Assembly (NCBI RefSeq): GCF_000382185.1
Contig: NZ_KB907784.1
Location: forward strand, 1,823,633 to 1,887,632
From: Bordetella sp. FB-8
GTDB taxonomy: Bacteria > Pseudomonadota > Gammaproteobacteria > Burkholderiales > Burkholderiaceae_B
DNA length: 64,000 nucleotides
Direction of reading: 5' to 3'
Shown here: positions 1-64,000 of the stretch, piece by piece
How positions within the stretch are numbered: the stretch's first letter is position 1
Layout of the letters: every line of letters starts with the position of its first letter
The notes under the pieces: generated by a model
The model's input: only the letters and a program-made list of their open reading frames with translations
What the model was told of the DNA's origin: nothing
Database searches by the model: none
Program-made: the position numbers and the translations under genes

Positions 1-114
1 AATCAGTTCGAGCAGATGCAGGGCATGATGAAGATGATGAAGAAGGGCGGCATGGGCAAGATGATGCGCGCCATGGGGGCCATGAAGGGCCTGGGACGCT
101 TCGGCGGGCGCTGA
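1..114 (+). CDS. ffh: Signal recognition particle protein Ffh, C-terminal end (partial)
   Basis: Only the last 37 codons and the TGA are inside the window. The peptide is very rich in methionine, lysine and glycine (repeated MMK and GMGKMM patterns) and ends in GRFGGR, the typical tail of the Ffh M domain. That domain binds hydrophobic signal sequences and 4.5S RNA at the cytoplasmic face of the membrane. The GTPase domain lies upstream, outside the window. The gene converges with thiS; a GC-rich stem lies between them. Confidence 0.9.
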   Translation, partial: NQFEQMQGMMKMMKKGGMGKMMRAMGAMKGLGRFGGR

Positions 115-117
115 GGC

Positions 118-135
118 GCCGGGCGGCGCCCCGGC
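118..135. terminator. GC-rich hairpin between convergent ffh and thiS
   Basis: GCCGGG and CCCGGC form a 6-bp stem around a 6-base loop directly after the ffh stop codon. There is no T run on either side, so intrinsic termination is uncertain. Position between convergent genes is the main argument. Confidence 0.4.
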
Positions 136-153
136 CCGTCCCCGAAAGCCGGG

Positions 154-353
154 TTAGCCGCCGCCCACGGCTACGACGATTTCGACCTGGTCGCCGTCCT
201 GCAAAGACGTATCCATGTGCCGGCTCTTGGGCACGATCTCGCCGTTGCGTTCCACGGCAACGCGCCTGCCGGCGTAGCCCAGCAGCTCGATCAGGCCTGC
301 CACGGCCAGGCCTGCGGGCAGTGCGCGCGGGGCGCCATTGAGGGTGATCTGCA

Positions 354-354
<1 letters not shown>
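154..354 (-). CDS. thiS: Sulfur carrier protein ThiS
   Basis: This 66-residue ubiquitin-fold protein carries sulfur as a C-terminal thiocarboxylate for the thiazole ring of thiamine. The sequence starts MQITLNG, has the expected small beta-grasp length, and ends in VAVGGG, the Gly-Gly tail that ThiF-type enzymes adenylate. Its ATG overlaps the TGA of the upstream peptidase gene (TGATG), so translation is coupled. Partners such as thiG are not in the visible region; they are probably located elsewhere. Confidence 0.9.
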
Positions 355-3870
<3,516 letters not shown>

Positions 3871-3877
3871 TCAATCC

Positions 3878-5095
3878 ATGACTACAGCATCCCATCTTCC
3901 GCTCATCGGCAAGTCCGAACTGATTACCCGCGCCTTTCGCAAGCAGGACTTGATCTGCCTGCAGCACGATCTGGTCAGGCGCCTCGACCAAGCGCCCGAT
4001 GATGCCCACGCCATGCTCGATCTGTCCATGGTGCTGCTGCTCAATGGCCAGCGCGAGCAGTCGCTGTCCATGCAGGGCTATGCCTTGCAAGCCCAGCAAA
4101 TCTATTTCATGCCGGCCAGACGTCAGCCGGTCACCCTCAGGCTTTTGGTGTTCGTGGGACCCGGCGATTTCATGGCCAACACGCCGCTGGAATTTCTGAT
4201 CGCCGACTCCAGTATCGATCTGTACCTGTTGTACCTGGGACCCGGCATTCCGGTGCCCAAGTCCTTGCCGCCGCACGACGTGGCCATGGTCGCCGTGGGC
4301 GAGAACGTGGGCAATCGCAAGCTGCTGCAAGGCCTGGTCGAACCTTTGGGCAGGTGGCATACGCCGGTGCTCAATCTTCCCGCGAGGGTGCTCAGTACCT
4401 CGCGCGACGGACTGCATGCGGCCTTGCGCGGCGCGCCCGGCATCGTGTCGCCCGCGCTGGCGCGCACCGACCGCCTTGCGCTGGACGAGCTGGCACGCGG
4501 CGCGGCGAACCTGCAGGACATTTTGCCCGAAGCGCAGTTTCCCATTCTGGTGCGGCCCGTTGATTCCAATGCGGGTGAAAACCTCGAGAAAATCGACGCA
4601 CCGGCCGAACTGTCGGCGTATCTCGGTACGTCGCCGGGCGACGATTTCTTCGTGTCCCAGTTCGTCGACTACCGCGGCCCCGACGGGCTCTACCGCAAGT
4701 ACCGCATCGTGCTCATCCAGGGCAGGGCCTATCTGGGGCATATGGGCATCTCGCGGCGCTGGATGGTGCACTATCTCAATGCCGACATGCAGGAAAGCGC
4801 GGCCAACCGCGCCGAGGAAGGCGCGGCCATGCGCAACTTCGACCAAGAGTTCGGCGCGCGCCATGCTCAGGCTTTCCGCACCTTCCATGAAAGGGTGGGA
4901 CTGGACTACCTGATCATCGATTGCGGCGAAACGCCCAGCGGCGAACTGCTTGTGTTCGAGGCCGATACCTGCGGCATCGTGCACGACATGGATCCCGAAG
5001 ATCTCTACCCCTATAAAAAATCGCAGATGCACAAGGTATTCGCAGCCTTCCAGGCCATGCTCGCCGACTGCGCCGCGCGAGCCACAGGAGCCTGA
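3878..5095 (+). CDS. ATP-grasp-like protein (paralogue of the TPR/ATP-grasp gene downstream)
   Basis: Protein of about 405 residues. The N-terminal ~70 residues look like a degenerate helical TPR-type segment. The C-terminal half resembles an ATP-grasp ligase: FPILVRPVDSNAGENLEKI resembles the nucleotide-binding loop, YRKYRIVLIQGRAY follows, and ELLVFEADTC resembles the metal-binding strand, with Asp where many ATP-grasp enzymes have Asn. It aligns along its length with the C-terminal part of the gene at 6219. A start at 3803, overlapping the decarboxylase, is also possible. It may ligate an amine or amino acid, but this is inference; it could also be a non-catalytic partner. Confidence 0.65.
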   Translation: MTTASHLPLIGKSELITRAFRKQDLICLQHDLVRRLDQAPDDAHAMLDLSMVLLLNGQREQSLSMQGYALQAQQIYFMPARRQPVTLRLLVFVGPGDFMANTPLEFLIADSSIDLYLLYLGPGIPVPKSLPPHDVAMVAVGENVGNRKLLQGLVEPLGRWHTPVLNLPARVLSTSRDGLHAALRGAPGIVSPALARTDRLALDELARGAANLQDILPEAQFPILVRPVDSNAGENLEKIDAPAELSAYLGTSPGDDFFVSQFVDYRGPDGLYRKYRIVLIQGRAYLGHMGISRRWMVHYLNADMQESAANRAEEGAAMRNFDQEFGARHAQAFRTFHERVGLDYLIIDCGETPSGELLVFEADTCGIVHDMDPEDLYPYKKSQMHKVFAAFQAMLADCAARATGA

Positions 5096-5097
5096 CC

Positions 5098-6213
5098 ATG
5101 CTGGACGCTGTTCGACTGCGCAATGCCCGAAATTTCTCCGGGGGTCCGGGGGCCTTGCCGGAAACCATTCTTCAGCAACTGCATGAGTCCATGCTTTGCG
5201 TGCCGGAAGTCGGCATGTCGGTGTTGGGAATCAGCCACCGCTCCGAGTGGTTCGCCGCGGTGGTGGCCGAGGCCCAGCGCAATGTGCGCACGCTGCTGGG
5301 CCTGCCCGACGGATACCACGTGCTGTTCCTGCAGGGCGGCGCGACCCAGCAGTTCTTCACGTTTCCCATGGCTTTTTCGCGTCCGGACGGCCCGTCGCCC
5401 GAATACCTGCACACGGGCTACTGGAGCGGCAAGGCACTTGCCGCGGCCGCCAGCCGCCATCGCATCGAGGTGGCCTGGAGCGGCAAGGACGCCGGTTTCA
5501 AGGTGCTGCCCCGGGCACGGGACCTGACGCTTTCGCCCGAGGCGCCGTATTTTCACTACATCTCCAACGAGACGGTGGATGGCGTGCAGTTCCAGGAAAC
5601 CATGGGCCGCGACGATGTGCCGCGCCTGTGCGACATGTCCTCCGATTTCCTCTCCCGGCCTTGCGAGGCGCAGCGTTACGACCTCATTTATGCGCATGCG
5701 CAGAAAAACCTCGGCCCTGCCGGCGTGACCATCGTGGTGATACGCGAGGCGCTGATGGACAAGGTGCCGCCGGGCCACCTGCCCGAGTTCATGGATTACC
5801 GCACCCATGCCGCGGCGCACTCCATCTACAACACGCCGCCGGTCTTTGCCATCTATGCCGTCATGCTGGCCACGCGCTGGCTGCGCGATGACGTGGGCGG
5901 CCTGGACAAAATGGATGCAATCAACCGCCGCAAGGCCGAGCTGCTGTATGCGGCCGTCGACGGCAGCGATGGTTTCTATCGCGGGCGGGCCGACGCGGCC
6001 TACCGTTCGATCATGAATGTCGTCTTCAACATGGCGACGCCCGAACTGGAAAAGCAATTCCTGCAGGCGTCCGCGCAGGCGGGTTTTTCCGGGCTGAACG
6101 GCCACCGCTCCGTCGGCGGAATGCGGGCTTCGCTTTACAACGGCGTGACGATCGAGGCCGTCGAGGCGCTCGTGCAATTCATGCATGATTTCCGCAAGCG
6201 GCATTGCGTCTGA
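5098..6213 (+). CDS. SerC-like phosphoserine aminotransferase family protein
   Basis: 371-residue class V transaminase closely patterned on SerC: NFSGGPGALPE at the N terminus, ISHRSEWF phosphate-binding segment, LQGGATQQFF for the cofactor phosphate, GYWSGKA tryptophan segment, SNETVDGVQF, and the PLP lysine in HAQKNLGPAG. It starts two bases after the ATP-grasp stop codon. SerC genes normally sit with pheA, aroA or gyrA; here the neighbours are ATP-grasp genes, so this may be a second SerC-type enzyme acting on a pathway intermediate rather than in serine synthesis. Confidence 0.85.
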   Translation: MLDAVRLRNARNFSGGPGALPETILQQLHESMLCVPEVGMSVLGISHRSEWFAAVVAEAQRNVRTLLGLPDGYHVLFLQGGATQQFFTFPMAFSRPDGPSPEYLHTGYWSGKALAAAASRHRIEVAWSGKDAGFKVLPRARDLTLSPEAPYFHYISNETVDGVQFQETMGRDDVPRLCDMSSDFLSRPCEAQRYDLIYAHAQKNLGPAGVTIVVIREALMDKVPPGHLPEFMDYRTHAAAHSIYNTPPVFAIYAVMLATRWLRDDVGGLDKMDAINRRKAELLYAAVDGSDGFYRGRADAAYRSIMNVVFNMATPELEKQFLQASAQAGFSGLNGHRSVGGMRASLYNGVTIEAVEALVQFMHDFRKRHCV

Positions 6214-6218
6214 CGGTC

Positions 6219-7703
6219 ATGGATCAGAGCAGGCTCGAACAGGCGTTTCAGCACGCCTGCCGACTTCAGGAAAGCGGGCATTACCGCCAGGCCGAGCAGG
6301 CCTACCGGCGTTTTCTGGGCGAATATCCCGATCACGCCGGCGGCCACAACAATCTGGGCCTGGTCTTGATGGCGCTGGGCGAACTGGATGAGGCGGTGAC
6401 CCGCTTTCGGCAGGTCGTGGCGCTGCAGCCGGACCATGCCCAGGCCCACAACAATATGGGCGTGGCCTACAAGCGCATGGCCCGGCCGCAGCAGGCCCTG
6501 GACTGCTATGCCGCGGCGCTTCGGTGCCGGCCCGCCTATGCCCAGGCCCTGCTCAACGTGGGCACGATCTACTACGAGCTGAAGGACTACGACGAAGCGC
6601 TGATCTGGTATCAGGCCGCGCTGGAGGTTGACCCCGATCAGATCGAAGTCCACATGAACCTGGCGGCTATTTTCGAGTCGCGCGGCGAACTCGAAGAAGC
6701 GAAGAAGCACCGCGACGCGGTCTATAGCCGCAAGGCGGTGTATGTGGACCATGCCTGCGATCCGCGCATGACCGTGCTGGTCCTGTGGGGCGCGGGGCTG
6801 GGCAATATTCCCACCGAATACCTCTTGCCGCGCAAGTCGGTCACGCGCATTGTCTGTGTCATCGAATACGCCCGGCCCGACGAACTGGCGCGCCTGCCCG
6901 ACTACGACCTGGTCTTGAACGCGATCGGCGATCCGGATGTGATGGATCCTGCCCTCGAACCCATGGCGCGTTTGCTGCACACCTGCGGCAAGCCTGTGAT
7001 CAATCCCGCGCAGGCTGTCGCGCGCACGGCCCGCCACTTGATCCCCGATCTGCTTGGCGGCATCGAAAACGTTGTTGTGCCGTGCACTTTGCGTGTCGAG
7101 TCTGCCGCCTTGCGCGATGCGCTGCATGCCTTGCCGGGGAACCGTTTTCCCATATTGCTGCGGCCTGTCGGTTCGCACGGCGGCGATCACCTGGACAAAC
7201 TGGAATCGAAAGCGGACGTCGCGGCATTCAAGCCTTGGCCCGCACCCTATTACTACTTGACCGACTACGTCGATTACGCCTCGGCCGACGCAGGCTTTCG
7301 CAAGTACCGCGTCATCTTCGTCGACCGCCAGCCCTACGCCTACCACCTGGCCATCGGCAGCCATTGGATCGTGCATCACGACACTGCGGGCATGCAGCAC
7401 GATGCACGCAAGCGCCGCGAGGAAGAGGCCTTCCTGGCCGACCCGCGGCAGGCCTTGGGCGATAAGGCCATGGCGGCGATCGAGGCCTTGGGCCATGTCC
7501 TGGACCTGGACTACGGCGGCGTGGATTTTTCCGTCTTGCCCGACGGCCGGGTACTGGTGTTCGAGGCCAACGCCACCATGCTGGCGCATCCGGAAAAAAC
7601 GCAGGACATTTACGACTACAAGAATCCGTACGTCCAGAAGATCTACGATGCCTTCGACGCCATGCTGGCGCGCCGCATGGCCGCGGCCCGCGGGCACGTC
7701 TGA
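6219..7703 (+). CDS. TPR repeat protein with C-terminal ATP-grasp-like domain
   Basis: 494 residues from the ATG at 6219 (a TTG at 6204 is an alternative). Residues ~10-170 form at least four tetratricopeptide repeats (patterns such as AHNNMGVAYKRM and ALLNVGTIYYEL). The rest is an ATP-grasp-like domain: FPILLRPVGSHGGDHLDKL, YRVIFVDRQPYAYHLAIGSHW, LDYGGVDFS and VLVFEANATM, the last keeping the Glu/Asn metal pair expected in active ATP-grasp enzymes. Homologous to the protein at 3878. The TPR part suggests a protein or peptide partner. Function unassigned. Confidence 0.7.
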   Translation: MDQSRLEQAFQHACRLQESGHYRQAEQAYRRFLGEYPDHAGGHNNLGLVLMALGELDEAVTRFRQVVALQPDHAQAHNNMGVAYKRMARPQQALDCYAAALRCRPAYAQALLNVGTIYYELKDYDEALIWYQAALEVDPDQIEVHMNLAAIFESRGELEEAKKHRDAVYSRKAVYVDHACDPRMTVLVLWGAGLGNIPTEYLLPRKSVTRIVCVIEYARPDELARLPDYDLVLNAIGDPDVMDPALEPMARLLHTCGKPVINPAQAVARTARHLIPDLLGGIENVVVPCTLRVESAALRDALHALPGNRFPILLRPVGSHGGDHLDKLESKADVAAFKPWPAPYYYLTDYVDYASADAGFRKYRVIFVDRQPYAYHLAIGSHWIVHHDTAGMQHDARKRREEEAFLADPRQALGDKAMAAIEALGHVLDLDYGGVDFSVLPDGRVLVFEANATMLAHPEKTQDIYDYKNPYVQKIYDAFDAMLARRMAAARGHV

Positions 7704-7762
7704 ACGGCGGCGCGCGTGTAGACTGCTGGCTGCGTGCGACGAGATAAGCCTAGGGGGGAAAC

Positions 7763-8956
7763 ATGGCGGCGCAGATACTGTCCGGCATCCGCGTGCTGGA
7801 ACTGGGGCAGCTGATCGCGGCCCCTTTCGCGGCCAAGACCTTGGCCGACTTCGGCGCGCAGGTCATCAAGGTCGAGCCTCCCGGCCAAGGCGATCCCCTG
7901 CGCAAATGGCGCATGCTGCACGAAGGCACCTCGGTGTGGTGGGAAGCCCAGTCGCGCAGCAAGCAGTCCGTATGCGTGGATCTGCGCCAAACCGAGGGGC
8001 AGGCCGTGGTGCGCGCCCTGGCGGCCCAGGCCGACGTGCTGATCGAGAATTTTCGCCCCGGCACGATGGAAAAATGGGGCCTGTCTTGGGAAACGCTGCA
8101 CGCCGCCAACCCGCGCTTGATCATGCTGCGCATCTCGGGCTATGGCCAGTCCGGGCCCAAGTCGGGCGAACCCGGCTTTGCCGCCATCGGCGAGGCGATG
8201 GCGGGGCTGCGCTACCTCAGTGGCGAGCCGGGCAGGGCGCCGGTGCGCGCCGGTATCTCCATCGGCGATACCGTGGCCGGCCTGCACGGCGCCCTGGGCG
8301 TGCTGCTGGCCTTGTACCAGCGCGATGCGCGCGGCGGACAGGGCCAGATGATCGACGCCGCCCTGTACGAGAGCATTTTCAACCTGACCGAGAGCCTGCT
8401 GCCCGAGTATTCCGTGTTCGGCGCCGTGCGTGAACCGGCGGGCGCGGCCCTGCCGGGCATCGCGCCGTCCAACGCTTATCTGTGCAAGGACGGCTACGTG
8501 CTCATCGCGGGCAACGGCGACGGCATTTTCGGCCGCCTGATGGACAAAATAGGCCGCTCCGAACTGGGGAGCGATCCGGACCTGGCGCGCAACGACGGTC
8601 GGGCCGGGCGCGCCGCCGAGCTGGATGCCGCCATCGGCGATTGGACGGCGCAGCGCACAATCGCCGAGGTGATCGAGGCCCTGCGCGATGCCGGCGTTCC
8701 TTGCGGCCGCATCTATACGGTGGCCGATATCGCCGGCGACCCTCACTACCGCGCCCGCGGCGCCATTGCCTCGGTCAAGGCAGCCAGCGGCATCGAGGTA
8801 GAGCAGCCCGCGATTTTTCCCCTGCTGTCGCAGACGCCAGGCGCCATCGCGCGGCGGGCGCCGACATTGGGCGAGCACACCGATGCGGTATTGGAGGCCG
8901 CTGGGTTCGATGCCGGTCAGAGAGCCAGGCTGCGGGAACTGGGAGTGATTGCGTGA
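7763..8956 (+). CDS. CaiB/BaiF family (class III) CoA-transferase
   Basis: 397-residue family III CoA-transferase. It begins with the family pattern LSGIRVLELGQLIAAPFAAKTLADFGAQVIKVEPP (listed here only as position 6-40 of the protein), includes IENFRPGTMEKWGL, and has the catalytic aspartate in GISIGDTVAGLHG near residue 173. Members move CoA between carboxylic acids in the cytoplasm. An AGGGGGGAAAC site precedes the ATG. It follows the TPR/ATP-grasp gene by 59 bases and precedes the TPR-glycosyltransferase by 15, so it may be co-transcribed. Acyl substrate unknown. Confidence 0.9.
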   Translation: MAAQILSGIRVLELGQLIAAPFAAKTLADFGAQVIKVEPPGQGDPLRKWRMLHEGTSVWWEAQSRSKQSVCVDLRQTEGQAVVRALAAQADVLIENFRPGTMEKWGLSWETLHAANPRLIMLRISGYGQSGPKSGEPGFAAIGEAMAGLRYLSGEPGRAPVRAGISIGDTVAGLHGALGVLLALYQRDARGGQGQMIDAALYESIFNLTESLLPEYSVFGAVREPAGAALPGIAPSNAYLCKDGYVLIAGNGDGIFGRLMDKIGRSELGSDPDLARNDGRAGRAAELDAAIGDWTAQRTIAEVIEALRDAGVPCGRIYTVADIAGDPHYRARGAIASVKAASGIEVEQPAIFPLLSQTPGAIARRAPTLGEHTDAVLEAAGFDAGQRARLRELGVIA

Positions 8957-8971
8957 TCAAGGGGGCTGGCC

Positions 8972-10654
8972 TTGAAGGACGGTGATACGCTTGCGACGGC
9001 AGGCCAGCGGCAGGCCGACGATGCGGCGGCGCTCGTCAATCACGGCGTTCAGCTGACTGGGCAACAGCGTCTTGGCGAGGCACTGGCGAGTTTCGAGCAG
9101 GCGATCGCTCTCGATCCCGAATTGGTCGAGGCCTTGCGCAACCGCGGTACGGTCTTGTATAGGCTGGGCCGCTTCGAGGAAGCGGTGGCCAGCTACGACA
9201 GGGCTTTGGCGCTCAAGCCCGACGTCGAGGTTTACCGCAACCGCGGCGTGGCCCTATATGATCTTCGGCGCCTGGACGAGGCGGTGGCCAGCTATGACCG
9301 CGCCCTGGCGCTCAAGCCGGATTACGCCCCGGTGCATCTGGGCCGTGCGATGGCTCTGCTGCGCGCCGGCGACCTGCCGCGCGGCTTCGAAATCTTTCGC
9401 TGGTATTTCCAGCTATACGGGAAACGCAAGGAACTGGCCGCGATCACGTGCCCGGATTGGGGCGGCGAGCCGCTTGCCGGCAAGCGGCTGGTGGTTTTCG
9501 CCGATGACGGCTATGGCGACAGCCTGCAGTTTGTCCGCTATGTCCCGATGGCGGCCGCGTGTGGCGCCCATGTCACGCTGCTCGTTCCGTCGCCGCTGCT
9601 CAGGCTGCTGCGCGCGTCGCTGCCCGGCATCGAAGTGGTCGATCGGCTGCTTGAGACCGCGGTTTTCGACTTCCAGACGCCGATGCGCTCCCTGCCGGGG
9701 CTGTTCGGCACGACGCTCAAGACAATTCCCGCCCGCACGCCCTACCTGCTTGCCGATCCCATCGCGGCGGCGGCCTGGTCGCGGCGGCTGGCGGCGTTGC
9801 CTGGATATAAGGTGGGCCTGGTGTGGGCCGGCGCCCCGGGACGGCCTTTCGATGCGCGCCGCAGCCTGCGGCCTGCCCAGCTCGCGCCGCTGGCGGCGGT
9901 TCCGGGTGTTCAACGGGTCAGCCTGCAGATCGACGAGTCGCCCGGGAAGGCGCAGGCGTCGCTCGACCGATTGCAGCTTGTCGACTGGACCGACGAGATA
10001 CGCGACTTCGCCGACACGGCGGCATTGATCGCGGGCCTGGATCTGGTCATCACCGTCGACACGGCAGTGGCGCATCTGGCGGGCGCGCTGGGCCGGCCGG
10101 TCTGGATCCTGTCGCGTTACGATGGCTGCTGGCGCTGGCTGCTGAACCGCCAGGACAGCCCTTGGTATCCGACCGCGCGGCTTTTCCACCAGCCTGCGAT
10201 GGGGGCATGGGAGCCGGTCATTACCGAAGTCGTGGCGGCATTGAAGGCGGCTTCGTCGAATGAGGCGCCACAAACTATTTCTGGCGAGAGGCAAACAAAG
10301 CATATGGAAAACGATCAAGCAGAACTTCAGGCCATCCTGGCCAGTTACGCCGAGGCGCCCGCGCTGACGGCGGCGCAACTGGAAGGCAGCACCTGGAAAT
10401 TCTTCGACCTCAACGCACGCCTGCTCTCGTCGGCGATGTCGCTGGCCGCGCAGGGTCTACTGCAGAATCCAGGGACCGCCGACGCCGACCGCTGGCAGAT
10501 GATCAACGGACAGCTTTGCCTGGCGGCGGCCAATGGCGCGCCCGCGGTCATCTTCAAGCTTGCGCGCATGGACGAGACGGGCCGGATCATCAGTTTCGCG
10601 GGCCAGGGCGTAGTGGATGCGGTTCAGGGGTTCTATTTCCTGCGCGCGGTCTGA
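8972..10654 (+). CDS. TPR repeat protein with glycosyltransferase-9-like domain and extra C-terminal domain
   Basis: 560 residues from a TTG start preceded by an AAGGGGG-type site. Residues ~15-140 carry three TPR units (FEEAVASYDRALALKPD and repeats). Residues ~150-430 match the TPR-linked heptosyltransferase-like family: FADDGYGDSLQFVRY, KVGLVWAGAPG, and VDTAVAHLAGALGRPVWIL. A linker leads to a last ~116 residues starting at an in-frame ATG (10304) of unknown fold. Likely transfers a sugar to protein or glycan in the cytoplasm. The C-terminal part might also be produced separately, but no strong ribosome site is seen there. Confidence 0.75.
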   Translation: MKDGDTLATAGQRQADDAAALVNHGVQLTGQQRLGEALASFEQAIALDPELVEALRNRGTVLYRLGRFEEAVASYDRALALKPDVEVYRNRGVALYDLRRLDEAVASYDRALALKPDYAPVHLGRAMALLRAGDLPRGFEIFRWYFQLYGKRKELAAITCPDWGGEPLAGKRLVVFADDGYGDSLQFVRYVPMAAACGAHVTLLVPSPLLRLLRASLPGIEVVDRLLETAVFDFQTPMRSLPGLFGTTLKTIPARTPYLLADPIAAAAWSRRLAALPGYKVGLVWAGAPGRPFDARRSLRPAQLAPLAAVPGVQRVSLQIDESPGKAQASLDRLQLVDWTDEIRDFADTAALIAGLDLVITVDTAVAHLAGALGRPVWILSRYDGCWRWLLNRQDSPWYPTARLFHQPAMGAWEPVITEVVAALKAASSNEAPQTISGERQTKHMENDQAELQAILASYAEAPALTAAQLEGSTWKFFDLNARLLSSAMSLAAQGLLQNPGTADADRWQMINGQLCLAAANGAPAVIFKLARMDETGRIISFAGQGVVDAVQGFYFLRAV

Positions 10655-10731
10655 CGCTGTGCATGGGGCAGGCCTGCAAACAGACTGCTCGGCACAGGTT
10701 CCAGTTTTGCTCATGACGATGGAGATTCACC

Positions 10732-11298
10732 ATGGAAGAGTTGGCCAACGAGCAGCTTGAGCATGCCGAGCACGCCGAGCGCGCGATGCACGCAGGCGAC
10801 AATTTCATGATCAGGGTGTCGGCCACCATTGCCGTGCTGGCCGTGCTGGCGGCCGTGGTCGCCAGCCTGGAGACCGTCGAGACGGGACACGCGATTTCCG
10901 AAAAGAACGACGCCGTGCTCATGCAGGCCCAGGCCAGCGACGAATGGGCCTATTACCAGGCCAAGAGCATCAAGCAGAACCTGTATGCCATTGCGGCGGG
11001 CACGAACGCCGAGCATGCCGCCGACTACCTCAAGCAGGCCGCGCGCTACGAAGCGCAGACTCGCGAAATACAGAAAAAGGCCCAGGAACTCGAACACAAG
11101 CGCGACGAGAAACTCGCCGCCAGCAACAAGCACGAGGAAAAGCACCACGGACTGACGTTTGCGGCGACGCTGGTGCACATAGGCATTGCGGTGGCTACGA
11201 TCGCCATCATTACCAAAGGGCAGAAGTGGCCCTGGTATGTTGCGATCGCCCTGGGCGTGGTGGGCGCGGGCAAGGCAGCGGTAAGTTATCTGGCCTGA
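10732..11298 (+). CDS. DUF4337 family membrane protein
   Basis: 188 residues. The architecture fits DUF4337: an acidic N terminus, a membrane helix (~residues 25-45, IRVSATIAVLAVLAAVVASLE), a long charged helical middle (~60-135, coiled-coil-like), and two hydrophobic segments near the C terminus. An ATGGAGATTCACC leader provides the ribosome site. No enzymatic motif is present and no function is established for the family. It follows the TPR-glycosyltransferase by 77 bases and may be separately transcribed. Confidence 0.8.
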   Translation: MEELANEQLEHAEHAERAMHAGDNFMIRVSATIAVLAVLAAVVASLETVETGHAISEKNDAVLMQAQASDEWAYYQAKSIKQNLYAIAAGTNAEHAADYLKQAARYEAQTREIQKKAQELEHKRDEKLAASNKHEEKHHGLTFAATLVHIGIAVATIAIITKGQKWPWYVAIALGVVGAGKAAVSYLA

Positions 11299-11380
11299 GG
11301 CGCGCGGCGAACCCCGGCCTGCAAAGGCGTTTGAGCGGCATGTCCTCGTGAGTCTGCACGGGGTATTGCCGGCAAATGCA

Positions 11381-11455
11381 TGGAGCGGGCGAAGGGAGTC
11401 GAACCCTCGTCTTTGGCTTGGGAAGCCAAGGTAATAGCCGTTATACGACGCCCGC
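11381..11455 (-). tRNA. tRNA-Gly (anticodon CCC)
   Basis: The reverse strand reads GCGGGCG at the 5' end paired with CGCCCGC at the 3' end, discriminator T and an encoded CCA. The anticodon stem TTGGC/GCCAA encloses the loop TTCCCAA, giving anticodon CCC for GGG codons. The T arm has the usual GGTTCGACTC pattern. The total is 75 bases including CCA. Confidence 0.95.
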
Positions 11456-11553
11456 ACGCAACGCCTAAGAGGCGGTATTTTAGGTCTTCACGGCTTGTTC
11501 AGCAAATGGCGGGCGCGTGCCTCGCGGTGCGAATCGAGCGGGCTGACCTGCGC

Positions 11554-12909
11554 TTAGCCGCCGGTCAGTGCCGTCGCGGCGCGGCGCGCGCTGGCTGCCA
11601 TGGTTTTCGCCATCTGTGCGCTGTTGCCCGTATAGGCGGCCGGGTCCAGCGCCGCCCGCAGCGCGGACTCCTCGACGGCATGGCGCACCGATTCCTCCTC
11701 GAGCAACCGGTCGGCCAATTGGCCGCCGCGCGTCTCGGTCTGCGCGATCGCATGCTTGACCCGCTCGTAGGCCTGGGTCCGCCCCAACGCGGGGGCCAGG
11801 ATCATCATCGCGTTTTCCGCAGCCATGGTCTGCCCCGAAGACGCGACATTGCGGCGCATGTTCTCCGGCGCCAGCTTCAGACAGGCCAGCAGCTCGTCCA
11901 TCGCGCAGACTAGCTCGTACGCCAGGGGGCAGGCCTGATCGATGAGCGCGTAAAGCATCTGGTTGTTGGCGGCATCGCCTTCATGCGTGGGCTGCATCGC
12001 CTCCAGCGCCAACGGCGTCAGGGCGCGCAAGCGGGCGGCAAGCGCGATCACCACCACGACGACTTTGGGATTGACCTTGTTGGGCATGGTGCTGGAGCCG
12101 ACAACCTCGTCGCCCTGATTCTCGTAGACTTCGCCGATCTCGTCGGCCATCAGGCCGTACAGATCCCGGGCGATCTTGGAGCAGCTTGCGCTGAACAACG
12201 CGAGCAACAGGAAATGCTCCACGATGTAGTCGGTCCCCGCCCGCGACGGCACGGTCAGCGGCGTCAGGCCAAGCCGTCTGGACAGGCGGCGATTCAGTTC
12301 GCCGCCCTGGTCGCCGTACGTGTGCATAGCGCCCAGCGCGCCTCCCCACAGCGAAGCGAAGACACGCGGTTCGGCGCCTTCGAAGCGCTGCTGGTGCCGC
12401 AGGAACTCCTCGATCCACGCGGCTGCCTTGAAACCGAAGGTGATCGGCAGGCCCTGGCGGAAATTGGTGCGTCCGGCCGTGAGCATGCCGGCCCCCGCAT
12501 CGGCCAGATCCGCCAGCTTGAACAGCACGTCGCCCAGCCTGGTCATGAACGCCTCGTGCGCCCGGCGCATCAGCAGGGTTCGGGCAGTCAACATGACGTT
12601 CTGCGTGGTGGCTCCCCAGTGCACATAGCCGCCGGCATCGCCTTCGCAGACTCGCGCCAGCGCCCGCACCAACGACACGATGGGAGCCCGGGTGCGTGCA
12701 ATATCGGCTGCCAGGGCCGTCGCATCGACATGATCCAGATTGGCCTTGCGTTCGATTTCCAGCGCCGCGGCCGCCGGAATCATGCCCATTTCGGCCTGGG
12801 TTTGGGCAAGCGCCGCCTCGACATCGAGCCAGGATTGCCAATGGCTGCGCTGGGCGAACAGGTTTTGGATGTCGGCGCTCGATGGCCGCGCGGTAAACGT
12901 ATCAGTCAT
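11554..12909 (-). CDS. Fumarase/aspartase superfamily lyase (adenylosuccinate lyase / carboxymuconate cycloisomerase type)
   Basis: 451-residue lyase with the superfamily signature GSSTMPNKVNPK near residue 278, the upstream TTQNVMLT segment and the THEGDAANNQ helix. These enzymes remove fumarate, or form a lactone, from succinyl-type substrates by beta-elimination. The neighbouring polar amino acid-type importer suggests that it breaks down an imported N-succinyl-type or aspartate-related compound; this is inference. An alternative TTG start at 12927 would overlap the ABC ATPase stop codon. Last gene of a four-gene minus-strand operon. Confidence 0.8.
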   Translation of the reverse strand: MTDTFTARPSSADIQNLFAQRSHWQSWLDVEAALAQTQAEMGMIPAAAALEIERKANLDHVDATALAADIARTRAPIVSLVRALARVCEGDAGGYVHWGATTQNVMLTARTLLMRRAHEAFMTRLGDVLFKLADLADAGAGMLTAGRTNFRQGLPITFGFKAAAWIEEFLRHQQRFEGAEPRVFASLWGGALGAMHTYGDQGGELNRRLSRRLGLTPLTVPSRAGTDYIVEHFLLLALFSASCSKIARDLYGLMADEIGEVYENQGDEVVGSSTMPNKVNPKVVVVVIALAARLRALTPLALEAMQPTHEGDAANNQMLYALIDQACPLAYELVCAMDELLACLKLAPENMRRNVASSGQTMAAENAMMILAPALGRTQAYERVKHAIAQTETRGGQLADRLLEEESVRHAVEESALRAALDPAAYTGNSAQMAKTMAASARRAATALTGG

Positions 12910-12923
12910 GGGTGCATCACAGG

Positions 12924-13667
12924 TCAAAGGACCTGCTCCAGAAAATGGCGCAGACGCGGGTGGCGCGGGCGGTCGAAAAATTCCTCAGGCGGTCCTTGCT
13001 CGATGATGCGCCCGCCGTCCACGAACACGACCTGGCCAGCGACTTCGCGCGCGAAACGCATTTCGTGCGTCACGACCATCATGGTCATGCCGGCCTGTGC
13101 AAGATCGCGCATGACGGCCAGGACCCCCTTGACAAGTTCGGGGTCGAGGGCGGAGGTGGCCTCGTCAAAGAGCATGACCTCGGGTTCCATGGCAAGCGAG
13201 CGCGCAATGGCCACGCGTTGCTGCTGCCCGCCCGACAGGTCCTGCGGCCGACGCGCTTCCAAGCCGTTCAGGCCGACCGCCAGCAGCTTGTCGCGCGCGA
13301 TCGCCTCGGCTGGGTCCCGCTTTAGGCCGCGCACCTTGCGCAGGGCCAGGCTGACGTTGGCGAGCACGTCCAGATGCGCGTACAGATGAAAGTGCTGGAA
13401 CACCATGCCGACCCGCGTGCGCACCGCGTCGATGTCGGTGCCGGGCGCGGTGATATCGAGGTCGTTCAGCAGGATGCGCCCGGATTGCGGACGCTCCATC
13501 AAATTGGCGCAGCGAAGCAGCGTGGATTTGCCCGAGCCCGACGGGCCGACGATGCAGGTCGTCGTGCCGCCTGGCGCCTCGAGATCGATATCGTGCAATA
13601 TGGCGGCATTGCCGTACGATTTGCTCACGCGTTCAAAGCGCACGCGGGTGCCTGGGTGCGGGTTCAT
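12924..13667 (-). CDS. Polar amino acid-type ABC transporter ATP-binding protein (GlnQ-like)
   Basis: 247-residue ATPase with Walker [11 protein letters not shown]-loop [10 protein letters not shown], signature LSGGQQQR, Walker [13 protein letters not shown] and the switch histidine in VVTHEM. The length and motif spacing match the PAAT subfamily. It overlaps the upstream permease gene by four bases and nearly abuts the lyase gene, so all are probably co-translated. It energises import through the permease at 13664. Confidence 0.92.
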
Positions 13668-14395
13668 TCGGATCCTACCGCTCGGGTTGCGCGACCGCCG
13701 CGAAGGCGGCGGTCCCAGGTGTTGATCACATAGGTCGTCGGAATCGTCAGGGCGAGATAGATCAGGCCCGCGGCAGTCAGCGGCGACAGATTGGCGTTAT
13801 TGATCGCGCTGTCTTGAGCCAGCGCGAACATTTCCCGCTGCGATGCCGTCAGGCCCAGCAGGAACACCAGCGAGGTGGCCTTGATGACCAGGATGAACTG
13901 GCCGGTCAGCGGCGGCAGAACGCGCCGCGCGCCCTGCGGCATGATGATGTAGCGCAGGGTCTGGAACTGGGTCATGCCCGTGCTGCGCGCCGCTTCGACC
14001 TGGCCGCGCTCGACACCCTGGAAGCCGGCCCGGAAGATTTCGGCGAAATAGGCGCTTTCGATCAGTCCGATCGCCAGCGCCGCATAACCGTAGGTGTTGT
14101 CCCCGAACAGGCTCAGGCCGGCAAGCGGCAGGCCCTGCCCGATCAGGTAGACGGTCAGGATATGCGGCAGACCGCGCAGAATGTCGACGTAGGCGCGGCA
14201 TGGCAGGCGCACCCAGCGCTGCTCGGACAACAGGCCGACCGCCACCAGCAGCGCCAGCGCGATGCCGATCGCACTGGCGCACACCGCCAGCAGCAGCGTA
14301 TTGGGCAGGCCGACGATTAGCAACTGCGGCATCGCCCGCAGGATCAGCGTCGGATTGAAAAATGTGGAGAAAATCTGCTGCAGACCGTGATGCAT
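13664..14395 (-). CDS. Polar amino acid-type ABC transporter permease
   Basis: About 243 residues with five hydrophobic spans and the EAA loop region ([20 protein letters not shown]) that contacts the ATPase. The initiator at 14395 begins MHHGLQQIF; a longer form would run back into the binding-protein gene. HisM/GlnP-like. Only one permease is present, so the inner-membrane core is probably a homodimer. Confidence 0.9.
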
Positions 14396-14411
14396 GATGG
14401 TTGCGCGGTGT

Positions 14412-15227
14412 TTATTGCGCGGTTTGGCGGGGCATGCCCGGATAGTCGGCATACATGCGCCGGGGAATGCGCACCCCCTTGGGATTCCACTTGGCGAACA
14501 GTTTGCCGTAGGTGCCGTCGGCCATCGTCGCAGCGAGCGCCTTGTTCATCGCCGCCCGCAGCGCGGGATGATCTTTGGCGACCGGCAGCGCATTGGCGTC
14601 GCTCTCGACGGTTTGCGTGGCAACCAGTTCCGGGTGCTGCATGGCGATGCGCTGCGCCGTGGCGTTGCCGGTGAACAGCCCATCGACCTGTCCGGCCAGC
14701 AACGCGTTGGTGCTCGATGCCACGTTGGGAAACTCCTTGATCGACACCTCGGGCGCAATCTTGCGGAGCAAGGGGATCAGAGCGCTTGCGGTCGTGATCG
14801 CGACGGTCTTGCCTTGAGCGTCTTTCAGCGTGGCCAGCGAAGCATTCTTGCGGCTCACCAGTTGCGCCTGGCCGTAGCCGACCGGGGTGGTGAAGTTCAC
14901 GACCGCCTTGCGCTGGGGTGTCACCAGCACACCGAAGGCCGCGGTGTCGTACTGATGATTTCTCACGGCAGGCAGCATGGCGGCGAACGCCGTCGAGATA
15001 TAGGTCACTTTCAGACCCATGCGGCGGGCGACCGTATTCATCAACTCCACCATGAAACCGGTGGGCTTGCCGTCCTGAATAAAAGAAACCGGCTTGTCGT
15101 CGGTGCGGTAGGCAACCTTCAACACGCCGGGGGCGACCAGTTCAAGGCTGCCCGCCATGGCCGCCGGCCCCTGCGCGCACGCTGCCAGCGCAAGAACACC
15201 CGCCATCAAGATTCGCATCCGGATCAT
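14412..15227 (-). CDS. ABC transporter periplasmic substrate-binding protein (SBP_bac_3 type)
   Basis: 271 residues with a signal peptide (MIRMRILMAGVLALAACA, a Cys at ~16 suggesting a possible lipoprotein). The mature part follows the glutamine/histidine-binding layout: VLKVAYRTDDKPVSFI, GFMVELMNTVARRMG and AAFGVLVTPQRKAVVNF. An AAAGGAGAC site fixes the start. It is first in the operon and defines the transporter's specificity, which cannot be read from sequence. Divergent from the LysR gene at 15411. Confidence 0.9.
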   Translation of the reverse strand: MIRMRILMAGVLALAACAQGPAAMAGSLELVAPGVLKVAYRTDDKPVSFIQDGKPTGFMVELMNTVARRMGLKVTYISTAFAAMLPAVRNHQYDTAAFGVLVTPQRKAVVNFTTPVGYGQAQLVSRKNASLATLKDAQGKTVAITTASALIPLLRKIAPEVSIKEFPNVASSTNALLAGQVDGLFTGNATAQRIAMQHPELVATQTVESDANALPVAKDHPALRAAMNKALAATMADGTYGKLFAKWNPKGVRIPRRMYADYPGMPRQTAQ

Positions 15228-15314
15228 CGTTGTCTCCTTTCGGTATGGTTTTTTTGCCTGGCGGATCGGTATCACCGCCACGCTTTGATGCCAAAGTCTA
15301 AGGTGACGCTGTCG

Positions 15315-15348
15315 TTGAATAATGTGAATTAATCAACGTATTATTCAA
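15315..15348. promoter_or_regulatory. Palindromic LysR-type operator candidate
   Basis: TTGAATAAT (15315-15323) and ATTATTCAA (15340-15348) form a perfect 9-bp inverted repeat with a 16-base AT-rich spacer, in the gap between the divergent binding-protein and LysR genes. This is the expected place for an autoregulated LysR site. Surrounding DNA is much more AT-rich than the genes. Confidence 0.65.
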
Positions 15349-15410
15349 AAAAATGGAAGAGTGGGATAAAACCCCATATCCGCCAACCGGTTGCCGCAAA
15401 AAGAAAAGTA

Positions 15411-16367
15411 TTGAACATCCGCGCCCTGCGTCTCTTTCATCTGGTGGTCAGCCAAGGCTCGCTCGCTGCGGCAGCCGAGACCATGAATATCAGCCCGCCC
15501 GCCGCGAGCCGCCTGATCGGCTTGCTGGAAGCGGAAATCCAGCTGCAGCTGTTTCACCGGACGCGCCGGCGCCTGCAGTTGACCGAGCAAGGACGGGCGT
15601 TCTATCGCGATGCCGAACATATCCTGGCCGGATTCGACGAAATTCCACGCATCGCAAGCGCTATCCGCACCGAAACCCGGGGCCGGCTGCGACTGGTGAC
15701 GGCCTCGCGCATCGGCCAGGGCATCGTCTCGCCCGCTCTTGCGCTTTTCTGCCGCGAGAACCCGGGCATCCGCGTCTCGGTCGACGAGCAGTCGCGCTTT
15801 GGCATCGAGGCCCAGATGGGCACACGCTTGTACGACCTGGGCATCATCTCCCTGCCGGTCAGCCATCCCTTTGTCGAAATCGAAAACCACCCGCTGTTCC
15901 AGGCCCGGATGGAGGCCGTACTGCCCGCCACGCATCGGCTCGCGGCCAAGCCATCGCTGAGCGCCGCGGATCTGGGGTCCGAGCCGCTGCTGGGCTTGTG
16001 GCCCGGACAGCCCTGGCGCCATCAGGTGGACGATTTCCTGCGCTCGGGCGGTGTCAGGCCCGAGTATGCGATCGAGACGCGCTCGTCGTTGATGGCCTGC
16101 CAACTGGCCCGCGACGGCGCCGGCATCGCCATTCTGGACCGTTTGTGCGTACAGGCCATCGATCTGAGCGGTCTGGTGATCCGCCCGCTGGTACCCGAAC
16201 GCTGGATCCTGTTCGGATACATTCACCAGCTGCGCCAGCCACCCAGCAGCAATGCCGGCACCTTTCTGGACTGCGTACACCGCTGCGTCCAGGCCTTCCG
16301 GGCCCGCGCGCCGGAGAATGCGCAGGCGGTCGTGCCGTTATGGCCGGGCGGCGCCTCGGTGAAGTAG
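15411..16367 (+). CDS. LysR-family transcriptional regulator of the ABC/lyase operon
   Basis: 318 residues from a TTG codon. The winged HTH occupies residues 1-60 (LFHLVVSQGSLAAAAETMNI, AASRLIGLLE) followed by the usual periplasmic-binding-like effector domain. The start codon is chosen because the HTH begins immediately (MNIRALRLF) and an AAAAGAAAAG purine tract precedes it. It is divergent from the transporter operon with a clear palindrome between, so it is most likely that operon's regulator, responding to the imported compound. Confidence 0.88.
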   Translation: MNIRALRLFHLVVSQGSLAAAAETMNISPPAASRLIGLLEAEIQLQLFHRTRRRLQLTEQGRAFYRDAEHILAGFDEIPRIASAIRTETRGRLRLVTASRIGQGIVSPALALFCRENPGIRVSVDEQSRFGIEAQMGTRLYDLGIISLPVSHPFVEIENHPLFQARMEAVLPATHRLAAKPSLSAADLGSEPLLGLWPGQPWRHQVDDFLRSGGVRPEYAIETRSSLMACQLARDGAGIAILDRLCVQAIDLSGLVIRPLVPERWILFGYIHQLRQPPSSNAGTFLDCVHRCVQAFRARAPENAQAVVPLWPGGASVK

Positions 16368-16586
16368 CCGGGCGCATCAAAGAGGGGTGTCGTTCGATTA
16401 AAAGCCAGAAAATGCTCGTCGCGGTGGATCGATATAAGCAAAAATAATAATAAATGCGCCCAATCTGCGGTGTTGTTTGTGGTCAGGCAGCGCGGCCTTG
16501 CGCTTTACGATTGCCATTCAAAAATGACAACAACTGCGGTATTGCCCGATCGCCCCATCGGCAATAACCGCATACGGAGACAATGC

Positions 16587-18122
16587 ATGAAGATGCGCAC
16601 CCGGATTCTTTCCATCGTGGCGGTTGCCTTGATCGGCATCGTGCTGATCAGCGGCTTTGCGTTGCAGGCGCTGCGCCAGAACATGCTCGAATCGCGGCGG
16701 GGAGAAATTCTCAAGTCCTCGCTGCTGGCCGAAGGCATCATGCAGCGCTACTACGCGCTCGAGCAGAGCGGCAAGCTTACGCGCGAGCAGGCGCAGGCGC
16801 AGGCCGTGCAGGCACTCTCGGGCCTGCGCCACGACGATGACTACATCTTCGTGCGCACCATGGCCGGGATGATGCTCGTGCATGCCGACGCCAGCCGGGT
16901 CGGCAAAATGGACAAGGGATCCCGGCTGCCCGATGGGCGCATGACCTCGGACATCTATGCCCAGGACCTGCCCAGGGACGGCATAGCCTACATGACCGCC
17001 GCCGTGGCGCGTCCCGACGATCCATCGCGCAAGCTCGTGCCCAAGCTGCTGTGCGCCGTGCTTTTCAAGCCCTGGAACTGGGTGGTCGGCAATGGCGTGT
17101 TCATCGACGACATCAATACCGCGTTCTGGTCCTATGCCGCGCGCTTCCTGCTGATTGGCGGCGGGCTGTTCGTCGTACTGGCCGGTCTTGGCTTTATGCT
17201 GACGCGCTCCATCCTGCGCGAGCTCGGCGGAGAGCCGCAGGACGCGGCCGATGTCGTCAACGTGATCGCCGCGGGTGACCTGAGCCGCGAACTGCGTGCC
17301 GACGGCCGCTCCGACAGCCTGCTCGCCTCCATGCGGCGCATGCAGGATGGCCTGCGCGACATCATCCGCCGGGTACGCCAGGGTTCCGAAGAGATAGAAA
17401 CGGCGGCTGCCGAGGTCGCCAATGGCAACGCCGATCTCTCCAGCCGCACCGAGCAGGCCGCGGCGAGTCTGGAGCAGACTTCGGCATCCATGATGCAGCT
17501 CTCGGACGTCGTGCGCCAGAGCTCGGAGGCCGCGCGCCAAGCCAACCAGTTCGCCGAGAACGCTTCGGACGTTGCCAACCGCGGCGGGGCCGTGGTCTCG
17601 CAGGTCATCCAGATGATGAGCGAGATCAGCGCAAGCTCCAGCAAGATCGTCGACATTATCGGCACGATCGACGGCATCGCCTTCCAGACCAATATCCTCG
17701 CCCTGAACGCGGCGGTGGAGGCGGCGCGCGCCGGCGAGCAGGGCAAGGGGTTCGCGGTCGTGGCGGGCGAAGTGCGCACCCTGGCCCAGCGCAGCGCCCA
17801 GGCCGCGCGCGAGATCAAGGCGCTGATCTCCAATTCCACCGAGCGCGTCGACCAGGGGGCGGCCCTTGTGCAGCAGGCCGGACAGACCATGCAGGACATC
17901 GTCGGCGCCGTGCAGCGCGTGACGACCACCATTGCCGAGATCTCGGCTTCGGCCGAGTATCAGTCCAGCAGCATTTCCGAGATTGGCACGGCCATCGCGC
18001 ACATGGACCAGATGACGCAGCAGAACGCAGCGCTGGTCGAGCAGAGCGCGGCGGCGGCGGAGAGTCTGAAGGAGCAGGCGCTGAAATTGAACCAGGCCAT
18101 CGGCGCGTTCAGGCTGCCATGA
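16587..18122 (+). CDS. Methyl-accepting chemotaxis protein with Cache-type sensor
   Basis: 511 residues. One membrane span (~4-28), a periplasmic region with single-Cache features ([20 protein letters not shown] and [13 protein letters not shown]), a second span (~185-205), HAMP, then a long coiled coil. The signalling tip is conserved: [20 protein letters not shown] followed by [17 protein letters not shown]. Membrane receptor feeding CheA/CheW. The start is placed at ATG 16587 behind a CGGAGA site. No typical sigma-28 promoter was recognised. The C terminus lacks an obvious NWETF-type CheR tether. Confidence 0.92.
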
Positions 18123-18150
18123 CGGCGATCAGTCCCGTCATCCTTGTCGG

Positions 18151-19087
18151 ATGAGCTATTTCCTTTGGTCGCTGCCCGCGCTGGCCGTCATCGCCGCCAT
18201 CGGTAGCGGGCGCCTGAACACGATCAGGGCGGCAATCCTGGGTTTGCTGATTGCCGTGCCCGTGGCCATGCTGGCCGGGCCGGCGGCGTTCGGCGGCGCG
18301 CGGCGCAGGCGCTGCGGCGGCCATCGGCGTTGCGGGTCCGGGGGCGGCCGCAGCGCCGCGCATCGCCCGTCGCCGCCTACGCGCATATCCCCGGAGCGGA
18401 ACTGGGCCTGTACTCCATGGTGCCGGTCGCCCTGCTGATGCTGGTTTGGTTGCCGTTGTTCTGGCATACCGCGCGGGCGGCGGACCTGGGCGCATCGATC
18501 ATGGAGTGCGCCCGCGAGACGCTCTGGATCGCGGCGGGGCTGGCGCTGCGGGCCGGCGCCGCCTTCTTGCTGGGTCCGGAGGCCGCGCTGCTGGCCGCCT
18601 ACGGTCCGCTCATCGTGCTGCGCTATTTGATGGATGTGCGTCCGGACAGGCGCGCTGCCTGGGCAACCGCGCGCAGGGCTTTGCCGTATGTCGTGCTCAT
18701 TGGCGCGCTGGTTGCGACGCGGCTGCTGCCGGATGTCAGGGAGGCGTCATGACCGCCTTGATCCGTGGGCAGGGGACCCTGCTTGGCCAGGAAGCCCGTT
18801 CGGCGTGGGCGACCGGCAGGCATGCGGTCCAGGCAGTCTTGCTGTTTGCCATGATGGCCGAAGTCCTGTCCGGCGCAGGCATCTCGCACGCTTGCGCCCA
18901 AGGCATGTTCAAGGCGCTGCACGAGGAGGCGGTGCTGGCCATTCAGGCGGGCCAGAGCATTCCCGCGGTGGCGGCCCTGCTGCACGTCTCGGGAACGTCC
19001 ATGAGCCTGTTCTCGCCGGTCAGGATGTCGATCTCGGCCGGTCTTGCTCACGGGGTGGGGCAGGAACGCGCTGTCTATCGCGCCGCG
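18151..19087 (+). pseudogene. Degenerate L-lactate permease (LctP/LldP)-like gene
   Basis: Fragments of a lactate-permease-like protein lie in different frames. MSYFLWSLPALAVIAAIGSG at 18151 opens one. A frame around 18380-18750 reads LGLYSMVPVALLMLVWLPLF and RRALPYVVLIGALVATRLLP. From 18749 a third reads TALIRGQGTLLGQEARSAW, then VSGTSMSLFSPVRMSI. At least two frameshifts are needed. The segment between ALHEEAVLAI and QAGQSIPAV is also shorter than family members, as I recall them, implying a deletion. The 3' end collides with the LysR gene. Nonfunctional as read. Confidence 0.7.
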
Positions 19088-19944
19088 CCGTCCTGCAGCA
19101 GCCGCTCCAATAGCCACAGTCCCGCCGGCCCCGGCGGCTTGGGTTTGGACCATGCGGCATCCATCGAAATGGGCCGGGGCCAGCCGCGCAGCCTGAGTTC
19201 GGCCAGGTTGCCGCGGCTGAACTGGGCCACCATGCCCCGCGGCAGCTCGGCCCAGCCGAAGCCGTATCCCGTCATTTCAAGCAGCATCAGATAGTCCGGC
19301 GCGGACCAGACCCGGCCTTGCGGCGCGCGCGTACTGTCGATGTAGGTGTTGAGGTAAAGCTGGCGATGGGCGGCCAGGTGCGCGCGCGTGATGCTTTTTT
19401 GCCGCGCCAGGGGATGATCCCTGGCCACGTAAAGGCCCATCTGCGCCTGTTTGGGCAGGCGCGCGACCCCTATGTCGGGCGGATAGGCCGGCTGCGATAC
19501 CACAATGCCCAGGTGCGCCCGGCCGCTTTGCAGCAGGTCCAGCACATCGCCCGCCTCGCTGGCCATGCATTCGAACTCGATGTCCGGATAGCGCTGCTCG
19601 AAGTCCCGCAGCATCGCGGTGTCGGGATTGAATTGATAGGCGTCGGAGAGCACGATAGTCAGCCGTGGTTCGATGTTGCCGGCCAGGCGGATACTCAGCG
19701 CGTCCAGCCGTTCGCCGGCGGCCAGGATTTCCTGCACGTATCCCAGCACCTTGCGGCCGGCCTCGGTCAGCGCCGGCTGGCGCCCCTGGCGGTCGAAAAG
19801 CTGCAGTCCCAGGTCGGCCTCGAGGTTGGCGATCGCCATGCTGACGGTCGACTGCCGCTTGCCCAGCTTGCGCGCGGCGGCCGAGAACGAACCCAGGGCG
19901 CTGGCCTGGACAAACGCGTGCAGACCTTCCGGCGAGTAGCGCAT
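19075..19944 (-). CDS. LysR-family regulator paired with PACE efflux gene
   Basis: About 289 residues with an N-terminal HTH (HAFVQASALGSFSAAARKLG, STVSMAIANLE) and LysR effector domain. A TTG nine bases upstream is an alternative start. It is divergent from the PACE-type efflux gene, the arrangement known for AceR/AceI of Acinetobacter, where the LysR protein activates the pump in response to its substrate. The shared gap holds a symmetric operator candidate. Its 3' end overlaps the decayed lactate-permease gene. Confidence 0.88.
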   Translation of the reverse strand: MRYSPEGLHAFVQASALGSFSAAARKLGKRQSTVSMAIANLEADLGLQLFDRQGRQPALTEAGRKVLGYVQEILAAGERLDALSIRLAGNIEPRLTIVLSDAYQFNPDTAMLRDFEQRYPDIEFECMASEAGDVLDLLQSGRAHLGIVVSQPAYPPDIGVARLPKQAQMGLYVARDHPLARQKSITRAHLAAHRQLYLNTYIDSTRAPQGRVWSAPDYLMLLEMTGYGFGWAELPRGMVAQFSRGNLAELRLRGWPRPISMDAAWSKPKPPGPAGLWLLERLLQDGAAR

Positions 19945-19957
19945 GGTTATCAATTTA

Positions 19958-19996
19958 ATCGATGGATTGTATTTTTAATATATACAAAAAATCGAT
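19958..19996. promoter_or_regulatory. Nested palindromic operator between LysR and PACE genes
   Basis: The layout is fully symmetric: ATCGAT, three bases, TTGTAT, nine bases, ATACAA, three bases, ATCGAT. The inner TTGTAT/ATACAA pair and the two self-palindromic outer boxes are equidistant. The region is strongly AT-rich, so it also contains promoter-like sequence for both directions. Likely binding site of the adjacent LysR protein. Confidence 0.65.
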
Positions 19997-20038
19997 GAAA
20001 ATCCTATCGGTCTGCAAAAGCCCTAACGCGGTCCGGAT

Positions 20039-20491
20039 ATGAAACGGCAAAACAAATCCCTGCTCGAACGCTTCATCCACGCCCTCGGTTTCGAGGTGCT
20101 GCTGCTGGCGCTTAGCGCGCCGCTGGGCGCCTGGCTGCTCGGTCGTCCGATGACGCAGGTGGGCATGCTGTCCGTGATCATTTCGATCACGGCCATGCTG
20201 TGGAACATGGCCTACAACGCCGCCTTCGATCGGCTTTGGCCGGTGTCGCGCGTTGCGCGCACTGTCCGGGTTCGCGCCCTGCATGCGTGCGGTTTCGAAG
20301 GCGGTCTGGCGCTGGTCTGCGTGCCGCTGACCGCGTTCGCCCTGGACTTCTCGCTGATCGAGGCCTTCATGGTGGAGGTGGGTTTGCTTCTGTTCATACT
20401 GCCCTACACCATGGCGTACAACGGAATCTACGACGCGGCGCGCGCGCGCTGGATCGCCCGCGGCAGGATCTTGGGCACGACGGGCCGATAG
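20039..20491 (+). CDS. PACE-family multidrug/biocide efflux transporter
   Basis: 150-residue inner-membrane protein made of two tandem bacterial transmembrane pair domains. Each half has the same layout: RFIHALGFEVLLLAL and NMAYNAAFDRLW in the first, RALHACGFEGGLALV and TMAYNGIYDAAR in the second. These are the hallmarks of AceI-type proton-driven pumps for chlorhexidine-like cations and short diamines. The four predicted helices fit the family. The divergent LysR gene supports inducible expression. Native substrate unknown. Confidence 0.9.
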   Translation: MKRQNKSLLERFIHALGFEVLLLALSAPLGAWLLGRPMTQVGMLSVIISITAMLWNMAYNAAFDRLWPVSRVARTVRVRALHACGFEGGLALVCVPLTAFALDFSLIEAFMVEVGLLLFILPYTMAYNGIYDAARARWIARGRILGTTGR

Positions 20492-20534
20492 CGTTTCGCG
20501 CGGCAAGGTTGCGCTCTTTTGCAGATGCGCCACA

Positions 20535-20573
20535 TGTCATACAAACTTTTCATGACTGTCACCGTGTCGTCAT
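20535..20573 (+). promoter_or_regulatory. Pho-box-like array upstream of lipid-remodelling operon
   Basis: TGTCAT (20535), TGTCAC (20557) and CGTCAT (20568) fall on an 11-base period, with the second and third forming CTGTCAC-N4-TCGTCAT, close to the PhoB direct-repeat consensus. A TATAAC hexamer lies at 20594, about 20 bases downstream and ahead of the ATG at 20620. This is a match by eye, not a scored site. Confidence 0.5.
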
Positions 20574-20619
20574 GCGGGCATGGCGCAATGCCGTATAACC
20601 AAAACGGCACGAGTCATGC

Positions 20620-21459
20620 ATGGGTGAGAGCACGTTCGAACCGAGTCACCGATATCGCGCAATCTGGCTGTCCGACATCCATCTGGGATCGACAGGCTGC
20701 CAGGCGGAATATCTGCTCGATTTTTTGCGGCACAACGAATCCGAACACCTGTATCTGGTCGGCGACATCATCGACGGCTGGCAACTCAAGAAGGGCTGGT
20801 ATTGGCCGCAGTCGCACAACGACGTGGTGCAGAAGATCCTGCGCAAGGCGCGCAAGGGCACGAACGTGGTCTACGTCCCGGGCAATCACGACGAGGCCGC
20901 GCGCCAGTTCAAGGACATCGCGTTCGGCGACATCCACGTGCGCGAAGAGGCCTTCCATACGACGCTCACGGGCAAGCGCCTGTGGATCGTGCACGGCGAC
21001 CTGTTCGACGGCGTGATCCAGCACGCCAAGTGGCTGGCGTACCTGGGGGACACGGCCTATACGATGATCCTCGCGCTCAATCGCTGGTTCAACCGCGTCC
21101 GCGCCAAGTTCGGCTTTGACTACTGGTCGCTGTCGCAGTATCTCAAGCACCAGGTCAAGAACGCGGTCAATTTCATCTCGTCCTTCGAGAACGCGATGAT
21201 CGCGGAGGCCCGACGCCGCGATTGCGACGGCGTGGTGTGCGGCCATATTCACAAGGCGGAAATCCGCGAGATCGACGGCACGCTCTATTGCAACGACGGC
21301 GACTGGGTTGAAAGCCTGTCGGCGCTCGTCGAAACCTACGACGGCCAACTCCAGATCGTCTACTGGACCGTGATGCGCTCCGCGCAGACCGTGCCCACGC
21401 ACGAGCCAGAAGCGCTAGCCACCAACCAGGCCATTTTCCGCCAGGAGAAATACCGATGA
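20620..21459 (+). CDS. Calcineurin-like phosphoesterase, PlcP/LpxH-like
   Basis: 279 residues with all metal-binding motifs of the family: SDIHLG, GDIIDGW, GNHDE, VHGDLFDG and CGHIHKAE. Automated annotation often calls these UDP-2,3-diacylglucosamine hydrolase, but longer proteins of this type next to a glycosyltransferase match PlcP, a phospholipase C that frees diacylglycerol from membrane phospholipids when phosphate is scarce. The downstream gene overlaps by four bases (ATGA). The Pho-box-like array upstream fits. LpxH-like hydrolysis remains possible. Confidence 0.75.
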   Translation: MGESTFEPSHRYRAIWLSDIHLGSTGCQAEYLLDFLRHNESEHLYLVGDIIDGWQLKKGWYWPQSHNDVVQKILRKARKGTNVVYVPGNHDEAARQFKDIAFGDIHVREEAFHTTLTGKRLWIVHGDLFDGVIQHAKWLAYLGDTAYTMILALNRWFNRVRAKFGFDYWSLSQYLKHQVKNAVNFISSFENAMIAEARRRDCDGVVCGHIHKAEIREIDGTLYCNDGDWVESLSALVETYDGQLQIVYWTVMRSAQTVPTHEPEALATNQAIFRQEKYR

Positions 21460-22490
21460 AGATCATGATCGTCACCGATGCTTGGGAGCCGCAGGTCAAC
21501 GGCGTGGTGCGCACGCTCAAGAGCACCTCGCGCGAGCTGCGCGCGATCGGGCATGAGGTCGAACTCATCACCCCGCAGGAATTTCGCACGCTGCCGTGCC
21601 CGACCTACCCTGAAATCCGGCTTTCGCTGCTGCCGTACCGGCGCCTGCGCAAACGCATCGACGCCTTCGCGCCCGATGCACTGCACATCGCCACCGAGGG
21701 TCCGCTCGGGCTTGCCGCGCGCCGCTATGCGCATGAGCGCGGACTGCCTTTCACGACGGCTTATCACACGCGCTTTCCCGAATACGTGCAGGCACGCTTT
21801 GGCATCCCGCTTTCCTGGACCTACCGTTTCCTGCACTGGTTCCACGGCGCTTCGCAGGCCGTGATGGCGCCCACGCCCGTGGTCAAGCAGGACCTGGAGA
21901 AATGCGGCTTCGACAACGTTGTCCTGTGGACGCGCGGCGTTGATCTGGACATCTTCCATCCCATGGAATCCAAGGTGCTCGATACAACGCGGCCCATCTT
22001 CCTGTATGTAGGCCGCGTGGCGATCGAGAAGAATGTCGAGGCGTTCCTGGAGCTGGATCTACCGGGCTCCAAATGGGTCGCGGGCACGGGTCCCGTCCTG
22101 GACAAGCTCAAGGCACACTACCCCGACGCCAATTACCTGGGCGTGCTGACGCAGGCAGAGCTGGCCAAAGTCTATGCCGCGGCCGACGTGTTCGTATTTC
22201 CGAGCAAGACGGACACCTTCGGCCTGGTGCTGCTCGAAGCGCTGGCCTGCGGCACGCCGGTGGCGGCCTATCCGGTCACCGGGCCCGTCGATGTGCTGAG
22301 CGGCGGCAACGCCGGCGCGATGAACGAGGATCTGCAGCAGGCCTGCCTGGATGCGCTCAAGATCGAGCGCCGGGCCGCGCGCGCCTGGGCCGAGCGGTTC
22401 TCGTGGCGCGCGGCGTCCGAACAGTTTGCTTCGCATCTGCGGCCGTTGCCCAAGTCCGAACCCGCGCCTACCGAGAAAGCCGTCATTTGA
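21456..22490 (+). CDS. GT4-family glycosyltransferase (Agt-like lipid glycosyltransferase)
   Basis: 344 residues with a GT-B fold: N-terminal MKIMIVTDAWEPQVNGVVRT acceptor side, C-terminal VGRVAIEKNVEAF and SKTDTFGLVLLEALACGTPV donor-sugar motif with the EX7E glutamates. It overlaps its neighbours on both sides (ATGA, TTGA), so it is part of a coupled three-gene unit. With a PlcP-like lipase upstream it probably glycosylates diacylglycerol to make a phosphate-free membrane glycolipid. Sugar donor not determinable; it also resembles GDP-mannose-dependent enzymes. Confidence 0.82.
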   Translation: MKIMIVTDAWEPQVNGVVRTLKSTSRELRAIGHEVELITPQEFRTLPCPTYPEIRLSLLPYRRLRKRIDAFAPDALHIATEGPLGLAARRYAHERGLPFTTAYHTRFPEYVQARFGIPLSWTYRFLHWFHGASQAVMAPTPVVKQDLEKCGFDNVVLWTRGVDLDIFHPMESKVLDTTRPIFLYVGRVAIEKNVEAFLELDLPGSKWVAGTGPVLDKLKAHYPDANYLGVLTQAELAKVYAAADVFVFPSKTDTFGLVLLEALACGTPVAAYPVTGPVDVLSGGNAGAMNEDLQQACLDALKIERRAARAWAERFSWRAASEQFASHLRPLPKSEPAPTEKAVI

Positions 22491-22909
22491 AGAAACCCGA
22501 ACCCTCTACGCTGCCGCCCAACCCGTACAAGGGAAACCGCGGCATCACGCGCGCCTGGCATGCGCTCAAGTATTCGCTGAGCGGCTTTCAGATCGCGATC
22601 CGCGAAGAAAGCGCCTTCCGCCAGGAACTCACGCTGGCGGCCGTCCTGGTGCCGATCGGCCTGCTCGTGCCGGTCGCCCCGGTCGAGCATGCGGTGCTCG
22701 TCGGCGTCGTGCTGCTGGTCCTGGTCGTCGAACTGGCCAACTCCGGCATCGAGGCGGCCGTCGACCGCATTTCGCTCGAGCGGCATGAACTGTCCAAGCG
22801 CGCGAAAGACCTGGGCAGCGCCGCCGTCACGGTCGCGCTCGTCAATTGCGTGCTGGCCTGGGGCTTCATCCTGGGTCCGCAGCTCTGGAACTGGCTGATG
22901 CGCCTCTGA
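22487..22909 (+). CDS. dgkA: Diacylglycerol kinase DgkA
   Basis: 140-residue integral membrane kinase started by a TTG that overlaps the glycosyltransferase stop. Conserved features are REESAFRQE near the N terminus, three hydrophobic helices, ELANSGIEAAVDRI (catalytic and ATP-binding residues) and HELSKRAKDLGSAAV. It recycles diacylglycerol to phosphatidate. Within this operon it would balance the diacylglycerol released by the PlcP-like enzyme. Confidence 0.92.
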   Translation: MKKPEPSTLPPNPYKGNRGITRAWHALKYSLSGFQIAIREESAFRQELTLAAVLVPIGLLVPVAPVEHAVLVGVVLLVLVVELANSGIEAAVDRISLERHELSKRAKDLGSAAVTVALVNCVLAWGFILGPQLWNWLMRL

Positions 22910-22974
22910 GGCCTGCACAAATCGGCGCGCAAGGCAGTCGCAGTATTCTTAGCCTCTTAAAAGAGGAGGCCGCC

Positions 22975-24132
22975 ATGCGTGATTTCGAATTCCAGACCGT
23001 TGCGCACATCACCCTGTCCTACGGCGCCGCGCGCCGCCTGGGCGAACTGCTGCGCGCCCGCTATGCCGCACGGGCGCGGGTGTGCGTGGTTACCGATCGT
23101 TTTCTCAATACCTGCGGCCTCATCCAGCCCGCGCTCGACAGCCTGGCCGCGCAGGGCTGGCAGGTCACGCTCATCGACGACGTGATCGCCGATCCGCCCG
23201 ACCACGTGGTGCTGGACGCGGCCCTGCGTGCGCGCCAGGCGCGGGTCGAGGTGGTGGTGGGTCTGGGAGGCGGCTCGTCCATGGACGTGGCCAAGCTCAT
23301 CGCGGTGCTGGCGACGTCCGATCAGCCGCTGGGCGAGATGTACGGCGTGGGCAAGGTGCGCGGGCCGCGCCTGCCGCTGGTGCAGGTGCCCACCACGGCG
23401 GGCACGGGATCGGAGGTGACCTGCGTCTCCATCGTGACTACCGGCGCCACGACCAAGGCAGGCGTGGTGTCGCCGCACCTGTACGCCGACATGGCCGTGC
23501 TGGACGCCGAGCTCACGCTGGACCTGCCCGCGCCCGTGACGGCCGCCACCGGCATCGACGCCATGGTGCACGCCATCGAGGCCTACACCAGCGCCCATAA
23601 AAAGAACCCGCTGTCGGACGGCTTGGCGCGACAGGCGCTGGCGCTCTTGTCCGGGCATCTGCTACGAGCCTGCCGCGATCCGCACGACCGCCAGGCGCGC
23701 GAGGCCATGCTGCTGGGCGCGATGCTGGCCGGCCAGGCCTTTGCCAATGCGCCGGTGGCGGCGGTGCATGCGCTGGCTTATCCCCTGGGCGGGCATTTCC
23801 ACGTGCCGCACGGTTTGTCCAACTCGCTGGTGCTGCCGCACGTGCTGCGCTTTAACGCGGACGCGGCGCGCGAGCTGTACGCCGAGCTTGCGGCCATCGT
23901 CGTGCCGGGCAGCGCGGGCACGAGCATGCAGCGCTGCGCGGCGTTCATCGACTATTGCGCCGGGCTGTCGCCGCAGACCGGCATTGCCTCGCGTTTGTCG
24001 GAGGTGGGCGTGACCCAGGGCGACCTGGGCCGGCTGGCCGACGACGCGATGCTGCAGACGCGTTTACTCGTGAACAACCCGCGCGACGTGACGCGCGCCG
24101 ATGCGTTTGCGATCTACCAGGCGGCGTATTGA
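22975..24132 (+). CDS. Iron-containing (group III) alcohol dehydrogenase
   Basis: 385 residues. GLGGGSSMDVAKLIA is the NAD(P)-binding motif, PTTAGTGSEVT follows, and metal ligands lie in the AMVHAIEAYTS, AAVHALAYPLGGHFHVPHG segments. An AAGAGGAGG site fixes the start; CCTC/GAGG complementarity just upstream (22953-22966) could partly mask it. Oxidises or reduces an unidentified alcohol/aldehyde pair in the cytoplasm. It is not clearly linked to its neighbours. Confidence 0.9.
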   Translation: MRDFEFQTVAHITLSYGAARRLGELLRARYAARARVCVVTDRFLNTCGLIQPALDSLAAQGWQVTLIDDVIADPPDHVVLDAALRARQARVEVVVGLGGGSSMDVAKLIAVLATSDQPLGEMYGVGKVRGPRLPLVQVPTTAGTGSEVTCVSIVTTGATTKAGVVSPHLYADMAVLDAELTLDLPAPVTAATGIDAMVHAIEAYTSAHKKNPLSDGLARQALALLSGHLLRACRDPHDRQAREAMLLGAMLAGQAFANAPVAAVHALAYPLGGHFHVPHGLSNSLVLPHVLRFNADAARELYAELAAIVVPGSAGTSMQRCAAFIDYCAGLSPQTGIASRLSEVGVTQGDLGRLADDAMLQTRLLVNNPRDVTRADAFAIYQAAY

Positions 24133-24181
24133 CCTGCGCTACCGCTGGCGCGATGTGCGCGGTAATCAGGAAGGCCCGAAG

Positions 24182-25003
24182 ATGACGACCGCTTTCGATT
24201 TGGACGCTTATTTCGAACGCATCCGCTGGTGCGGCAATGCTTTGCCCTCGCTCGAAACGCTGGATGGGCTGATGCGGGCGCATATGAGGCATATCCCGTT
24301 CGAAAACCTCGATGTCCTGCTCGGCCGCCCCGTGCGGCTGGATCTGGACAGTCTTCAGCAAAAGCTGGTGCGCTCGCGGCGCGGCGGCTATTGCTTCGAG
24401 CACATGACGCTGTTTGCGGCGGCGATTGAGGCGCTTGGATTCCAGCCTGCCCGGCATTCGGCGCGCGTCCTGCTGATGTCCCCGCGCCAGAAATCTCCGC
24501 GAACCCATATGTTCCTGACCGTCGCCGTCGAAGAGGGAACCTACGTTCTGGACCCAGGCTTTGGCGGGCCCGCCCCCATGTTCCCGGTGCCGCTCGTGGA
24601 CTGCGGAAGCTCCGGTCCGGCGGACACGACGCACTGGATGTATCGCAAGGATAACGATTGGATTTTGCGGCACCGCCTGGGTAGCGAGCCCGCGGACGCC
24701 TGGGTTTCGACGCTTGAACACGATCTTCCCGTCGATTTCGACATGGCCAATCACTTTACGGCCACGCACCCGAGCTCGCCGTTCGTCAATAATCTGTTCC
24801 TGAGCCTGTTCAAACCCGATGGACGCGTCAGCGTCATGAATCGCTACGTCGCGGTGCGCCAGGGGGATCAGACGCAATCGTTTCAGTTGGCCGATCGCGC
24901 TGCCTTGCGCGCATTGCTCGCCGAGCAATTCGGCCTCGATTTGCCCGAGGTGGATGGCCTGAACGTTCCCATGGTTTCGGAATGGAATGGGACGCAAGCG
25001 TAG
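24182..25003 (+). CDS. nat: Arylamine N-acetyltransferase
   Basis: 273 residues with the catalytic cysteine in RGGYCFEH (~residue 71), histidine in RTHMFLTV and aspartate in VLDPGFGG, giving the NAT triad. Transfers acetyl from acetyl-CoA to arylamines or hydrazines. ATG 24182 follows a GGAAGG site. It lies 49 bases after the Fe-ADH gene and may share its transcript. Confidence 0.92.
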   Translation: MTTAFDLDAYFERIRWCGNALPSLETLDGLMRAHMRHIPFENLDVLLGRPVRLDLDSLQQKLVRSRRGGYCFEHMTLFAAAIEALGFQPARHSARVLLMSPRQKSPRTHMFLTVAVEEGTYVLDPGFGGPAPMFPVPLVDCGSSGPADTTHWMYRKDNDWILRHRLGSEPADAWVSTLEHDLPVDFDMANHFTATHPSSPFVNNLFLSLFKPDGRVSVMNRYVAVRQGDQTQSFQLADRAALRALLAEQFGLDLPEVDGLNVPMVSEWNGTQA

Positions 25004-25143
25004 TCGGCAATGGGATTCGCGATTCGCGGCTGCCTGAAGCAAACCGATAAAGCACACCGTGCCATTTGGCTGTTTTCGATCCGCAGCAGGCGTTGACCGC
25101 CCGGCGTCTTGCGCCAAGTTCGTCTCACCCCAGGAGAATAATC

Positions 25144-25554
25144 ATGCCGGCATTTCAGATTAAGCACTTGGACCACGTTGTCCTCAGGGTTCGGGACCTG
25201 GCGCGTAGCGTGGATTTCTATACGAAGGTACTGGGCTGTTCCGTCAAGAAGAAGAACGATAAATACGCCATGATTCATCTGGGCGCCGGTGGATCCATGA
25301 TCGATCTGGTCGATGTGCAAGGCCCCTTGGGCGCCGCCGGCGGCGAAGCCCCAGGCAAAGAGCGGCGCAATCTCGACCATTTTTGCCTGCGAGTCGATCC
25401 GTTCGATGAAACCGCCATCCTCGAACATCTACAAGCTTTCGGGATTGCCGCGGACAAGGCCGTGATGCGATACGGTGCGGAAGGCGAAGGACTTTCGATC
25501 TATTGCTTCGATCCCGACGGAAATCAAATCGAGCTCAAGGGACCTGCGATTTAG
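25144..25554 (+). CDS. VOC-superfamily metalloenzyme (glyoxalase-like)
   Basis: 136 residues, a single vicinal-oxygen-chelate domain: LDHVVLRVRDLARSVDFYTKVLG at the N terminus, NLDHFCLRV in the second half, and DPDGNQIELKGP at the end, with His/Glu ligands in the usual places. A CAGGAGA site precedes the ATG. Substrate not predictable; it could act on glyoxal-type or antibiotic thiol-linked substrates. It is the last intact gene before the accessory insertion. Confidence 0.85.
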   Translation: MPAFQIKHLDHVVLRVRDLARSVDFYTKVLGCSVKKKNDKYAMIHLGAGGSMIDLVDVQGPLGAAGGEAPGKERRNLDHFCLRVDPFDETAILEHLQAFGIAADKAVMRYGAEGEGLSIYCFDPDGNQIELKGPAI

Positions 25555-25569
25555 GGCAAGGGGAAAAAT

Positions 25570-25623
25570 ATGCCGACAAGCTTGCGTGCAATCCGTTCGG
25601 ACATTACGAAGCTTCATGTGAAT
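25570..25623 (+). pseudogene. Truncated start of a macrodomain (ADP-ribose binding) gene
   Basis: An AAGGGG ribosome site and ATG open MPTSLRAIRSDITKLHV, which matches the first strand of bacterial macrodomains (normally continuing vDAIVNAAN). After about codon 18 the match is lost and the frame reads unrelated residues until a stop near 25806. This looks like a gene cut by insertion of the accessory segment. No matching 3' half was found within the window. Confidence 0.6.
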
Positions 25624-25802
25624 ACTATCGGAGAGCCGTCTCGCATGATCGGCCGATATCGACCCGTTACCGCCATTCACGTCTCGATGGTCAATGTCGG
25701 GTTTGCAGCGATCTCAGCCATTCGCCTTCCTGTATCGTGCGTGCGGTCATGTACACATTGCGGTCATCGACTAAGTTCGTGCGACACCTCACGTATGGTC
25801 TA

Positions 25803-25845
25803 TTGACATAGGACGCCCTATCCAGACGCGATATACTTTTCGGAC
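25803..25845 (+). promoter_or_regulatory. Possible promoter of the accessory operon, leaderless start
   Basis: TTGACA at 25803 and TATACT at 25832 are good hexamers but 23 bases apart, wider than usual. A transcript driven by TATACT would begin about at the ATG (25846), and no ribosome site is visible, suggesting a leaderless mRNA. ATAGG/CCTAT (25808-25821) forms a short inverted repeat between the hexamers that could bind a regulator. Confidence 0.35.
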
Positions 25846-27189
25846 ATGCAGTCAAAGAATAAGCCACCGCTTTTCTTCTACCAAGCGGCGTTGCATGAGA
25901 CTAGTAAGATGACAGCAGAAACAGGCTATGCCGGTCCCCACCTAACGAGATCGGGGCGCACATCAGATCCTTGGGGACGGTACTACACCTCCCCCGAGGT
26001 CAGCCGCTCCCTCATTGAGCGCATCAACGTCCCAAAGCCCAAGCTGGTCCTCGAACTGGGCTCGGGTTCAGGAGCCTTATGCGCCGCCGCAGCAAGCCGC
26101 TGGCAAGCCGCCCGACTCATCACCGTCGATACCGACAAGTACCCCTCTGAACGGGAGAGTGCGCACAGTCTTGGCCAGCCCACCCAGCACAGCCACTTTG
26201 TGCACGATGCGCTCGACGAAGACCTGCCGAACAAGATCGGATTGCGTCTGGGCACCGTTGATGTAGCAGTTTGCAATCCGCCCTACATCCGGCCACGTTG
26301 GCGCGCCGACTTTGGCAGCATCCTCGAAGACGCCGGTCTTTCAGGAACACTGGCCTCATTGCACGATGCTGGAGCGGATCTGCTGTTCCTCGCGCAGAAC
26401 CTTCGGCTCCTGCGCCGTAAGGGAAAGCTGGGTTTGATCCTACCTGACGGCCTAGTTACCGCCGAACGGTTCAGCGGCGTGCGGCGTGCGCTGTTGCGCC
26501 AACATCTGATTGAGCAGGTCGTACAGTTGCCGCGAGGAATCTTCAAAGGCACAGAAGCCCAAACCTATCTGGCCGTGCTGTCCAAGATGGCCGGCGAGAC
26601 TGACCAGCTGACGCTTCGCCAGATGGGCCCAGACGGCCAGCTAAGCCCCACAGTCGACGTTCCGCAGGAACTTGCCGCCAAACGGATGGACTATGCTTTC
26701 CATGCGCAAGCGATCTCTGCACATCACCTGCAAGACGGGTATCGGCGGATTCAAGTAGGCGACGCCCTGACCGATGTGGTTCGTGGATCAATTTGCTCTT
26801 CCGAGATTGGGGGGTTTCCTACCGCCGTTTTTCACCTTGGTGACTTTGCTAAGCCAGATGGCGAAAACACCATTCGCGTCGTGCCCAAGCGTTTTTCACT
26901 CAGCAACCGTGCGGCCAAGACGATTAGCCGTAACGCTTACTTGGCATGGCCTGGTGACATCCTCCTAGCGCGCGTAGGTCGCAATCTAGAGAATCGCCTT
27001 GCCCTGGTGGTCCACGGTCCATGCGTTATCAGCGACTGCATATTTGCACTGCGCACGACCGAGGAGCACCGCGAGCGGCTCTACAGGTTCCTCGAAAGTG
27101 AGGCAGGCCAGCGCGCACGGGCGACCTCGGCCCATGGTGTTGCGGCGCGCTTCTTGTCCAAGCAAAACCTGCTCGAGATTCAGTTTTGA
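25846..27189 (+). CDS. N6-adenine DNA methyltransferase with fused specificity-like domain
   Basis: 447 residues. SAM motif LVLELGSGSGAL (~residue 66) and catalytic CNPPYIRP (~143) identify an N6-adenine methylase of the HsdM/Eco57I/TaqI class. The C-terminal ~150 residues resemble a type I HsdS half: AWPGDILLARVGRNLENRLAL, then HGVAARFLSKQNLLEIQF. One chain may therefore both choose and methylate its site. First gene of a co-oriented trio with lower GC than the surroundings. No restriction nuclease domain is fused. Target site unknown. Confidence 0.82.
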   Translation: MQSKNKPPLFFYQAALHETSKMTAETGYAGPHLTRSGRTSDPWGRYYTSPEVSRSLIERINVPKPKLVLELGSGSGALCAAAASRWQAARLITVDTDKYPSERESAHSLGQPTQHSHFVHDALDEDLPNKIGLRLGTVDVAVCNPPYIRPRWRADFGSILEDAGLSGTLASLHDAGADLLFLAQNLRLLRRKGKLGLILPDGLVTAERFSGVRRALLRQHLIEQVVQLPRGIFKGTEAQTYLAVLSKMAGETDQLTLRQMGPDGQLSPTVDVPQELAAKRMDYAFHAQAISAHHLQDGYRRIQVGDALTDVVRGSICSSEIGGFPTAVFHLGDFAKPDGENTIRVVPKRFSLSNRAAKTISRNAYLAWPGDILLARVGRNLENRLALVVHGPCVISDCIFALRTTEEHRERLYRFLESEAGQRARATSAHGVAARFLSKQNLLEIQF

Positions 27190-27292
27190 AGACCGCTGTG
27201 CGTCATGGCTATTGTTAAAGCCTCGCTGTTCGCCCCTTTGCTGATTGAGCCTATCCCAGGCTCAGTCGGCTCACCCAACCTGTGACGCATAC

Positions 27293-29056
27293 ATGAGTAC
27301 TTCAGCCCTGGACAATGCACCCTCTCTGACACTAGACGAAGAGCGCGAAGTCGAGCAACAATATGAAGAGCGTGCAGACCATCTGGCGCTTGCTGCATTT
27401 CCCTCCAGTACGGCGGTGACAAACGACGCGGAAGAGTGGATCCATTCACTTACGGGGCCTGGCGCAAAGCTGCTGGTAGGCCCGCGCGGTTGCGGCAAGA
27501 CGCACTTGATGCGTTTTGCCTTTACGCAGTGCATCACCGATCCGGATCTGCCCTTGGCGGTCTACATCAACCTGAATCGATACTACACGCTGGAGCCCTT
27601 GCTGCGTCGTCGGCCAGAGGCCATGTCGACGTTCTACGTTTGGGTGCTCGCCAACGTCATGGTTGGCTGCCACGAGTCCATCGAGGCGTTCAGCGCACAA
27701 GGCCTCGTCCGATCTATCGACATCGACGCGCTTCTGGAGTTCAACGAGACAGAGCTTCGGGACCTCATCGGTGCCTACGAGAAGAACCAGCCTCTGAGCA
27801 CGGAACTCGACGAGGTCGCCAGCCGGCTGACGATCGACCGAGTCAAGCAATTGCTCCTCCGCAGCGCAGACACGCTCGGACGTCGGCGGATTGTGCTGCT
27901 GCTCGATGATGCAGCTCTCACTCTCACTCCCGAGTATTTGTCTCACTTTTTCGATATCTATAGGGCGCTGAAAGCTGCCCGAATCGCGCCGAAGGCGTCG
28001 GTCTACCCGGGCACGACGGAGTACGGCCCCAACTTCCACGCGGGGCACGAGGCTGACACAATCTTCGTCTGGAAGCGCGTCACCGACCAAGACTACCTGC
28101 CCTTCATGCTGGACATTGGCGCAAAGCGCTTTCCAGACATGTCCTTGGTTCCTAATGACATCCGAGAGCTACTCGCTTACTGCGCCTTCGGGGTCCCCCG
28201 CGCGTTCATGACGTTGGTCCGGAGCTACCTGAAGAATGTGAAGAGCCAAGGGACGGCTCAGAGCACTTTCAACGTCACCATCGACGAGTTTCTTGCTGAC
28301 CGCGTACGCGAGTACCTGACGCTAAAGGACAAGAAGCCCCAGTTCTCCAGCATCGTTGGCGTCGGCAAGCAGCTTCTAGACAAGATGGTTGAAAGCGTCT
28401 ATGACGCCAACCAGCTTCTACTCGAAGGCAAGACACGCCAGCTGTACATCGGGATCGATGCGTCGGGCGTCAATGACAAGCCGTATGTACAGCGCATGCT
28501 CCTGCTGCTTCAAGAGGCTGGCATGGTTTACGCAGTCTCAGGTGTCTCCCACGGCGATCGCGACTACGTGCGACTTGTACCCCACCTGGCAGCTGTGCAG
28601 GCACGTCGCACCTTCGCAAAGAAGGGCGGCTTCTCGCCGAGGTTTGCGGTCGACATGCTGTCCCGTCCTGACGAGAAACATCCCGTGCGTCGATCGATGT
28701 CCACTCTGCTGGATTCGACCACGCTTGAAGCACTGTGCCTGGACCTTCCGAACTGCCTTAACTGCCAGACCAAGCGCGTAGAGGGCGCTAAGTACTGCTT
28801 CAACTGTGGGGAGAAGCTCACTGATGAATCGACGTACGAAAGGCTCATGCTGGCGCGACTCGCCGATGTGCCGGGGCTAACGCCATGGCAACGAGAAAAA
28901 CTCAGCAGCTCAGACACGTTGCCGCGGACGGTTGGCGAGTTCATCGCTCTGCAGGACCCAGGAACTACGCTGCGCACGATTCATCGCGTTGGCCAAGTGC
29001 GCGCCAAGACCATCATTGATGCTGTTCAAGCTTTTCTTGACGAGTACCTGTCGTGA
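27293..29056 (+). CDS. ORC/CDC6-like AAA-type ATPase with zinc ribbon and C-terminal HhH-like domain
   Basis: 587 residues from ATG 27293; an in-frame TTG at 27245 could add 16. Walker A LLVGPRGCGKTHL is near residue 65 and Walker B IVLLLDDA near 205, with Asp in place of the common Glu. GVPRAFMTLVRSYL resembles a sensor-2/lid arginine. A CXXC-X10-CXXC zinc ribbon (CLNC...CFNC) lies at ~500, followed by RTIHRVGQVRAKTI, which resembles a helix-hairpin-helix. Probably a DNA-responsive ATPase. It lies 103 bases after the methylase and touches the next gene. Not matched by me to a named system. Confidence 0.7.
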   Translation: MSTSALDNAPSLTLDEEREVEQQYEERADHLALAAFPSSTAVTNDAEEWIHSLTGPGAKLLVGPRGCGKTHLMRFAFTQCITDPDLPLAVYINLNRYYTLEPLLRRRPEAMSTFYVWVLANVMVGCHESIEAFSAQGLVRSIDIDALLEFNETELRDLIGAYEKNQPLSTELDEVASRLTIDRVKQLLLRSADTLGRRRIVLLLDDAALTLTPEYLSHFFDIYRALKAARIAPKASVYPGTTEYGPNFHAGHEADTIFVWKRVTDQDYLPFMLDIGAKRFPDMSLVPNDIRELLAYCAFGVPRAFMTLVRSYLKNVKSQGTAQSTFNVTIDEFLADRVREYLTLKDKKPQFSSIVGVGKQLLDKMVESVYDANQLLLEGKTRQLYIGIDASGVNDKPYVQRMLLLLQEAGMVYAVSGVSHGDRDYVRLVPHLAAVQARRTFAKKGGFSPRFAVDMLSRPDEKHPVRRSMSTLLDSTTLEALCLDLPNCLNCQTKRVEGAKYCFNCGEKLTDESTYERLMLARLADVPGLTPWQREKLSSSDTLPRTVGEFIALQDPGTTLRTIHRVGQVRAKTIIDAVQAFLDEYLS

Positions 29057-29058
29057 CC

Positions 29059-29991
29059 ATGAGCAAGAACGCCACGAGTATGTTGGAAACGATCACACCC
29101 TTTCCAGCACCAACCGCAACGAAGCTAGACACGGCCAAGTGGTTCGATGCAGCGCACATACCAATGGTTGAGTCACCAATCGACGAGTTCCGCCGGAACC
29201 TTGCTGAGATCAATAAGCTGTACCTGCAGGCAGAACTGCGCAAGGAATACGTGCCGATGCTCGGGTCACTGGTGTACCTAGGCATGGTTTCAGCAGCAGA
29301 AGGCTATTTCCGTTCGCTACTGCGGCGCCTGATTCGTCAAGACACCGCGTGTGAGGCCAACGCCGCAACGCGAACAGTGACATATGGCGCCGCGATCCAT
29401 CATGAACCCGCGCTGCTTCCTGAGTCCCTACTCGAAGACGTCTCGCTCGCATCGGCCAAGAACGTCTTTAGCGAACTGCGCTCCCTGTGCGGAATTGAGG
29501 TTCCTGACTCGCTTCAGCAGTTGTTCCAGAACTTTGAGGCGATCAGCCAGGTGCGCCATTGCGGCATTCATCGGTTCGGCAAACTCGGCAGCCAGCAGGC
29601 CCTCCGACTCGGAATTGAACAGCACAAGCCACTGCTCGAGAAGCCGTTGGCCCTTCAAGTTGCACAACTACAAGAGATCGCCGACGCACTACAGGCGTTG
29701 ATTCATGCTGTCAACTCGCTGTGCTTCTCCGAGATACTGAAGAGGACACATACGGCTGGCCCGACCGGTCGAGGAAAGAAGAAGCTGTATCAGGAGATCT
29801 GGCAGCAGGACTGGGACGCGGACGAGACAAGGTTCACTGTGTATTACGACATCTTCGCGTCGACGAGCAAGCCTGATCCCTCTGCCCCCGCCAAGGACGT
29901 CTACGGCGCGTTCATGGCTTTCGTAAAGAACTACGACGCTGCGCAGAAGAAGTCCAAAGCAGCAGTTTCGACTGCGGCGCCGGTCAATTGA
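29059..29991 (+). CDS. Putative HEPN-like effector protein
   Basis: 310 residues, largely helical. The segment QVRHCGIHRFG contains R-H-X3-H, the RX4H motif with a polar residue after Arg that marks catalytic HEPN ribonucleases. It lies in a helical region (FEAISQ before, ALQVAQLQEIADALQALIHA after), as expected for HEPN. An upstream GTG (29053) overlaps the ATPase stop; the ATG at 29059 is equally likely. Coupling to the ATPase suggests the ATPase controls it. The HEPN assignment rests on one short motif and helicity, so it is tentative. Confidence 0.5.
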   Translation: MSKNATSMLETITPFPAPTATKLDTAKWFDAAHIPMVESPIDEFRRNLAEINKLYLQAELRKEYVPMLGSLVYLGMVSAAEGYFRSLLRRLIRQDTACEANAATRTVTYGAAIHHEPALLPESLLEDVSLASAKNVFSELRSLCGIEVPDSLQQLFQNFEAISQVRHCGIHRFGKLGSQQALRLGIEQHKPLLEKPLALQVAQLQEIADALQALIHAVNSLCFSEILKRTHTAGPTGRGKKKLYQEIWQQDWDADETRFTVYYDIFASTSKPDPSAPAKDVYGAFMAFVKNYDAAQKKSKAAVSTAAPVN

Positions 29992-30137
29992 TTACTTCTT
30001 CGCTGCGTGAGTTGCGTCGGTCGAGCGGCTATGACGATCAATGACCGGTTTGTGCTAACGCAGCCGTTCGTGGTGCGCAGGGCGAGTGACTCAGATCCAG
30101 CCTGAACCAGACATTTGCGAGTCACCGGCCAACGGCT

Positions 30138-30197
30138 GATCCTGGCCGCTCTCCGACCAATGAGATCGACTCGACGCTCTTCGTCGCGGAAAGGTCG
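30138..30197. repeat. Imperfect ~60-bp direct repeat, copy 1
   Basis: Aligned without gaps to 31406-31465; by hand count 41 of 60 bases match. Shared core: TGGCCGC(T/A)CTCCGACC. The two copies bracket the minus-strand gene at 30285-31262. The rest of the 29992-30284 gap holds no open frame I can support. Confidence 0.5.
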
Positions 30198-30284
30198 CAG
30201 CCCGACCCGTTGCGGCCTTTGGGTGCAAGACTGCATCACAGCGGCGGGATTCGAGTGCACAACGGCCATGCGTAGTGGAAAAAC

Positions 30285-31262
30285 TCAAGAGTCAGACTGT
30301 CGTGCGATAGCCTTGAGTACCAAATTGTCAAGTGCCTCAATTTCGACGACGTAACCTGATCGTTGATCACGCGCGTTAATTGTTCCCCAAAAATAGACTT
30401 TCAAATAATGCTTAGGGGCTTGGGCCTGTTCGATCTTTTTCATCAGCAAAGCACCTCCGCTATAAGCATGAATACGCGACAGAGGCAAATCAATCGTAAG
30501 CGAACGGCCGCCTTCGTTTTCATCGAAATTTTCGCACTCGCCCATGAAATTGATGTATAGCCGCTTCGGCGTGTCTTCAGGCCAAAGCTTGGCGCGTGCG
30601 CCACCGTACACGATCCGGCGACCATTCTCATCCGGCGTAATCCAATCCGGGCGTAAAACGGCTTGACGATAGCTGAGAGTTTTTCCCTCAATGACTACCT
30701 GACACTCCTTGAGCTCATCGCCTTCATACTGTGCCCAGCAATCGATGAAGCGTTCCAGACGCGACGTACTGGTGTAGCCATCGCGTGCACGGGCACCGCC
30801 GCCTGACGATGGATTCACATCCAGTGGTTCGCGATCTACTGGAGAATTAGTTACCTGTTTGCCGGATGGCGCATCAGCCGTCGAGTCAGAGGTTTTCGGT
30901 CGGAATACGTCGATCACGTTGGTCGACTTGGATCGCTCCACCCGAGGGTTCGGATCGCCGTCAGTGTCACCGCCGTTAGCTCGACGCTGCGCATGCCCCT
31001 GCACCCAGATGCACGTTTCAAGATGCGGATTTCCGGACGGCGCTCGAAAGTGAATCTGACGATATTTCTCGGTTTCCTCAATCAACTTGTCATAGTTGAC
31101 ACCTGACACGAGCGGATTTTTTTCTGCTCGACAAGCATCATCGGAGCATCGAAAGATGAATCGCTTTCGGCGATTTTCCGGCAAGGCAAAGTACGCTTTC
31201 TGTGCATCGTAGATATCAACGACTTTGCCAAGCTCCGCACAATATGCTTCCAGTATCTCCAT
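30285..31262 (-). CDS. Hypothetical protein with N-terminal zinc-finger-like motif
   Basis: 325 residues from an ATG behind a perfect AAGGAGG. Residues ~38-90 hold FRCSDDACR, then HFRAPSGNPHLETC: a C-X4-C...H...H-X3-C arrangement that could bind zinc and loosely recalls the finger of CoiA-like DNA-processing proteins. A low-complexity, Ser/Asp-rich linker (~100-160) leads to a beta-rich C-terminal domain (~165-325). No nuclease motif is certain. Oriented against the methylase-ATPase-HEPN operon, with direct repeats on both sides. It may be part of the same system or separate cargo. Confidence 0.55.
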   Translation of the reverse strand: MEILEAYCAELGKVVDIYDAQKAYFALPENRRKRFIFRCSDDACRAEKNPLVSGVNYDKLIEETEKYRQIHFRAPSGNPHLETCIWVQGHAQRRANGGDTDGDPNPRVERSKSTNVIDVFRPKTSDSTADAPSGKQVTNSPVDREPLDVNPSSGGGARARDGYTSTSRLERFIDCWAQYEGDELKECQVVIEGKTLSYRQAVLRPDWITPDENGRRIVYGGARAKLWPEDTPKRLYINFMGECENFDENEGGRSLTIDLPLSRIHAYSGGALLMKKIEQAQAPKHYLKVYFWGTINARDQRSGYVVEIEALDNLVLKAIARQSDS

Positions 31263-31405
31263 CAATCCTCCTTAGCACCCTAGCGGTTGACCACCCTAAC
31301 TGCCTCAACGGCATCCGCGCGCCAAACTTGAGAATGGGATGGATGGCCGCTTTGAAGTGTGCTGCCGAGACCTGAATGTCCGAGCGCTGTCTCTCGCGAC
31401 CGTCG

Positions 31406-31465
31406 CATGTTGGCCGCACTCCGACCGATTATGCCTGCTCGATTTTCGTCATCTCGAAAAAGTCG
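31406..31465. repeat. Imperfect ~60-bp direct repeat, copy 2
   Basis: Partner of 30138-30197, same orientation, about 1.27 kb apart. Lies just before the amidohydrolase fragment. Could be the edge of a mobile unit carrying the 30285-31262 gene, but no transposase or terminal inverted repeats are visible. Confidence 0.5.
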
Positions 31466-31490
31466 CTGTCCGACCCTGAGCTGACATACA

Positions 31491-31685
31491 CAGCGCGAAA
31501 CCGTAGTCGCCACCCGGCAGGATGCGGATGCCGCGCTTATGCATCTTGCGCAGCGACTCGGAGGCGATTTCCAGTTCGCGCTTGTAGCCCATCTTCTCGG
31601 CAATGGCCGGCGTGATGCCGTACTCCGAGGCATTGAAGTTGGTCCGCACCAGCCAGCCTATGCCAGGAGCGACGAAATGCTTGGC
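31491..31685 (-). pseudogene. Amidohydrolase fragment
   Basis: The reverse strand reads KHFVAPGIGWLVR, YGITPAIAEKMGYKRE and HKRGIRILPGGDYGFAL, typical of an internal stretch of imidazolonepropionase/prolidase-like amidohydrolases (metal-binding Asp in GGDYG). No proper start lies upstream, and after GFAL the similarity stops at the edge of the accessory DNA. It is a remnant of a larger gene. Confidence 0.6.
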
Positions 31686-31687
31686 CA

Positions 31688-32575
31688 CTACGCTTTCAGG
31701 GCGCGTAGATCGTTCAAAAAACCTGGGCCTTCGGGGTTCCACCCGAGCGACATTCGTGTCCAGTCCCCGCTGGCAGAGAGATCGAGAGCGACGAGAGCGG
31801 ACATCGGCCCGAAATAATCGTGCGCCGCTTCAGGCGAGAGCGAAACCACCGGCAGGTTCAGCCTCTCGCCAATCACCTCCGCGATGTCGCGCAGGCTTAC
31901 TCCAATCTCGCTCACTGCGTGATATCGACGCCCTGGTTCCCCCCTTTCGAGTGCAAGCCTGTACAAACGGACCACATCGGACACGTGGGCGGCCGGTACG
32001 CAGTTCGTGCCCTCGCCGATATATGCCACCTTGCCCTTCTGGCGCGCCAATTGAATGTGAAGTGCAATGCGCCCCTGATGCTCGGTGTCGTGTACCTGCG
32101 GCAAGCGCATGACCATCGTCCGCACACCCATGGCGATCACGGAATCGGCAGCTTCCTCGGTCGCTGCGCGTGGCGACTTCGTCGCGGAATCGTAGCCGTC
32201 GGTCTCCCTCACCGGTCGCCCGCCCTCGGCCCTGGCGAGGCCGGTGCCCGAGGTCACGAGGAGCGGCCGATCCGATTTGGCCAGCGCCTCGCCGATGGTC
32301 TCAATGACCTTTCGGTCCTCTTCGCTGTGCTGCCTGACGTTCGTGAAATCGTGGTTGAACGCCAGGTGAATGACACCATCGGCGAGCTGTACCCCGGCAC
32401 GCAAGCGGTCGAGATCGTTCACGTCACCAAGAAAGACCTCCGCTCCCGTTTGGCGTAGGCACTCTGCACTCTCCTCCGAGCGGCTCATGGCGACCACATG
32501 GTGGCCCGCGCGAATGAGTTCCGGAACCAGATGGATACCGATGAAGCCTGAGGCTCCTGTTACCATGACTCGCAT
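31688..32575 (-). CDS. NAD(P)-dependent epimerase/dehydratase (extended SDR)
   Basis: 295 residues. Starts MRVMVTGASGFIGIHLVPEL with the GXXGXXG dinucleotide motif; AFNHDF and later positions follow extended or atypical SDRs acting on small substrates. The usual YXXXK is not obvious, so it may be an NmrA-like or atypical SDR. AAGGAGAG precedes the ATG. Divergent from a TetR gene with a palindrome between, which suggests TetR repression and induction by a ligand or electrophile. Confidence 0.82.
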   Translation of the reverse strand: MRVMVTGASGFIGIHLVPELIRAGHHVVAMSRSEESAECLRQTGAEVFLGDVNDLDRLRAGVQLADGVIHLAFNHDFTNVRQHSEEDRKVIETIGEALAKSDRPLLVTSGTGLARAEGGRPVRETDGYDSATKSPRAATEEAADSVIAMGVRTMVMRLPQVHDTEHQGRIALHIQLARQKGKVAYIGEGTNCVPAAHVSDVVRLYRLALERGEPGRRYHAVSEIGVSLRDIAEVIGERLNLPVVSLSPEAAHDYFGPMSALVALDLSASGDWTRMSLGWNPEGPGFLNDLRALKA

Positions 32576-32654
32576 TTTGAATCTCTCCTTTGGTGACGTT
32601 TGACCCGGCCCTGCTACGATCGCCAACAACCAAAGCAAATGGCGAGCAACCACA

Positions 32655-32675
32655 AAACGGAACTGAGTTCCGTTT
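32655..32675. promoter_or_regulatory. TetR operator candidate between SDR and TetR genes
   Basis: AAACGGAACT-G-AGTTCCGTTT is a perfect 10-bp inverted repeat about one central base. A second partial copy (CGGAACGATCGTCCG, 32680-32694) follows within half a helical turn. It lies in the 148-base divergent promoter gap. Confidence 0.75.
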
Positions 32676-32723
32676 ATACGGAACGATCGTCCGCTTGTCA
32701 AACAACCGACCTCGAGAGGTAGC

Positions 32724-33374
32724 GTGGGCAACGTGGACTCCAAGTACAGAGATGGCATGTCGACCGAGCGACTCGGCCCCGTTCGCGCCGACGCTCAGCG
32801 CAATATCCAGGCGGTGCTGACCGCCGCGAGGGCCCTCTTCACCAAGTCAGGCGTGGACACGCCCATCCGCGAGATCGCAGAGCAGGCGGGTGTCGGCGTC
32901 GGAACCATCTATCGACACTTCCCGAAGCGCGTAGACCTCATCGCTGCGGTTTTCCGGCATGAAGTTGACGCCTGCGCTGCGCGCGCGGACGCCCTGGCAA
33001 GCCAGTTTCCGGCTGGTGAAGCTTTGGAGCGCTGGATCGACGGCTATATTGACTTGGTGGCCACGAAGCGCGGACTGGCCGCGGCAGTTCACAGCGGCGA
33101 TCCGAGCTTCGAAGGTCTCGCAGCATATTTCGAGGATCGCCTGACGCCACCGTTGGACGGGCTGTTGAAGGCAGCCATGGCCTCGGGCGCCGTCCGCGCC
33201 GAAGTCGATGCATGGGAACTAATCTGGGCGATCGCGGGTTTTTGCCGCACGCACCGAGCAGGTGACTTGGCTCTCGCCAAACGTCTAACTAAGCTGCTGC
33301 TCGACGGCCTCATGACTGCGCCGTCGGATGCCGATGCCCGACAGCAACGTTCGCGCCACTTGCCGCCCCAGTGA
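32724..33374 (+). CDS. TetR-family transcriptional repressor
   Basis: 216 residues from a GTG preceded by GAGAGG; an ATG at 32757 is an alternative. The DNA-binding domain is clear: NIQAVLTAARALFTKSG, then TPIREIAEQAGVGVGTIYRHFPKR. The C-terminal ligand domain is of the SACE_7040/TetR_C_33-like kind. Likely controls itself and the divergent SDR gene through the 32655 palindrome. Confidence 0.88.
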   Translation: MGNVDSKYRDGMSTERLGPVRADAQRNIQAVLTAARALFTKSGVDTPIREIAEQAGVGVGTIYRHFPKRVDLIAAVFRHEVDACAARADALASQFPAGEALERWIDGYIDLVATKRGLAAAVHSGDPSFEGLAAYFEDRLTPPLDGLLKAAMASGAVRAEVDAWELIWAIAGFCRTHRAGDLALAKRLTKLLLDGLMTAPSDADARQQRSRHLPPQ

Positions 33375-33444
33375 GTGGCCATGCACGCGAGAACCTGCTG
33401 GCGCTTTAGCGTAGGCTGGAAGTCTTGAGCATCCATGTTGCGGT

Positions 33445-33618
33445 TCAGGTCGGCTCACCGAGCCTACTGAACGAAGCATGCTCGACATTTTGAAGCGCCA
33501 CTACGATCTGTACCTTGTCGGTGCAGGTCTTGGCCCGCGCTACGATTCCCCACAGCGTCGTGCGATCGACGACGAGGTACAGCTTGTCGTCATCGTAAAA
33601 GACCCGGTGGCCAGCCAT
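33445..33618 (-). pseudogene. Small remnant ORF of unknown origin
   Basis: The 33375-33778 interval has no intact gene. On the reverse strand a 57-codon frame reads MAGHRVFYDDDKLYLVVDRT and TDKVQIVVALQNVE, which looks protein-like; the same frame extends a little upstream without an ATG. I do not recognise the family. It may be residue of a larger gene lost when this junction formed. Confidence 0.25.
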
Positions 33619-33778
33619 AGCGGCCTGGAGCGCGGCGTCTAGCGTGCACTCGGCGACGGAATGTCAGAAGTCGCTTTGGGCGTCCTTCAACGTGCCGGCC
33701 TTCTGTCGAGCATGCGGGTGGGGTTCGAAGTGCGGGATTGACGCCCGCCGCCCGCGGCGGCGAACGACCTTCGCGCGA

Positions 33779-34753
33779 TCACGCGGACCGCGCTGTGTGG
33801 CTCGCCCGCTCGATGCGCCGCGCCGCGTCCGGGAACAGCCTCAGGGCGTTCTTGCCGATCTGCTCGACCCGCTCGGGCGAGAGCCCGGCCACGCGCAGCA
33901 GCGCTTCGATATTGGCCACCGCCGTGGCTTCCACCGTGCACGGCACGCCGCAATCCGAGCCGTAGACGATGTGATCGCACGAGGTCATCGCCAGCGCCGG
34001 AGCGATGGTGTGAACCGAGCCCGTCATCGCGGTGTCCAGGTAGAGCGCGGCCAGATGCCGGCGCATCTCGTCTTGCGTCACCCGCTGGGGATTGGGAATC
34101 CACGGCTGCGTGCCCAGTAGCAGCAACCGTCCCGACATCGCCGGTAATGCCGCGCCGCAATGCGCGAGCACGAAGCGGATATCGGGATGGCGCCGGAACA
34201 CGCCTGTGTACAGCATGTCCACCACCGTCCGCGTGGTCTCGAAGGCGACGTCCAGCACGGGACTCGGGCGCCCGAACGTGCCCGGCGCATAGGCATCCGG
34301 ATGTACGAACACGGTGGCCCGGCGCAGATTCAATTCGGCCCAGACCGGCTCCAGGCGTGAGTCACTCAGGTACACGCCGTTGTAGCAACAGGTGACGGCG
34401 AAACCGTCCGCCTCCAACACCCCCTGGCCGCGGTCGATCTCCTCCCGTGCTGCGTCGGGATCATCCGTCGGCAACGCGGCGAGCAGGCCGAAGCGCGACG
34501 GATGCCGGCTGACGATGCTGGCACCGAAGTCGTTCGACGCCACGAGCGCGGCGAGCTCCTTGGGGATGTTGCTCAGCATCTGCATCTGGATGCCGATCCG
34601 GTCCATGTAGTCGAGCGTGTCGGCCAGATTCCAGTCGCGCGGCTTCGGCCCGGTCCAGTCGGCCTCCTGCATGCGTTGCCAGCGCACCGCGCTTTGCTCC
34701 TGCGTCATCGGCGGCGTGAAGTGGGCGTGGACGTCGATCCATTGATTGACCAT
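33779..34753 (-). CDS. Amidohydrolase-2 family decarboxylase/hydrolase (ACMSD-like)
   Basis: 324 residues with metal-binding motifs of the ACMSD/gamma-resorcylate decarboxylase family: VHAHF near the N terminus, LAHCGAALP in the middle and YGSDCGVP toward the end. Such enzymes act on carboxylated aromatics or semialdehydes using a divalent metal. Followed on the same strand by nothing; preceded by an aldehyde dehydrogenase 37 bases upstream. The pair could decarboxylate and then oxidise a muconate-semialdehyde-like intermediate. That order is inferred. Confidence 0.82.
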   Translation of the reverse strand: MVNQWIDVHAHFTPPMTQEQSAVRWQRMQEADWTGPKPRDWNLADTLDYMDRIGIQMQMLSNIPKELAALVASNDFGASIVSRHPSRFGLLAALPTDDPDAAREEIDRGQGVLEADGFAVTCCYNGVYLSDSRLEPVWAELNLRRATVFVHPDAYAPGTFGRPSPVLDVAFETTRTVVDMLYTGVFRRHPDIRFVLAHCGAALPAMSGRLLLLGTQPWIPNPQRVTQDEMRRHLAALYLDTAMTGSVHTIAPALAMTSCDHIVYGSDCGVPCTVEATAVANIEALLRVAGLSPERVEQIGKNALRLFPDAARRIERASHTARSA

Positions 34754-34790
34754 GTCGTTTTCCTTTCGAGAGCGGGTTGGAGGGAGGGAG

Positions 34791-36278
34791 TCAGCGGCTC
34801 ATCGTCTCGGCGGCGGCCCACCAGCGGGCGACCTGGCCGCGGCCCGACGGCATGCGGACCACCTTCGAATAGCCGAACTCCTTCAGCGTGTCGATGCAAT
34901 GCTCCCTGCCGTGGCCGCTCGCCTTCGTTCCGCCGAACGCGGTGCCGAGGACGGATCGGTTGTAGTTGTTGACGAAAACGATGCCGGCCTCGAGATCGCG
35001 TGCCACGCGCAGCGCACGCTCGCTGTCGCGCGAGTACACGCCCGCCACGAGCGCGAAATCGGTGTCGTTGGCGATGCGCACGGCGTCCACCTCAGTGTCG
35101 AAGGCGATGACGCAGGTGACGGGACCGAAGATCTCTTCGCGCGCGATACGCATGCCAGGGGTGACATCGACAAAAAGGGTCGGCAGCACGAAGCAGCCGT
35201 CCTCGACGAGTGGATCCTGCGGTCGCGGCGCCTGCGCGGCGATCACCGCACCTTCTTGCTTGCCGAGCGCGATGTAGTCCAGCACCCGGCGTTGATGCTC
35301 CGGCGTCACCATCGGGCCGACGTGCGTCGACGGGTCCGCGCCGTTTCCCACCCGAAGCTTCGCGACCGCCGCCGCGACGCGCGCCACCAGCGGCGCATGG
35401 ACTGAGCGCTGAACGAGGATGCGGGAGGCTGCCGTGCAGGCGCTGCCGTTGTTGAAGAAGGCACCCTCGATGATGTCTTGGGCCGCCAGGTCCAGATCCG
35501 CGTCCTCGAACACGATCAGCGGATTCTTTCCGCCCAGCTCCATCAGCGTGGGCGTCAGGTTCTCGGCCGCCGCTGCCCCGACCTTCTTGCCGGTCGTGGG
35601 CGCACCGGTGAAGGAGATCTTGCGCACGCCCGGGTGCGAGACCAGCGCCGCGCCGGTCTGACCCAGACCCGGGACCACATGCAAGATGTCGTCCGGCATG
35701 GCTTGCTGGACAATCTCGGCCAGCCGCATGACTGTCAGCGGCGCCTGCTCGCCGGGTTTGAGCACGATCGCGTTGCCCACCGCCAACGCGGGCGCCACCT
35801 TGGCACCGAAATGGATGGGGGGCCAGTTGAAGGGAATGATGCCGGCGATGACGCCGTACGGTTCCAGGAAGGCTTGGCTGAGCAGGGGACCCAGATCGTG
35901 GCTCTCCTGGGGCAGGCTCCCGATCAGTGCACCGAAATATTCGAAGGAGGCAATGCACATCTCGATGTCGAAATCGCGTGCGACACTCACCGGCTTCCCG
36001 TTCTCGGCGCTCTCGAGCCGGGCCAGATCGTCCGCATGGTCCCGCAGAAGCGTCGCGGCGGCGAGCAGGCAACGGCCGCGTTCGCGCGCGGGACGCCGGC
36101 TCCAGGTGGCGAAACCGCGCTGCGCGGCCTTTACCGCCGCATCGACCTGGGTTGGACCGCCGCCCCGCACGGTTCCCAGCAACTGCCGGGTGGCAGGGTT
36201 TTCCACCGTGAAGTTCAGGGAATCGTCGCAACTCGACCAGGGGGTGGAAAGGCGGGGTAGCGTGAAGTCGTATAGCAT
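34791..36278 (-). CDS. NAD-dependent aldehyde dehydrogenase
   Basis: 495 residues with all ALDH landmarks: IIPFNWPPIHF, the cofactor loop ISFTGAPTTGKKVG, the general base glutamate in LMELGGKNP, catalytic cysteine in FFNNGSACTAASR, and EEIFGPV. It belongs with the betaine- or hydroxymuconic-semialdehyde-type ALDHs; the exact substrate is open. Divergent from the TetR gene at 36432 with two operator sites between. Confidence 0.9.
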   Translation of the reverse strand: MLYDFTLPRLSTPWSSCDDSLNFTVENPATRQLLGTVRGGGPTQVDAAVKAAQRGFATWSRRPARERGRCLLAAATLLRDHADDLARLESAENGKPVSVARDFDIEMCIASFEYFGALIGSLPQESHDLGPLLSQAFLEPYGVIAGIIPFNWPPIHFGAKVAPALAVGNAIVLKPGEQAPLTVMRLAEIVQQAMPDDILHVVPGLGQTGAALVSHPGVRKISFTGAPTTGKKVGAAAAENLTPTLMELGGKNPLIVFEDADLDLAAQDIIEGAFFNNGSACTAASRILVQRSVHAPLVARVAAAVAKLRVGNGADPSTHVGPMVTPEHQRRVLDYIALGKQEGAVIAAQAPRPQDPLVEDGCFVLPTLFVDVTPGMRIAREEIFGPVTCVIAFDTEVDAVRIANDTDFALVAGVYSRDSERALRVARDLEAGIVFVNNYNRSVLGTAFGGTKASGHGREHCIDTLKEFGYSKVVRMPSGRGQVARWWAAAETMSR

Positions 36279-36333
36279 GGTTTTCCTTGTAAATTGTCGC
36301 GTTGGAGCGCGCCGGCCGTTGGCAGCTACTAAA

Positions 36334-36382
36334 GTGCACTACTGAGTGCAAACAAGTATACACATTGCACCGTGCAGTGCAA
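36334..36382. promoter_or_regulatory. Two matching TetR operators (36334-36351 and 36365-36382)
   Basis: Site 1 is GTGCAC-TACTGA-GTGCAA and site 2 is TTGCAC-CGTGCA-GTGCAA, each with 6-bp half sites and a 6-bp spacer. Site 2 is perfectly symmetric; site 1 differs by one base. Centres are 31 bases apart, about three helix turns, in the gap between the ALDH and TetR genes. Confidence 0.75.
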
Positions 36383-36431
36383 CTCGGTGCGACATCACCC
36401 CATCAACCCCCAGGGAAAAAGGACGCCCTTC

Positions 36432-37094
36432 ATGCCCATCGATCGCGATCCGGCGCCCGGCAGTGCCCCGGACGAGCCCACGCCGCCGCAACAACTGCTC
36501 AAGCGCCAGTCCTTGCTCGACGCGGCGGCGGGTGTCTTCCTGGAGCACGGCTTCGGCGGCGCCAGCATGGACCTGATCGCCGTCGCGGCCAACGTGTCGC
36601 GACGCACGCTGTTCAATCAATTCGAGAGCAAGGAAGCGCTCTTCGCCGCCGCGGTGACACGCGTCTGGGAACGCATGCCGGTCATCGAGATCGCAAACGA
36701 CGGCGCAGCCCTGCGCGACCCGGCACTGGGGCTGTTCAACATGGGCATGGCGATCGCCGATTTCTGGGCCCCCGACGCGTCGCTCTCGTTGCTGCGTATG
36801 GTGATCAGCGAGGGGGGCCGCTTTCCTCAGTTGGCCCGCGACTTCATGGCGCTGGGCAAGACGCCGGCGTTGCAGGCGCTGATCGCCTATCTGGCCCGGC
36901 TGCAGGAGAAAGGGCACCTTCGCGTCGAAGACCCCGATCTGGCGGCCCGGCAGTTCGTCGGCCTTGTCAACGAGCCGCTCTTGTGGCCACGTCTCATCGT
37001 CGTGGCACCGGGCCCGTCCATGGCGCGCCGCACGGAGGTCGTCCAGCAGGCGGTGAAGCTGTTCTTGACGTGCTACGCGGTGCACCGGCACTGA
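36432..37094 (+). CDS. TetR-family regulator (divergent from ALDH)
   Basis: 220 residues. The HTH is KRQSLLDAAAGVFLEHGFGG followed by DLIAVAANVSRRTLFNQF. The C-terminal domain resembles AcrR-like TetR_C_39 (ISEGGRFPQLARDF). ATG 36432 chosen with GGGAAAAAGGACG upstream. It probably represses the ALDH-amidohydrolase operon and itself through the paired operators. Confidence 0.88.
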   Translation: MPIDRDPAPGSAPDEPTPPQQLLKRQSLLDAAAGVFLEHGFGGASMDLIAVAANVSRRTLFNQFESKEALFAAAVTRVWERMPVIEIANDGAALRDPALGLFNMGMAIADFWAPDASLSLLRMVISEGGRFPQLARDFMALGKTPALQALIAYLARLQEKGHLRVEDPDLAARQFVGLVNEPLLWPRLIVVAPGPSMARRTEVVQQAVKLFLTCYAVHRH

Positions 37095-37136
37095 GCTTTT
37101 ACAGGCCGGCCGGCGTCACCTCGAGCGTGGCGGGGC

Positions 37137-37652
37137 GTGTTGGCCAATCAGATGGCCCGTATTTGGCCTGAAGCGACGACCTCATCAAATAGGGCTCTGC
37201 TTGTTGCCGGTCCCGCGCTGCCCGCGCTGGTACAAGACGACATCGCGACTCACATGATCGACGCGCTCGACGACGCATCGAGCTTCCAGCTCCAGGCGCT
37301 CATCGAAGGCATGCTCGCCAACCCGAAGCGAATGATGGAAGCCTGCACGAAGCTGCATCCGGGGGTGAGCCGTTTTTCGATGACGGCCCCGGGTGAGTCT
37401 CTCGTCGTGGGCGACAAGGTCGAGCTGGCGACCCAAATCGCTCGAATCGAACACGAGTTGGGAGGTGTTTCGCGCATTTGCCTTCAAATGGCCACAGGAC
37501 CGATCGATCGAGAAATCGGCTCGGTTCAATTGAAAGGCTGGCGGAGAGCCGATGAGACCCTCCGCCGTTTTTTACGCATTCAACAAATCACCGCGAAGGC
37601 GCCGCCGCAGCCCCTACCTCTTTGCGCACCTTCGCAACCTGGCCCGCCGTAA
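37137..37652 (+). CDS. Hypothetical protein (uncertain)
   Basis: A 171-codon frame, of which the middle ~110 residues look protein-like (DDIATHMIDALDDASSFQLQ, ELATQIARIEHELGG). The last ~20 codons overlap the 3' end of the cytochrome gene on the other strand. I recognise no family and no clear ribosome site. It could be a fragment of a disrupted gene. Confidence 0.35.
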   Translation: MLANQMARIWPEATTSSNRALLVAGPALPALVQDDIATHMIDALDDASSFQLQALIEGMLANPKRMMEACTKLHPGVSRFSMTAPGESLVVGDKVELATQIARIEHELGGVSRICLQMATGPIDREIGSVQLKGWRRADETLRRFLRIQQITAKAPPQPLPLCAPSQPGPP

Positions 37653-38895
37653 CGGCCGGCGCATTGTTGCCCCAACTGCCGCGCACGAAGGTCGCGATGT
37701 CGGCCACTTCCCGGTCGGTCAAACGCCAATCGAAAGCCGGCATGGTGTAGCGCGTCGGCGCGGCGCTCGTTCCGGGCACCTGCGCGCCCTTGAGGATGAT
37801 GTGGATCACCGATTGCGGATCGGCCGCGTTGACCACCGGGTTCTGCGCCAGGCCGGGGAAGGTCTCGGGGTAGCCCTTGCCCGTCACGCGGTGGCAGGCC
37901 GCGCAGTTGTTGATGAAGTCCATGGCGCCGGGAATGCTGGCGGCATGGCCGGCGAGCGTGGCCTGGCCGACCGTGTCGTTGTACGCCAGGGGCCGGTTCC
38001 CAGACGGATTCTTGGGCGGCAGGCTCTTCAAGTACGTGGCGATGGCGTTCAGGTCGCTGTCGCTCAGGTACTGGGTGCTTTGCGCCACCACGTCCGACAT
38101 GCCGCCGAACGCCGCGCTGTGCGCATTGCGGCCGCTCTTGAGAAACGCCACCAGATCGGCCTTGGACCAGGACCCCAGGCCGTCGGCCATGTCGCCGCGC
38201 AGATTGCCCGCCAGCCAGCCGTCGACCACTGCGCCCGAGAGGAAGTCGGAACCGCCCGCCGCGCTGGTGGCCTTTTCCTGCAAGGCAACGCCGCGCGCCG
38301 TGTGGCAGGCGCTGCAGTGGCCCAGCCCTTCGACCAGGTATTTGCCGCGCAGCATGGCGGCATCGCCCGAGTCCGCGGCGGCGGGCGCGGGAGTATTGAC
38401 GGGCGTGGGCGCGAACATCTTGCGCCAGACGCCCAGGGGCCAGCGCATGGACAAGGGCCAGGTGATGCCGTTGGCCTTGTTGGGCTGGTCGACCGGCGCC
38501 ACGCCGTGCATGAAGTAGGCATAGAGCGCCTTCACGTCATCGGGCGAGACGCGGGCGAAGGACGTGTAGGGCATGGCCGGGTACAGCGAGTGGCCGTCCT
38601 TGGCGATGCCCTGGCGCAGGGCGCGGTCGAAGTCCTCGAGCGTGTAGGTGCCGATGCCGGTCTTCTTGTCCGGCGTGATGTTGGTCGAGTAGATGGTGCC
38701 CAGCGGCGAGGCGATGCCCAGCCCGCCGGCGTAAGGCTTGCCGCCCGTGGCGGTGTGGCAGGCGATGCAGTCGCCGGCGCGGGACAGGTACTCGCCGCGT
38801 TTGATGAGCTGCGTATCGGCCGAAGGATCGGCGGCCCACGCGGCGTTGGCCGTCAGAAGAAAAGCGGCGACGAGGAGATGGCGTTTTTTCATCAT
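37588..38895 (-). CDS. Triheme cytochrome c subunit of membrane-bound dehydrogenase
   Basis: 435 residues with a signal peptide (MMKKRHLLVAAFLLTANAAWA) and three CXXCH heme sites: CIACH, CSACH and CAACH. This matches the cytochrome subunit of gluconate or alcohol dehydrogenases, which passes electrons from the flavoprotein to ubiquinone or an oxidase in the periplasm. AAGGAG precedes the ATG. Last gene of a three-gene operon starting at 41408. Confidence 0.92.
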   Translation of the reverse strand: MMKKRHLLVAAFLLTANAAWAADPSADTQLIKRGEYLSRAGDCIACHTATGGKPYAGGLGIASPLGTIYSTNITPDKKTGIGTYTLEDFDRALRQGIAKDGHSLYPAMPYTSFARVSPDDVKALYAYFMHGVAPVDQPNKANGITWPLSMRWPLGVWRKMFAPTPVNTPAPAAADSGDAAMLRGKYLVEGLGHCSACHTARGVALQEKATSAAGGSDFLSGAVVDGWLAGNLRGDMADGLGSWSKADLVAFLKSGRNAHSAAFGGMSDVVAQSTQYLSDSDLNAIATYLKSLPPKNPSGNRPLAYNDTVGQATLAGHAASIPGAMDFINNCAACHRVTGKGYPETFPGLAQNPVVNAADPQSVIHIILKGAQVPGTSAAPTRYTMPAFDWRLTDREVADIATFVRGSWGNNAPAVTAGQVAKVRKEVGAAAAPSR

Positions 38896-38903
38896 GTCGC
38901 TCC

Positions 38904-40685
38904 TTATGCCTGGACCAGCGGGCGGCCCGGGTTCTTCAGGTATTGCTCGCGGATGGCCTTGACCGACCAATACGCCAGCGCGCCGAGCAGGCCCGTGGGG
39001 TTGTAGCCCATGTTGTACGGGAAGGTGCTGGCGCCCATGACGAACAGGTTGGGCACGTCCCAGCTTTGCAGATAACGGTTGAGCACGCTGGTCTTGGGGT
39101 CGGCGCCCATGATGGTGCCTCCGGTCAGGTGCGTGCTCTGGTAGACGCGCGTGTCCCAGTGCGAGCCGGGCTTGCGCACGCCGACGAAGTACTTCTCCGG
39201 CTTCATCGCTTGCGCGACCTTCTCGCCCGCCTGGCCCATGTGCGCGAGCATCTTGAACTCGTTGTCGTGCCAGTCGAAGGTCATGCGCGCCAGCGGCAGG
39301 CCGTGCGAGTCCCGGTAGGTCGGGTCCAGTGAAATATAGGCGTCGCGGTAGGCCATGACCGAACCCGATAGGCCGAAGCCGAAGGTGCGCTGGTAGGCAT
39401 CGACCATGCCGGCCTTCCAGCCCGAGCCCCAGGCGGGCGAGCCGGGCATGGGCGCGGCCTGCTTGATGGGCCGCCCGCCCGTGGTGGCCTGGCGGATCAC
39501 CGCGCCGCCGATGAAGCCGTAGGGGGCATGATCGAACTGGTCGGCGTTCATGTCGTCGAAGGCCCAGACGCCCGCGCCCGTGCCTTCGAAGGGGTTGAAG
39601 TAATTGCCTTTGGGCATGATGATGCGCACGCCGCCGTTCATCTGGTAGGCCAGGTTCTTGCCTACCACGCCTTCGCCGGAGACCGGATCGTAGGGCTTGC
39701 CGATGCCCGAGAGCAGCATCAGCCGCGTGTTGTGCAGCTGGAAGGCGGTGAGAATGACCAGGTCGGCGGGCTGCTCGACTTCGTTGCCCTGGGCGTCGAT
39801 ATAGGTGACGCCGGTGGCCATCTTGCCGCTCTTGTCGACGTTGACGCGGGTCACGTACGAGTGGGTGCGCAGCTCGAAGTTGGGTTTTTTCAGCAGCACC
39901 GGCAGGATGGTCGTTTGCGGCGAGGCCTTCGAGTACATATAGCAGCCGTAGTTCTCGCAATAGCCGCAGTAGTTGCACGGACCCAGGCGCACGCCGTAGG
40001 GGTTGGTGTAGGGCTTGGAGGCGTTGTCGGCCGGCGCGGGATAGGGATGAAAGCCCGCGTCCCTGGAGGCTTTCTCGAACAGTTCCTGTGCGTAGGTCTG
40101 CTGCAGCGGGGGCAGCGGGAATTCGTCGGAGCGCGCGCCTTCCAGCGGGTTGCCGCCGGACACGATCTTGCCCTCGATGTTGCCGGCCTTGCCCGAGGTG
40201 CCGCAGACTTTTTCAAAGAAGTCGTAGTGCGGCTCCAGGTCCTTGTACGTGACGCCGTGATCCTGCAGCATCATGTCTTTGGGAATGAATTTCTTGCCGT
40301 AGCGTTCCACCGTGCGGGTGTAAAGCTCCAGTTCCTCCGGCAGATTGCGGTAGTGCATGCCGTTCCAGTGAAAGCCCGCGCCGCCCACGCCGTTGCCCAG
40401 CAGGAACGAGCCGTTCTGGCGGTAGGGCACCGCCGTTTCCTGCACGCTGTGGCGGATGGTGACGGTTTCCTTGGACAGGTCCTGAAAGAGCTTGCCGCGC
40501 ACCGAGTGCGCCAGCTCGTCGAGCGCCTTGGGGTATTCGGCGTCGGTGGGCGTGTCGCGCATGCCCCCGCGCTCCAGCGCCACGACCTTCAGGCCGTCGT
40601 TGGTGAGTTCCTGGCCCATGATGGCGCCGGTCCAGCCGAAGCCGACCAGCACCACGTCGACTTTGTCTTTTTTGATGGATGCCAT
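38904..40685 (-). CDS. GMC-family flavoprotein dehydrogenase, large subunit (gluconate 2-dehydrogenase type)
   Basis: 593 residues. FAD-binding VVLVGFGWTGAIMGQEL near the N terminus; NGVGGAGFHWNGMHYR follows. PCNYCGYCENYGCYM is a cysteine cluster that could hold an Fe-S cluster, as in related fructose or gluconate dehydrogenases. The C-terminal GYNPTGLLGALAYW is the GMC substrate region. Oxidises a sugar or sugar acid at the periplasmic face, with the small subunit providing export and the cytochrome taking electrons. Exact sugar unknown. Confidence 0.9.
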   Translation of the reverse strand: MASIKKDKVDVVLVGFGWTGAIMGQELTNDGLKVVALERGGMRDTPTDAEYPKALDELAHSVRGKLFQDLSKETVTIRHSVQETAVPYRQNGSFLLGNGVGGAGFHWNGMHYRNLPEELELYTRTVERYGKKFIPKDMMLQDHGVTYKDLEPHYDFFEKVCGTSGKAGNIEGKIVSGGNPLEGARSDEFPLPPLQQTYAQELFEKASRDAGFHPYPAPADNASKPYTNPYGVRLGPCNYCGYCENYGCYMYSKASPQTTILPVLLKKPNFELRTHSYVTRVNVDKSGKMATGVTYIDAQGNEVEQPADLVILTAFQLHNTRLMLLSGIGKPYDPVSGEGVVGKNLAYQMNGGVRIIMPKGNYFNPFEGTGAGVWAFDDMNADQFDHAPYGFIGGAVIRQATTGGRPIKQAAPMPGSPAWGSGWKAGMVDAYQRTFGFGLSGSVMAYRDAYISLDPTYRDSHGLPLARMTFDWHDNEFKMLAHMGQAGEKVAQAMKPEKYFVGVRKPGSHWDTRVYQSTHLTGGTIMGADPKTSVLNRYLQSWDVPNLFVMGASTFPYNMGYNPTGLLGALAYWSVKAIREQYLKNPGRPLVQA

Positions 40686-40688
40686 GGT

Positions 40689-41408
40689 TCAAGCCTTTTC
40701 GCCGGAGATGGAAACGGGGCCGTAGGGGTATTTCACGTTGCCCTGTTCGGGCCAGCCCACGAAGTCGCCGCGCGCGCCGGTAAAGCCGATCATCTTCCAG
40801 CCCACCATATTTTTGTTGCCGCCGTACTGCGGGTCGGACAGGAAGCCTTCCTTGGTGTTGCCCAGCAGCTGGCCGAAGAAGGTTTTGGACGGCACGTTGG
40901 CGAACCGCGGCTTGCCGCCCTCCATGTCCTTGAGGACGTGTTCCTGCGTGGATTTGTCCAGGTCGATGAAGGCCTTGCCGTACTGCTGCTTGCAGTAGGC
41001 GTCGCAGTCGGCGATGCCATGGCGGTAGACCTCGCGCGGCACCAGGCTGATCTGCCAGCCGTAGGTGGGGTCGACATCGGGGTGGAATGGGCCCTGCATG
41101 TACCAGAGCTTGCCGTGGCCGTAGGGCGTCTGCATTTGGCGGTCGATGAATTCGGGCACGCCCGCCGCGAGGGCGCCCGGTCCGAGCTCGTCCGCGGGGA
41201 TGAGGTGGTCGACCGCAGCCTGGATGAAGGCCCATTCGGCCTTGTCGAAGTAGGTCGGTGCGTAGGCGGCGCCGGCGGGCGGCGCGTTCGTGAGCGTCTC
41301 GGCCTGCGTGGCTTGCAGCGCGGCGCCGGCGGCGAGCGTGGAAGCCGGCACAATGGCCAGGGTTTGAAGAAAGCGCCGGCGTGGCTTGGGTTCGTGCTTA
41401 TCGGTCAT
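40689..41408 (-). CDS. Gluconate 2-dehydrogenase subunit 3 family protein
   Basis: 239 residues beginning MTDKHEPKPRRRFLQTLAIV, a twin-arginine signal (RRRFLQ) that probably carries the folded flavoprotein to the periplasm. The body has VDHLIPADELGPGALAAGVP and EFIDRQM, typical of the small subunit. It is three bases from the GMC gene. First gene of the operon. Confidence 0.9.
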   Translation of the reverse strand: MTDKHEPKPRRRFLQTLAIVPASTLAAGAALQATQAETLTNAPPAGAAYAPTYFDKAEWAFIQAAVDHLIPADELGPGALAAGVPEFIDRQMQTPYGHGKLWYMQGPFHPDVDPTYGWQISLVPREVYRHGIADCDAYCKQQYGKAFIDLDKSTQEHVLKDMEGGKPRFANVPSKTFFGQLLGNTKEGFLSDPQYGGNKNMVGWKMIGFTGARGDFVGWPEQGNVKYPYGPVSISGEKA

Positions 41409-41570
41409 GCGAAGTCTCCGGAAAACGGGAGCCCGGTCATCGGTCGCCAGGATCCCAGACCGATATGACAGAAGGTCGCGTCCCCATATATTGCGATAGA
41501 AAGCTTGCAAATCCCTGTTCAGGGCGAAAGTTAATTTGTTAATTTTTGTCGCGGCGGTGCCCTCAAGCAA

Positions 41571-41590
41571 ACGGCCCCCGAAGGGGCCGT
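41571..41590 (-). terminator. Terminator of the liv operon
   Basis: On the reverse strand ACGGCCCC-TTCG-GGGGCCGT forms an 8-bp stem with a stable UUCG-type tetraloop, followed by TTTGCTT. It lies 20 bases past the livF stop codon. Confidence 0.75.
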
Positions 41591-41609
41591 GTCGCAAGCC
41601 GCGGGTCTT

Positions 41610-42335
<726 letters not shown>

Positions 42336-42406
42336 AGGGGTGCCCTCCTGTCGCTGCGCGACTGCCTCCCCAAGGGAGGATTCGCGCTTGGAGCGGTCCG
42401 GCGCGC

Positions 42407-43177
42407 TCATGCGGCCTCCTCGTCGTCGTCGCGGCCCAGGTAGGCCTCGATCACCTGTTCGTTGTTGCGGATGTCCTCGGGGCCGCCCTCGGCGATGATC
42501 TTGCCGAAATTGAGCACGGCGATCCGCTCGCACAGGCCCATCACGAACTGCATGTCGTGCTCGATCATGAGGATGGTGTAGCCGCGGTCGCGGATGGCCT
42601 GGATCTCGGTCATGAGCCCGGCGCGCTCGCCGGTGTTCATGCCGGCCACGGGTTCGTCCAGCAGCAGCAGGCGCGGCTCGGTGGCCAGCGCCCGGGCCAG
42701 TTCCAGGCGGCGCTGTTCGCCGTAGGACAGGTTGTCGGCCAGATCGTGGGCCTTGTGGTCCAGCTTCATCCAGGACAGCAGCTCGAGCGCACGCTCGCGG
42801 GCGCGGGCCTCGTGTTCGCGGTACCTGGGCAGGCCCAGCAGCAGGCTGGCAAAGCCGTAGTTCATGTGCCGGTAGGCGCCCACCACCACGTTCTGCAGCA
42901 GCGTCATTTCCTTGAACAGGCGGATGTTCTGGAAGGTGCGCGCGATGCCCAGCCGCGTGATCTGGTGCGGCTTCTTGCGCAGGATGTCCTGGCCGTCGAA
43001 GGCGATGCCGCCGGAAGTCGGGTCCAGCAGGCCGGTGATGAGATTGAAGACCGTGGTCTTGCCGGCGCCGTTGGGGCCGATCAGGCCGTAGATGGCGCCT
43101 TGCGGCACCTTGATGTTGACGTCGCGCAGCACATGCAGGCCACCGAAGCTCTTGGAGAGGGAGGAGATCTCAAGCAT
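42407..43177 (-). CDS. livG: Branched-chain amino acid-type ABC transporter ATPase LivG
   Basis: 256 residues. Walker A GPNGAGKTT, Q loop ARTFQNIRLF, signature LSYGEQRRLELARAL, Walker B LLLLDEPVAGMN and IEHDM. The LivG-type C-terminal tail is present and ends in an acidic DDDEEA stretch. Its start overlaps the livM 3' end by eight bases. Confidence 0.92.
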   Translation of the reverse strand: MLEISSLSKSFGGLHVLRDVNIKVPQGAIYGLIGPNGAGKTTVFNLITGLLDPTSGGIAFDGQDILRKKPHQITRLGIARTFQNIRLFKEMTLLQNVVVGAYRHMNYGFASLLLGLPRYREHEARARERALELLSWMKLDHKAHDLADNLSYGEQRRLELARALATEPRLLLLDEPVAGMNTGERAGLMTEIQAIRDRGYTILMIEHDMQFVMGLCERIAVLNFGKIIAEGGPEDIRNNEQVIEAYLGRDDDEEAA

Positions 43178-44120
43178 GATCGTCGTCCTTGTCGGCATGC
43201 GGCTGGCCGCCGGGGCGCCCCAGGGCGGGCGAACCCCCCTGGGCGGCAGCAAGCCCGGAGGGCGCGGCGTGGGGGACTTTTCTTAACCAGCGCTTGAAGC
43301 GGGCAGGGTCCCAGATGCCTTGTGGCAGGAACAGCACGATGAGCACCAGGATGAGGCCGTTGACGATCAGCTTGTAGTCGCCCAGGGCGCCCAGCGCCTG
43401 GGGCAGCAGCGAAATGATGAGGGCGCCCAGGATGGGGCCGGTCAGGCCGCCGATGCCGCCCAGGATGGCCATGGTCAGGATTTCGACGCCGCGGTCAAAG
43501 CCGTATTCGGTAGGCCCGATGAAGAAGTTCAGGTGGGCGTTCAGGCCGCCGGCCAGGCCCGCGATGATCGCGCCGCCCACGAAGGCCAGCATCTTGGTGG
43601 TGCGCACATTGATGCCCATCAGGCCTGCCGCGGTCTCGTCGCCGCGGATGGCATCGAAGGCGCGCCCCACCTTGGAGGCACGCACGCGCCACAGGATAAA
43701 GAGCACGACCAGGACGGACAGCAGCACGTGCCATCCCTGCGTGAGTTGCGGAATGCCGTTCAGGCCCATCGCGCCGCCCGTGAGGGAATCGGTGTTCAGG
43801 ATGACGACGCGCACCACTTCGCCGAAGGCCAGGGTGGCGATCGCCAGGTAGACCCCCGACAGGCGGATGAGCGGCAGGCCGATGATGACGGCGATGACGG
43901 CCGGCAAGGCCATGCCCCCGGCCAGCGACACAAAGAACGGCGTGCCGGCGTTCATCGTGAGCAGCGAGGACGTATAGGCGCCGATGCCCAGGAAGGCCGC
44001 GTTGGCCACGGCCAGCATGCCGCAGTCCAGCGTGAGCCAGATGGAGAATGCCAGCAGGATGTTGGTGCCCAGGGTGAGCACCAAATTGCTGTAGACATCC
44101 CAGAAGTTTTGAAGGTCCAT
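43170..44120 (-). CDS. livM: Branched-chain amino acid-type ABC transporter permease LivM
   Basis: 316 residues with about eight membrane helices and the EAA-like loop RASKVGRAFDAIRGDETAAG. The last ~35 residues (from VPHAAPSG, Gly/Pro/Ala-rich, ending DKDDDHA) look unlike a permease core and arise from a GC-rich repeat of the kind seen between the genes here. Start placed at MDLQNFW (44120); a longer frame would extend into the tandem repeat. It pairs with LivH. Confidence 0.9.
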   Translation of the reverse strand: MDLQNFWDVYSNLVLTLGTNILLAFSIWLTLDCGMLAVANAAFLGIGAYTSSLLTMNAGTPFFVSLAGGMALPAVIAVIIGLPLIRLSGVYLAIATLAFGEVVRVVILNTDSLTGGAMGLNGIPQLTQGWHVLLSVLVVLFILWRVRASKVGRAFDAIRGDETAAGLMGINVRTTKMLAFVGGAIIAGLAGGLNAHLNFFIGPTEYGFDRGVEILTMAILGGIGGLTGPILGALIISLLPQALGALGDYKLIVNGLILVLIVLFLPQGIWDPARFKRWLRKVPHAAPSGLAAAQGGSPALGRPGGQPHADKDDDHA

Positions 44121-44125
44121 AGTTG

Positions 44126-44401
44126 TTACCCGAGCGAGCCGCCAGGCCGCCCTAAGGCGAGCGACAAGTGCCCCCTGGGGGGCCGCGAACACGAAGTGTG
44201 AGTAGGGGGAGACATAGTTACCCGAGCGAGCCGCCAGGCCGCCCTAAGGCGAGCGACAAGTGCCCCCTGGGGGGCCGCGAACACGAAGTGTGAGTAGGGG
44301 GAGACATAGTTACCCGAGCGAGCCGCCAGGCCGCCCTAAGGCGAGCGACAAGTGCCCCCTGGGGGGCCGCGAACACGAAGTGTGAGTGGGGGGGGCCATT
44401 T
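44126..44401. repeat. 92-bp tandem repeat, three copies, between livM and livH
   Basis: Copies begin TTACCCGAGCGAGCC at 44126, 44218 and 44310, exactly 92 bases apart. The first two are identical by eye; the third is the same until GTGTGAGT, then diverges (poly-G) up to the livH stop. Each unit contains a CCCCCTGGGGGG palindrome. No open frame spans it. Confidence 0.95.
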
Positions 44402-45283
44402 TCATGCCTTGCGTTGGACCACTTTGCCGAACAGGCCTTGCGGGCGGATCAGCAGGATGAGGAACAGCAGGCCGAAGGCTACCGCGTCGCGCATGGTCGA
44501 GCCTATGTACGCCACCGACAGCACCTCGGTAAAGCCCAGGAACAGCCCCGCCAGCATGGCGCCCAGGATGTCGCCCATGCCGCCCAGGATGATCACGGCG
44601 ATACCTTTTTGCAGCATGGTTCCGCCCATCAGGGGGAAGACGGCGTTGGACGACAGGCCGATCATCACGCCGGCCAGCCCGCCCAGCGCGGACGCGGTGG
44701 CGGACGTGACCAGAAAGGTCTGCTCGACGTTGATGCCCAGCAGCCAGGCGGCCTTGGGCGATTCGGCGATGGCGCGCAGCGCGCGGCCGAACTGCGTGCG
44801 CCGCATGACGAACATCAGCACGGCCATCAGCACGAAGGACACCACGACGATGCCGATGTCGATCGCGGCGATATGCACGCCCGCGATCACCAGATCATGC
44901 TGGGGTATGGTGCTGACGGGGAAACGCTGGTTGTCCGCGCCGAACACGGCCTGTATGCCGTTGCTCAGGATGATCGCGATGCCGATAGTGGCGATCATGG
45001 GGATGAGGTGGGGGGAGTTGCGTTTGCGCAGCGGCTTGAGCACCAGCACGTCGATTGCGGCGCCGCACAGGCCCGAGACGACCATGGCCACGACGATGGC
45101 CAGCCACAGCGGCAGTCCCAGGTGCGTGATGACGGCCAGCGCGGCATAGGCGCCCACCATGAACACCGCGCCGTGCCCCAGATTGATGACGCCCAGCACG
45201 CCGAAGACCAGCGTGAATCCCAGGGCGAACAGCGCATACACGCAGCCCAGGGACAGGGCGTTGACGAATTGTTGTTCAAGCAT
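44402..45283 (-). CDS. livH: Branched-chain amino acid-type ABC transporter permease LivH
   Basis: 293 residues, about eight membrane helices. Starts MLEQQFVNALSLGCVYALFA, the usual LivH N terminus; an upstream ATG at 45304 could add seven residues, and neither has a strong ribosome site. The EAA-like loop RRTQFGRALRAIAESPKAA and the GGMGDILGAMLAGL segment are present. Separated from livK by a strong hairpin and from livM by the tandem repeat. Confidence 0.92.
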   Translation of the reverse strand: MLEQQFVNALSLGCVYALFALGFTLVFGVLGVINLGHGAVFMVGAYAALAVITHLGLPLWLAIVVAMVVSGLCGAAIDVLVLKPLRKRNSPHLIPMIATIGIAIILSNGIQAVFGADNQRFPVSTIPQHDLVIAGVHIAAIDIGIVVVSFVLMAVLMFVMRRTQFGRALRAIAESPKAAWLLGINVEQTFLVTSATASALGGLAGVMIGLSSNAVFPLMGGTMLQKGIAVIILGGMGDILGAMLAGLFLGFTEVLSVAYIGSTMRDAVAFGLLFLILLIRPQGLFGKVVQRKA

Positions 45284-45307
45284 GACGGTCGATCCCGAAG
45301 ACATAAA

Positions 45308-45340
45308 CGCATAAGGGCGACACGGGGTCGCCCTTATGCG
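45308..45340. terminator. Strong hairpin between livK and livH
   Basis: A perfect 14-bp stem, CGCATAAGGGCGAC with GTCGCCCTTATGCG, and a 5-base loop. It lies 18 bases after the livK stop and 25 before the livH start. No T run is present, so it may act as an attenuator or mRNA stabiliser that keeps binding-protein levels above permease levels, as in other transporter operons. Confidence 0.7.
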
Positions 45341-45358
45341 GCTAGGCTAACGCCGCGG

Positions 45359-46510
45359 TTACTTCACGATGGTGTATTGACCACCCTTGGTCACGCTGAT
45401 GATCGGGGTCTGGTCGGCGTCGTAGCCGGCCGGCTTGCCCGTCTTGCTGTTCTTGGCCTGGACGAACTTGAAGGGGCCGGTGGCGCCCGTCCACTGCACG
45501 GTGGCCAGGGCATTGCGCAAGTCGGCGCGGTCCTTGGCGAGGTTGCCCGTGAAGTGCATCTTCTTCATGGCGGCGGCGGCGATATACATGCCGTCATAGG
45601 CCTGCGCCGAGAACTGGTCGGGATCGGCGTGGAACTTGGCCTTGTAGGCGGCGATGAACTTGGTGTTCTGCGGCGAGTCGTTGCTCAGCGACCACGGGCT
45701 GCCCACCCACAGGTTGTCCGACGCCGCGCCCGGGGCCAGGCTAAAGAGCTTGGGCGAGTTCATGCCGTTGCCGCCGATGAAGGGCACATTGATGCCCAGT
45801 TGGCGGGCCTGCGCGACGATGGGGCCGCCTTCGGCGATCAGCGCCGACAGCACGATGGCGTCGGGGTTGGTGCTCTTGATCTTGGTGAGCTGGGCCTTGA
45901 AGTCCACGTCGCCGGTCGAGAAGGTCTCGGTGTCGGTGGTGGCGATGTGATCGTCGGCCAGGGCCTTTTTGAAGATCTCGTAGCCGCCCTTGGAGAACGC
46001 GTCGTTGTTGGCGTACATTACGGCCACTTTCTTCAGGCCGAGCTTGGCCTTGGCCGTCTTGACCGTGACGGGGATGACCGCCGATTCGGTGACCGAATCG
46101 CGGAAGATGTAGTTGCCCGGATCGGTGATGCCGTCCACCGTGTTCGAGGTGCCGAACGCCACGACCTTGGCGGCCTGGGCCAGGGGCTGGGCCGACAGGG
46201 CGCTGTTCGAGAGCGTGGGGCCGAAGACCATCAGGACCTTGTCCTGGAAGATCAGTTTCTTGAAGGCATTGATGGCCTCTTCTTTCTTGGTCTGTTCGTC
46301 CTCGACGATCAGCTTGATCTTGTTGCCGTTGATGCCGCCCGCGGCATTGATCTGGTCGGCGGCCAGTACGAAGCCATTGCGGATGTTGTTGCCGTATTGG
46401 GCGGCGCCGCCCGTGAGGGCTTCGGTCACGCCGATCTTGATGTCGGCGGCATGGGCGGAACAGGCGATCAGCGCAGCAGCAACAGGCGCAAGTTTGAACA
46501 CGAATTTCAT
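45359..46510 (-). CDS. livK: Branched-chain amino acid-type ABC periplasmic binding protein LivK
   Basis: 383 residues. The signal peptide MKFVFKLAPVAAALIACSAHA is followed by the receptor family layout: IKIGVTEALTGGAAQYG, DQTKKEEAINA and GPTLSNSALSAQPL, ending GGQYTIVK. First gene of the operon, divergent from arginase. Substrate may be branched-chain amino acids, but such receptors also bind urea, amides or aromatic acids. Confidence 0.9.
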   Translation of the reverse strand: MKFVFKLAPVAAALIACSAHAADIKIGVTEALTGGAAQYGNNIRNGFVLAADQINAAGGINGNKIKLIVEDEQTKKEEAINAFKKLIFQDKVLMVFGPTLSNSALSAQPLAQAAKVVAFGTSNTVDGITDPGNYIFRDSVTESAVIPVTVKTAKAKLGLKKVAVMYANNDAFSKGGYEIFKKALADDHIATTDTETFSTGDVDFKAQLTKIKSTNPDAIVLSALIAEGGPIVAQARQLGINVPFIGGNGMNSPKLFSLAPGAASDNLWVGSPWSLSNDSPQNTKFIAAYKAKFHADPDQFSAQAYDGMYIAAAAMKKMHFTGNLAKDRADLRNALATVQWTGATGPFKFVQAKNSKTGKPAGYDADQTPIISVTKGGQYTIVK

Positions 46511-46651
46511 GGGGGCGGATCCTTGAATGGGTTTGTCTCGGATTAGGTATACCGGCCGAAGGCACGGAGGCAACATCGTGGCGGGTTGACCAGGCTGCCG
46601 GGGTTTGTGATAGTACACCTATTGTTGCGAATCAATACACAGGGTTGTCCA

Positions 46652-47590
46652 GTGAGCGTATCTCCATCCGAATTGACCGCCGTGCTGATCGGCGCGCCCA
46701 CCGATGTCGGGGCGGGTTCCCGCGGTTCGTCCATGGGGCCCGAGGCCCTGAGGGTAGCGGGCATCGCCCAGATGCTCGCGCGCCGCGGCCTGGCGGTGCG
46801 GGACGTGGGCAATCTGCACGGCCCGGGCAACCCCTGGCTGCCGCCCGAGGACGGCTATCGGCATTTGCAGGAGGTGGTGGCCTGGAACCAGTTGACGCAC
46901 GACGCCGTGTACGAGGTGCTGCAGGCCGGCGAACTGCCGGTGCTGCTGGGCGGCGACCACAGCCTGGGCATCGGGTCCATCAGCGCGGTGGCCCGTCACT
47001 GCGCCGAGGCCGGCCGCAAGCTGCGCGTGCTGTGGCTGGACGCGCATGCCGATTTCAACACCAGCGCGATCACGCCGACCGGCAATATCCACGGCATGCC
47101 CATGGCCTGCCTGTGCGGCGACGGTCCGGCGGAGCTGATCTCCATGGCCGGCCGCGTCCCCGCGATTGAGTCGTCCTGGGTGCGGCAGATCGGCATACGC
47201 AGCGTCGACGAAGGCGAGCGCCAGCGGGTGCGCGCCACGCGGCTTGGTGTCTACGACATGCGCCATCTGGACGAAGCCGGGATGCGCGCGGTGATGGAGT
47301 CGGCCCTGGCGGGGCTCGATGACGACACCCATCTGCATGTGAGCTTTGACGTGGACTTCCTCGACCCGGAGATCGCGCCGGGCGTGGGCACGACGGTGCC
47401 GGGCGGGCCGACCTACCGCGAGGCCCAGTTGTGCATGGAAATGATCGCCGATACCGGGCGGGTGCGTTCGCTGGACATCGTCGAACTGAACCCGGCCCTG
47501 GATGTGCGCAACCGCACGGCCGAGGTGGCCGTGGAACTGGTGGAAAGCCTGTTCGGCAAGTCCACGCTGATCCGCGAGCGCAAGTCGTGA
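46652..47590 (+). CDS. rocF: Arginase
   Basis: 312 residues from GTG 46652 behind ACAGGG. Manganese motifs GGDHSLGIGS, WLDAHADFN and VSFDVDFLDP appear in the expected order. Converts arginine to ornithine and urea in the cytoplasm. Divergent from livK and near an Orn/Lys/Arg decarboxylase (14 kb away), but not in an operon with it. The upstream gap holds an AT-rich stretch for promoters. Confidence 0.93.
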   Translation: MSVSPSELTAVLIGAPTDVGAGSRGSSMGPEALRVAGIAQMLARRGLAVRDVGNLHGPGNPWLPPEDGYRHLQEVVAWNQLTHDAVYEVLQAGELPVLLGGDHSLGIGSISAVARHCAEAGRKLRVLWLDAHADFNTSAITPTGNIHGMPMACLCGDGPAELISMAGRVPAIESSWVRQIGIRSVDEGERQRVRATRLGVYDMRHLDEAGMRAVMESALAGLDDDTHLHVSFDVDFLDPEIAPGVGTTVPGGPTYREAQLCMEMIADTGRVRSLDIVELNPALDVRNRTAEVAVELVESLFGKSTLIRERKS

Positions 47591-47609
47591 CGGGCCGGCG
47601 GGGTGAAGG

Positions 47610-47627
47610 CCCCGATTAAAATCGGGG
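47610..47627 (+). promoter_or_regulatory. Hairpin covering the trhO ribosome-binding region
   Basis: CCCCGAT-TAAA-ATCGGGG is a perfect 7-bp stem that ends one base before the ATG. The only ribosome-site-like sequence (CGGGG) lies inside it. It may limit initiation or act as the end of the arginase transcript. The TAAAAT inside could also be a -10 element. Confidence 0.45.
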
Positions 47628-47628
47628 T

Positions 47629-48402
47629 ATGAGTCCTGCCATTTCCGCTTCTTCCGGTGGCCGCGTGGTCAATATCGCGGCCTATAAATTCGTCACGCTC
47701 GATGAGCTGCCCGCCCTGCGCGAGCCTCTGCGCGAGCGGGCGATCACGCTCGGCTTGAAAGGCACGGTGCTGCTGGCGCCCGAGGGCATCAATCTGTTCC
47801 TGGCCGGGTCGGGCCACGCCATCGAAGGCTTTCTGCATTGGCTGCGCGGCGACGCGCGCTTTGCCGATTTGCAGGTCAAGTTCAGCCAATCGGATACAGT
47901 GCCCTTTGCCAGGATGCGGGTCAAGATCAAGCGCGAGATCATCCGCATGGATCATCCGGCGATACGCCCGCAGGCAGGCCGTGCGCCCGGCGTGGACGGG
48001 CCGACGCTGGCGCGCTGGCTGGCTCAGGGCCGCGACGACGCGGGCCGCGAGGTGCTGATGCTGGACACCCGCAATGCTTTCGAGGTGGACGTGGGCACGT
48101 TCGAAGGCGCGGTCGATTGGCGCATTGCGCGCTTTACGCAGTTTCCCGCGGCGCTGCGCGAGCACCTGGGCGAACTGCAGGACAAGACGGTGGTGAGCTT
48201 TTGCACCGGCGGCATCCGCTGCGAGAAGGCCGCCATCTACATGGCCCAGGCGGGCGTGCCGCACGTCTATCAGCTCGAAGGCGGGATCCTGAAGTATTTC
48301 GAGGAAACCGGGGGCGCAGGGTTTACGGGGCGGTGCTTCGTTTTCGACGAACGTGTTTCGCTGGATCCGGCGCTGGCGCCTGAGCGCGATCCCGCGGGCT
48401 GA
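47629..48402 (+). CDS. trhO: tRNA uridine(34) hydroxylase TrhO (rhodanese family)
   Basis: 257 residues. N-terminal [16 protein letters not shown] and [14 protein letters not shown] domain, then a rhodanese domain with the active cysteine in [10 protein letters not shown]. It hydroxylates U34 of certain tRNAs using molecular oxygen, first step of mo5U/cmo5U formation. It converges with the LysR gene; the two overlap by 80 bases. Confidence 0.9.
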
Positions 48403-49291
48403 CGGCGGCCTCCGCCAGCTCGCGGAACCCTTGCTCCTGCGCAGAGGTTTCGCCCGCGCGAAACACCAGCCACATCGCCGACTTGGCTTCCTTCTCGCGC
48501 AGCGGCCGGTACGCCACGCCGTTGACCTCGATGCTGCGCAAGGCCTGCGGCACCAGCGCAACCCCCAGTCCCGCGGCGACCAGACCCACGATGGTCGACA
48601 CCGCGCGTGCCTCCTGCGTGACGCGCGGCACGAAGCCCGCGCGGCGGCACAGCGACATGATCTGGTCGTAGACGCCCGTGCCGCTTTCCTGGGGGTACAT
48701 GACGAAACCGTCGTCGGCCAGGTCGCGGGCCGACAGGGGGCCTGTGCCGCCGGCCAGGCGATGCTGCGGCGGCAGGGCGACGACGAGCGCGTCTTCCAGC
48801 AGGCGCAGGGTGCGCAGCGTGGGAGGCAGGTTGGGCGCCGTGGCGCCGCGCACCAGGGCCAGGTCCAGGCGGCGGTCGAGCATCGCGGCCAGCTGATCGT
48901 GGGTGGTCAGCTCCTCGATGCGCAGATGCACGCCGGGCCAGCGCTGGCGGTAGGTGTGGATCAGGTGGGTAATGAGCGGGGTCAGGGCGGCTGAATTGAC
49001 CAGGCCGATACGCAGTTCGCCCAGCTCGCCGCGTTGCACGCGGGCGGCGATGGCGCCGACGCGCTCGGCCTGGGCGAGCAGCGCCCGGGCTTCGGGCAGC
49101 AGGGCCTGGCCGGCCGGCGTCAGCTCGACCCGGCGGTTGCTGCGCTCGAACAACTTGGCGCCGAGTTCTTCTTCCAGCACGCGGATCTGATGGCTCAGCG
49201 GCGGCTGGGCCATGTTCAGGCGCAACGCGGCGCGGCCGAAGTGCAGGGTCTCGGCCAGGACGGTGAAGTAGCGGATGCGGCGCAGATCCAT
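48323..49291 (-). CDS. LysR-family regulator divergent from MFS transporter
   Basis: 322 residues. HTH in residues 1-60 ([33 protein letters not shown]). The last ~25 residues (basic, Pro-rich, from SPRDRAQ) extend past a typical LysR and are encoded across the trhO 3' end. Probably controls the MFS gene at 49404; the gap holds CAAGAT-GGCA-ATCTTG (49335-49350), an inverted repeat. Confidence 0.87.
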
Positions 49292-49403
49292 GATATCGAT
49301 TATGTATCAATCACGAATAAAACGATATTGGACGCAAGATGGCAATCTTGGCGATGATGCAAGCTCCAGGCCCAACGCTTGATGAACGAGAAGGTTGAAA
49401 TTC

Positions 49404-50702
49404 ATGGCTGCGCAATATGCCCCGGCGCCCCTGGCGCCCGCTTCCCTAGCCGACGGGGCGGTCGGCACGATGGCCGGCGGCCGCGCGCCGGGCGCGGAGT
49501 CCGGCCGCAAGATCGAACACGGCACGGCACAGTTTGTGCTCGCCAATGTCGCTTTGTTCGCGGCAGGCCTGGCGACGTTCGCGTTGCTGTATTGCGTGCA
49601 GCCGCTATTGCCGCTTTTTTCGCAGGATTTCCACATCAGCGCGACGCAGGCCAGCCTGTCGTTGTCGCTGACGACGGGCTTGCTGGCCGTGTCGCTGCTG
49701 GTGGCCGGGCCCATTTCAGAGGCCTGGGGCCGCAAGCCGATGATGGCGACCTCGCTGCTGCTATCGGCCGTGCTGGCCCTGGCGAGCGCGCAATTGCACA
49801 GCTGGGGGACGTTCCTGGCCGCGCGGGCGCTGATGGGCGTGGCCATGAGCGGCTTGCCGGCCGTGGCGATGGCCTATGTGGGCGAGGAAATGCACCCGCG
49901 CACTCTGGGCCTGGCGATGGGCCTGTATGTGGGCGGGTCGGGACTGGGGGGCATGTCCGGCCGTCTGCTGGTCGGGGTGATGACCGATTTCTGGGGCTGG
50001 CGCACGGCGCTGACGGTGATGGGCCTGGTGGGTATCGCGTGCGGTGCGATCTTCTGGCGCTGCCTGCCGGATTCGCGCAATTTCGTGCGCAGCCCCCTGA
50101 GCTTTAAAACGTTGTCCAGAACCTATGCCACGCACCTGCGCGACGGCGTGCTGCCCTGGCTGTTTGCCGAAGGACTCATCGTGACGGGCGGGTTCGTGAC
50201 CATTTACAACTACATCGGCTATCGGCTGGTGGCGCCGCCGTTTTCCCTCAATCAGACGGAAATCGGCCTGATTTTCGTCGTGTATCTGTTCGGGATCGCC
50301 AACTCGGCTTTCATGGGATCGCTCTCTACGCGTTTCGGGCGGCATCGGCTGCTGCCGTTCACCTTCGGTTTGATGCTGTTGGGGATCCTGCTGACCTGCG
50401 GCGGATCGCTGCGGATGATCGTGGCCGGCATCGCGGTGCTGACGGTGGGCTTCTTCGGCGCGCACTCCATGGTCAGCGCCTGGGTGGGCGCGCGGGCCAA
50501 AGTGGGCAAGGCGCAGGCCTCGTCCTTGTATCTGTTCGCCTACTACATGGGGTCCAGCGTGATGGGTTCGCTGGGTGGCCTGTTCTGGACCTGGGGCGGC
50601 TGGCCCGGGGTGGCGGCGATGACGGGGTTGCTGGTCGCGGCCGGCATCGCGGTCGCGGGGATGCTCGGCAGGCTGCCCGCGCTGCAGCCCGAAAAAGCCT
50701 GA
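49404..50702 (+). CDS. MFS transporter (YnfM-like, 12 TM)
   Basis: 432 residues with 12 hydrophobic helices. The 2-3 loop motif GPISEAWGRKPMM and FWRCLPDSRNF match the YnfM/arabinose-efflux-like branch. A ~40-residue Ala/Gly-rich N-terminal extension precedes the first helix. The ATG follows AAGGTTGAAA; TTG 49395 is an alternative. Probably exports a drug or metabolite under the adjacent LysR. Substrate unknown. Confidence 0.88.
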   Translation: MAAQYAPAPLAPASLADGAVGTMAGGRAPGAESGRKIEHGTAQFVLANVALFAAGLATFALLYCVQPLLPLFSQDFHISATQASLSLSLTTGLLAVSLLVAGPISEAWGRKPMMATSLLLSAVLALASAQLHSWGTFLAARALMGVAMSGLPAVAMAYVGEEMHPRTLGLAMGLYVGGSGLGGMSGRLLVGVMTDFWGWRTALTVMGLVGIACGAIFWRCLPDSRNFVRSPLSFKTLSRTYATHLRDGVLPWLFAEGLIVTGGFVTIYNYIGYRLVAPPFSLNQTEIGLIFVVYLFGIANSAFMGSLSTRFGRHRLLPFTFGLMLLGILLTCGGSLRMIVAGIAVLTVGFFGAHSMVSAWVGARAKVGKAQASSLYLFAYYMGSSVMGSLGGLFWTWGGWPGVAAMTGLLVAAGIAVAGMLGRLPALQPEKA

Positions 50703-50705
50703 AGA

Positions 50706-50731
50706 AAAAGGCTCCCGCGAGGGAGCCTTTT
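50706..50731. terminator. Bidirectional terminator between MFS and metG
   Basis: AAAAGGCTCCC-GCGA-GGGAGCCTTTT, an 11-bp perfect stem with A run on one side and T run on the other, in the 55-base gap between convergent genes. Serves both strands. Confidence 0.92.
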
Positions 50732-50757
50732 GGGTTGGGCGTAACCGGTGGCGGCGT

Positions 50758-52863
50758 TCAGCGCACGCGCATGCCCGGCTCGGCGCCCGGGAAGGGTTCG
50801 AGCACGTAGATGCCGGGGTTGGCGGCTTCGTCCGCATGGCTGGCGGCCAGCACCATGCCTTCGGAGACGCCGAACTTCATCTTGCGCGGCGCCAGGTTGG
50901 CCACCATCACGGTGAGCTTGCCGATCAGGTCGGCAGGCTCATAGGCCGACTTGATGCCCGAGAACACATTGCGGTGGCGGCCTTCGCCCACGTCCAGCGT
51001 CAGGCGCAGCAGCTTGGTCGAGCCCTCGACGTGTTCGCAGTTGACGATCTTGGCGATACGCAGGTCGACCTTGGCGAAGTCGTCGATGGCGATGGTCTCG
51101 GCCAGCGACTCGCCGCCGGGCACCGTCGCGGGGGCATCGGGCGCGGCCTGGGGGCCCTCTTCAGGCGGTTCGAACAGGTCGTCGAGCATCTTGGGCTCCA
51201 CGCGCTGCATCAGATGCTTGAAGGGGGCGACGGTCTGCGGCAGCTTGCCGGCATCGCTCCAGACGAAATCGGCCGCGTTGCCGAACAGCTCGCGCGCCAC
51301 GCGGCGTGACAGTTCGGGCAGCACCGGGGCCAGCATCACCGACAGGGCCTTGAAGCCGGCCAGGGCGCGCGAGCAGATGTCCTGCAACTGCGCGCGGCGG
51401 GCCGCGTCGGCGTTGGCCCAGTCCTTGGCCAACACCCAGGGCTGGGCCGCGTCGAAAGCCTGGTTGATGCGGTCGGCGATGGCCATGATCTCGCGGATGG
51501 CGCGGTTGTACTCGCGCGCCTCGAAGGCCGCGCGGGCGGCCTCGGCAGCGGCGGCGTACTCGGCCGACAGCGCAGCGGTATCGCCCTGCGCAGTGTCCAG
51601 ATACGCCAGCGCGCCGTCGAAATACTTGGTGATGAAGTTGGCCGCGCGGCTGGCGATGTTGATGTATTTGCCGACCAGATCGCTGTTGACGCGGGCGATG
51701 AAGTCCTCGGGGTTGAAGTCCAGGTCTTCAACCTTGGCGTTGAGCTTGGCGGCCAGGTAATAGCGCAGCCATTCGGCGTTCATGCCGATTTCCAGGTAGC
51801 GCAGCGGCGAGATGCCGGTGCCGCGGCTCTTGGACATTTTTTCGCCGCTCACCGTGATGAAGCCGTGCACATTGACCGCGTCGGGCGTCTTGCGGCCGGC
51901 GAACTTGAGCATGGCGGGCCAGAACAGCGCGTGGAAATAGATGATGTCTTTGCCGATGAAGTGCACTTGCTCGGTCGTGCCGTTCGGGTCGAGCAGGGCG
52001 TCGAAGTCCAGACCCTTGAGCGCGCAATAGGCCTTGAGCGAGGCCAGGTAGCCCACCGGCGCATCTAGCCACACATAGAAGTACTTGCCCGGCGCGTCGG
52101 GGATCTCGATGCCGAAGTAGGGCGCCTCGCGCGAGATGTCCCAGTCGCCCAGGCTCGATTCCCCGCCTTGCGCGCCCACCCATTCACGCGTCTTGCCGAG
52201 CATTTCGGACTGCAGGTGCGGCGTGCCCTGGGCGTTGCTGCCGGCCGTCCATTCGCGCAGGAATTGCACGCAGCGCGGGTCGGACAGCTTGAAGAAGAAG
52301 TGCTCGGACGACTTGAGCACCGGCGTGGCGCCGGTCAGCGCCGAATACGGGTTGATGAGGTCGGTGGGGGCGTAGGCCGCGCCGCAGACTTCGCAGGAGT
52401 CGCCGTATTGATCCTTGGCGTGACACTTGGGGCATTCGCCCTTGATGTAGCGGTCGGCCAGGTACATGCCCTTGACCGGGTCGTAGAACTGCTCGATGTC
52501 GCGCGTGGCGATCAGGTCCTGGGCCTTGAGCGCGCGATAGATGTCCTGCGACAGGGCCGTGTTTTCTGGCGTGTCGGTCGAGTGCCAGTGGTCGAACTTG
52601 ACGTGAAAGCCGTCCAGGTACTGCGGGCGCTCGGCGGCATAGCGCGCCACCAGCTGTTGTGGGGTGATGCCTTCCTTCTCGGCCTTGAGCATGATGGGCG
52701 CGCCGTGCGCATCGTCGGCGCCCACGAAGTGCACCGTATGCCCGGCCATGCGCATGGCCCGCACCCAGATGTCGGCCTGGATGTATTCCATGATGTGGCC
52801 GATGTGGAAGGAGCCGTTGGCGTACGGGAGGGCGGTGGTGACGAATAGCGTGCGGGACGTCAT
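50758..52863 (-). CDS. metG: Methionine-tRNA ligase
   Basis: 701 residues. Class I synthetase motifs HIGH (residues 20-23) and KMSKS are intact. A zinc knuckle CPKC/CEVC lies at ~145-160. The C-terminal ~110 residues ([17 protein letters not shown] onward) are the tRNA-binding domain that supports dimerisation. Charges tRNA-Met. Essential enzyme. Its upstream region holds an AAGCCTC/GAGGCTT hairpin (52897-52918). Confidence 0.97.
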
Positions 52864-52965
52864 GACTTGGGCTTTTTTTGTTCTGGAGAAGAAAATAAGC
52901 CTCAGATTTTAGAGGCTTTGCGGCATTTGAGTTCTTGAGCCGCCGTCGGCAGGACTGCGGGCGTT

Positions 52966-53154
52966 CCGATGCTCGCCCGGTGGGCTGCGGATGGCCGCCC
53001 CGTGCTTCGGACTCCCTTCGTCCTGTCGAGGGCTCATGGTTTCAATGCATGCGAGGCCTTAAAACCGTCGAATGAGGCCGCTACGAGCCGAGGACCCCGG
53101 AGCAATCCGAAGCGCGGGGCGGCCAACCACTGCCGCGGAAGCGGCGAGCATCGG
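52966..53154. repeat. Large imperfect inverted repeat between metG and a small membrane-protein gene
   Basis: CCGATGCTCGCC (52966) is complementary to GGCGAGCATCGG (53143), and GGCCGCCCCGTGCTTCGGA (52993) matches the complement of 53106-53124 with one change. The 347-base gap has no supported gene. The structure could fold into a long cruciform or RNA stem, or be a remnant element. Confidence 0.6.
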
Positions 53155-53210
53155 AATTGCGCAGGGCAGCCTCGGCGCCTTAAGAACCGATGTTTTAAGG
53201 CGGGCAAAAT

Positions 53211-53480
53211 TCAGCGGATCTCGCGCGCCTGGACGTCGATGACGTCGGTGGCGGCCTTGGCGTAAGGCTGGCCGGGTGCGTTGAACGGATGCATCGGGCC
53301 GCGCCGCTGCTGCCAGTAGCCGCGCACGCCGAAAGGCTTGCCGCGCAGCCGGGCCACGATGTAGAGCAGGCCTATCGCGATGGCCGTCGAGACCATGAAG
53401 ATGATCGCCATGGCCGCGCCGATCAGGGCGATGGCGGCCAGGCATAGATTGCGCAGCAGGCGGGGGAGAAAGTGGTTCAT
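53211..53480 (-). CDS. Small hypothetical membrane protein
   Basis: 89 residues with one long hydrophobic helix or pair (NLCLAAIALIGAAMAIIFMV onward) and a basic C-terminal half (GVRGYWQQRRG). The start at MNHFLPR is the first reasonable ATG. No conserved motif recognised. Divergent from apbC with a 76-base gap. Confidence 0.6.
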   Translation of the reverse strand: MNHFLPRLLRNLCLAAIALIGAAMAIIFMVSTAIAIGLLYIVARLRGKPFGVRGYWQQRRGPMHPFNAPGQPYAKAATDVIDVQAREIR

Positions 53481-53556
53481 GGTGATATCCGCTATTCTTG
53501 CGGGATGAGCGGCGGGCGCAATGATCCCAAGCCCGCCCAAGCCGATCTAGATATCA

Positions 53557-54642
53557 ATGAGTATAACGACAGAGCAAGTCCGTGCCGCGCTGCGCGCGGC
53601 ACATGATCCTTACAGTCGATTGCCGTTGGCCGCATCTGTAAAAGATCGTGACATCCAAGCGGGGCCCGCCGGGCTGGCCGTGCGCATCGAGTTGGGCTAC
53701 CCGGCCGGCTATGCCCAGGCCGAAGTGGCCCAGATCGCACGCCAGGCGCTGGCCGCGGCCGGCGCGCCCGAGGCCCGGGTGACGGTGGCGTGGTCGGTCG
53801 GCGCGCACGCGGTGCAGGCTACGCTCAAGCCGCTGACGGCGGTGCGCAATATCATCGCGGTGGCCTCGGGCAAGGGCGGGGTGGGCAAGAGCACCACGGC
53901 CGTGAACCTGGCCCTGGCCCTGGCGGCCGATGGCGCGCGCGTGGGTGTGCTGGACGCCGACGTCTACGGCCCGAGCGTGCCGCTGATGCTCGGCCTGAAG
54001 GACAAACCGGTCAGCAAGGACAATAAGTCCATGGAACCCCTGCAGGCCCACGGCATCCAGGCCAACTCCATTGGCCTGCTGGTGGACGCCGATTCGCCCA
54101 TGATCTGGCGCGGCCCCATGGCCACCCAGGCGCTGGAGCAGCTGCTGCGCCAGACCAACTGGGGCGGCCTGGACTACCTGCTGATCGACATGCCGCCCGG
54201 CACGGGCGACATCGCCCTGACTTTGGCGCAGAAGGTGCCGGTGGTGGGCGCCATCATCGTCACCACGCCGCAGGACATCGCGCTGCTCGATGCCCGCAAA
54301 GGCCTGAAGATGTTCGAGAAGGTCGACGTGCCGGTGCTGGGTGTGGTCGAGAACATGGCCATGCATATCTGCACCCAGTGCGGCCATGTGGAGCACATTT
54401 TCGGCGAAGGCGGTGGCCAGCGCATGGCCGCGCAATACGGCGTGGCCTGGCTGGGCAGCCTGCCGCTGGCCCTGGCCATCCGCGAGCAGGCCGACTCCGG
54501 TACGCCCATCGTGGCGGCCCAGCCCGATGGCGAAGCCGCCGGCCTCTACCGCGGCATCGCCCGCAAGCTGGCGGCCCTGGTGGCCGGCCTGCCGCGCGAC
54601 ATGGCGGGCAAGCTGCCGGATGTGGTGGTCAAGCCGGCGTAA
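53557..54642 (+). CDS. apbC: Fe-S cluster carrier ATPase ApbC/Mrp
   Basis: 361 residues. An N-terminal DUF59-like domain (~1-85) leads to a P-loop domain with the deviant Walker [20 protein letters not shown] and CTQCGH, the cysteine pair that binds a bridging [4Fe-4S] cluster. Delivers clusters to apoproteins in the cytoplasm. Followed by dcd at 80 bases. Confidence 0.95.
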
Positions 54643-54722
54643 GCGGGGGGGCAGGCCGGGCGCGGCGCACGCCGATCCAAGCGGATGTTTACAATGGCCG
54701 GCCATATTGGAGGCCTACTTTC

Positions 54723-55286
<564 letters not shown>

Positions 55287-55298
55287 AGCGGGGGGCGT

Positions 55299-56201
55299 TC
55301 AGCGGCCGGGCGGTGCCTGGCCGAGCACGCTCCACAGCCGTTCGGCCACGGGCGACATCGCGTTGGGCTGGCGGTACAGGCAGATTTCCACCGGAACATC
55401 CCAGGAAGGTCCGCCGGCCCGCAGCAGCCGGCCCTGGGCCAGATCCTCGCGCACCAGCATGTCCGGCAGCCAGGCGATGCCCCGGCCTTGCAGCGCCATC
55501 GAGCGCAGCAGCACGGCATGGGGCGCGACGAAGGTTTCCCTCAGGGTCAGCTCCGGGCTGTGCCGCAGCTTGTGCTGCACGATGCGCCCCAGGCCCGATG
55601 CGCCGTCGTAGGCCAGCAGCGGCATGGAGCCCTTGCCTTGCAGCGCGTGGGCAGGCTGCGCGGCAGCTTCGGATGCCGCGGCGCTGACGGGTACAAGCAC
55701 GTCCGTGCCCAGCTTTGCCACGGGGTAGTCCAGCTCGTCCATGCGGCTGGCCGATTGCGGGTACCGGTGGCAGAGCAGGAACTGCACGCGCCGCTGCATC
55801 ATGAGATCCTCGCAGGCCTGGAAACTGTCGGACATCATCTGGATGGCGCCCACGTCCAGGCCGGATTCCAGGTTGACCAGCCACTGCGGGAAGAACATCA
55901 GCGACAGCGTGTGCGTGGCCGCGAACCGCAGACTGGCGGCTTCCTGCGCGTGCGCCAGGCGCGCCTTGATGCGGGCCGCTTCCAGGTCGGCCAGCACCTG
56001 CAGCAGCAGCGGCCGGAATTTCTGGCCCGCGGCGGTCAGCTCTGTGGGATGGGCGCTGCGGTCGAAAAGCTCCACCCCCACCCATTCTTCCAGGGCGCGG
56101 ATGTGCCGGCTGAATGCCGGCTGCGCGATGGAACGCACTTCGGCGGCGCGCGAAAAACTGCCCGTTTCGGCCAGGGCGCAGAAGTCTTCCAGCCATTGCA
56201 T
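55299..56201 (-). CDS. LysR-family regulator of the tartrate-type cluster
   Basis: 300 residues from MQWLEDFCALAETGS; an ATG at 56228 is an alternative. HTH: FSRAAEVRSIAQPAFSRHIR. Divergent from the DapA-like gene by about 130 bases and therefore the probable activator of the 56335-60216 cluster, sensing its hydroxy-acid substrate. Confidence 0.88.
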   Translation of the reverse strand: MQWLEDFCALAETGSFSRAAEVRSIAQPAFSRHIRALEEWVGVELFDRSAHPTELTAAGQKFRPLLLQVLADLEAARIKARLAHAQEAASLRFAATHTLSLMFFPQWLVNLESGLDVGAIQMMSDSFQACEDLMMQRRVQFLLCHRYPQSASRMDELDYPVAKLGTDVLVPVSAAASEAAAQPAHALQGKGSMPLLAYDGASGLGRIVQHKLRHSPELTLRETFVAPHAVLLRSMALQGRGIAWLPDMLVREDLAQGRLLRAGGPSWDVPVEICLYRQPNAMSPVAERLWSVLGQAPPGR

Positions 56202-56334
56202 GTCGAGCGGACGGTTGCCGGGACCCATATGGTGCGAAGCAGCAGAGATAGTTGTATGCGATTCGAGTATTGGACGGCGGGCGCGGCCGCCCCAATCATG
56301 GCGTCATTCCGACACGCACAAATTGGAGACGCCC

Positions 56335-57273
56335 ATGCCTTCCATCCAGAACTACCGGGGCATTATCCCCGCAATTTCCTGCCCGTTCACGGACGATCAC
56401 CGCATCGACGAACCCGCCCTGCGCCGGCTTGCCGGCTGGCTGGCTGGCCACAAGGGGGTCGTGGCCGTGATGACCAACGGCCATACCGGCGAGGTGTTCT
56501 CGCTGACCCCGGCCGAGCGCGCCCAGGTCACGCACATCGTGGCCGACGAACTGCGCGGGCGCCTGCCGGTGATTTCATCCATCGTCTGCGAGGGTGTCAT
56601 CGAGGCGGCCGAGCATGCCCGCGCCGCGCGCGAGGCGGGCGCGGCGGCACTGGACGTGATGCCGCCGCACCACTGGCTGCGTTTTGGCTTTACCTCCGGA
56701 CATGCTCTGCAGTATTTCGAGGCCATCCACACAGCGGCTCCCGACCTGGATCTGGTGTGTCACGTCTATCCGGCCTGGACGCGCGCGGCCTACTCGTCGC
56801 AGCTGCTGGCCGACCTGGCCCGGTTGCCCTACGTGCAGGCCTTCAAGGTGGGCCAGCGCGACATGAACAAATATGCACGCGATATCCAGGCACTGCGCGA
56901 GGCCGACGCTTCCAAGGCCATACTCACCTGTCATGACGAATATCTGCTGGCCTCGATGGTGCAGGGCGTGGACGGCGCGCTCGTGGGCTTTGCCACGTTC
57001 ATCCCGCAGCTCATCATCGATTTGTGGGAGGCAGTCAAGGCCGGCGACCTCAAGCGCGCCCAGGCCATCCAGGCCGTCATCACGCCGCTCAAGGACGCGG
57101 TGTACGGCGGCGGCGAACCCACCGGCGAAGCGCATGCGCGTATGAAGGCCGGCATGCATCTGGCCGGCGTGATCGACAATCCCGCGGTGCGCCCGCCCAC
57201 CGAAGCGCCGGGCAAGGCCGAGCTCGATGCCCTGCGCGCCGCGGTGGCCCAGGCCGGCCTGCTCAAGCGCTGA
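56335..57273 (+). CDS. DapA-family (dihydrodipicolinate synthase-like) aldolase/lyase
   Basis: 312 residues in a TIM-barrel Schiff-base fold: NGHTGEVFSLT phosphate/carboxylate site, Tyr in CHVYPAW, and the reactive lysine in AFKVGQRD (~171). This subgroup in catabolic clusters is usually a pyruvate-type aldolase or dehydratase rather than true DapA. TTGGAGAC precedes the ATG. First gene after the divergent LysR. Confidence 0.82.
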   Translation: MPSIQNYRGIIPAISCPFTDDHRIDEPALRRLAGWLAGHKGVVAVMTNGHTGEVFSLTPAERAQVTHIVADELRGRLPVISSIVCEGVIEAAEHARAAREAGAAALDVMPPHHWLRFGFTSGHALQYFEAIHTAAPDLDLVCHVYPAWTRAAYSSQLLADLARLPYVQAFKVGQRDMNKYARDIQALREADASKAILTCHDEYLLASMVQGVDGALVGFATFIPQLIIDLWEAVKAGDLKRAQAIQAVITPLKDAVYGGGEPTGEAHARMKAGMHLAGVIDNPAVRPPTEAPGKAELDALRAAVAQAGLLKR

Positions 57274-57310
57274 CCGCAGTCCGGCACGCGGCGTTTCGCC
57301 GCGCGCCAGA

Positions 57311-57328
57311 GCCGCCCGGCCGGGCGGC
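57311..57328. terminator. Palindrome between DapA-like and Bug genes
   Basis: GCCGCCCGG followed by CCGGGCGGC, a perfect 18-base palindrome 37 bases after the stop codon, without T run. Could partly terminate or protect the upstream message while the receptor gene downstream is still read. Confidence 0.45.
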
Positions 57329-57354
57329 GCATTATCAAAAGAGGAGACACAAAA

Positions 57355-58311
57355 ATGAAAATGAAATTCATGCTGCACGTGGCTTTTGCCGCGCTGGCCG
57401 GCCTGGGCGGTTTTGCCGCCCAGGCCAAGTATCCCGACCATCCTGTGCGGGTCATCATCCCCTTCCCGCCGGGCGGCACGCTGGACTTGCTGGGGCGCGA
57501 ACTGGCGCAGAAACTGGGGCAGCAGACCGGGCAGAGCTTCATCATCGAGAACCGCGCCGGGGGCAACGGCGTGATCGGCGCCGATGTCGTGACCCAGTCC
57601 AAGCCCGACGGCTATACCTTGCTGTTCAATGCCTCGACGTTCATCACGGCGCCCATGACGATGAAGTCGCCGCCCTACAACGTGCAAAAGAACTTCACGC
57701 CCATCGCTATGGTGGCCAAGGCGCCGCTGGCGGTATCGGTGAACAAGAATCTGCCCGTGACCGATATCGCGGGCCTGCTGGCGTATTCCAAGAGCCATCC
57801 CGGCATGACGTTCGCCGTGGGTTCCATCGGTTCGGCCGGTCATCTGGGCACCGAGCTGCTCAAGCGCGAGGGCGGGCTGAACTATATGGTGGTGCCCTAC
57901 AAGGGCACGGCGCCCGCCTTCCAGGATCTGATCGGCGGGCAGATCGACGGCTTCATCGATCCGGTGCTGGGCGCGCTGGAGTCCTACAAGAGCGGCCTGC
58001 TCAAGATCCTGGCCGTGACTTCCGATAAGCGCCTGCCCAATCTGCCCGAGGTGCCGACCGTGGCCGAGACCCTCCCCGGCTACCAGGCCTATAGCTGGTA
58101 CGGCCTGTGGGGACCCGCGGACGTGCCGGCCGCGGTCGTCGCCAAACTCAATGCCCAGGTCAACACGGCGCTGGCCGCGCTCGAACCCAAGTACGCGGCG
58201 CTGGGCTTGCTGCTGACGCCGGGCAGCGTTGCCGATTTCGTCAAGTTCCAACGCGAGGACATGGCTCGTTCGCGCAAGCTCATCGAAGAAGGTCACATCC
58301 GTGTCCAATGA
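57355..58311 (+). CDS. Bug/TctC-family tripartite tricarboxylate receptor
   Basis: 318 residues with signal peptide (cleavage after ~AAQA, residue 23) and the family start YPDHPVRVIIPFPPGG, then IIENRAGGNGVIGAD and a GSIGSAGHLGTELL ligand loop. Periplasmic binding protein for carboxylates; such genes are expanded in Bordetella and relatives. No TctA/TctB transporter subunits are adjacent, so it is an orphan receptor. AGAGGAG precedes ATG. Confidence 0.92.
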   Translation: MKMKFMLHVAFAALAGLGGFAAQAKYPDHPVRVIIPFPPGGTLDLLGRELAQKLGQQTGQSFIIENRAGGNGVIGADVVTQSKPDGYTLLFNASTFITAPMTMKSPPYNVQKNFTPIAMVAKAPLAVSVNKNLPVTDIAGLLAYSKSHPGMTFAVGSIGSAGHLGTELLKREGGLNYMVVPYKGTAPAFQDLIGGQIDGFIDPVLGALESYKSGLLKILAVTSDKRLPNLPEVPTVAETLPGYQAYSWYGLWGPADVPAAVVAKLNAQVNTALAALEPKYAALGLLLTPGSVADFVKFQREDMARSRKLIEEGHIRVQ

Positions 58312-59008
58312 CGATTCCGACCGCGCGCTGGCCGTGGTGACCGGCAGCGGCGCGGGCATAGGCCTGGCCATCGCGCAGCGCCTGCTGGCCTCGGGCTGGC
58401 GCGTGGCGGGCCTGGACATCGGCCCGGCCGCGACGGATCACCCGGCCTACCGCCACGTGGCGGTGGACCTGTGCGATCCCCTGGCCACCCGAGCTGCCTG
58501 CGCGGCGCTGCAGGATGCCGGTGCGCTGGTGCATGCGGCGGGCATTCTGCGGGTGGGCACGCTGGAACAGCTGGCCCCGGCCGACGGCCTGCGCATGTGG
58601 ACGCTGCATGTCGATGCGGCGACGCGCCTGGCCCAGGCCCTGATGCCGGCCATGGCCGGACGGGGCGCGGGCCGGGTGGTGCTGGTCGGCAGCCGGGTGG
58701 CCCAGGGCATGCCGGGCCGCAGCCAGTACGCGGCCACCAAGGCGGCCCTGGTGGCCATGGCGCGCAGCTGGGCGGCCGAATTCGCCGCGCGCGGCGTGAC
58801 GGTCAATGTGGTGTCGCCCGCCGCCACGCAGACCGGCATGCTGAGCGATCCGGCGCGGGCCGCCAGCCTGCCGCGCCTGCCGCCCATCGGCCGCCTGATC
58901 CAGCCGCCGGAGATCGCCGCGCTGGTCGATTTCCTGCTCAAGCCCGAGGCCGCGGCCATCACCGGGCAAGACATCGCGATCTGCGGCGGCGCTTCGCTGC
59001 CGCGCTGA
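58301..59008 (+). CDS. Short-chain dehydrogenase/reductase
   Basis: 235 residues from a GTG overlapping the receptor 3' end by 11 bases. TGSGAGIGLAIA is the cofactor motif, QYAATKAAL holds the catalytic Tyr/Lys, and the C-terminal GQDIAICGGASL is typical. Within this cluster it probably oxidises a hydroxy acid or reduces its keto form. Confidence 0.87.
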   Translation: MSNDDSDRALAVVTGSGAGIGLAIAQRLLASGWRVAGLDIGPAATDHPAYRHVAVDLCDPLATRAACAALQDAGALVHAAGILRVGTLEQLAPADGLRMWTLHVDAATRLAQALMPAMAGRGAGRVVLVGSRVAQGMPGRSQYAATKAALVAMARSWAAEFAARGVTVNVVSPAATQTGMLSDPARAASLPRLPPIGRLIQPPEIAALVDFLLKPEAAAITGQDIAICGGASLPR

Positions 59009-59049
59009 AAGATGCGCATTCCTTGAACTTCCAGACCAAGAGACCTTTC

Positions 59050-60216
59050 ATGAAAATCGTGGACATCCGCGAATCCACCCGACCGATATGCTCGGACATC
59101 CGCAACGCCTATATCGACTTCACCAAGATGACCTTGAGCCTGGTCGCGGTGGTGACCGATGTCATCCGCGACGGCAAGCCGGTTGTGGGCTACGGCTTTA
59201 ACTCGAATGGCCGCTACGGCCAGGGCGGTCTGATCCGCGACCGCTTTCGTCCGCGCGTGCTCGAGGCCGATCCGGCCTCGCTGCGGGATGACACGGGCGA
59301 GAACCTCGACCCGCACAAGATCTGGCAGCGCATGATGATCAACGAGAAGCCCGGCGGCCACGGCGAGCGCTCGGTGGCGGTGGGCACGATGGACATGGCG
59401 GTCTGGGACGCGGTCGCCAAGATCGCCGACAAACCGCTGTATCAGCTGCTGGCCGAGCGCCACGGCAACGGCCGGGCCGATCCGCGCGTGTTCGTCTACG
59501 CGGCGGGCGGCTACTACGATCCCCGCAAGGGTCTGGACGGGCTGCGGGCCGAAATGACCGGCTACCTCGAGCGCGGATACTCGGTGGTCAAGATGAAGAT
59601 CGGCGGGGCCACGCTGGCCCAGGACTGCGAGCGCATCGAGTCGGTGCTCAAGATACTCGGTCCGGGGCAGCAGCTTGCGGTCGATGCCAACGGCCGCTTC
59701 GATCTGGAGACCGCCGTTGACTATGCCCGCGCGCTGTCGGCCTATCCGCTCTTCTGGTATGAGGAGGCGGGCGATCCGCTGGATTACGCGCTGCAGGCCA
59801 AATTGGCCGAGGTCTATGAGGGGCCGATGGCCACGGGCGAGAATCTGTTCTCGATGCAGGACGCGCGCAATCTGATCCGCTATGGCGGCATGCGCCCCGA
59901 CCGCGATTGGCTGCAGTTCGACTGTGCGCTGAGCTATGGGCTGGTGGAGTATCTGCGCACGCTGGACATGCTCAAGGAGTATGGCTGGTCGGCGTCGCGC
60001 TGCATTCCGCACGGCGGGCATCAGATGTCGCTGGCGATTGCGGCGGGGCTTGGGTTGGGGGGTAACGAAAGTTACCCGGATCTGTTCCAGCCTTATGGCG
60101 GGTTTCCGGACGGCGTGCGGGTGCGCGATGGGTATGTGGATTTGCCGGCGTTGCCGGGGATAGGGTTCGAGGGCAAGGCGGATTTGATTTCGGAGATGCG
60201 GGCGTTGGCGGGGTAA
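59050..60216 (+). CDS. tarD: D(-)-tartrate dehydratase (enolase superfamily)
   Basis: 388 residues. The sequence closely follows characterised D-tartrate dehydratase: NAYIDFTKMT near the start, the KMKIGG lysine pair, metal ligands in AVDANGRF, FWYEEAGDP and MATGENLF, and the catalytic His in CIPHGGHQMSL. Turns D-tartrate into oxaloacetate with Mg2+. Last gene of the cluster with the Bug receptor and SDR. Confidence 0.9.
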   Translation: MKIVDIRESTRPICSDIRNAYIDFTKMTLSLVAVVTDVIRDGKPVVGYGFNSNGRYGQGGLIRDRFRPRVLEADPASLRDDTGENLDPHKIWQRMMINEKPGGHGERSVAVGTMDMAVWDAVAKIADKPLYQLLAERHGNGRADPRVFVYAAGGYYDPRKGLDGLRAEMTGYLERGYSVVKMKIGGATLAQDCERIESVLKILGPGQQLAVDANGRFDLETAVDYARALSAYPLFWYEEAGDPLDYALQAKLAEVYEGPMATGENLFSMQDARNLIRYGGMRPDRDWLQFDCALSYGLVEYLRTLDMLKEYGWSASRCIPHGGHQMSLAIAAGLGLGGNESYPDLFQPYGGFPDGVRVRDGYVDLPALPGIGFEGKADLISEMRALAG

Positions 60217-60305
60217 TTGTTGTTTTGAGTTTTTTTACGCCCGCGGTGCCGATGCTCTGGGCATCTCATCTTGTTTCATCTCGTCCCGTTTCGTTTCGGC
60301 TCACC

Positions 60306-60821
60306 TCACCTCAAGACGCGGCTCATCAGCACTTCGTCGATCAATTCGCCGTTGACGCAGAGCGAATCGGGCTCGCGGCCGTATTCCACGAAGCCCAGAT
60401 CGGCGTAGAGCGCCATTGCCGCGGTGTTGTCCGCGGCGGCCGTCAGGTGGACCCGGCGCACGCCGGGCATGGTGGCGGCACGCGCCAGGGCGGCTTGCAG
60501 GAGCTGCCGGGCCAGGCCCCTGCCGCGGTGTTCGGGGTCGACATAGACGCCCCAGATGAAGGCCTTGTGGCGCGCCTTGAGCTTGCCGTACTGCGAGATG
60601 CAGGTCATGCCGACCATGCGGCCTTCGGCGAAGGCGCCCAGGACGGCGCTTTTTTCGTCTGCCTCGGCCAGGCGCAGGAAATGGTCCAGGCCCAGTAATT
60701 CCTCTTCCTCCATGCTCGATCCGAAGGCGCGCGGCGCCTCGGTCAGTGCGGTCAGGCGCACCTCTCGAAGGGCCGAGGTGTCGGGGGCGGCGAGCAGGCG
60801 TATCTGTATGGGGTTGGACAT
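60306..60821 (-). CDS. GNAT-family N-acetyltransferase
   Basis: 171 residues. Acetyl-CoA motif GVYVDPEHRGRGLARQLL and a C-terminal DNTAAMALYADLGFVEYG define GNAT. Acceptor unknown; such enzymes acetylate amines, peptides or antibiotics. Divergent from the large decarboxylase gene, with a 208-base gap that includes a likely promoter region. Confidence 0.88.
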   Translation of the reverse strand: MSNPIQIRLLAAPDTSALREVRLTALTEAPRAFGSSMEEEELLGLDHFLRLAEADEKSAVLGAFAEGRMVGMTCISQYGKLKARHKAFIWGVYVDPEHRGRGLARQLLQAALARAATMPGVRRVHLTAAADNTAAMALYADLGFVEYGREPDSLCVNGELIDEVLMSRVLR

Positions 60822-61029
60822 GTCGGCGAGAGGCGGGCGAGGAGCGGGCGAGTCCCTAAAGTATGTCACGCATCGGCTCGCGCAGGACCATGGCGATCGG
60901 GTGTGTCGGGCGGCCGTAGGTTTTTGTCAACTTGCTGTATCGGACTCGCTGTAAACTCGCGTCCGTTATTTGGCCCGAGGCCCCCGTCGCCGGTGTGTAC
61001 AGGTCCCATCCTCATCCAGGAGCGCCTGC

Positions 61030-63291
61030 ATGAAATTTCGCTTTCCCATCTTCATCATCGACGAGGATTACCGGTCCGAGAACGCGTCGGGCCTGGGTGT
61101 CCGGGCCCTGGCCTCGGCTATCGAGGCCGAGGGCGTGGAGGTGATCGGCGTCACCAGCTACGGCGACCTGACTTCCTTTGCCCAGCAGCAAAGCCGCGCC
61201 AGCGCCTTCATCCTGTCCATCGACGACGAAGAGTTCGACGACGCCTCGCCCGAGGGCGTGGCCGGCGCCATCAAGAACCTGCGCGCCTTCATCGGCGAGG
61301 TGCGGTTCCGCAATGCCGACATTCCCATCTATTTGTACGGCGAGACGCGCACGTCCGAGCACATTCCCAACGACATCCTGCGCGAGCTGCACGGCTTTAT
61401 CCACATGTTCGAGGACACCCCCGAATTCGTGGCACGCCACATCATCCGCGAAGCCAAGAGCTACGTCGATGGCCTGGCGCCGCCCTTCTTTCGGGAACTG
61501 GTCGACTATGCGCAGGACGGTTCGTACTCCTGGCACTGCCCGGGCCACTCGGGCGGCGTGGCGTTCCTGAAGAGTCCGGTGGGCCAGATGTTCCACCAGT
61601 TCTTCGGCGAGAACATGCTGCGCGCCGACGTCTGCAACGCGGTGGACGAACTGGGCCAGCTGCTGGACCATACCGGCCCGGTAGCCGAGTCCGAGATCAA
61701 CGCCGCGCGCATCTTCAACGCCGACCACTGCTTTTTCATCACCAACGGCACATCCACCTCGAACAAGGTGGTGTGGCATGCCAACGTGGCCGCGGGGGAC
61801 GTGGTGGTGGTGGACCGCAATTGCCACAAGTCCATCCTGCACGCCATCACGATGACCGGCGCGATTCCGGTGTTCCTGCGCCCCACGCGCAACCACCTGG
61901 GCATCATCGGCCCCATTCCGCTGGAAGAGTTCGACCCCGAGAACATCCGCAAGAAGATCGAGGCCAATCCCTTCGCCCGGGAGGCCAAGAACAAGGAGCC
62001 GCGCATTCTCACGCTGACGCAGAGCACCTACGACGGCGTGATCTACAACGTGGAAATGATCAAGGAAAAGCTGGGCAGTTACGTCGACACGCTGCACTTT
62101 GACGAGGCCTGGCTGCCGCACGCGGCCTTCCACGAGTTCTACCAGGACATGCACGCCATCGGCACCAACCGTCCGCGCAGTCATGACGCGATGGTGTTCG
62201 CCACGCACTCCACGCACAAGCTGCTGGCGGGCATTTCGCAGGCCTCGCAGATCATCGTGCAGGAGTCCGAGACGCGCAAGCTGGACCGCAACGTGTTCAA
62301 CGAGGCCTACCTCATGCACACGTCCACCTCGCCGCAGTACGCCATCATCGCTTCGTGCGACGTGGCCGCGGCCATGATGGAGCCGCCAGGGGGCACCGCG
62401 CTGGTCGAGGAAAGCATCAAGGAAGCCATGGATTTTCGCCGCGCCATGCGCAAGGTGGAGTCCGAGTTCGGCAAGAACGACTGGTGGTTCAAGGTCTGGG
62501 GGCCGAACCGCCTGCCCAGCGAGGGCATAGGCAACCGCGGCGAGTGGCTGCTGGAGTCCAACGACCACTGGCACGGCTTCGGCGACCTGGCCGAGGGCTT
62601 CAACATGCTCGATCCGATCAAGGCCACGGTGGTCACGCCGGGGCTGGACATGTCGGGCAGCTTCGGCGAGACGGGCATCCCGGCCGCGCTGGTGTCCAAG
62701 TACCTGACCGAGCACGGCGTGGTGGTCGAGAAGACGGGCCTGTATTCCTTCTTCATCCTGTTCACCATCGGCATCACCAAGGGCCGCTGGAACACGCTGC
62801 TGACCGATCTGCAGCAGTTCAAGGACGACTACGACCGCAACCAGCCGCTGTGGCGCATCCTGCCCGAGTTCTGCCGCGCGCATCGCCGCTACGAGCGCAT
62901 GGGCCTGCGCGATCTGTGCCAGCAGATCCACGAAGCCTATCGCGCCAACGATGTGGCGCGGCTGACCACCGAGATGTACCTGAGCGACATGGTGCCGGCC
63001 CTGAAGCCTTCCGACGCCTTTGCCCGCATGGCGCACCGCGAGGTCGAACGGGTGGCCATCGATGCGCTGGAGGGCCGCGTGACCGGCGTGCTGCTCACGC
63101 CCTATCCGCCGGGCATTCCGCTGCTGATTCCGGGCGAACGCTTCAACAAGACCATCGTGCAGTACTTGCAGTTCGCCCGCGAGTTCAATCTGAAATTCCC
63201 GGGCTTCGAGACCTATATCCACGGCCTGGCCGAGGACATCGGGCCGGACGGCGAGAGGCGGTTCTACGTGGATTGCCTGATCGAGGACTGA
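61030..63291 (+). CDS. Orn/Lys/Arg decarboxylase (biodegradative, large form)
   Basis: 753 residues. Three parts: an N-terminal flavodoxin-like wing domain (IFIIDEDYRSENASG, SIDDEEFDD), a PLP domain with the lysine in ATHSTHKLLAG, and a C-terminal domain. Size matches AdiA/LdcC-type decamer-forming enzymes. Probably converts arginine, lysine or ornithine to its diamine or agmatine, aiding acid tolerance or polyamine supply. CCAGGAG precedes ATG. Which amino acid is favoured cannot be read directly. Confidence 0.92.
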   Translation: MKFRFPIFIIDEDYRSENASGLGVRALASAIEAEGVEVIGVTSYGDLTSFAQQQSRASAFILSIDDEEFDDASPEGVAGAIKNLRAFIGEVRFRNADIPIYLYGETRTSEHIPNDILRELHGFIHMFEDTPEFVARHIIREAKSYVDGLAPPFFRELVDYAQDGSYSWHCPGHSGGVAFLKSPVGQMFHQFFGENMLRADVCNAVDELGQLLDHTGPVAESEINAARIFNADHCFFITNGTSTSNKVVWHANVAAGDVVVVDRNCHKSILHAITMTGAIPVFLRPTRNHLGIIGPIPLEEFDPENIRKKIEANPFAREAKNKEPRILTLTQSTYDGVIYNVEMIKEKLGSYVDTLHFDEAWLPHAAFHEFYQDMHAIGTNRPRSHDAMVFATHSTHKLLAGISQASQIIVQESETRKLDRNVFNEAYLMHTSTSPQYAIIASCDVAAAMMEPPGGTALVEESIKEAMDFRRAMRKVESEFGKNDWWFKVWGPNRLPSEGIGNRGEWLLESNDHWHGFGDLAEGFNMLDPIKATVVTPGLDMSGSFGETGIPAALVSKYLTEHGVVVEKTGLYSFFILFTIGITKGRWNTLLTDLQQFKDDYDRNQPLWRILPEFCRAHRRYERMGLRDLCQQIHEAYRANDVARLTTEMYLSDMVPALKPSDAFARMAHREVERVAIDALEGRVTGVLLTPYPPGIPLLIPGERFNKTIVQYLQFAREFNLKFPGFETYIHGLAEDIGPDGERRFYVDCLIED

Positions 63292-63324
63292 CTCGGTCGG
63301 GTTCTCGACTGAGCTGAGCCTGTT

Positions 63325-63369
63325 GAGTTCTTGATCCGTCCCAGCTTGCCGCAGACGGCTCAAGAACTC
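63325..63369 (+). terminator. Terminator-like hairpin after the decarboxylase
   Basis: Two 16-base arms (63325-63340 and 63354-63369) pair with one mismatch around a 13-base loop; the arms read GAGTTCTTGA...CCGTC. The T run is weak. A related half-arm (GAGTTCTTGAGCCG) occurs at 52929. Confidence 0.6.
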
Positions 63370-63413
63370 TATAGCAACCAGGCCGCTGATCTTGTCCAGG
63401 GCCGGCGCGCTCA

Positions 63414-63767
63414 TCACGACAAAGGCATGCCCTCGAACAGGGGATAGAGAAAGCCCACGGTCACGAAAGTCGCGCACAGCTGCGGGTTGAATTTCGCGCG
63501 TTCGGCGATGCCGCCCGAGACAATGGCCGGGATCGCCGCCGCGAAAGTCAGAAGAAAAAAACGCACCCGCTGATGGGCGTTGTGCTGCGCCGGGGCATTC
63601 GCGTCGCTGGTGAACTGCACGCCGTAGGCGGTGGTGTAGCCGATAAAAAAGTAGGCGATGGTCGATACCGGGAAATCGACCAATATCTTCACGAGCGCGT
63701 TGACTTGGGTTTTCTTGCGGACCGTGCCTAATTTCAGGAAAGCCAAGCCCGCGGGCATGGCGGACAC
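63414..63767 (-). pseudogene. Ammonium transporter (Amt) fragment
   Basis: 117 codons resembling the internal N-terminal third of Amt proteins: MPAGLAFLKLGTVRKKTQVN, FIGYTTAYG and FAAAIPAIVSGGIAERAKFN, then FLYPLFEGMPL and a stop. A full transporter has roughly 400 residues and eleven helices; only about three remain. The signal peptide and most channel residues are missing. Probably a deletion remnant. Confidence 0.6.
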
Positions 63768-63829
63768 CCTGCCCGTGTGAAGGGTCGACCGGAAGCCTCG
63801 TTTCGGTGCCCAAGCCTCAGTTCGGTGGT

Positions 63830-64000
63830 TTATTGAATTGATTTGCCGCCTTGCGCCAGCTGGCGCAACTGCCGCAGGGCTTCGTCGGTCAGGTCGATGC
63901 CCGAAGCGCGCGCGGCGCGTTCGCGTTCATCGCGTCTTGCGCCGGGCAGGCGCACCTGCGCATCCTGCAGCATGGCGGCGACCAGCGTCTCGATGCGCTC
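63830..64000 (-). CDS. Probable Ldh_2-family (malate/L-lactate dehydrogenase) C-terminus, partial
   Basis: The last 56 codons of a gene that runs off the window. QDAQVRLPGARRDERERAAR and GIDLTDEALRQLRQL recall the C-terminal tail of the Ldh_2 NAD(P)-dependent dehydrogenases (a -RLPG-R-R pattern followed by GI-L). The match is from memory and short, so the assignment is weak; it is clearly a real coding end with codon use like its neighbours. Confidence 0.4.
   Translation of the reverse strand, partial: ERIETLVAAMLQDAQVRLPGARRDERERAARASGIDLTDEALRQLRQLAQGGKSIQ

Follow-up and report, generated by a model that had tools for sequence, protein, structure and literature searches.

Do three adjacent genes in Bordetella sp. 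FB-8, predicted to encode a DNA methylase, an ORC-like ATPase and a HEPN-like protein, form a single functional unit, and if so, what does the unit do? The genes lie in a stretch of 64,000 nucleotides (bases 1,823,633–1,887,632 of contig 1; the genome is 4.08 Mb in 2 contigs) that was analysed as a whole and is referred to here as the window. A first-pass annotation had proposed that the trio is an undescribed defence system, in which the methylase marks self DNA and the ATPase, on sensing unmarked or replicating foreign DNA, licenses an RNA-cleaving effector. We refer to the three genes and their products as M (methylase), A (ATPase) and H (HEPN-like protein).

Layout and extent of the unit

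The window holds M, A and H as three intact open frames, all on the + strand and together covering positions 25846–29991, in agreement with the three co-oriented genes described by the first-pass annotation. The features are as follows.

25846..27189, + strand: M, 447 aa, a gamma-class N6-adenine DNA methyltransferase
27293..29056, + strand: A, 587 aa from the ATG at 27293, an ORC/STAND-clade AAA+ ATPase
29053..29991, + strand: H, 312 aa, a predicted HEPN ribonuclease whose start lies within the stop of A
25704..30108, + strand: extent of the unit, with bounds from the blastn match to L016 (90.4% DNA identity)
25570..25630, + strand: start of a truncated gene in the left flank, where similarity to congener L091 (genome G411) stops at 25630

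The earliest possible start of A is a TTG at 27245, but the ATG at 27293 fits the homologues better, and with this start the spacing between M and A is 103 nt. H begins at either a GTG (29053) or an ATG (29059). The last two genes had been called overlapping or abutting, and we find an overlap of 4 nt.

The only close copy of the trio found, among the matches listed, is in L016, a Gammaproteobacteria metagenome bin. Its similarity to the window is confined to 25704–30108, with none elsewhere in the 17.8 kb compared. The GC content of the unit is 0.578, versus 0.650 in the remaining window. The low-GC stretch runs from ~25.0 to ~31.5 kb, beyond the right end of the unit, and the right flank has weak matches in congeners, so the acquired region may exceed the trio. 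On the left, the frame truncated at 25630 continues in L091 as a longer gene, which by eye looks like one for a macro-domain protein. A repeat search for the ends of an element gave nothing convincing. Measured against the nearest homologue (L016), dN/dS is 0.17 for M (432 of 447 codons), 0.15 for A and 0.16 for H, and by this measure each of the three is under purifying selection.

The methylase, the ATPase and the predicted ribonuclease

M carries motif X (GRYYT), motif I (LELGSGSG) and NPPY. It thus has motifs X-I-IV with NPP[YF] and, together with a match to the Pfam N6_Mtase family (PF02384) well above the cut-off (2.5e-16; 60.3 bits, cut-off 20.4), the hallmarks of a gamma-class, HsdM-like N6-adenine methyltransferase. 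It also matches the PADLOC MTase_II model PDLC03285 over nearly its full length (3.4e-78) and, in a profile comparison, the M protein of EcoR124II (4.1e-19). NPP is invariant across 25 aligned M proteins, an alignment made without the broken M of L012 and L049 and the weak M of L029 and L067. The C-terminal part (approximately residues 300–447) looks like a target-recognition or specificity tail. Mean pairwise identity is 0.25 over residues 301–369 and 0.40 in the catalytic core, and the linker (251–300) is equally variable at 0.23. The tail of the E. coli copy (256–400) matches the MAD5 S-subunit model at 6.4e-5, far below the model cut-off. The description of M as an N6-adenine methylase with a specificity-like tail stands.

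A has an AAA+ core with a Walker A motif (GPRGxGK, residues 63–70) and a Walker-B-type motif (LLDDAA, 203–208), an FGxPR motif (299–303), a winged-helix-like region (~386–436), a zinc ribbon (C488–C505) and an HhH tail (~522–587). A core with Walker A and B motifs, followed by a lid and a winged-helix region, places A in the ORC/Cdc6–STAND clade, with a likeness to replication initiators and to AAA+ rings that bind DNA. The GPRGxGK motif, the DDA of the Walker-B-type motif and the four cysteines C488, C491, C502 and C505 are invariant in 44 aligned A proteins. The ORC/AAA-type ATPase with CXXC-X10-CXXC and an HhH-like tail that had been read from the letters is thereby borne out, the domain matches to DZR and HHH_5 being weak. 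Against the Pfam ORC-CDC6-like family (PF24389; cut-off 27), A of the window scores 26.4 bits and A of E. coli 37.7 bits over 83 residues only. There was no match at E<=1 to Pfam DUF499 or BREX_BrxC, and none to phage records by tblastn. Some relatives of A match mad8 weakly.

Motifs and fold make H a very probable HEPN RNase. In the available part of PMC3710099, HEPN RNases are defined by an Rx4-6H motif with a polar residue following the R. H has R168-H169-x3-H173 (RX4H), with H169 as the polar residue, and E83-x3-R87, which corresponds to the Ex3[KR] motif with its acidic residue; N221 and W250 are noted as well. The Ex3R and RHx3H residues show no variation among the 42 H proteins aligned, a set made without L039 (H split) and L041 (H broken). 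Profile evidence is sparse: HEPN_RiboL-PSP is matched by 6 of the 42 H proteins (best 1.2e-3), Foldseek gave no significant match, and a profile of H found none at E<=1 among PDB sequences. In the structural comparison, solved HEPN structures rank first, consistent with a HEPN helical fold, and the top neighbours include HEPN proteins of two-gene toxin–antitoxin pairs. The first-pass annotation had described a helical, HEPN-like protein with an RX4H motif and had held that its proposal would fall if H lacked a HEPN fold; the invariant motif and the leading HEPN structures both speak for such a fold. As for the cognate DNA endonuclease of a restriction-modification system, neither A nor H matched a nuclease family in Pfam, PADLOC or NCBIfam.

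Distribution and genomic neighbourhoods

We found at least 44 non-redundant full-length A loci (window included) in genomes, plasmids and viral contigs. For this set, 13 rows with an identity of 95% or more to a retained row were removed, L001 and L002, which are the window itself, were dropped, and loci whose best A segment scored below 400 bits were left out (L005–L010 and L015, distant; L043, broken; L045, cut). Among the matches listed, the loci fall in Pseudomonadota, Bacteroidota, Myxococcota, Actinomycetota, Bacillota and Verrucomicrobiota, besides plasmid and viral records. At 44 of 44 loci among the matches listed, A is followed by H on its own strand, and we dropped a chance neighbourhood on this count. 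The distance from the A end to the H match is at most 150 nt at 42 of the 44 listed loci and 178 nt at L046; at L039 H is split by an inserted ORF. At L041, H is broken.

The M family is present at 29 of the 44 loci among the matches listed (27 strong matches, 2 weak). M is upstream in 24 of these, downstream in 3 (L029 by a later model) and divergent in 2, so the partnership with M outlives rearrangement. The first-pass annotation would have been abandoned had the three genes never occurred together elsewhere; the counts for H and M speak otherwise. Together, dN/dS values of 0.15–0.17 and a gene order that recurs across phyla confirm that the arrangement is more than chance. In a tree of A from the 44 listed loci, a deep split (100/100) separates a clade of 30, with all 29 M loci, from a clade of 14 that has no M. 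A–H thus stands without an M-family methylase at 15 of the 44 listed loci, 14 of them in one deep clade, from which it follows that M is probably a clade-specific partner and that A–H can probably act without it. Distances of A and H correlate at 0.84 (42 rows) and at 0.56 in the 25 rows with M; the lower values for M versus H (0.44) and M versus A (0.25; Mantel p 0.006) mark M as the looser partner.

Within its own order, class and phylum the unit is sporadic. Among 101 relatives, 14 of them other members of its genus, A is present in its own genome only. Across 399 genomes of the order, A gave 9 matches, of which 3 belong to M-A-H (its own genome, G189 and G209); the other 6 are distant ATPases that lack H. 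Of 398 genomes of the phylum, H turned up in 3 (its own, G502 with M-A-H, and one 27-bit stray without A), and of 369 genomes of the class in 2 (its own and an A–H fragment at a contig end). The A–H pair is also carried on plasmids and viral contigs. The trio is a real unit, with unit-like inheritance and horizontal spread. Some of the viral-contig A–H copies without M lie, by eye, among genes resembling tail or lysis genes.

The surroundings of the unit agree with the defensive role that the first-pass annotation had proposed. At L039 (Lachnospiraceae), A–H is part of a BREX locus, flanked by pglX and pglZ, with brxC upstream, and in E. coli HS the trio lies beside a BREX cluster (see below). 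Among 71 neighbour proteins from 26 loci, compared without a control set, PADLOC matches include RhuM-type, SoFic, CARF6-like, Avs2 and BREX proteins, and many of the 71 are ordinary genes. These 71 comprise 68 of 126 neighbours listed by script and 3 picked by hand for their look (one from L038 and two from L016, among them the RhuM-type protein); the scan did not include neighbours on viral contigs or 20 more that mostly looked spurious.

The M family also occurs beside a second ORC-type ATPase. Of the 399 genomes of the order, 5 carry a member (E<=1e-40), three in M-A-H and two beside a PF24389 ORC ATPase. Using local models for the PF24389 ORC ATPase (O), a CARF6-like protein (C) and PRTase-CE (P; Pfam PF24390), we found the following rows.

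L017: M-A-H-P-O-C, a six-gene row
L025 and L029: P-O-C-A-H-M, six-gene rows
L119: O-C-M, no A–H in the stretch examined
L123: O-M with M broken, no A–H in the stretch examined
L118: P-O-C (P weak)
L117 and L122: O-C
L116 and L120: O alone
L121: none

The last six, with L119 and L123, are the 8 genomes of 300 searched that have PF24389; L119 and L123 carry M. The six-gene rows and the O-C-M and O-M rows indicate that two pairs of ORC ATPase and effector share one methylase family and are stackable. We tentatively suggest, with somewhat less than even confidence, that M-A-H is a branch of an undescribed modular immune platform, in which a family of site-specific adenine methylases is common to interchangeable cassettes of an ORC ATPase and an effector. 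One cassette would be A with the HEPN RNase, the other the second ORC ATPase with PRTase-CE and the CARF6-like protein. Such cassettes might be stacked, swapped, carried methylase-free on viral elements or inserted between pglX and pglZ, and would convert methylation, or the state of the methylase, into RNA cleavage or nucleotide-based toxicity.

Named systems and the proposed mechanism of M-A-H

The nearest described arrangement is the DUF499-centred BR type 1, or Hma, which according to the available part of PMC12839542 has a methylase, a helicase and an ORC-type, BrxC-like DUF499 ATPase that often has a fused HEPN. M-A-H, in contrast, has no helicase in the unit, HEPN is encoded by a gene of its own, and the 587-aa A carries a zinc ribbon and HhH; the unit at 25704–30108 holds M, A and H only, and A gave no DUF499 or BrxC match. 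With no helicase in the unit, a different ATPase and the HEPN gene separate, M-A-H falls outside the DUF499/BR system.

PrrC, in its methylase-bearing EcoprrI locus, and RloC resemble the trio in having a HEPN effector controlled by an ATPase. In these proteins an ABC-type ATPase is fused to the HEPN domain, whereas A and H are separate genes and A belongs to the ORC/STAND clade; the full hsdMSR set of EcoprrI is likewise absent from M-A-H. PARIS (AriA–AriB) is also a pair of an ATPase and an RNA-cutting nuclease that can sit inside BREX loci. It consists of an OLD-type ABC ATPase and a TOPRIM nuclease and is not known to have a dedicated methylase, whereas M-A-H uses AAA+ and HEPN proteins. 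An ATPase–DUF4435 pair in the BREX locus of Salmonella LT2, to which we return below, is presumably PARIS.

MADS has eight genes, compared with three in the M-A-H unit. M matches mad2 of PADLOC at 2.4e-19 and the E. coli copy matches NCBIfam MAD2 at 3.5e-16, but against the MAD2 cut-off of 720 bits M of the window reaches 30.8 and M of E. coli 58.6, far below membership. The unit holds no PglZ/BrxC/PglX set and is not itself BREX; the embedding in a BREX locus is seen elsewhere, at L039. The PF24389 (ORC-CDC6-like) and PF24390 (PRTase-CE) genes are similar in placing an ORC-type ATPase beside small effector-like genes, and can have the methylase family and even the gene row in common with A–H–M, but A appears to be of a different ATPase family, its PF24389 scores falling on either side of the cut-off (26.4 bits in the window, 37.7 in E. 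coli), and their partners are PRTase-CE and CARF6-like proteins. Against the NCBIfam model of DefensePredictor DS-41, A of E. coli scores 15.1 bits (cut-off 370), so identity with DS-41 (PMC13092281, available part) is unlikely, a statement that applies to DS-41 and not to the other validated systems of that source.

Neither a name for the trio in the protein-family libraries searched (Pfam, PADLOC and NCBIfam) nor a description of it, nor a mention of its accessions and locus tags, turned up in the open-licence literature searched, a body of text that excludes most subscription journals and the DefensePredictor supplementary tables. The first-pass annotation had not recognised the trio as a named system and had regarded a close match to one as fatal to its proposal; within these libraries and this literature, we found no such match. 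M-A-H is comparable to HEPN systems that are linked to a methylase and gated by an ATPase, and is outside the named systems tested.

M-A-H is very probably an anti-phage defence. Whether it is a mobile anti-phage system with the logic of restriction-modification, in which A gates H and the effector cleaves RNA instead of DNA, is to our mind an even call. Starting from what was observed (the gene content, the protein families, the invariant catalytic-type residues, inheritance as a unit, horizontal spread and the defence genes nearby), we infer every biochemical step of this scheme. Judging from its motifs, M would methylate adenine at a specific DNA site. A, with its zinc ribbon and HhH as putative nucleic-acid-binding parts, may assemble on DNA, or on a structure made by the infection, that is without the mark or without active M bound. 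The anatomy of the proteins, the neighbourhood and the overlap of the two genes suggest that ATP-driven, active A then releases or activates H. Like other members of the HEPN superfamily, H would cut RNA, probably tRNA or mRNA, and phage production would stop, with the cell or its growth sacrificed. The A–H clade without M suggests that sensing is possible without an M-family methylase.

Nearly as good a fit as this methylation-reading model is offered by a guard mechanism of the PrrC or PARIS kind, which we consider rather unlikely. A–H would not read methylation but monitor the methylase, or an adjacent restriction-modification or BREX complex, and HEPN would fire when a phage inhibits or removes it, M being the guarded component or bait. 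A–H without M suits a sensor that has its own trigger, and the pair in L039 occupies the pglX–pglZ gap, the same gap that in the LT2 BREX locus holds the ATPase–DUF4435 pair (PMC9009780, available part). Precedents, as given in the available parts of the sources, are the PARIS ATPase, which senses Ocr and switches on a nuclease that cuts tRNA (PMC12839542), and PrrC, a HEPN RNase kept inactive by its restriction-modification complex EcoprrI (PMC3710099). On the other side, the partner at 29 of the 44 listed loci is one methylase family and not a variety of restriction-modification systems.

Classic restriction-modification systems can act as addiction modules, and plasmids, viral contigs and the integrase and tRNA setting in E. 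coli would suit a module that maintains a plasmid, island or prophage, with M as the antidote (through its mark or as an inhibitor), A–H as the toxin and anti-phage effects as secondary. We hold this to be improbable, as the antidote would be missing at the 15 of 44 listed loci with A–H but no M, and as both the BREX-embedded A–H and the combination with P-O-C suggest conflict with invaders. The likeness of A to replication initiators and DNA-binding rings would accord with a further scheme, in which A is the harmful or DNA-acting part, H a HEPN protein that is non-catalytic or antitoxin-like, and the target DNA replication and not RNA; so would the structural neighbours of H from toxin–antitoxin pairs, where one partner controls the other. 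However, RX4H is invariant in 42 of 42 H proteins, which would not be expected of a subunit without catalytic function, and this residue pair is described as essential for HEPN RNases in the available part of PMC3710099. We regard this scheme as very improbable.

If the scheme in which A gates an RNA-cutting H holds, M-A-H would link an effector that cuts RNA with a DNA methylase via an ORC-type ATPase, with no helicase or DNA nuclease, and would bear on how methylation systems connect to abortive effectors.

Copies in Escherichia coli

The E. coli trio is present in 145 of 5,426 complete genomes at >=80% query coverage and >=99% identity; if our reading is true, this is a widespread immune system of at least six phyla that has no name in the libraries and literature searched. 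With the viral-contig A–H pair of L049 as DNA query, matches in 145 of the 5,426 genomes covered 6% of its length, and another viral-contig A–H gave no match to the E. coli genomes. The E. coli proteins are annotated as 'HsdM family methyltransferase' (M), 'ORC-CDC6 family AAA ATPase' or 'zinc ribbon domain-containing protein' (A) and 'hypothetical protein' (H).

In E. coli DA33133 the order is proA, tRNA-Thr, an integrase and then the trio. In E. coli HS this integrase protein is followed by the trio (ECHS_RS01665-01675, at 335,287-339,242 of NC_009800.1), an IS1, a broken gene and brxA-brxB-brxC. The trio is thus upstream of a BREX cluster used in several BREX studies, with ~1.7 kb between H and brxA, and its presence in HS makes it directly testable in laboratory strains. 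It may contribute to the phage resistance that persisted in HS once BREX was deleted, for which other explanations, surface structures among them, are equally likely. One further copy, in EC7, is interrupted by an IS3.

A trio beside BREX and a pair within it

The trio of N6-adenine methylase (M), ORC/STAND-clade ATPase (A) and predicted HEPN RNase (H) also occurs in E. coli HS.

NC_009800.1 335287-339242, M-A-H trio, ~1.7 kb upstream of the BREX cluster

According to the excerpts consulted of the published work, the BREX clones from E. coli HS began downstream of this trio, and the strain without BREX keeps a residual phage resistance for which those excerpts give no explanation. In the Lachnospiraceae locus L039, A-H is embedded within BREX and H is split by an inserted ORF, which by eye looks like an IS110-type transposase.

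L039 10153-11385, split H with inserted ORF

L044 carries an A identical to that of L039, and there H is intact.

Methylases shared and possibly exchanged

The methylase family of M is common to M-A-H and to a second cassette (PRTase-CE, ORC-CDC6-like and CARF6-like genes). This cassette adjoins or is combined with M-A-H genes at five loci (L119, L123 and those listed); in L119, the ORC open frame additionally has a ParA/AAA_31-like domain at its N-terminus.

L017 6724-14725, cassette with M-A-H genes
L025 4008-11754, cassette with M-A-H genes
L029 4122-11593, cassette with M-A-H genes

M-like or other methylase-like frames lie near A-H at these loci.

L038 16-3039, A-H with preceding methylase-like frames (Puniceicoccaceae bin)
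L031 280-1485 (-), M-like methylase, divergent from A-H
L067 5038-6157 (-), M-like methylase, divergent from A-H

In L038, A-H is preceded by a fragment of a type-II-like N6 methylase (PADLOC, 1.8e-156) and by a frame (1305-2453) resembling, by eye, a C5-cytosine methylase, possibly a further methylase swap. The L067 match is spread over two frames and thus broken.

Flanking frame and distant relatives of the ATPase

Window 30285-31265 (-), 326-aa open frame adjoining the M-A-H unit

This frame has zero matches in Pfam, PADLOC and NCBIfam at E<=1. Distant relatives of A, at L015 7896-9530 and L005 1393-3051, are without the CXXC pairs. The L015 relative, on a Planktothrix plasmid, adjoins a PAPS-reductase gene, DUF4007 and a PbeA-like helicase, so its setting is probably a phosphorothioate-type defence context.
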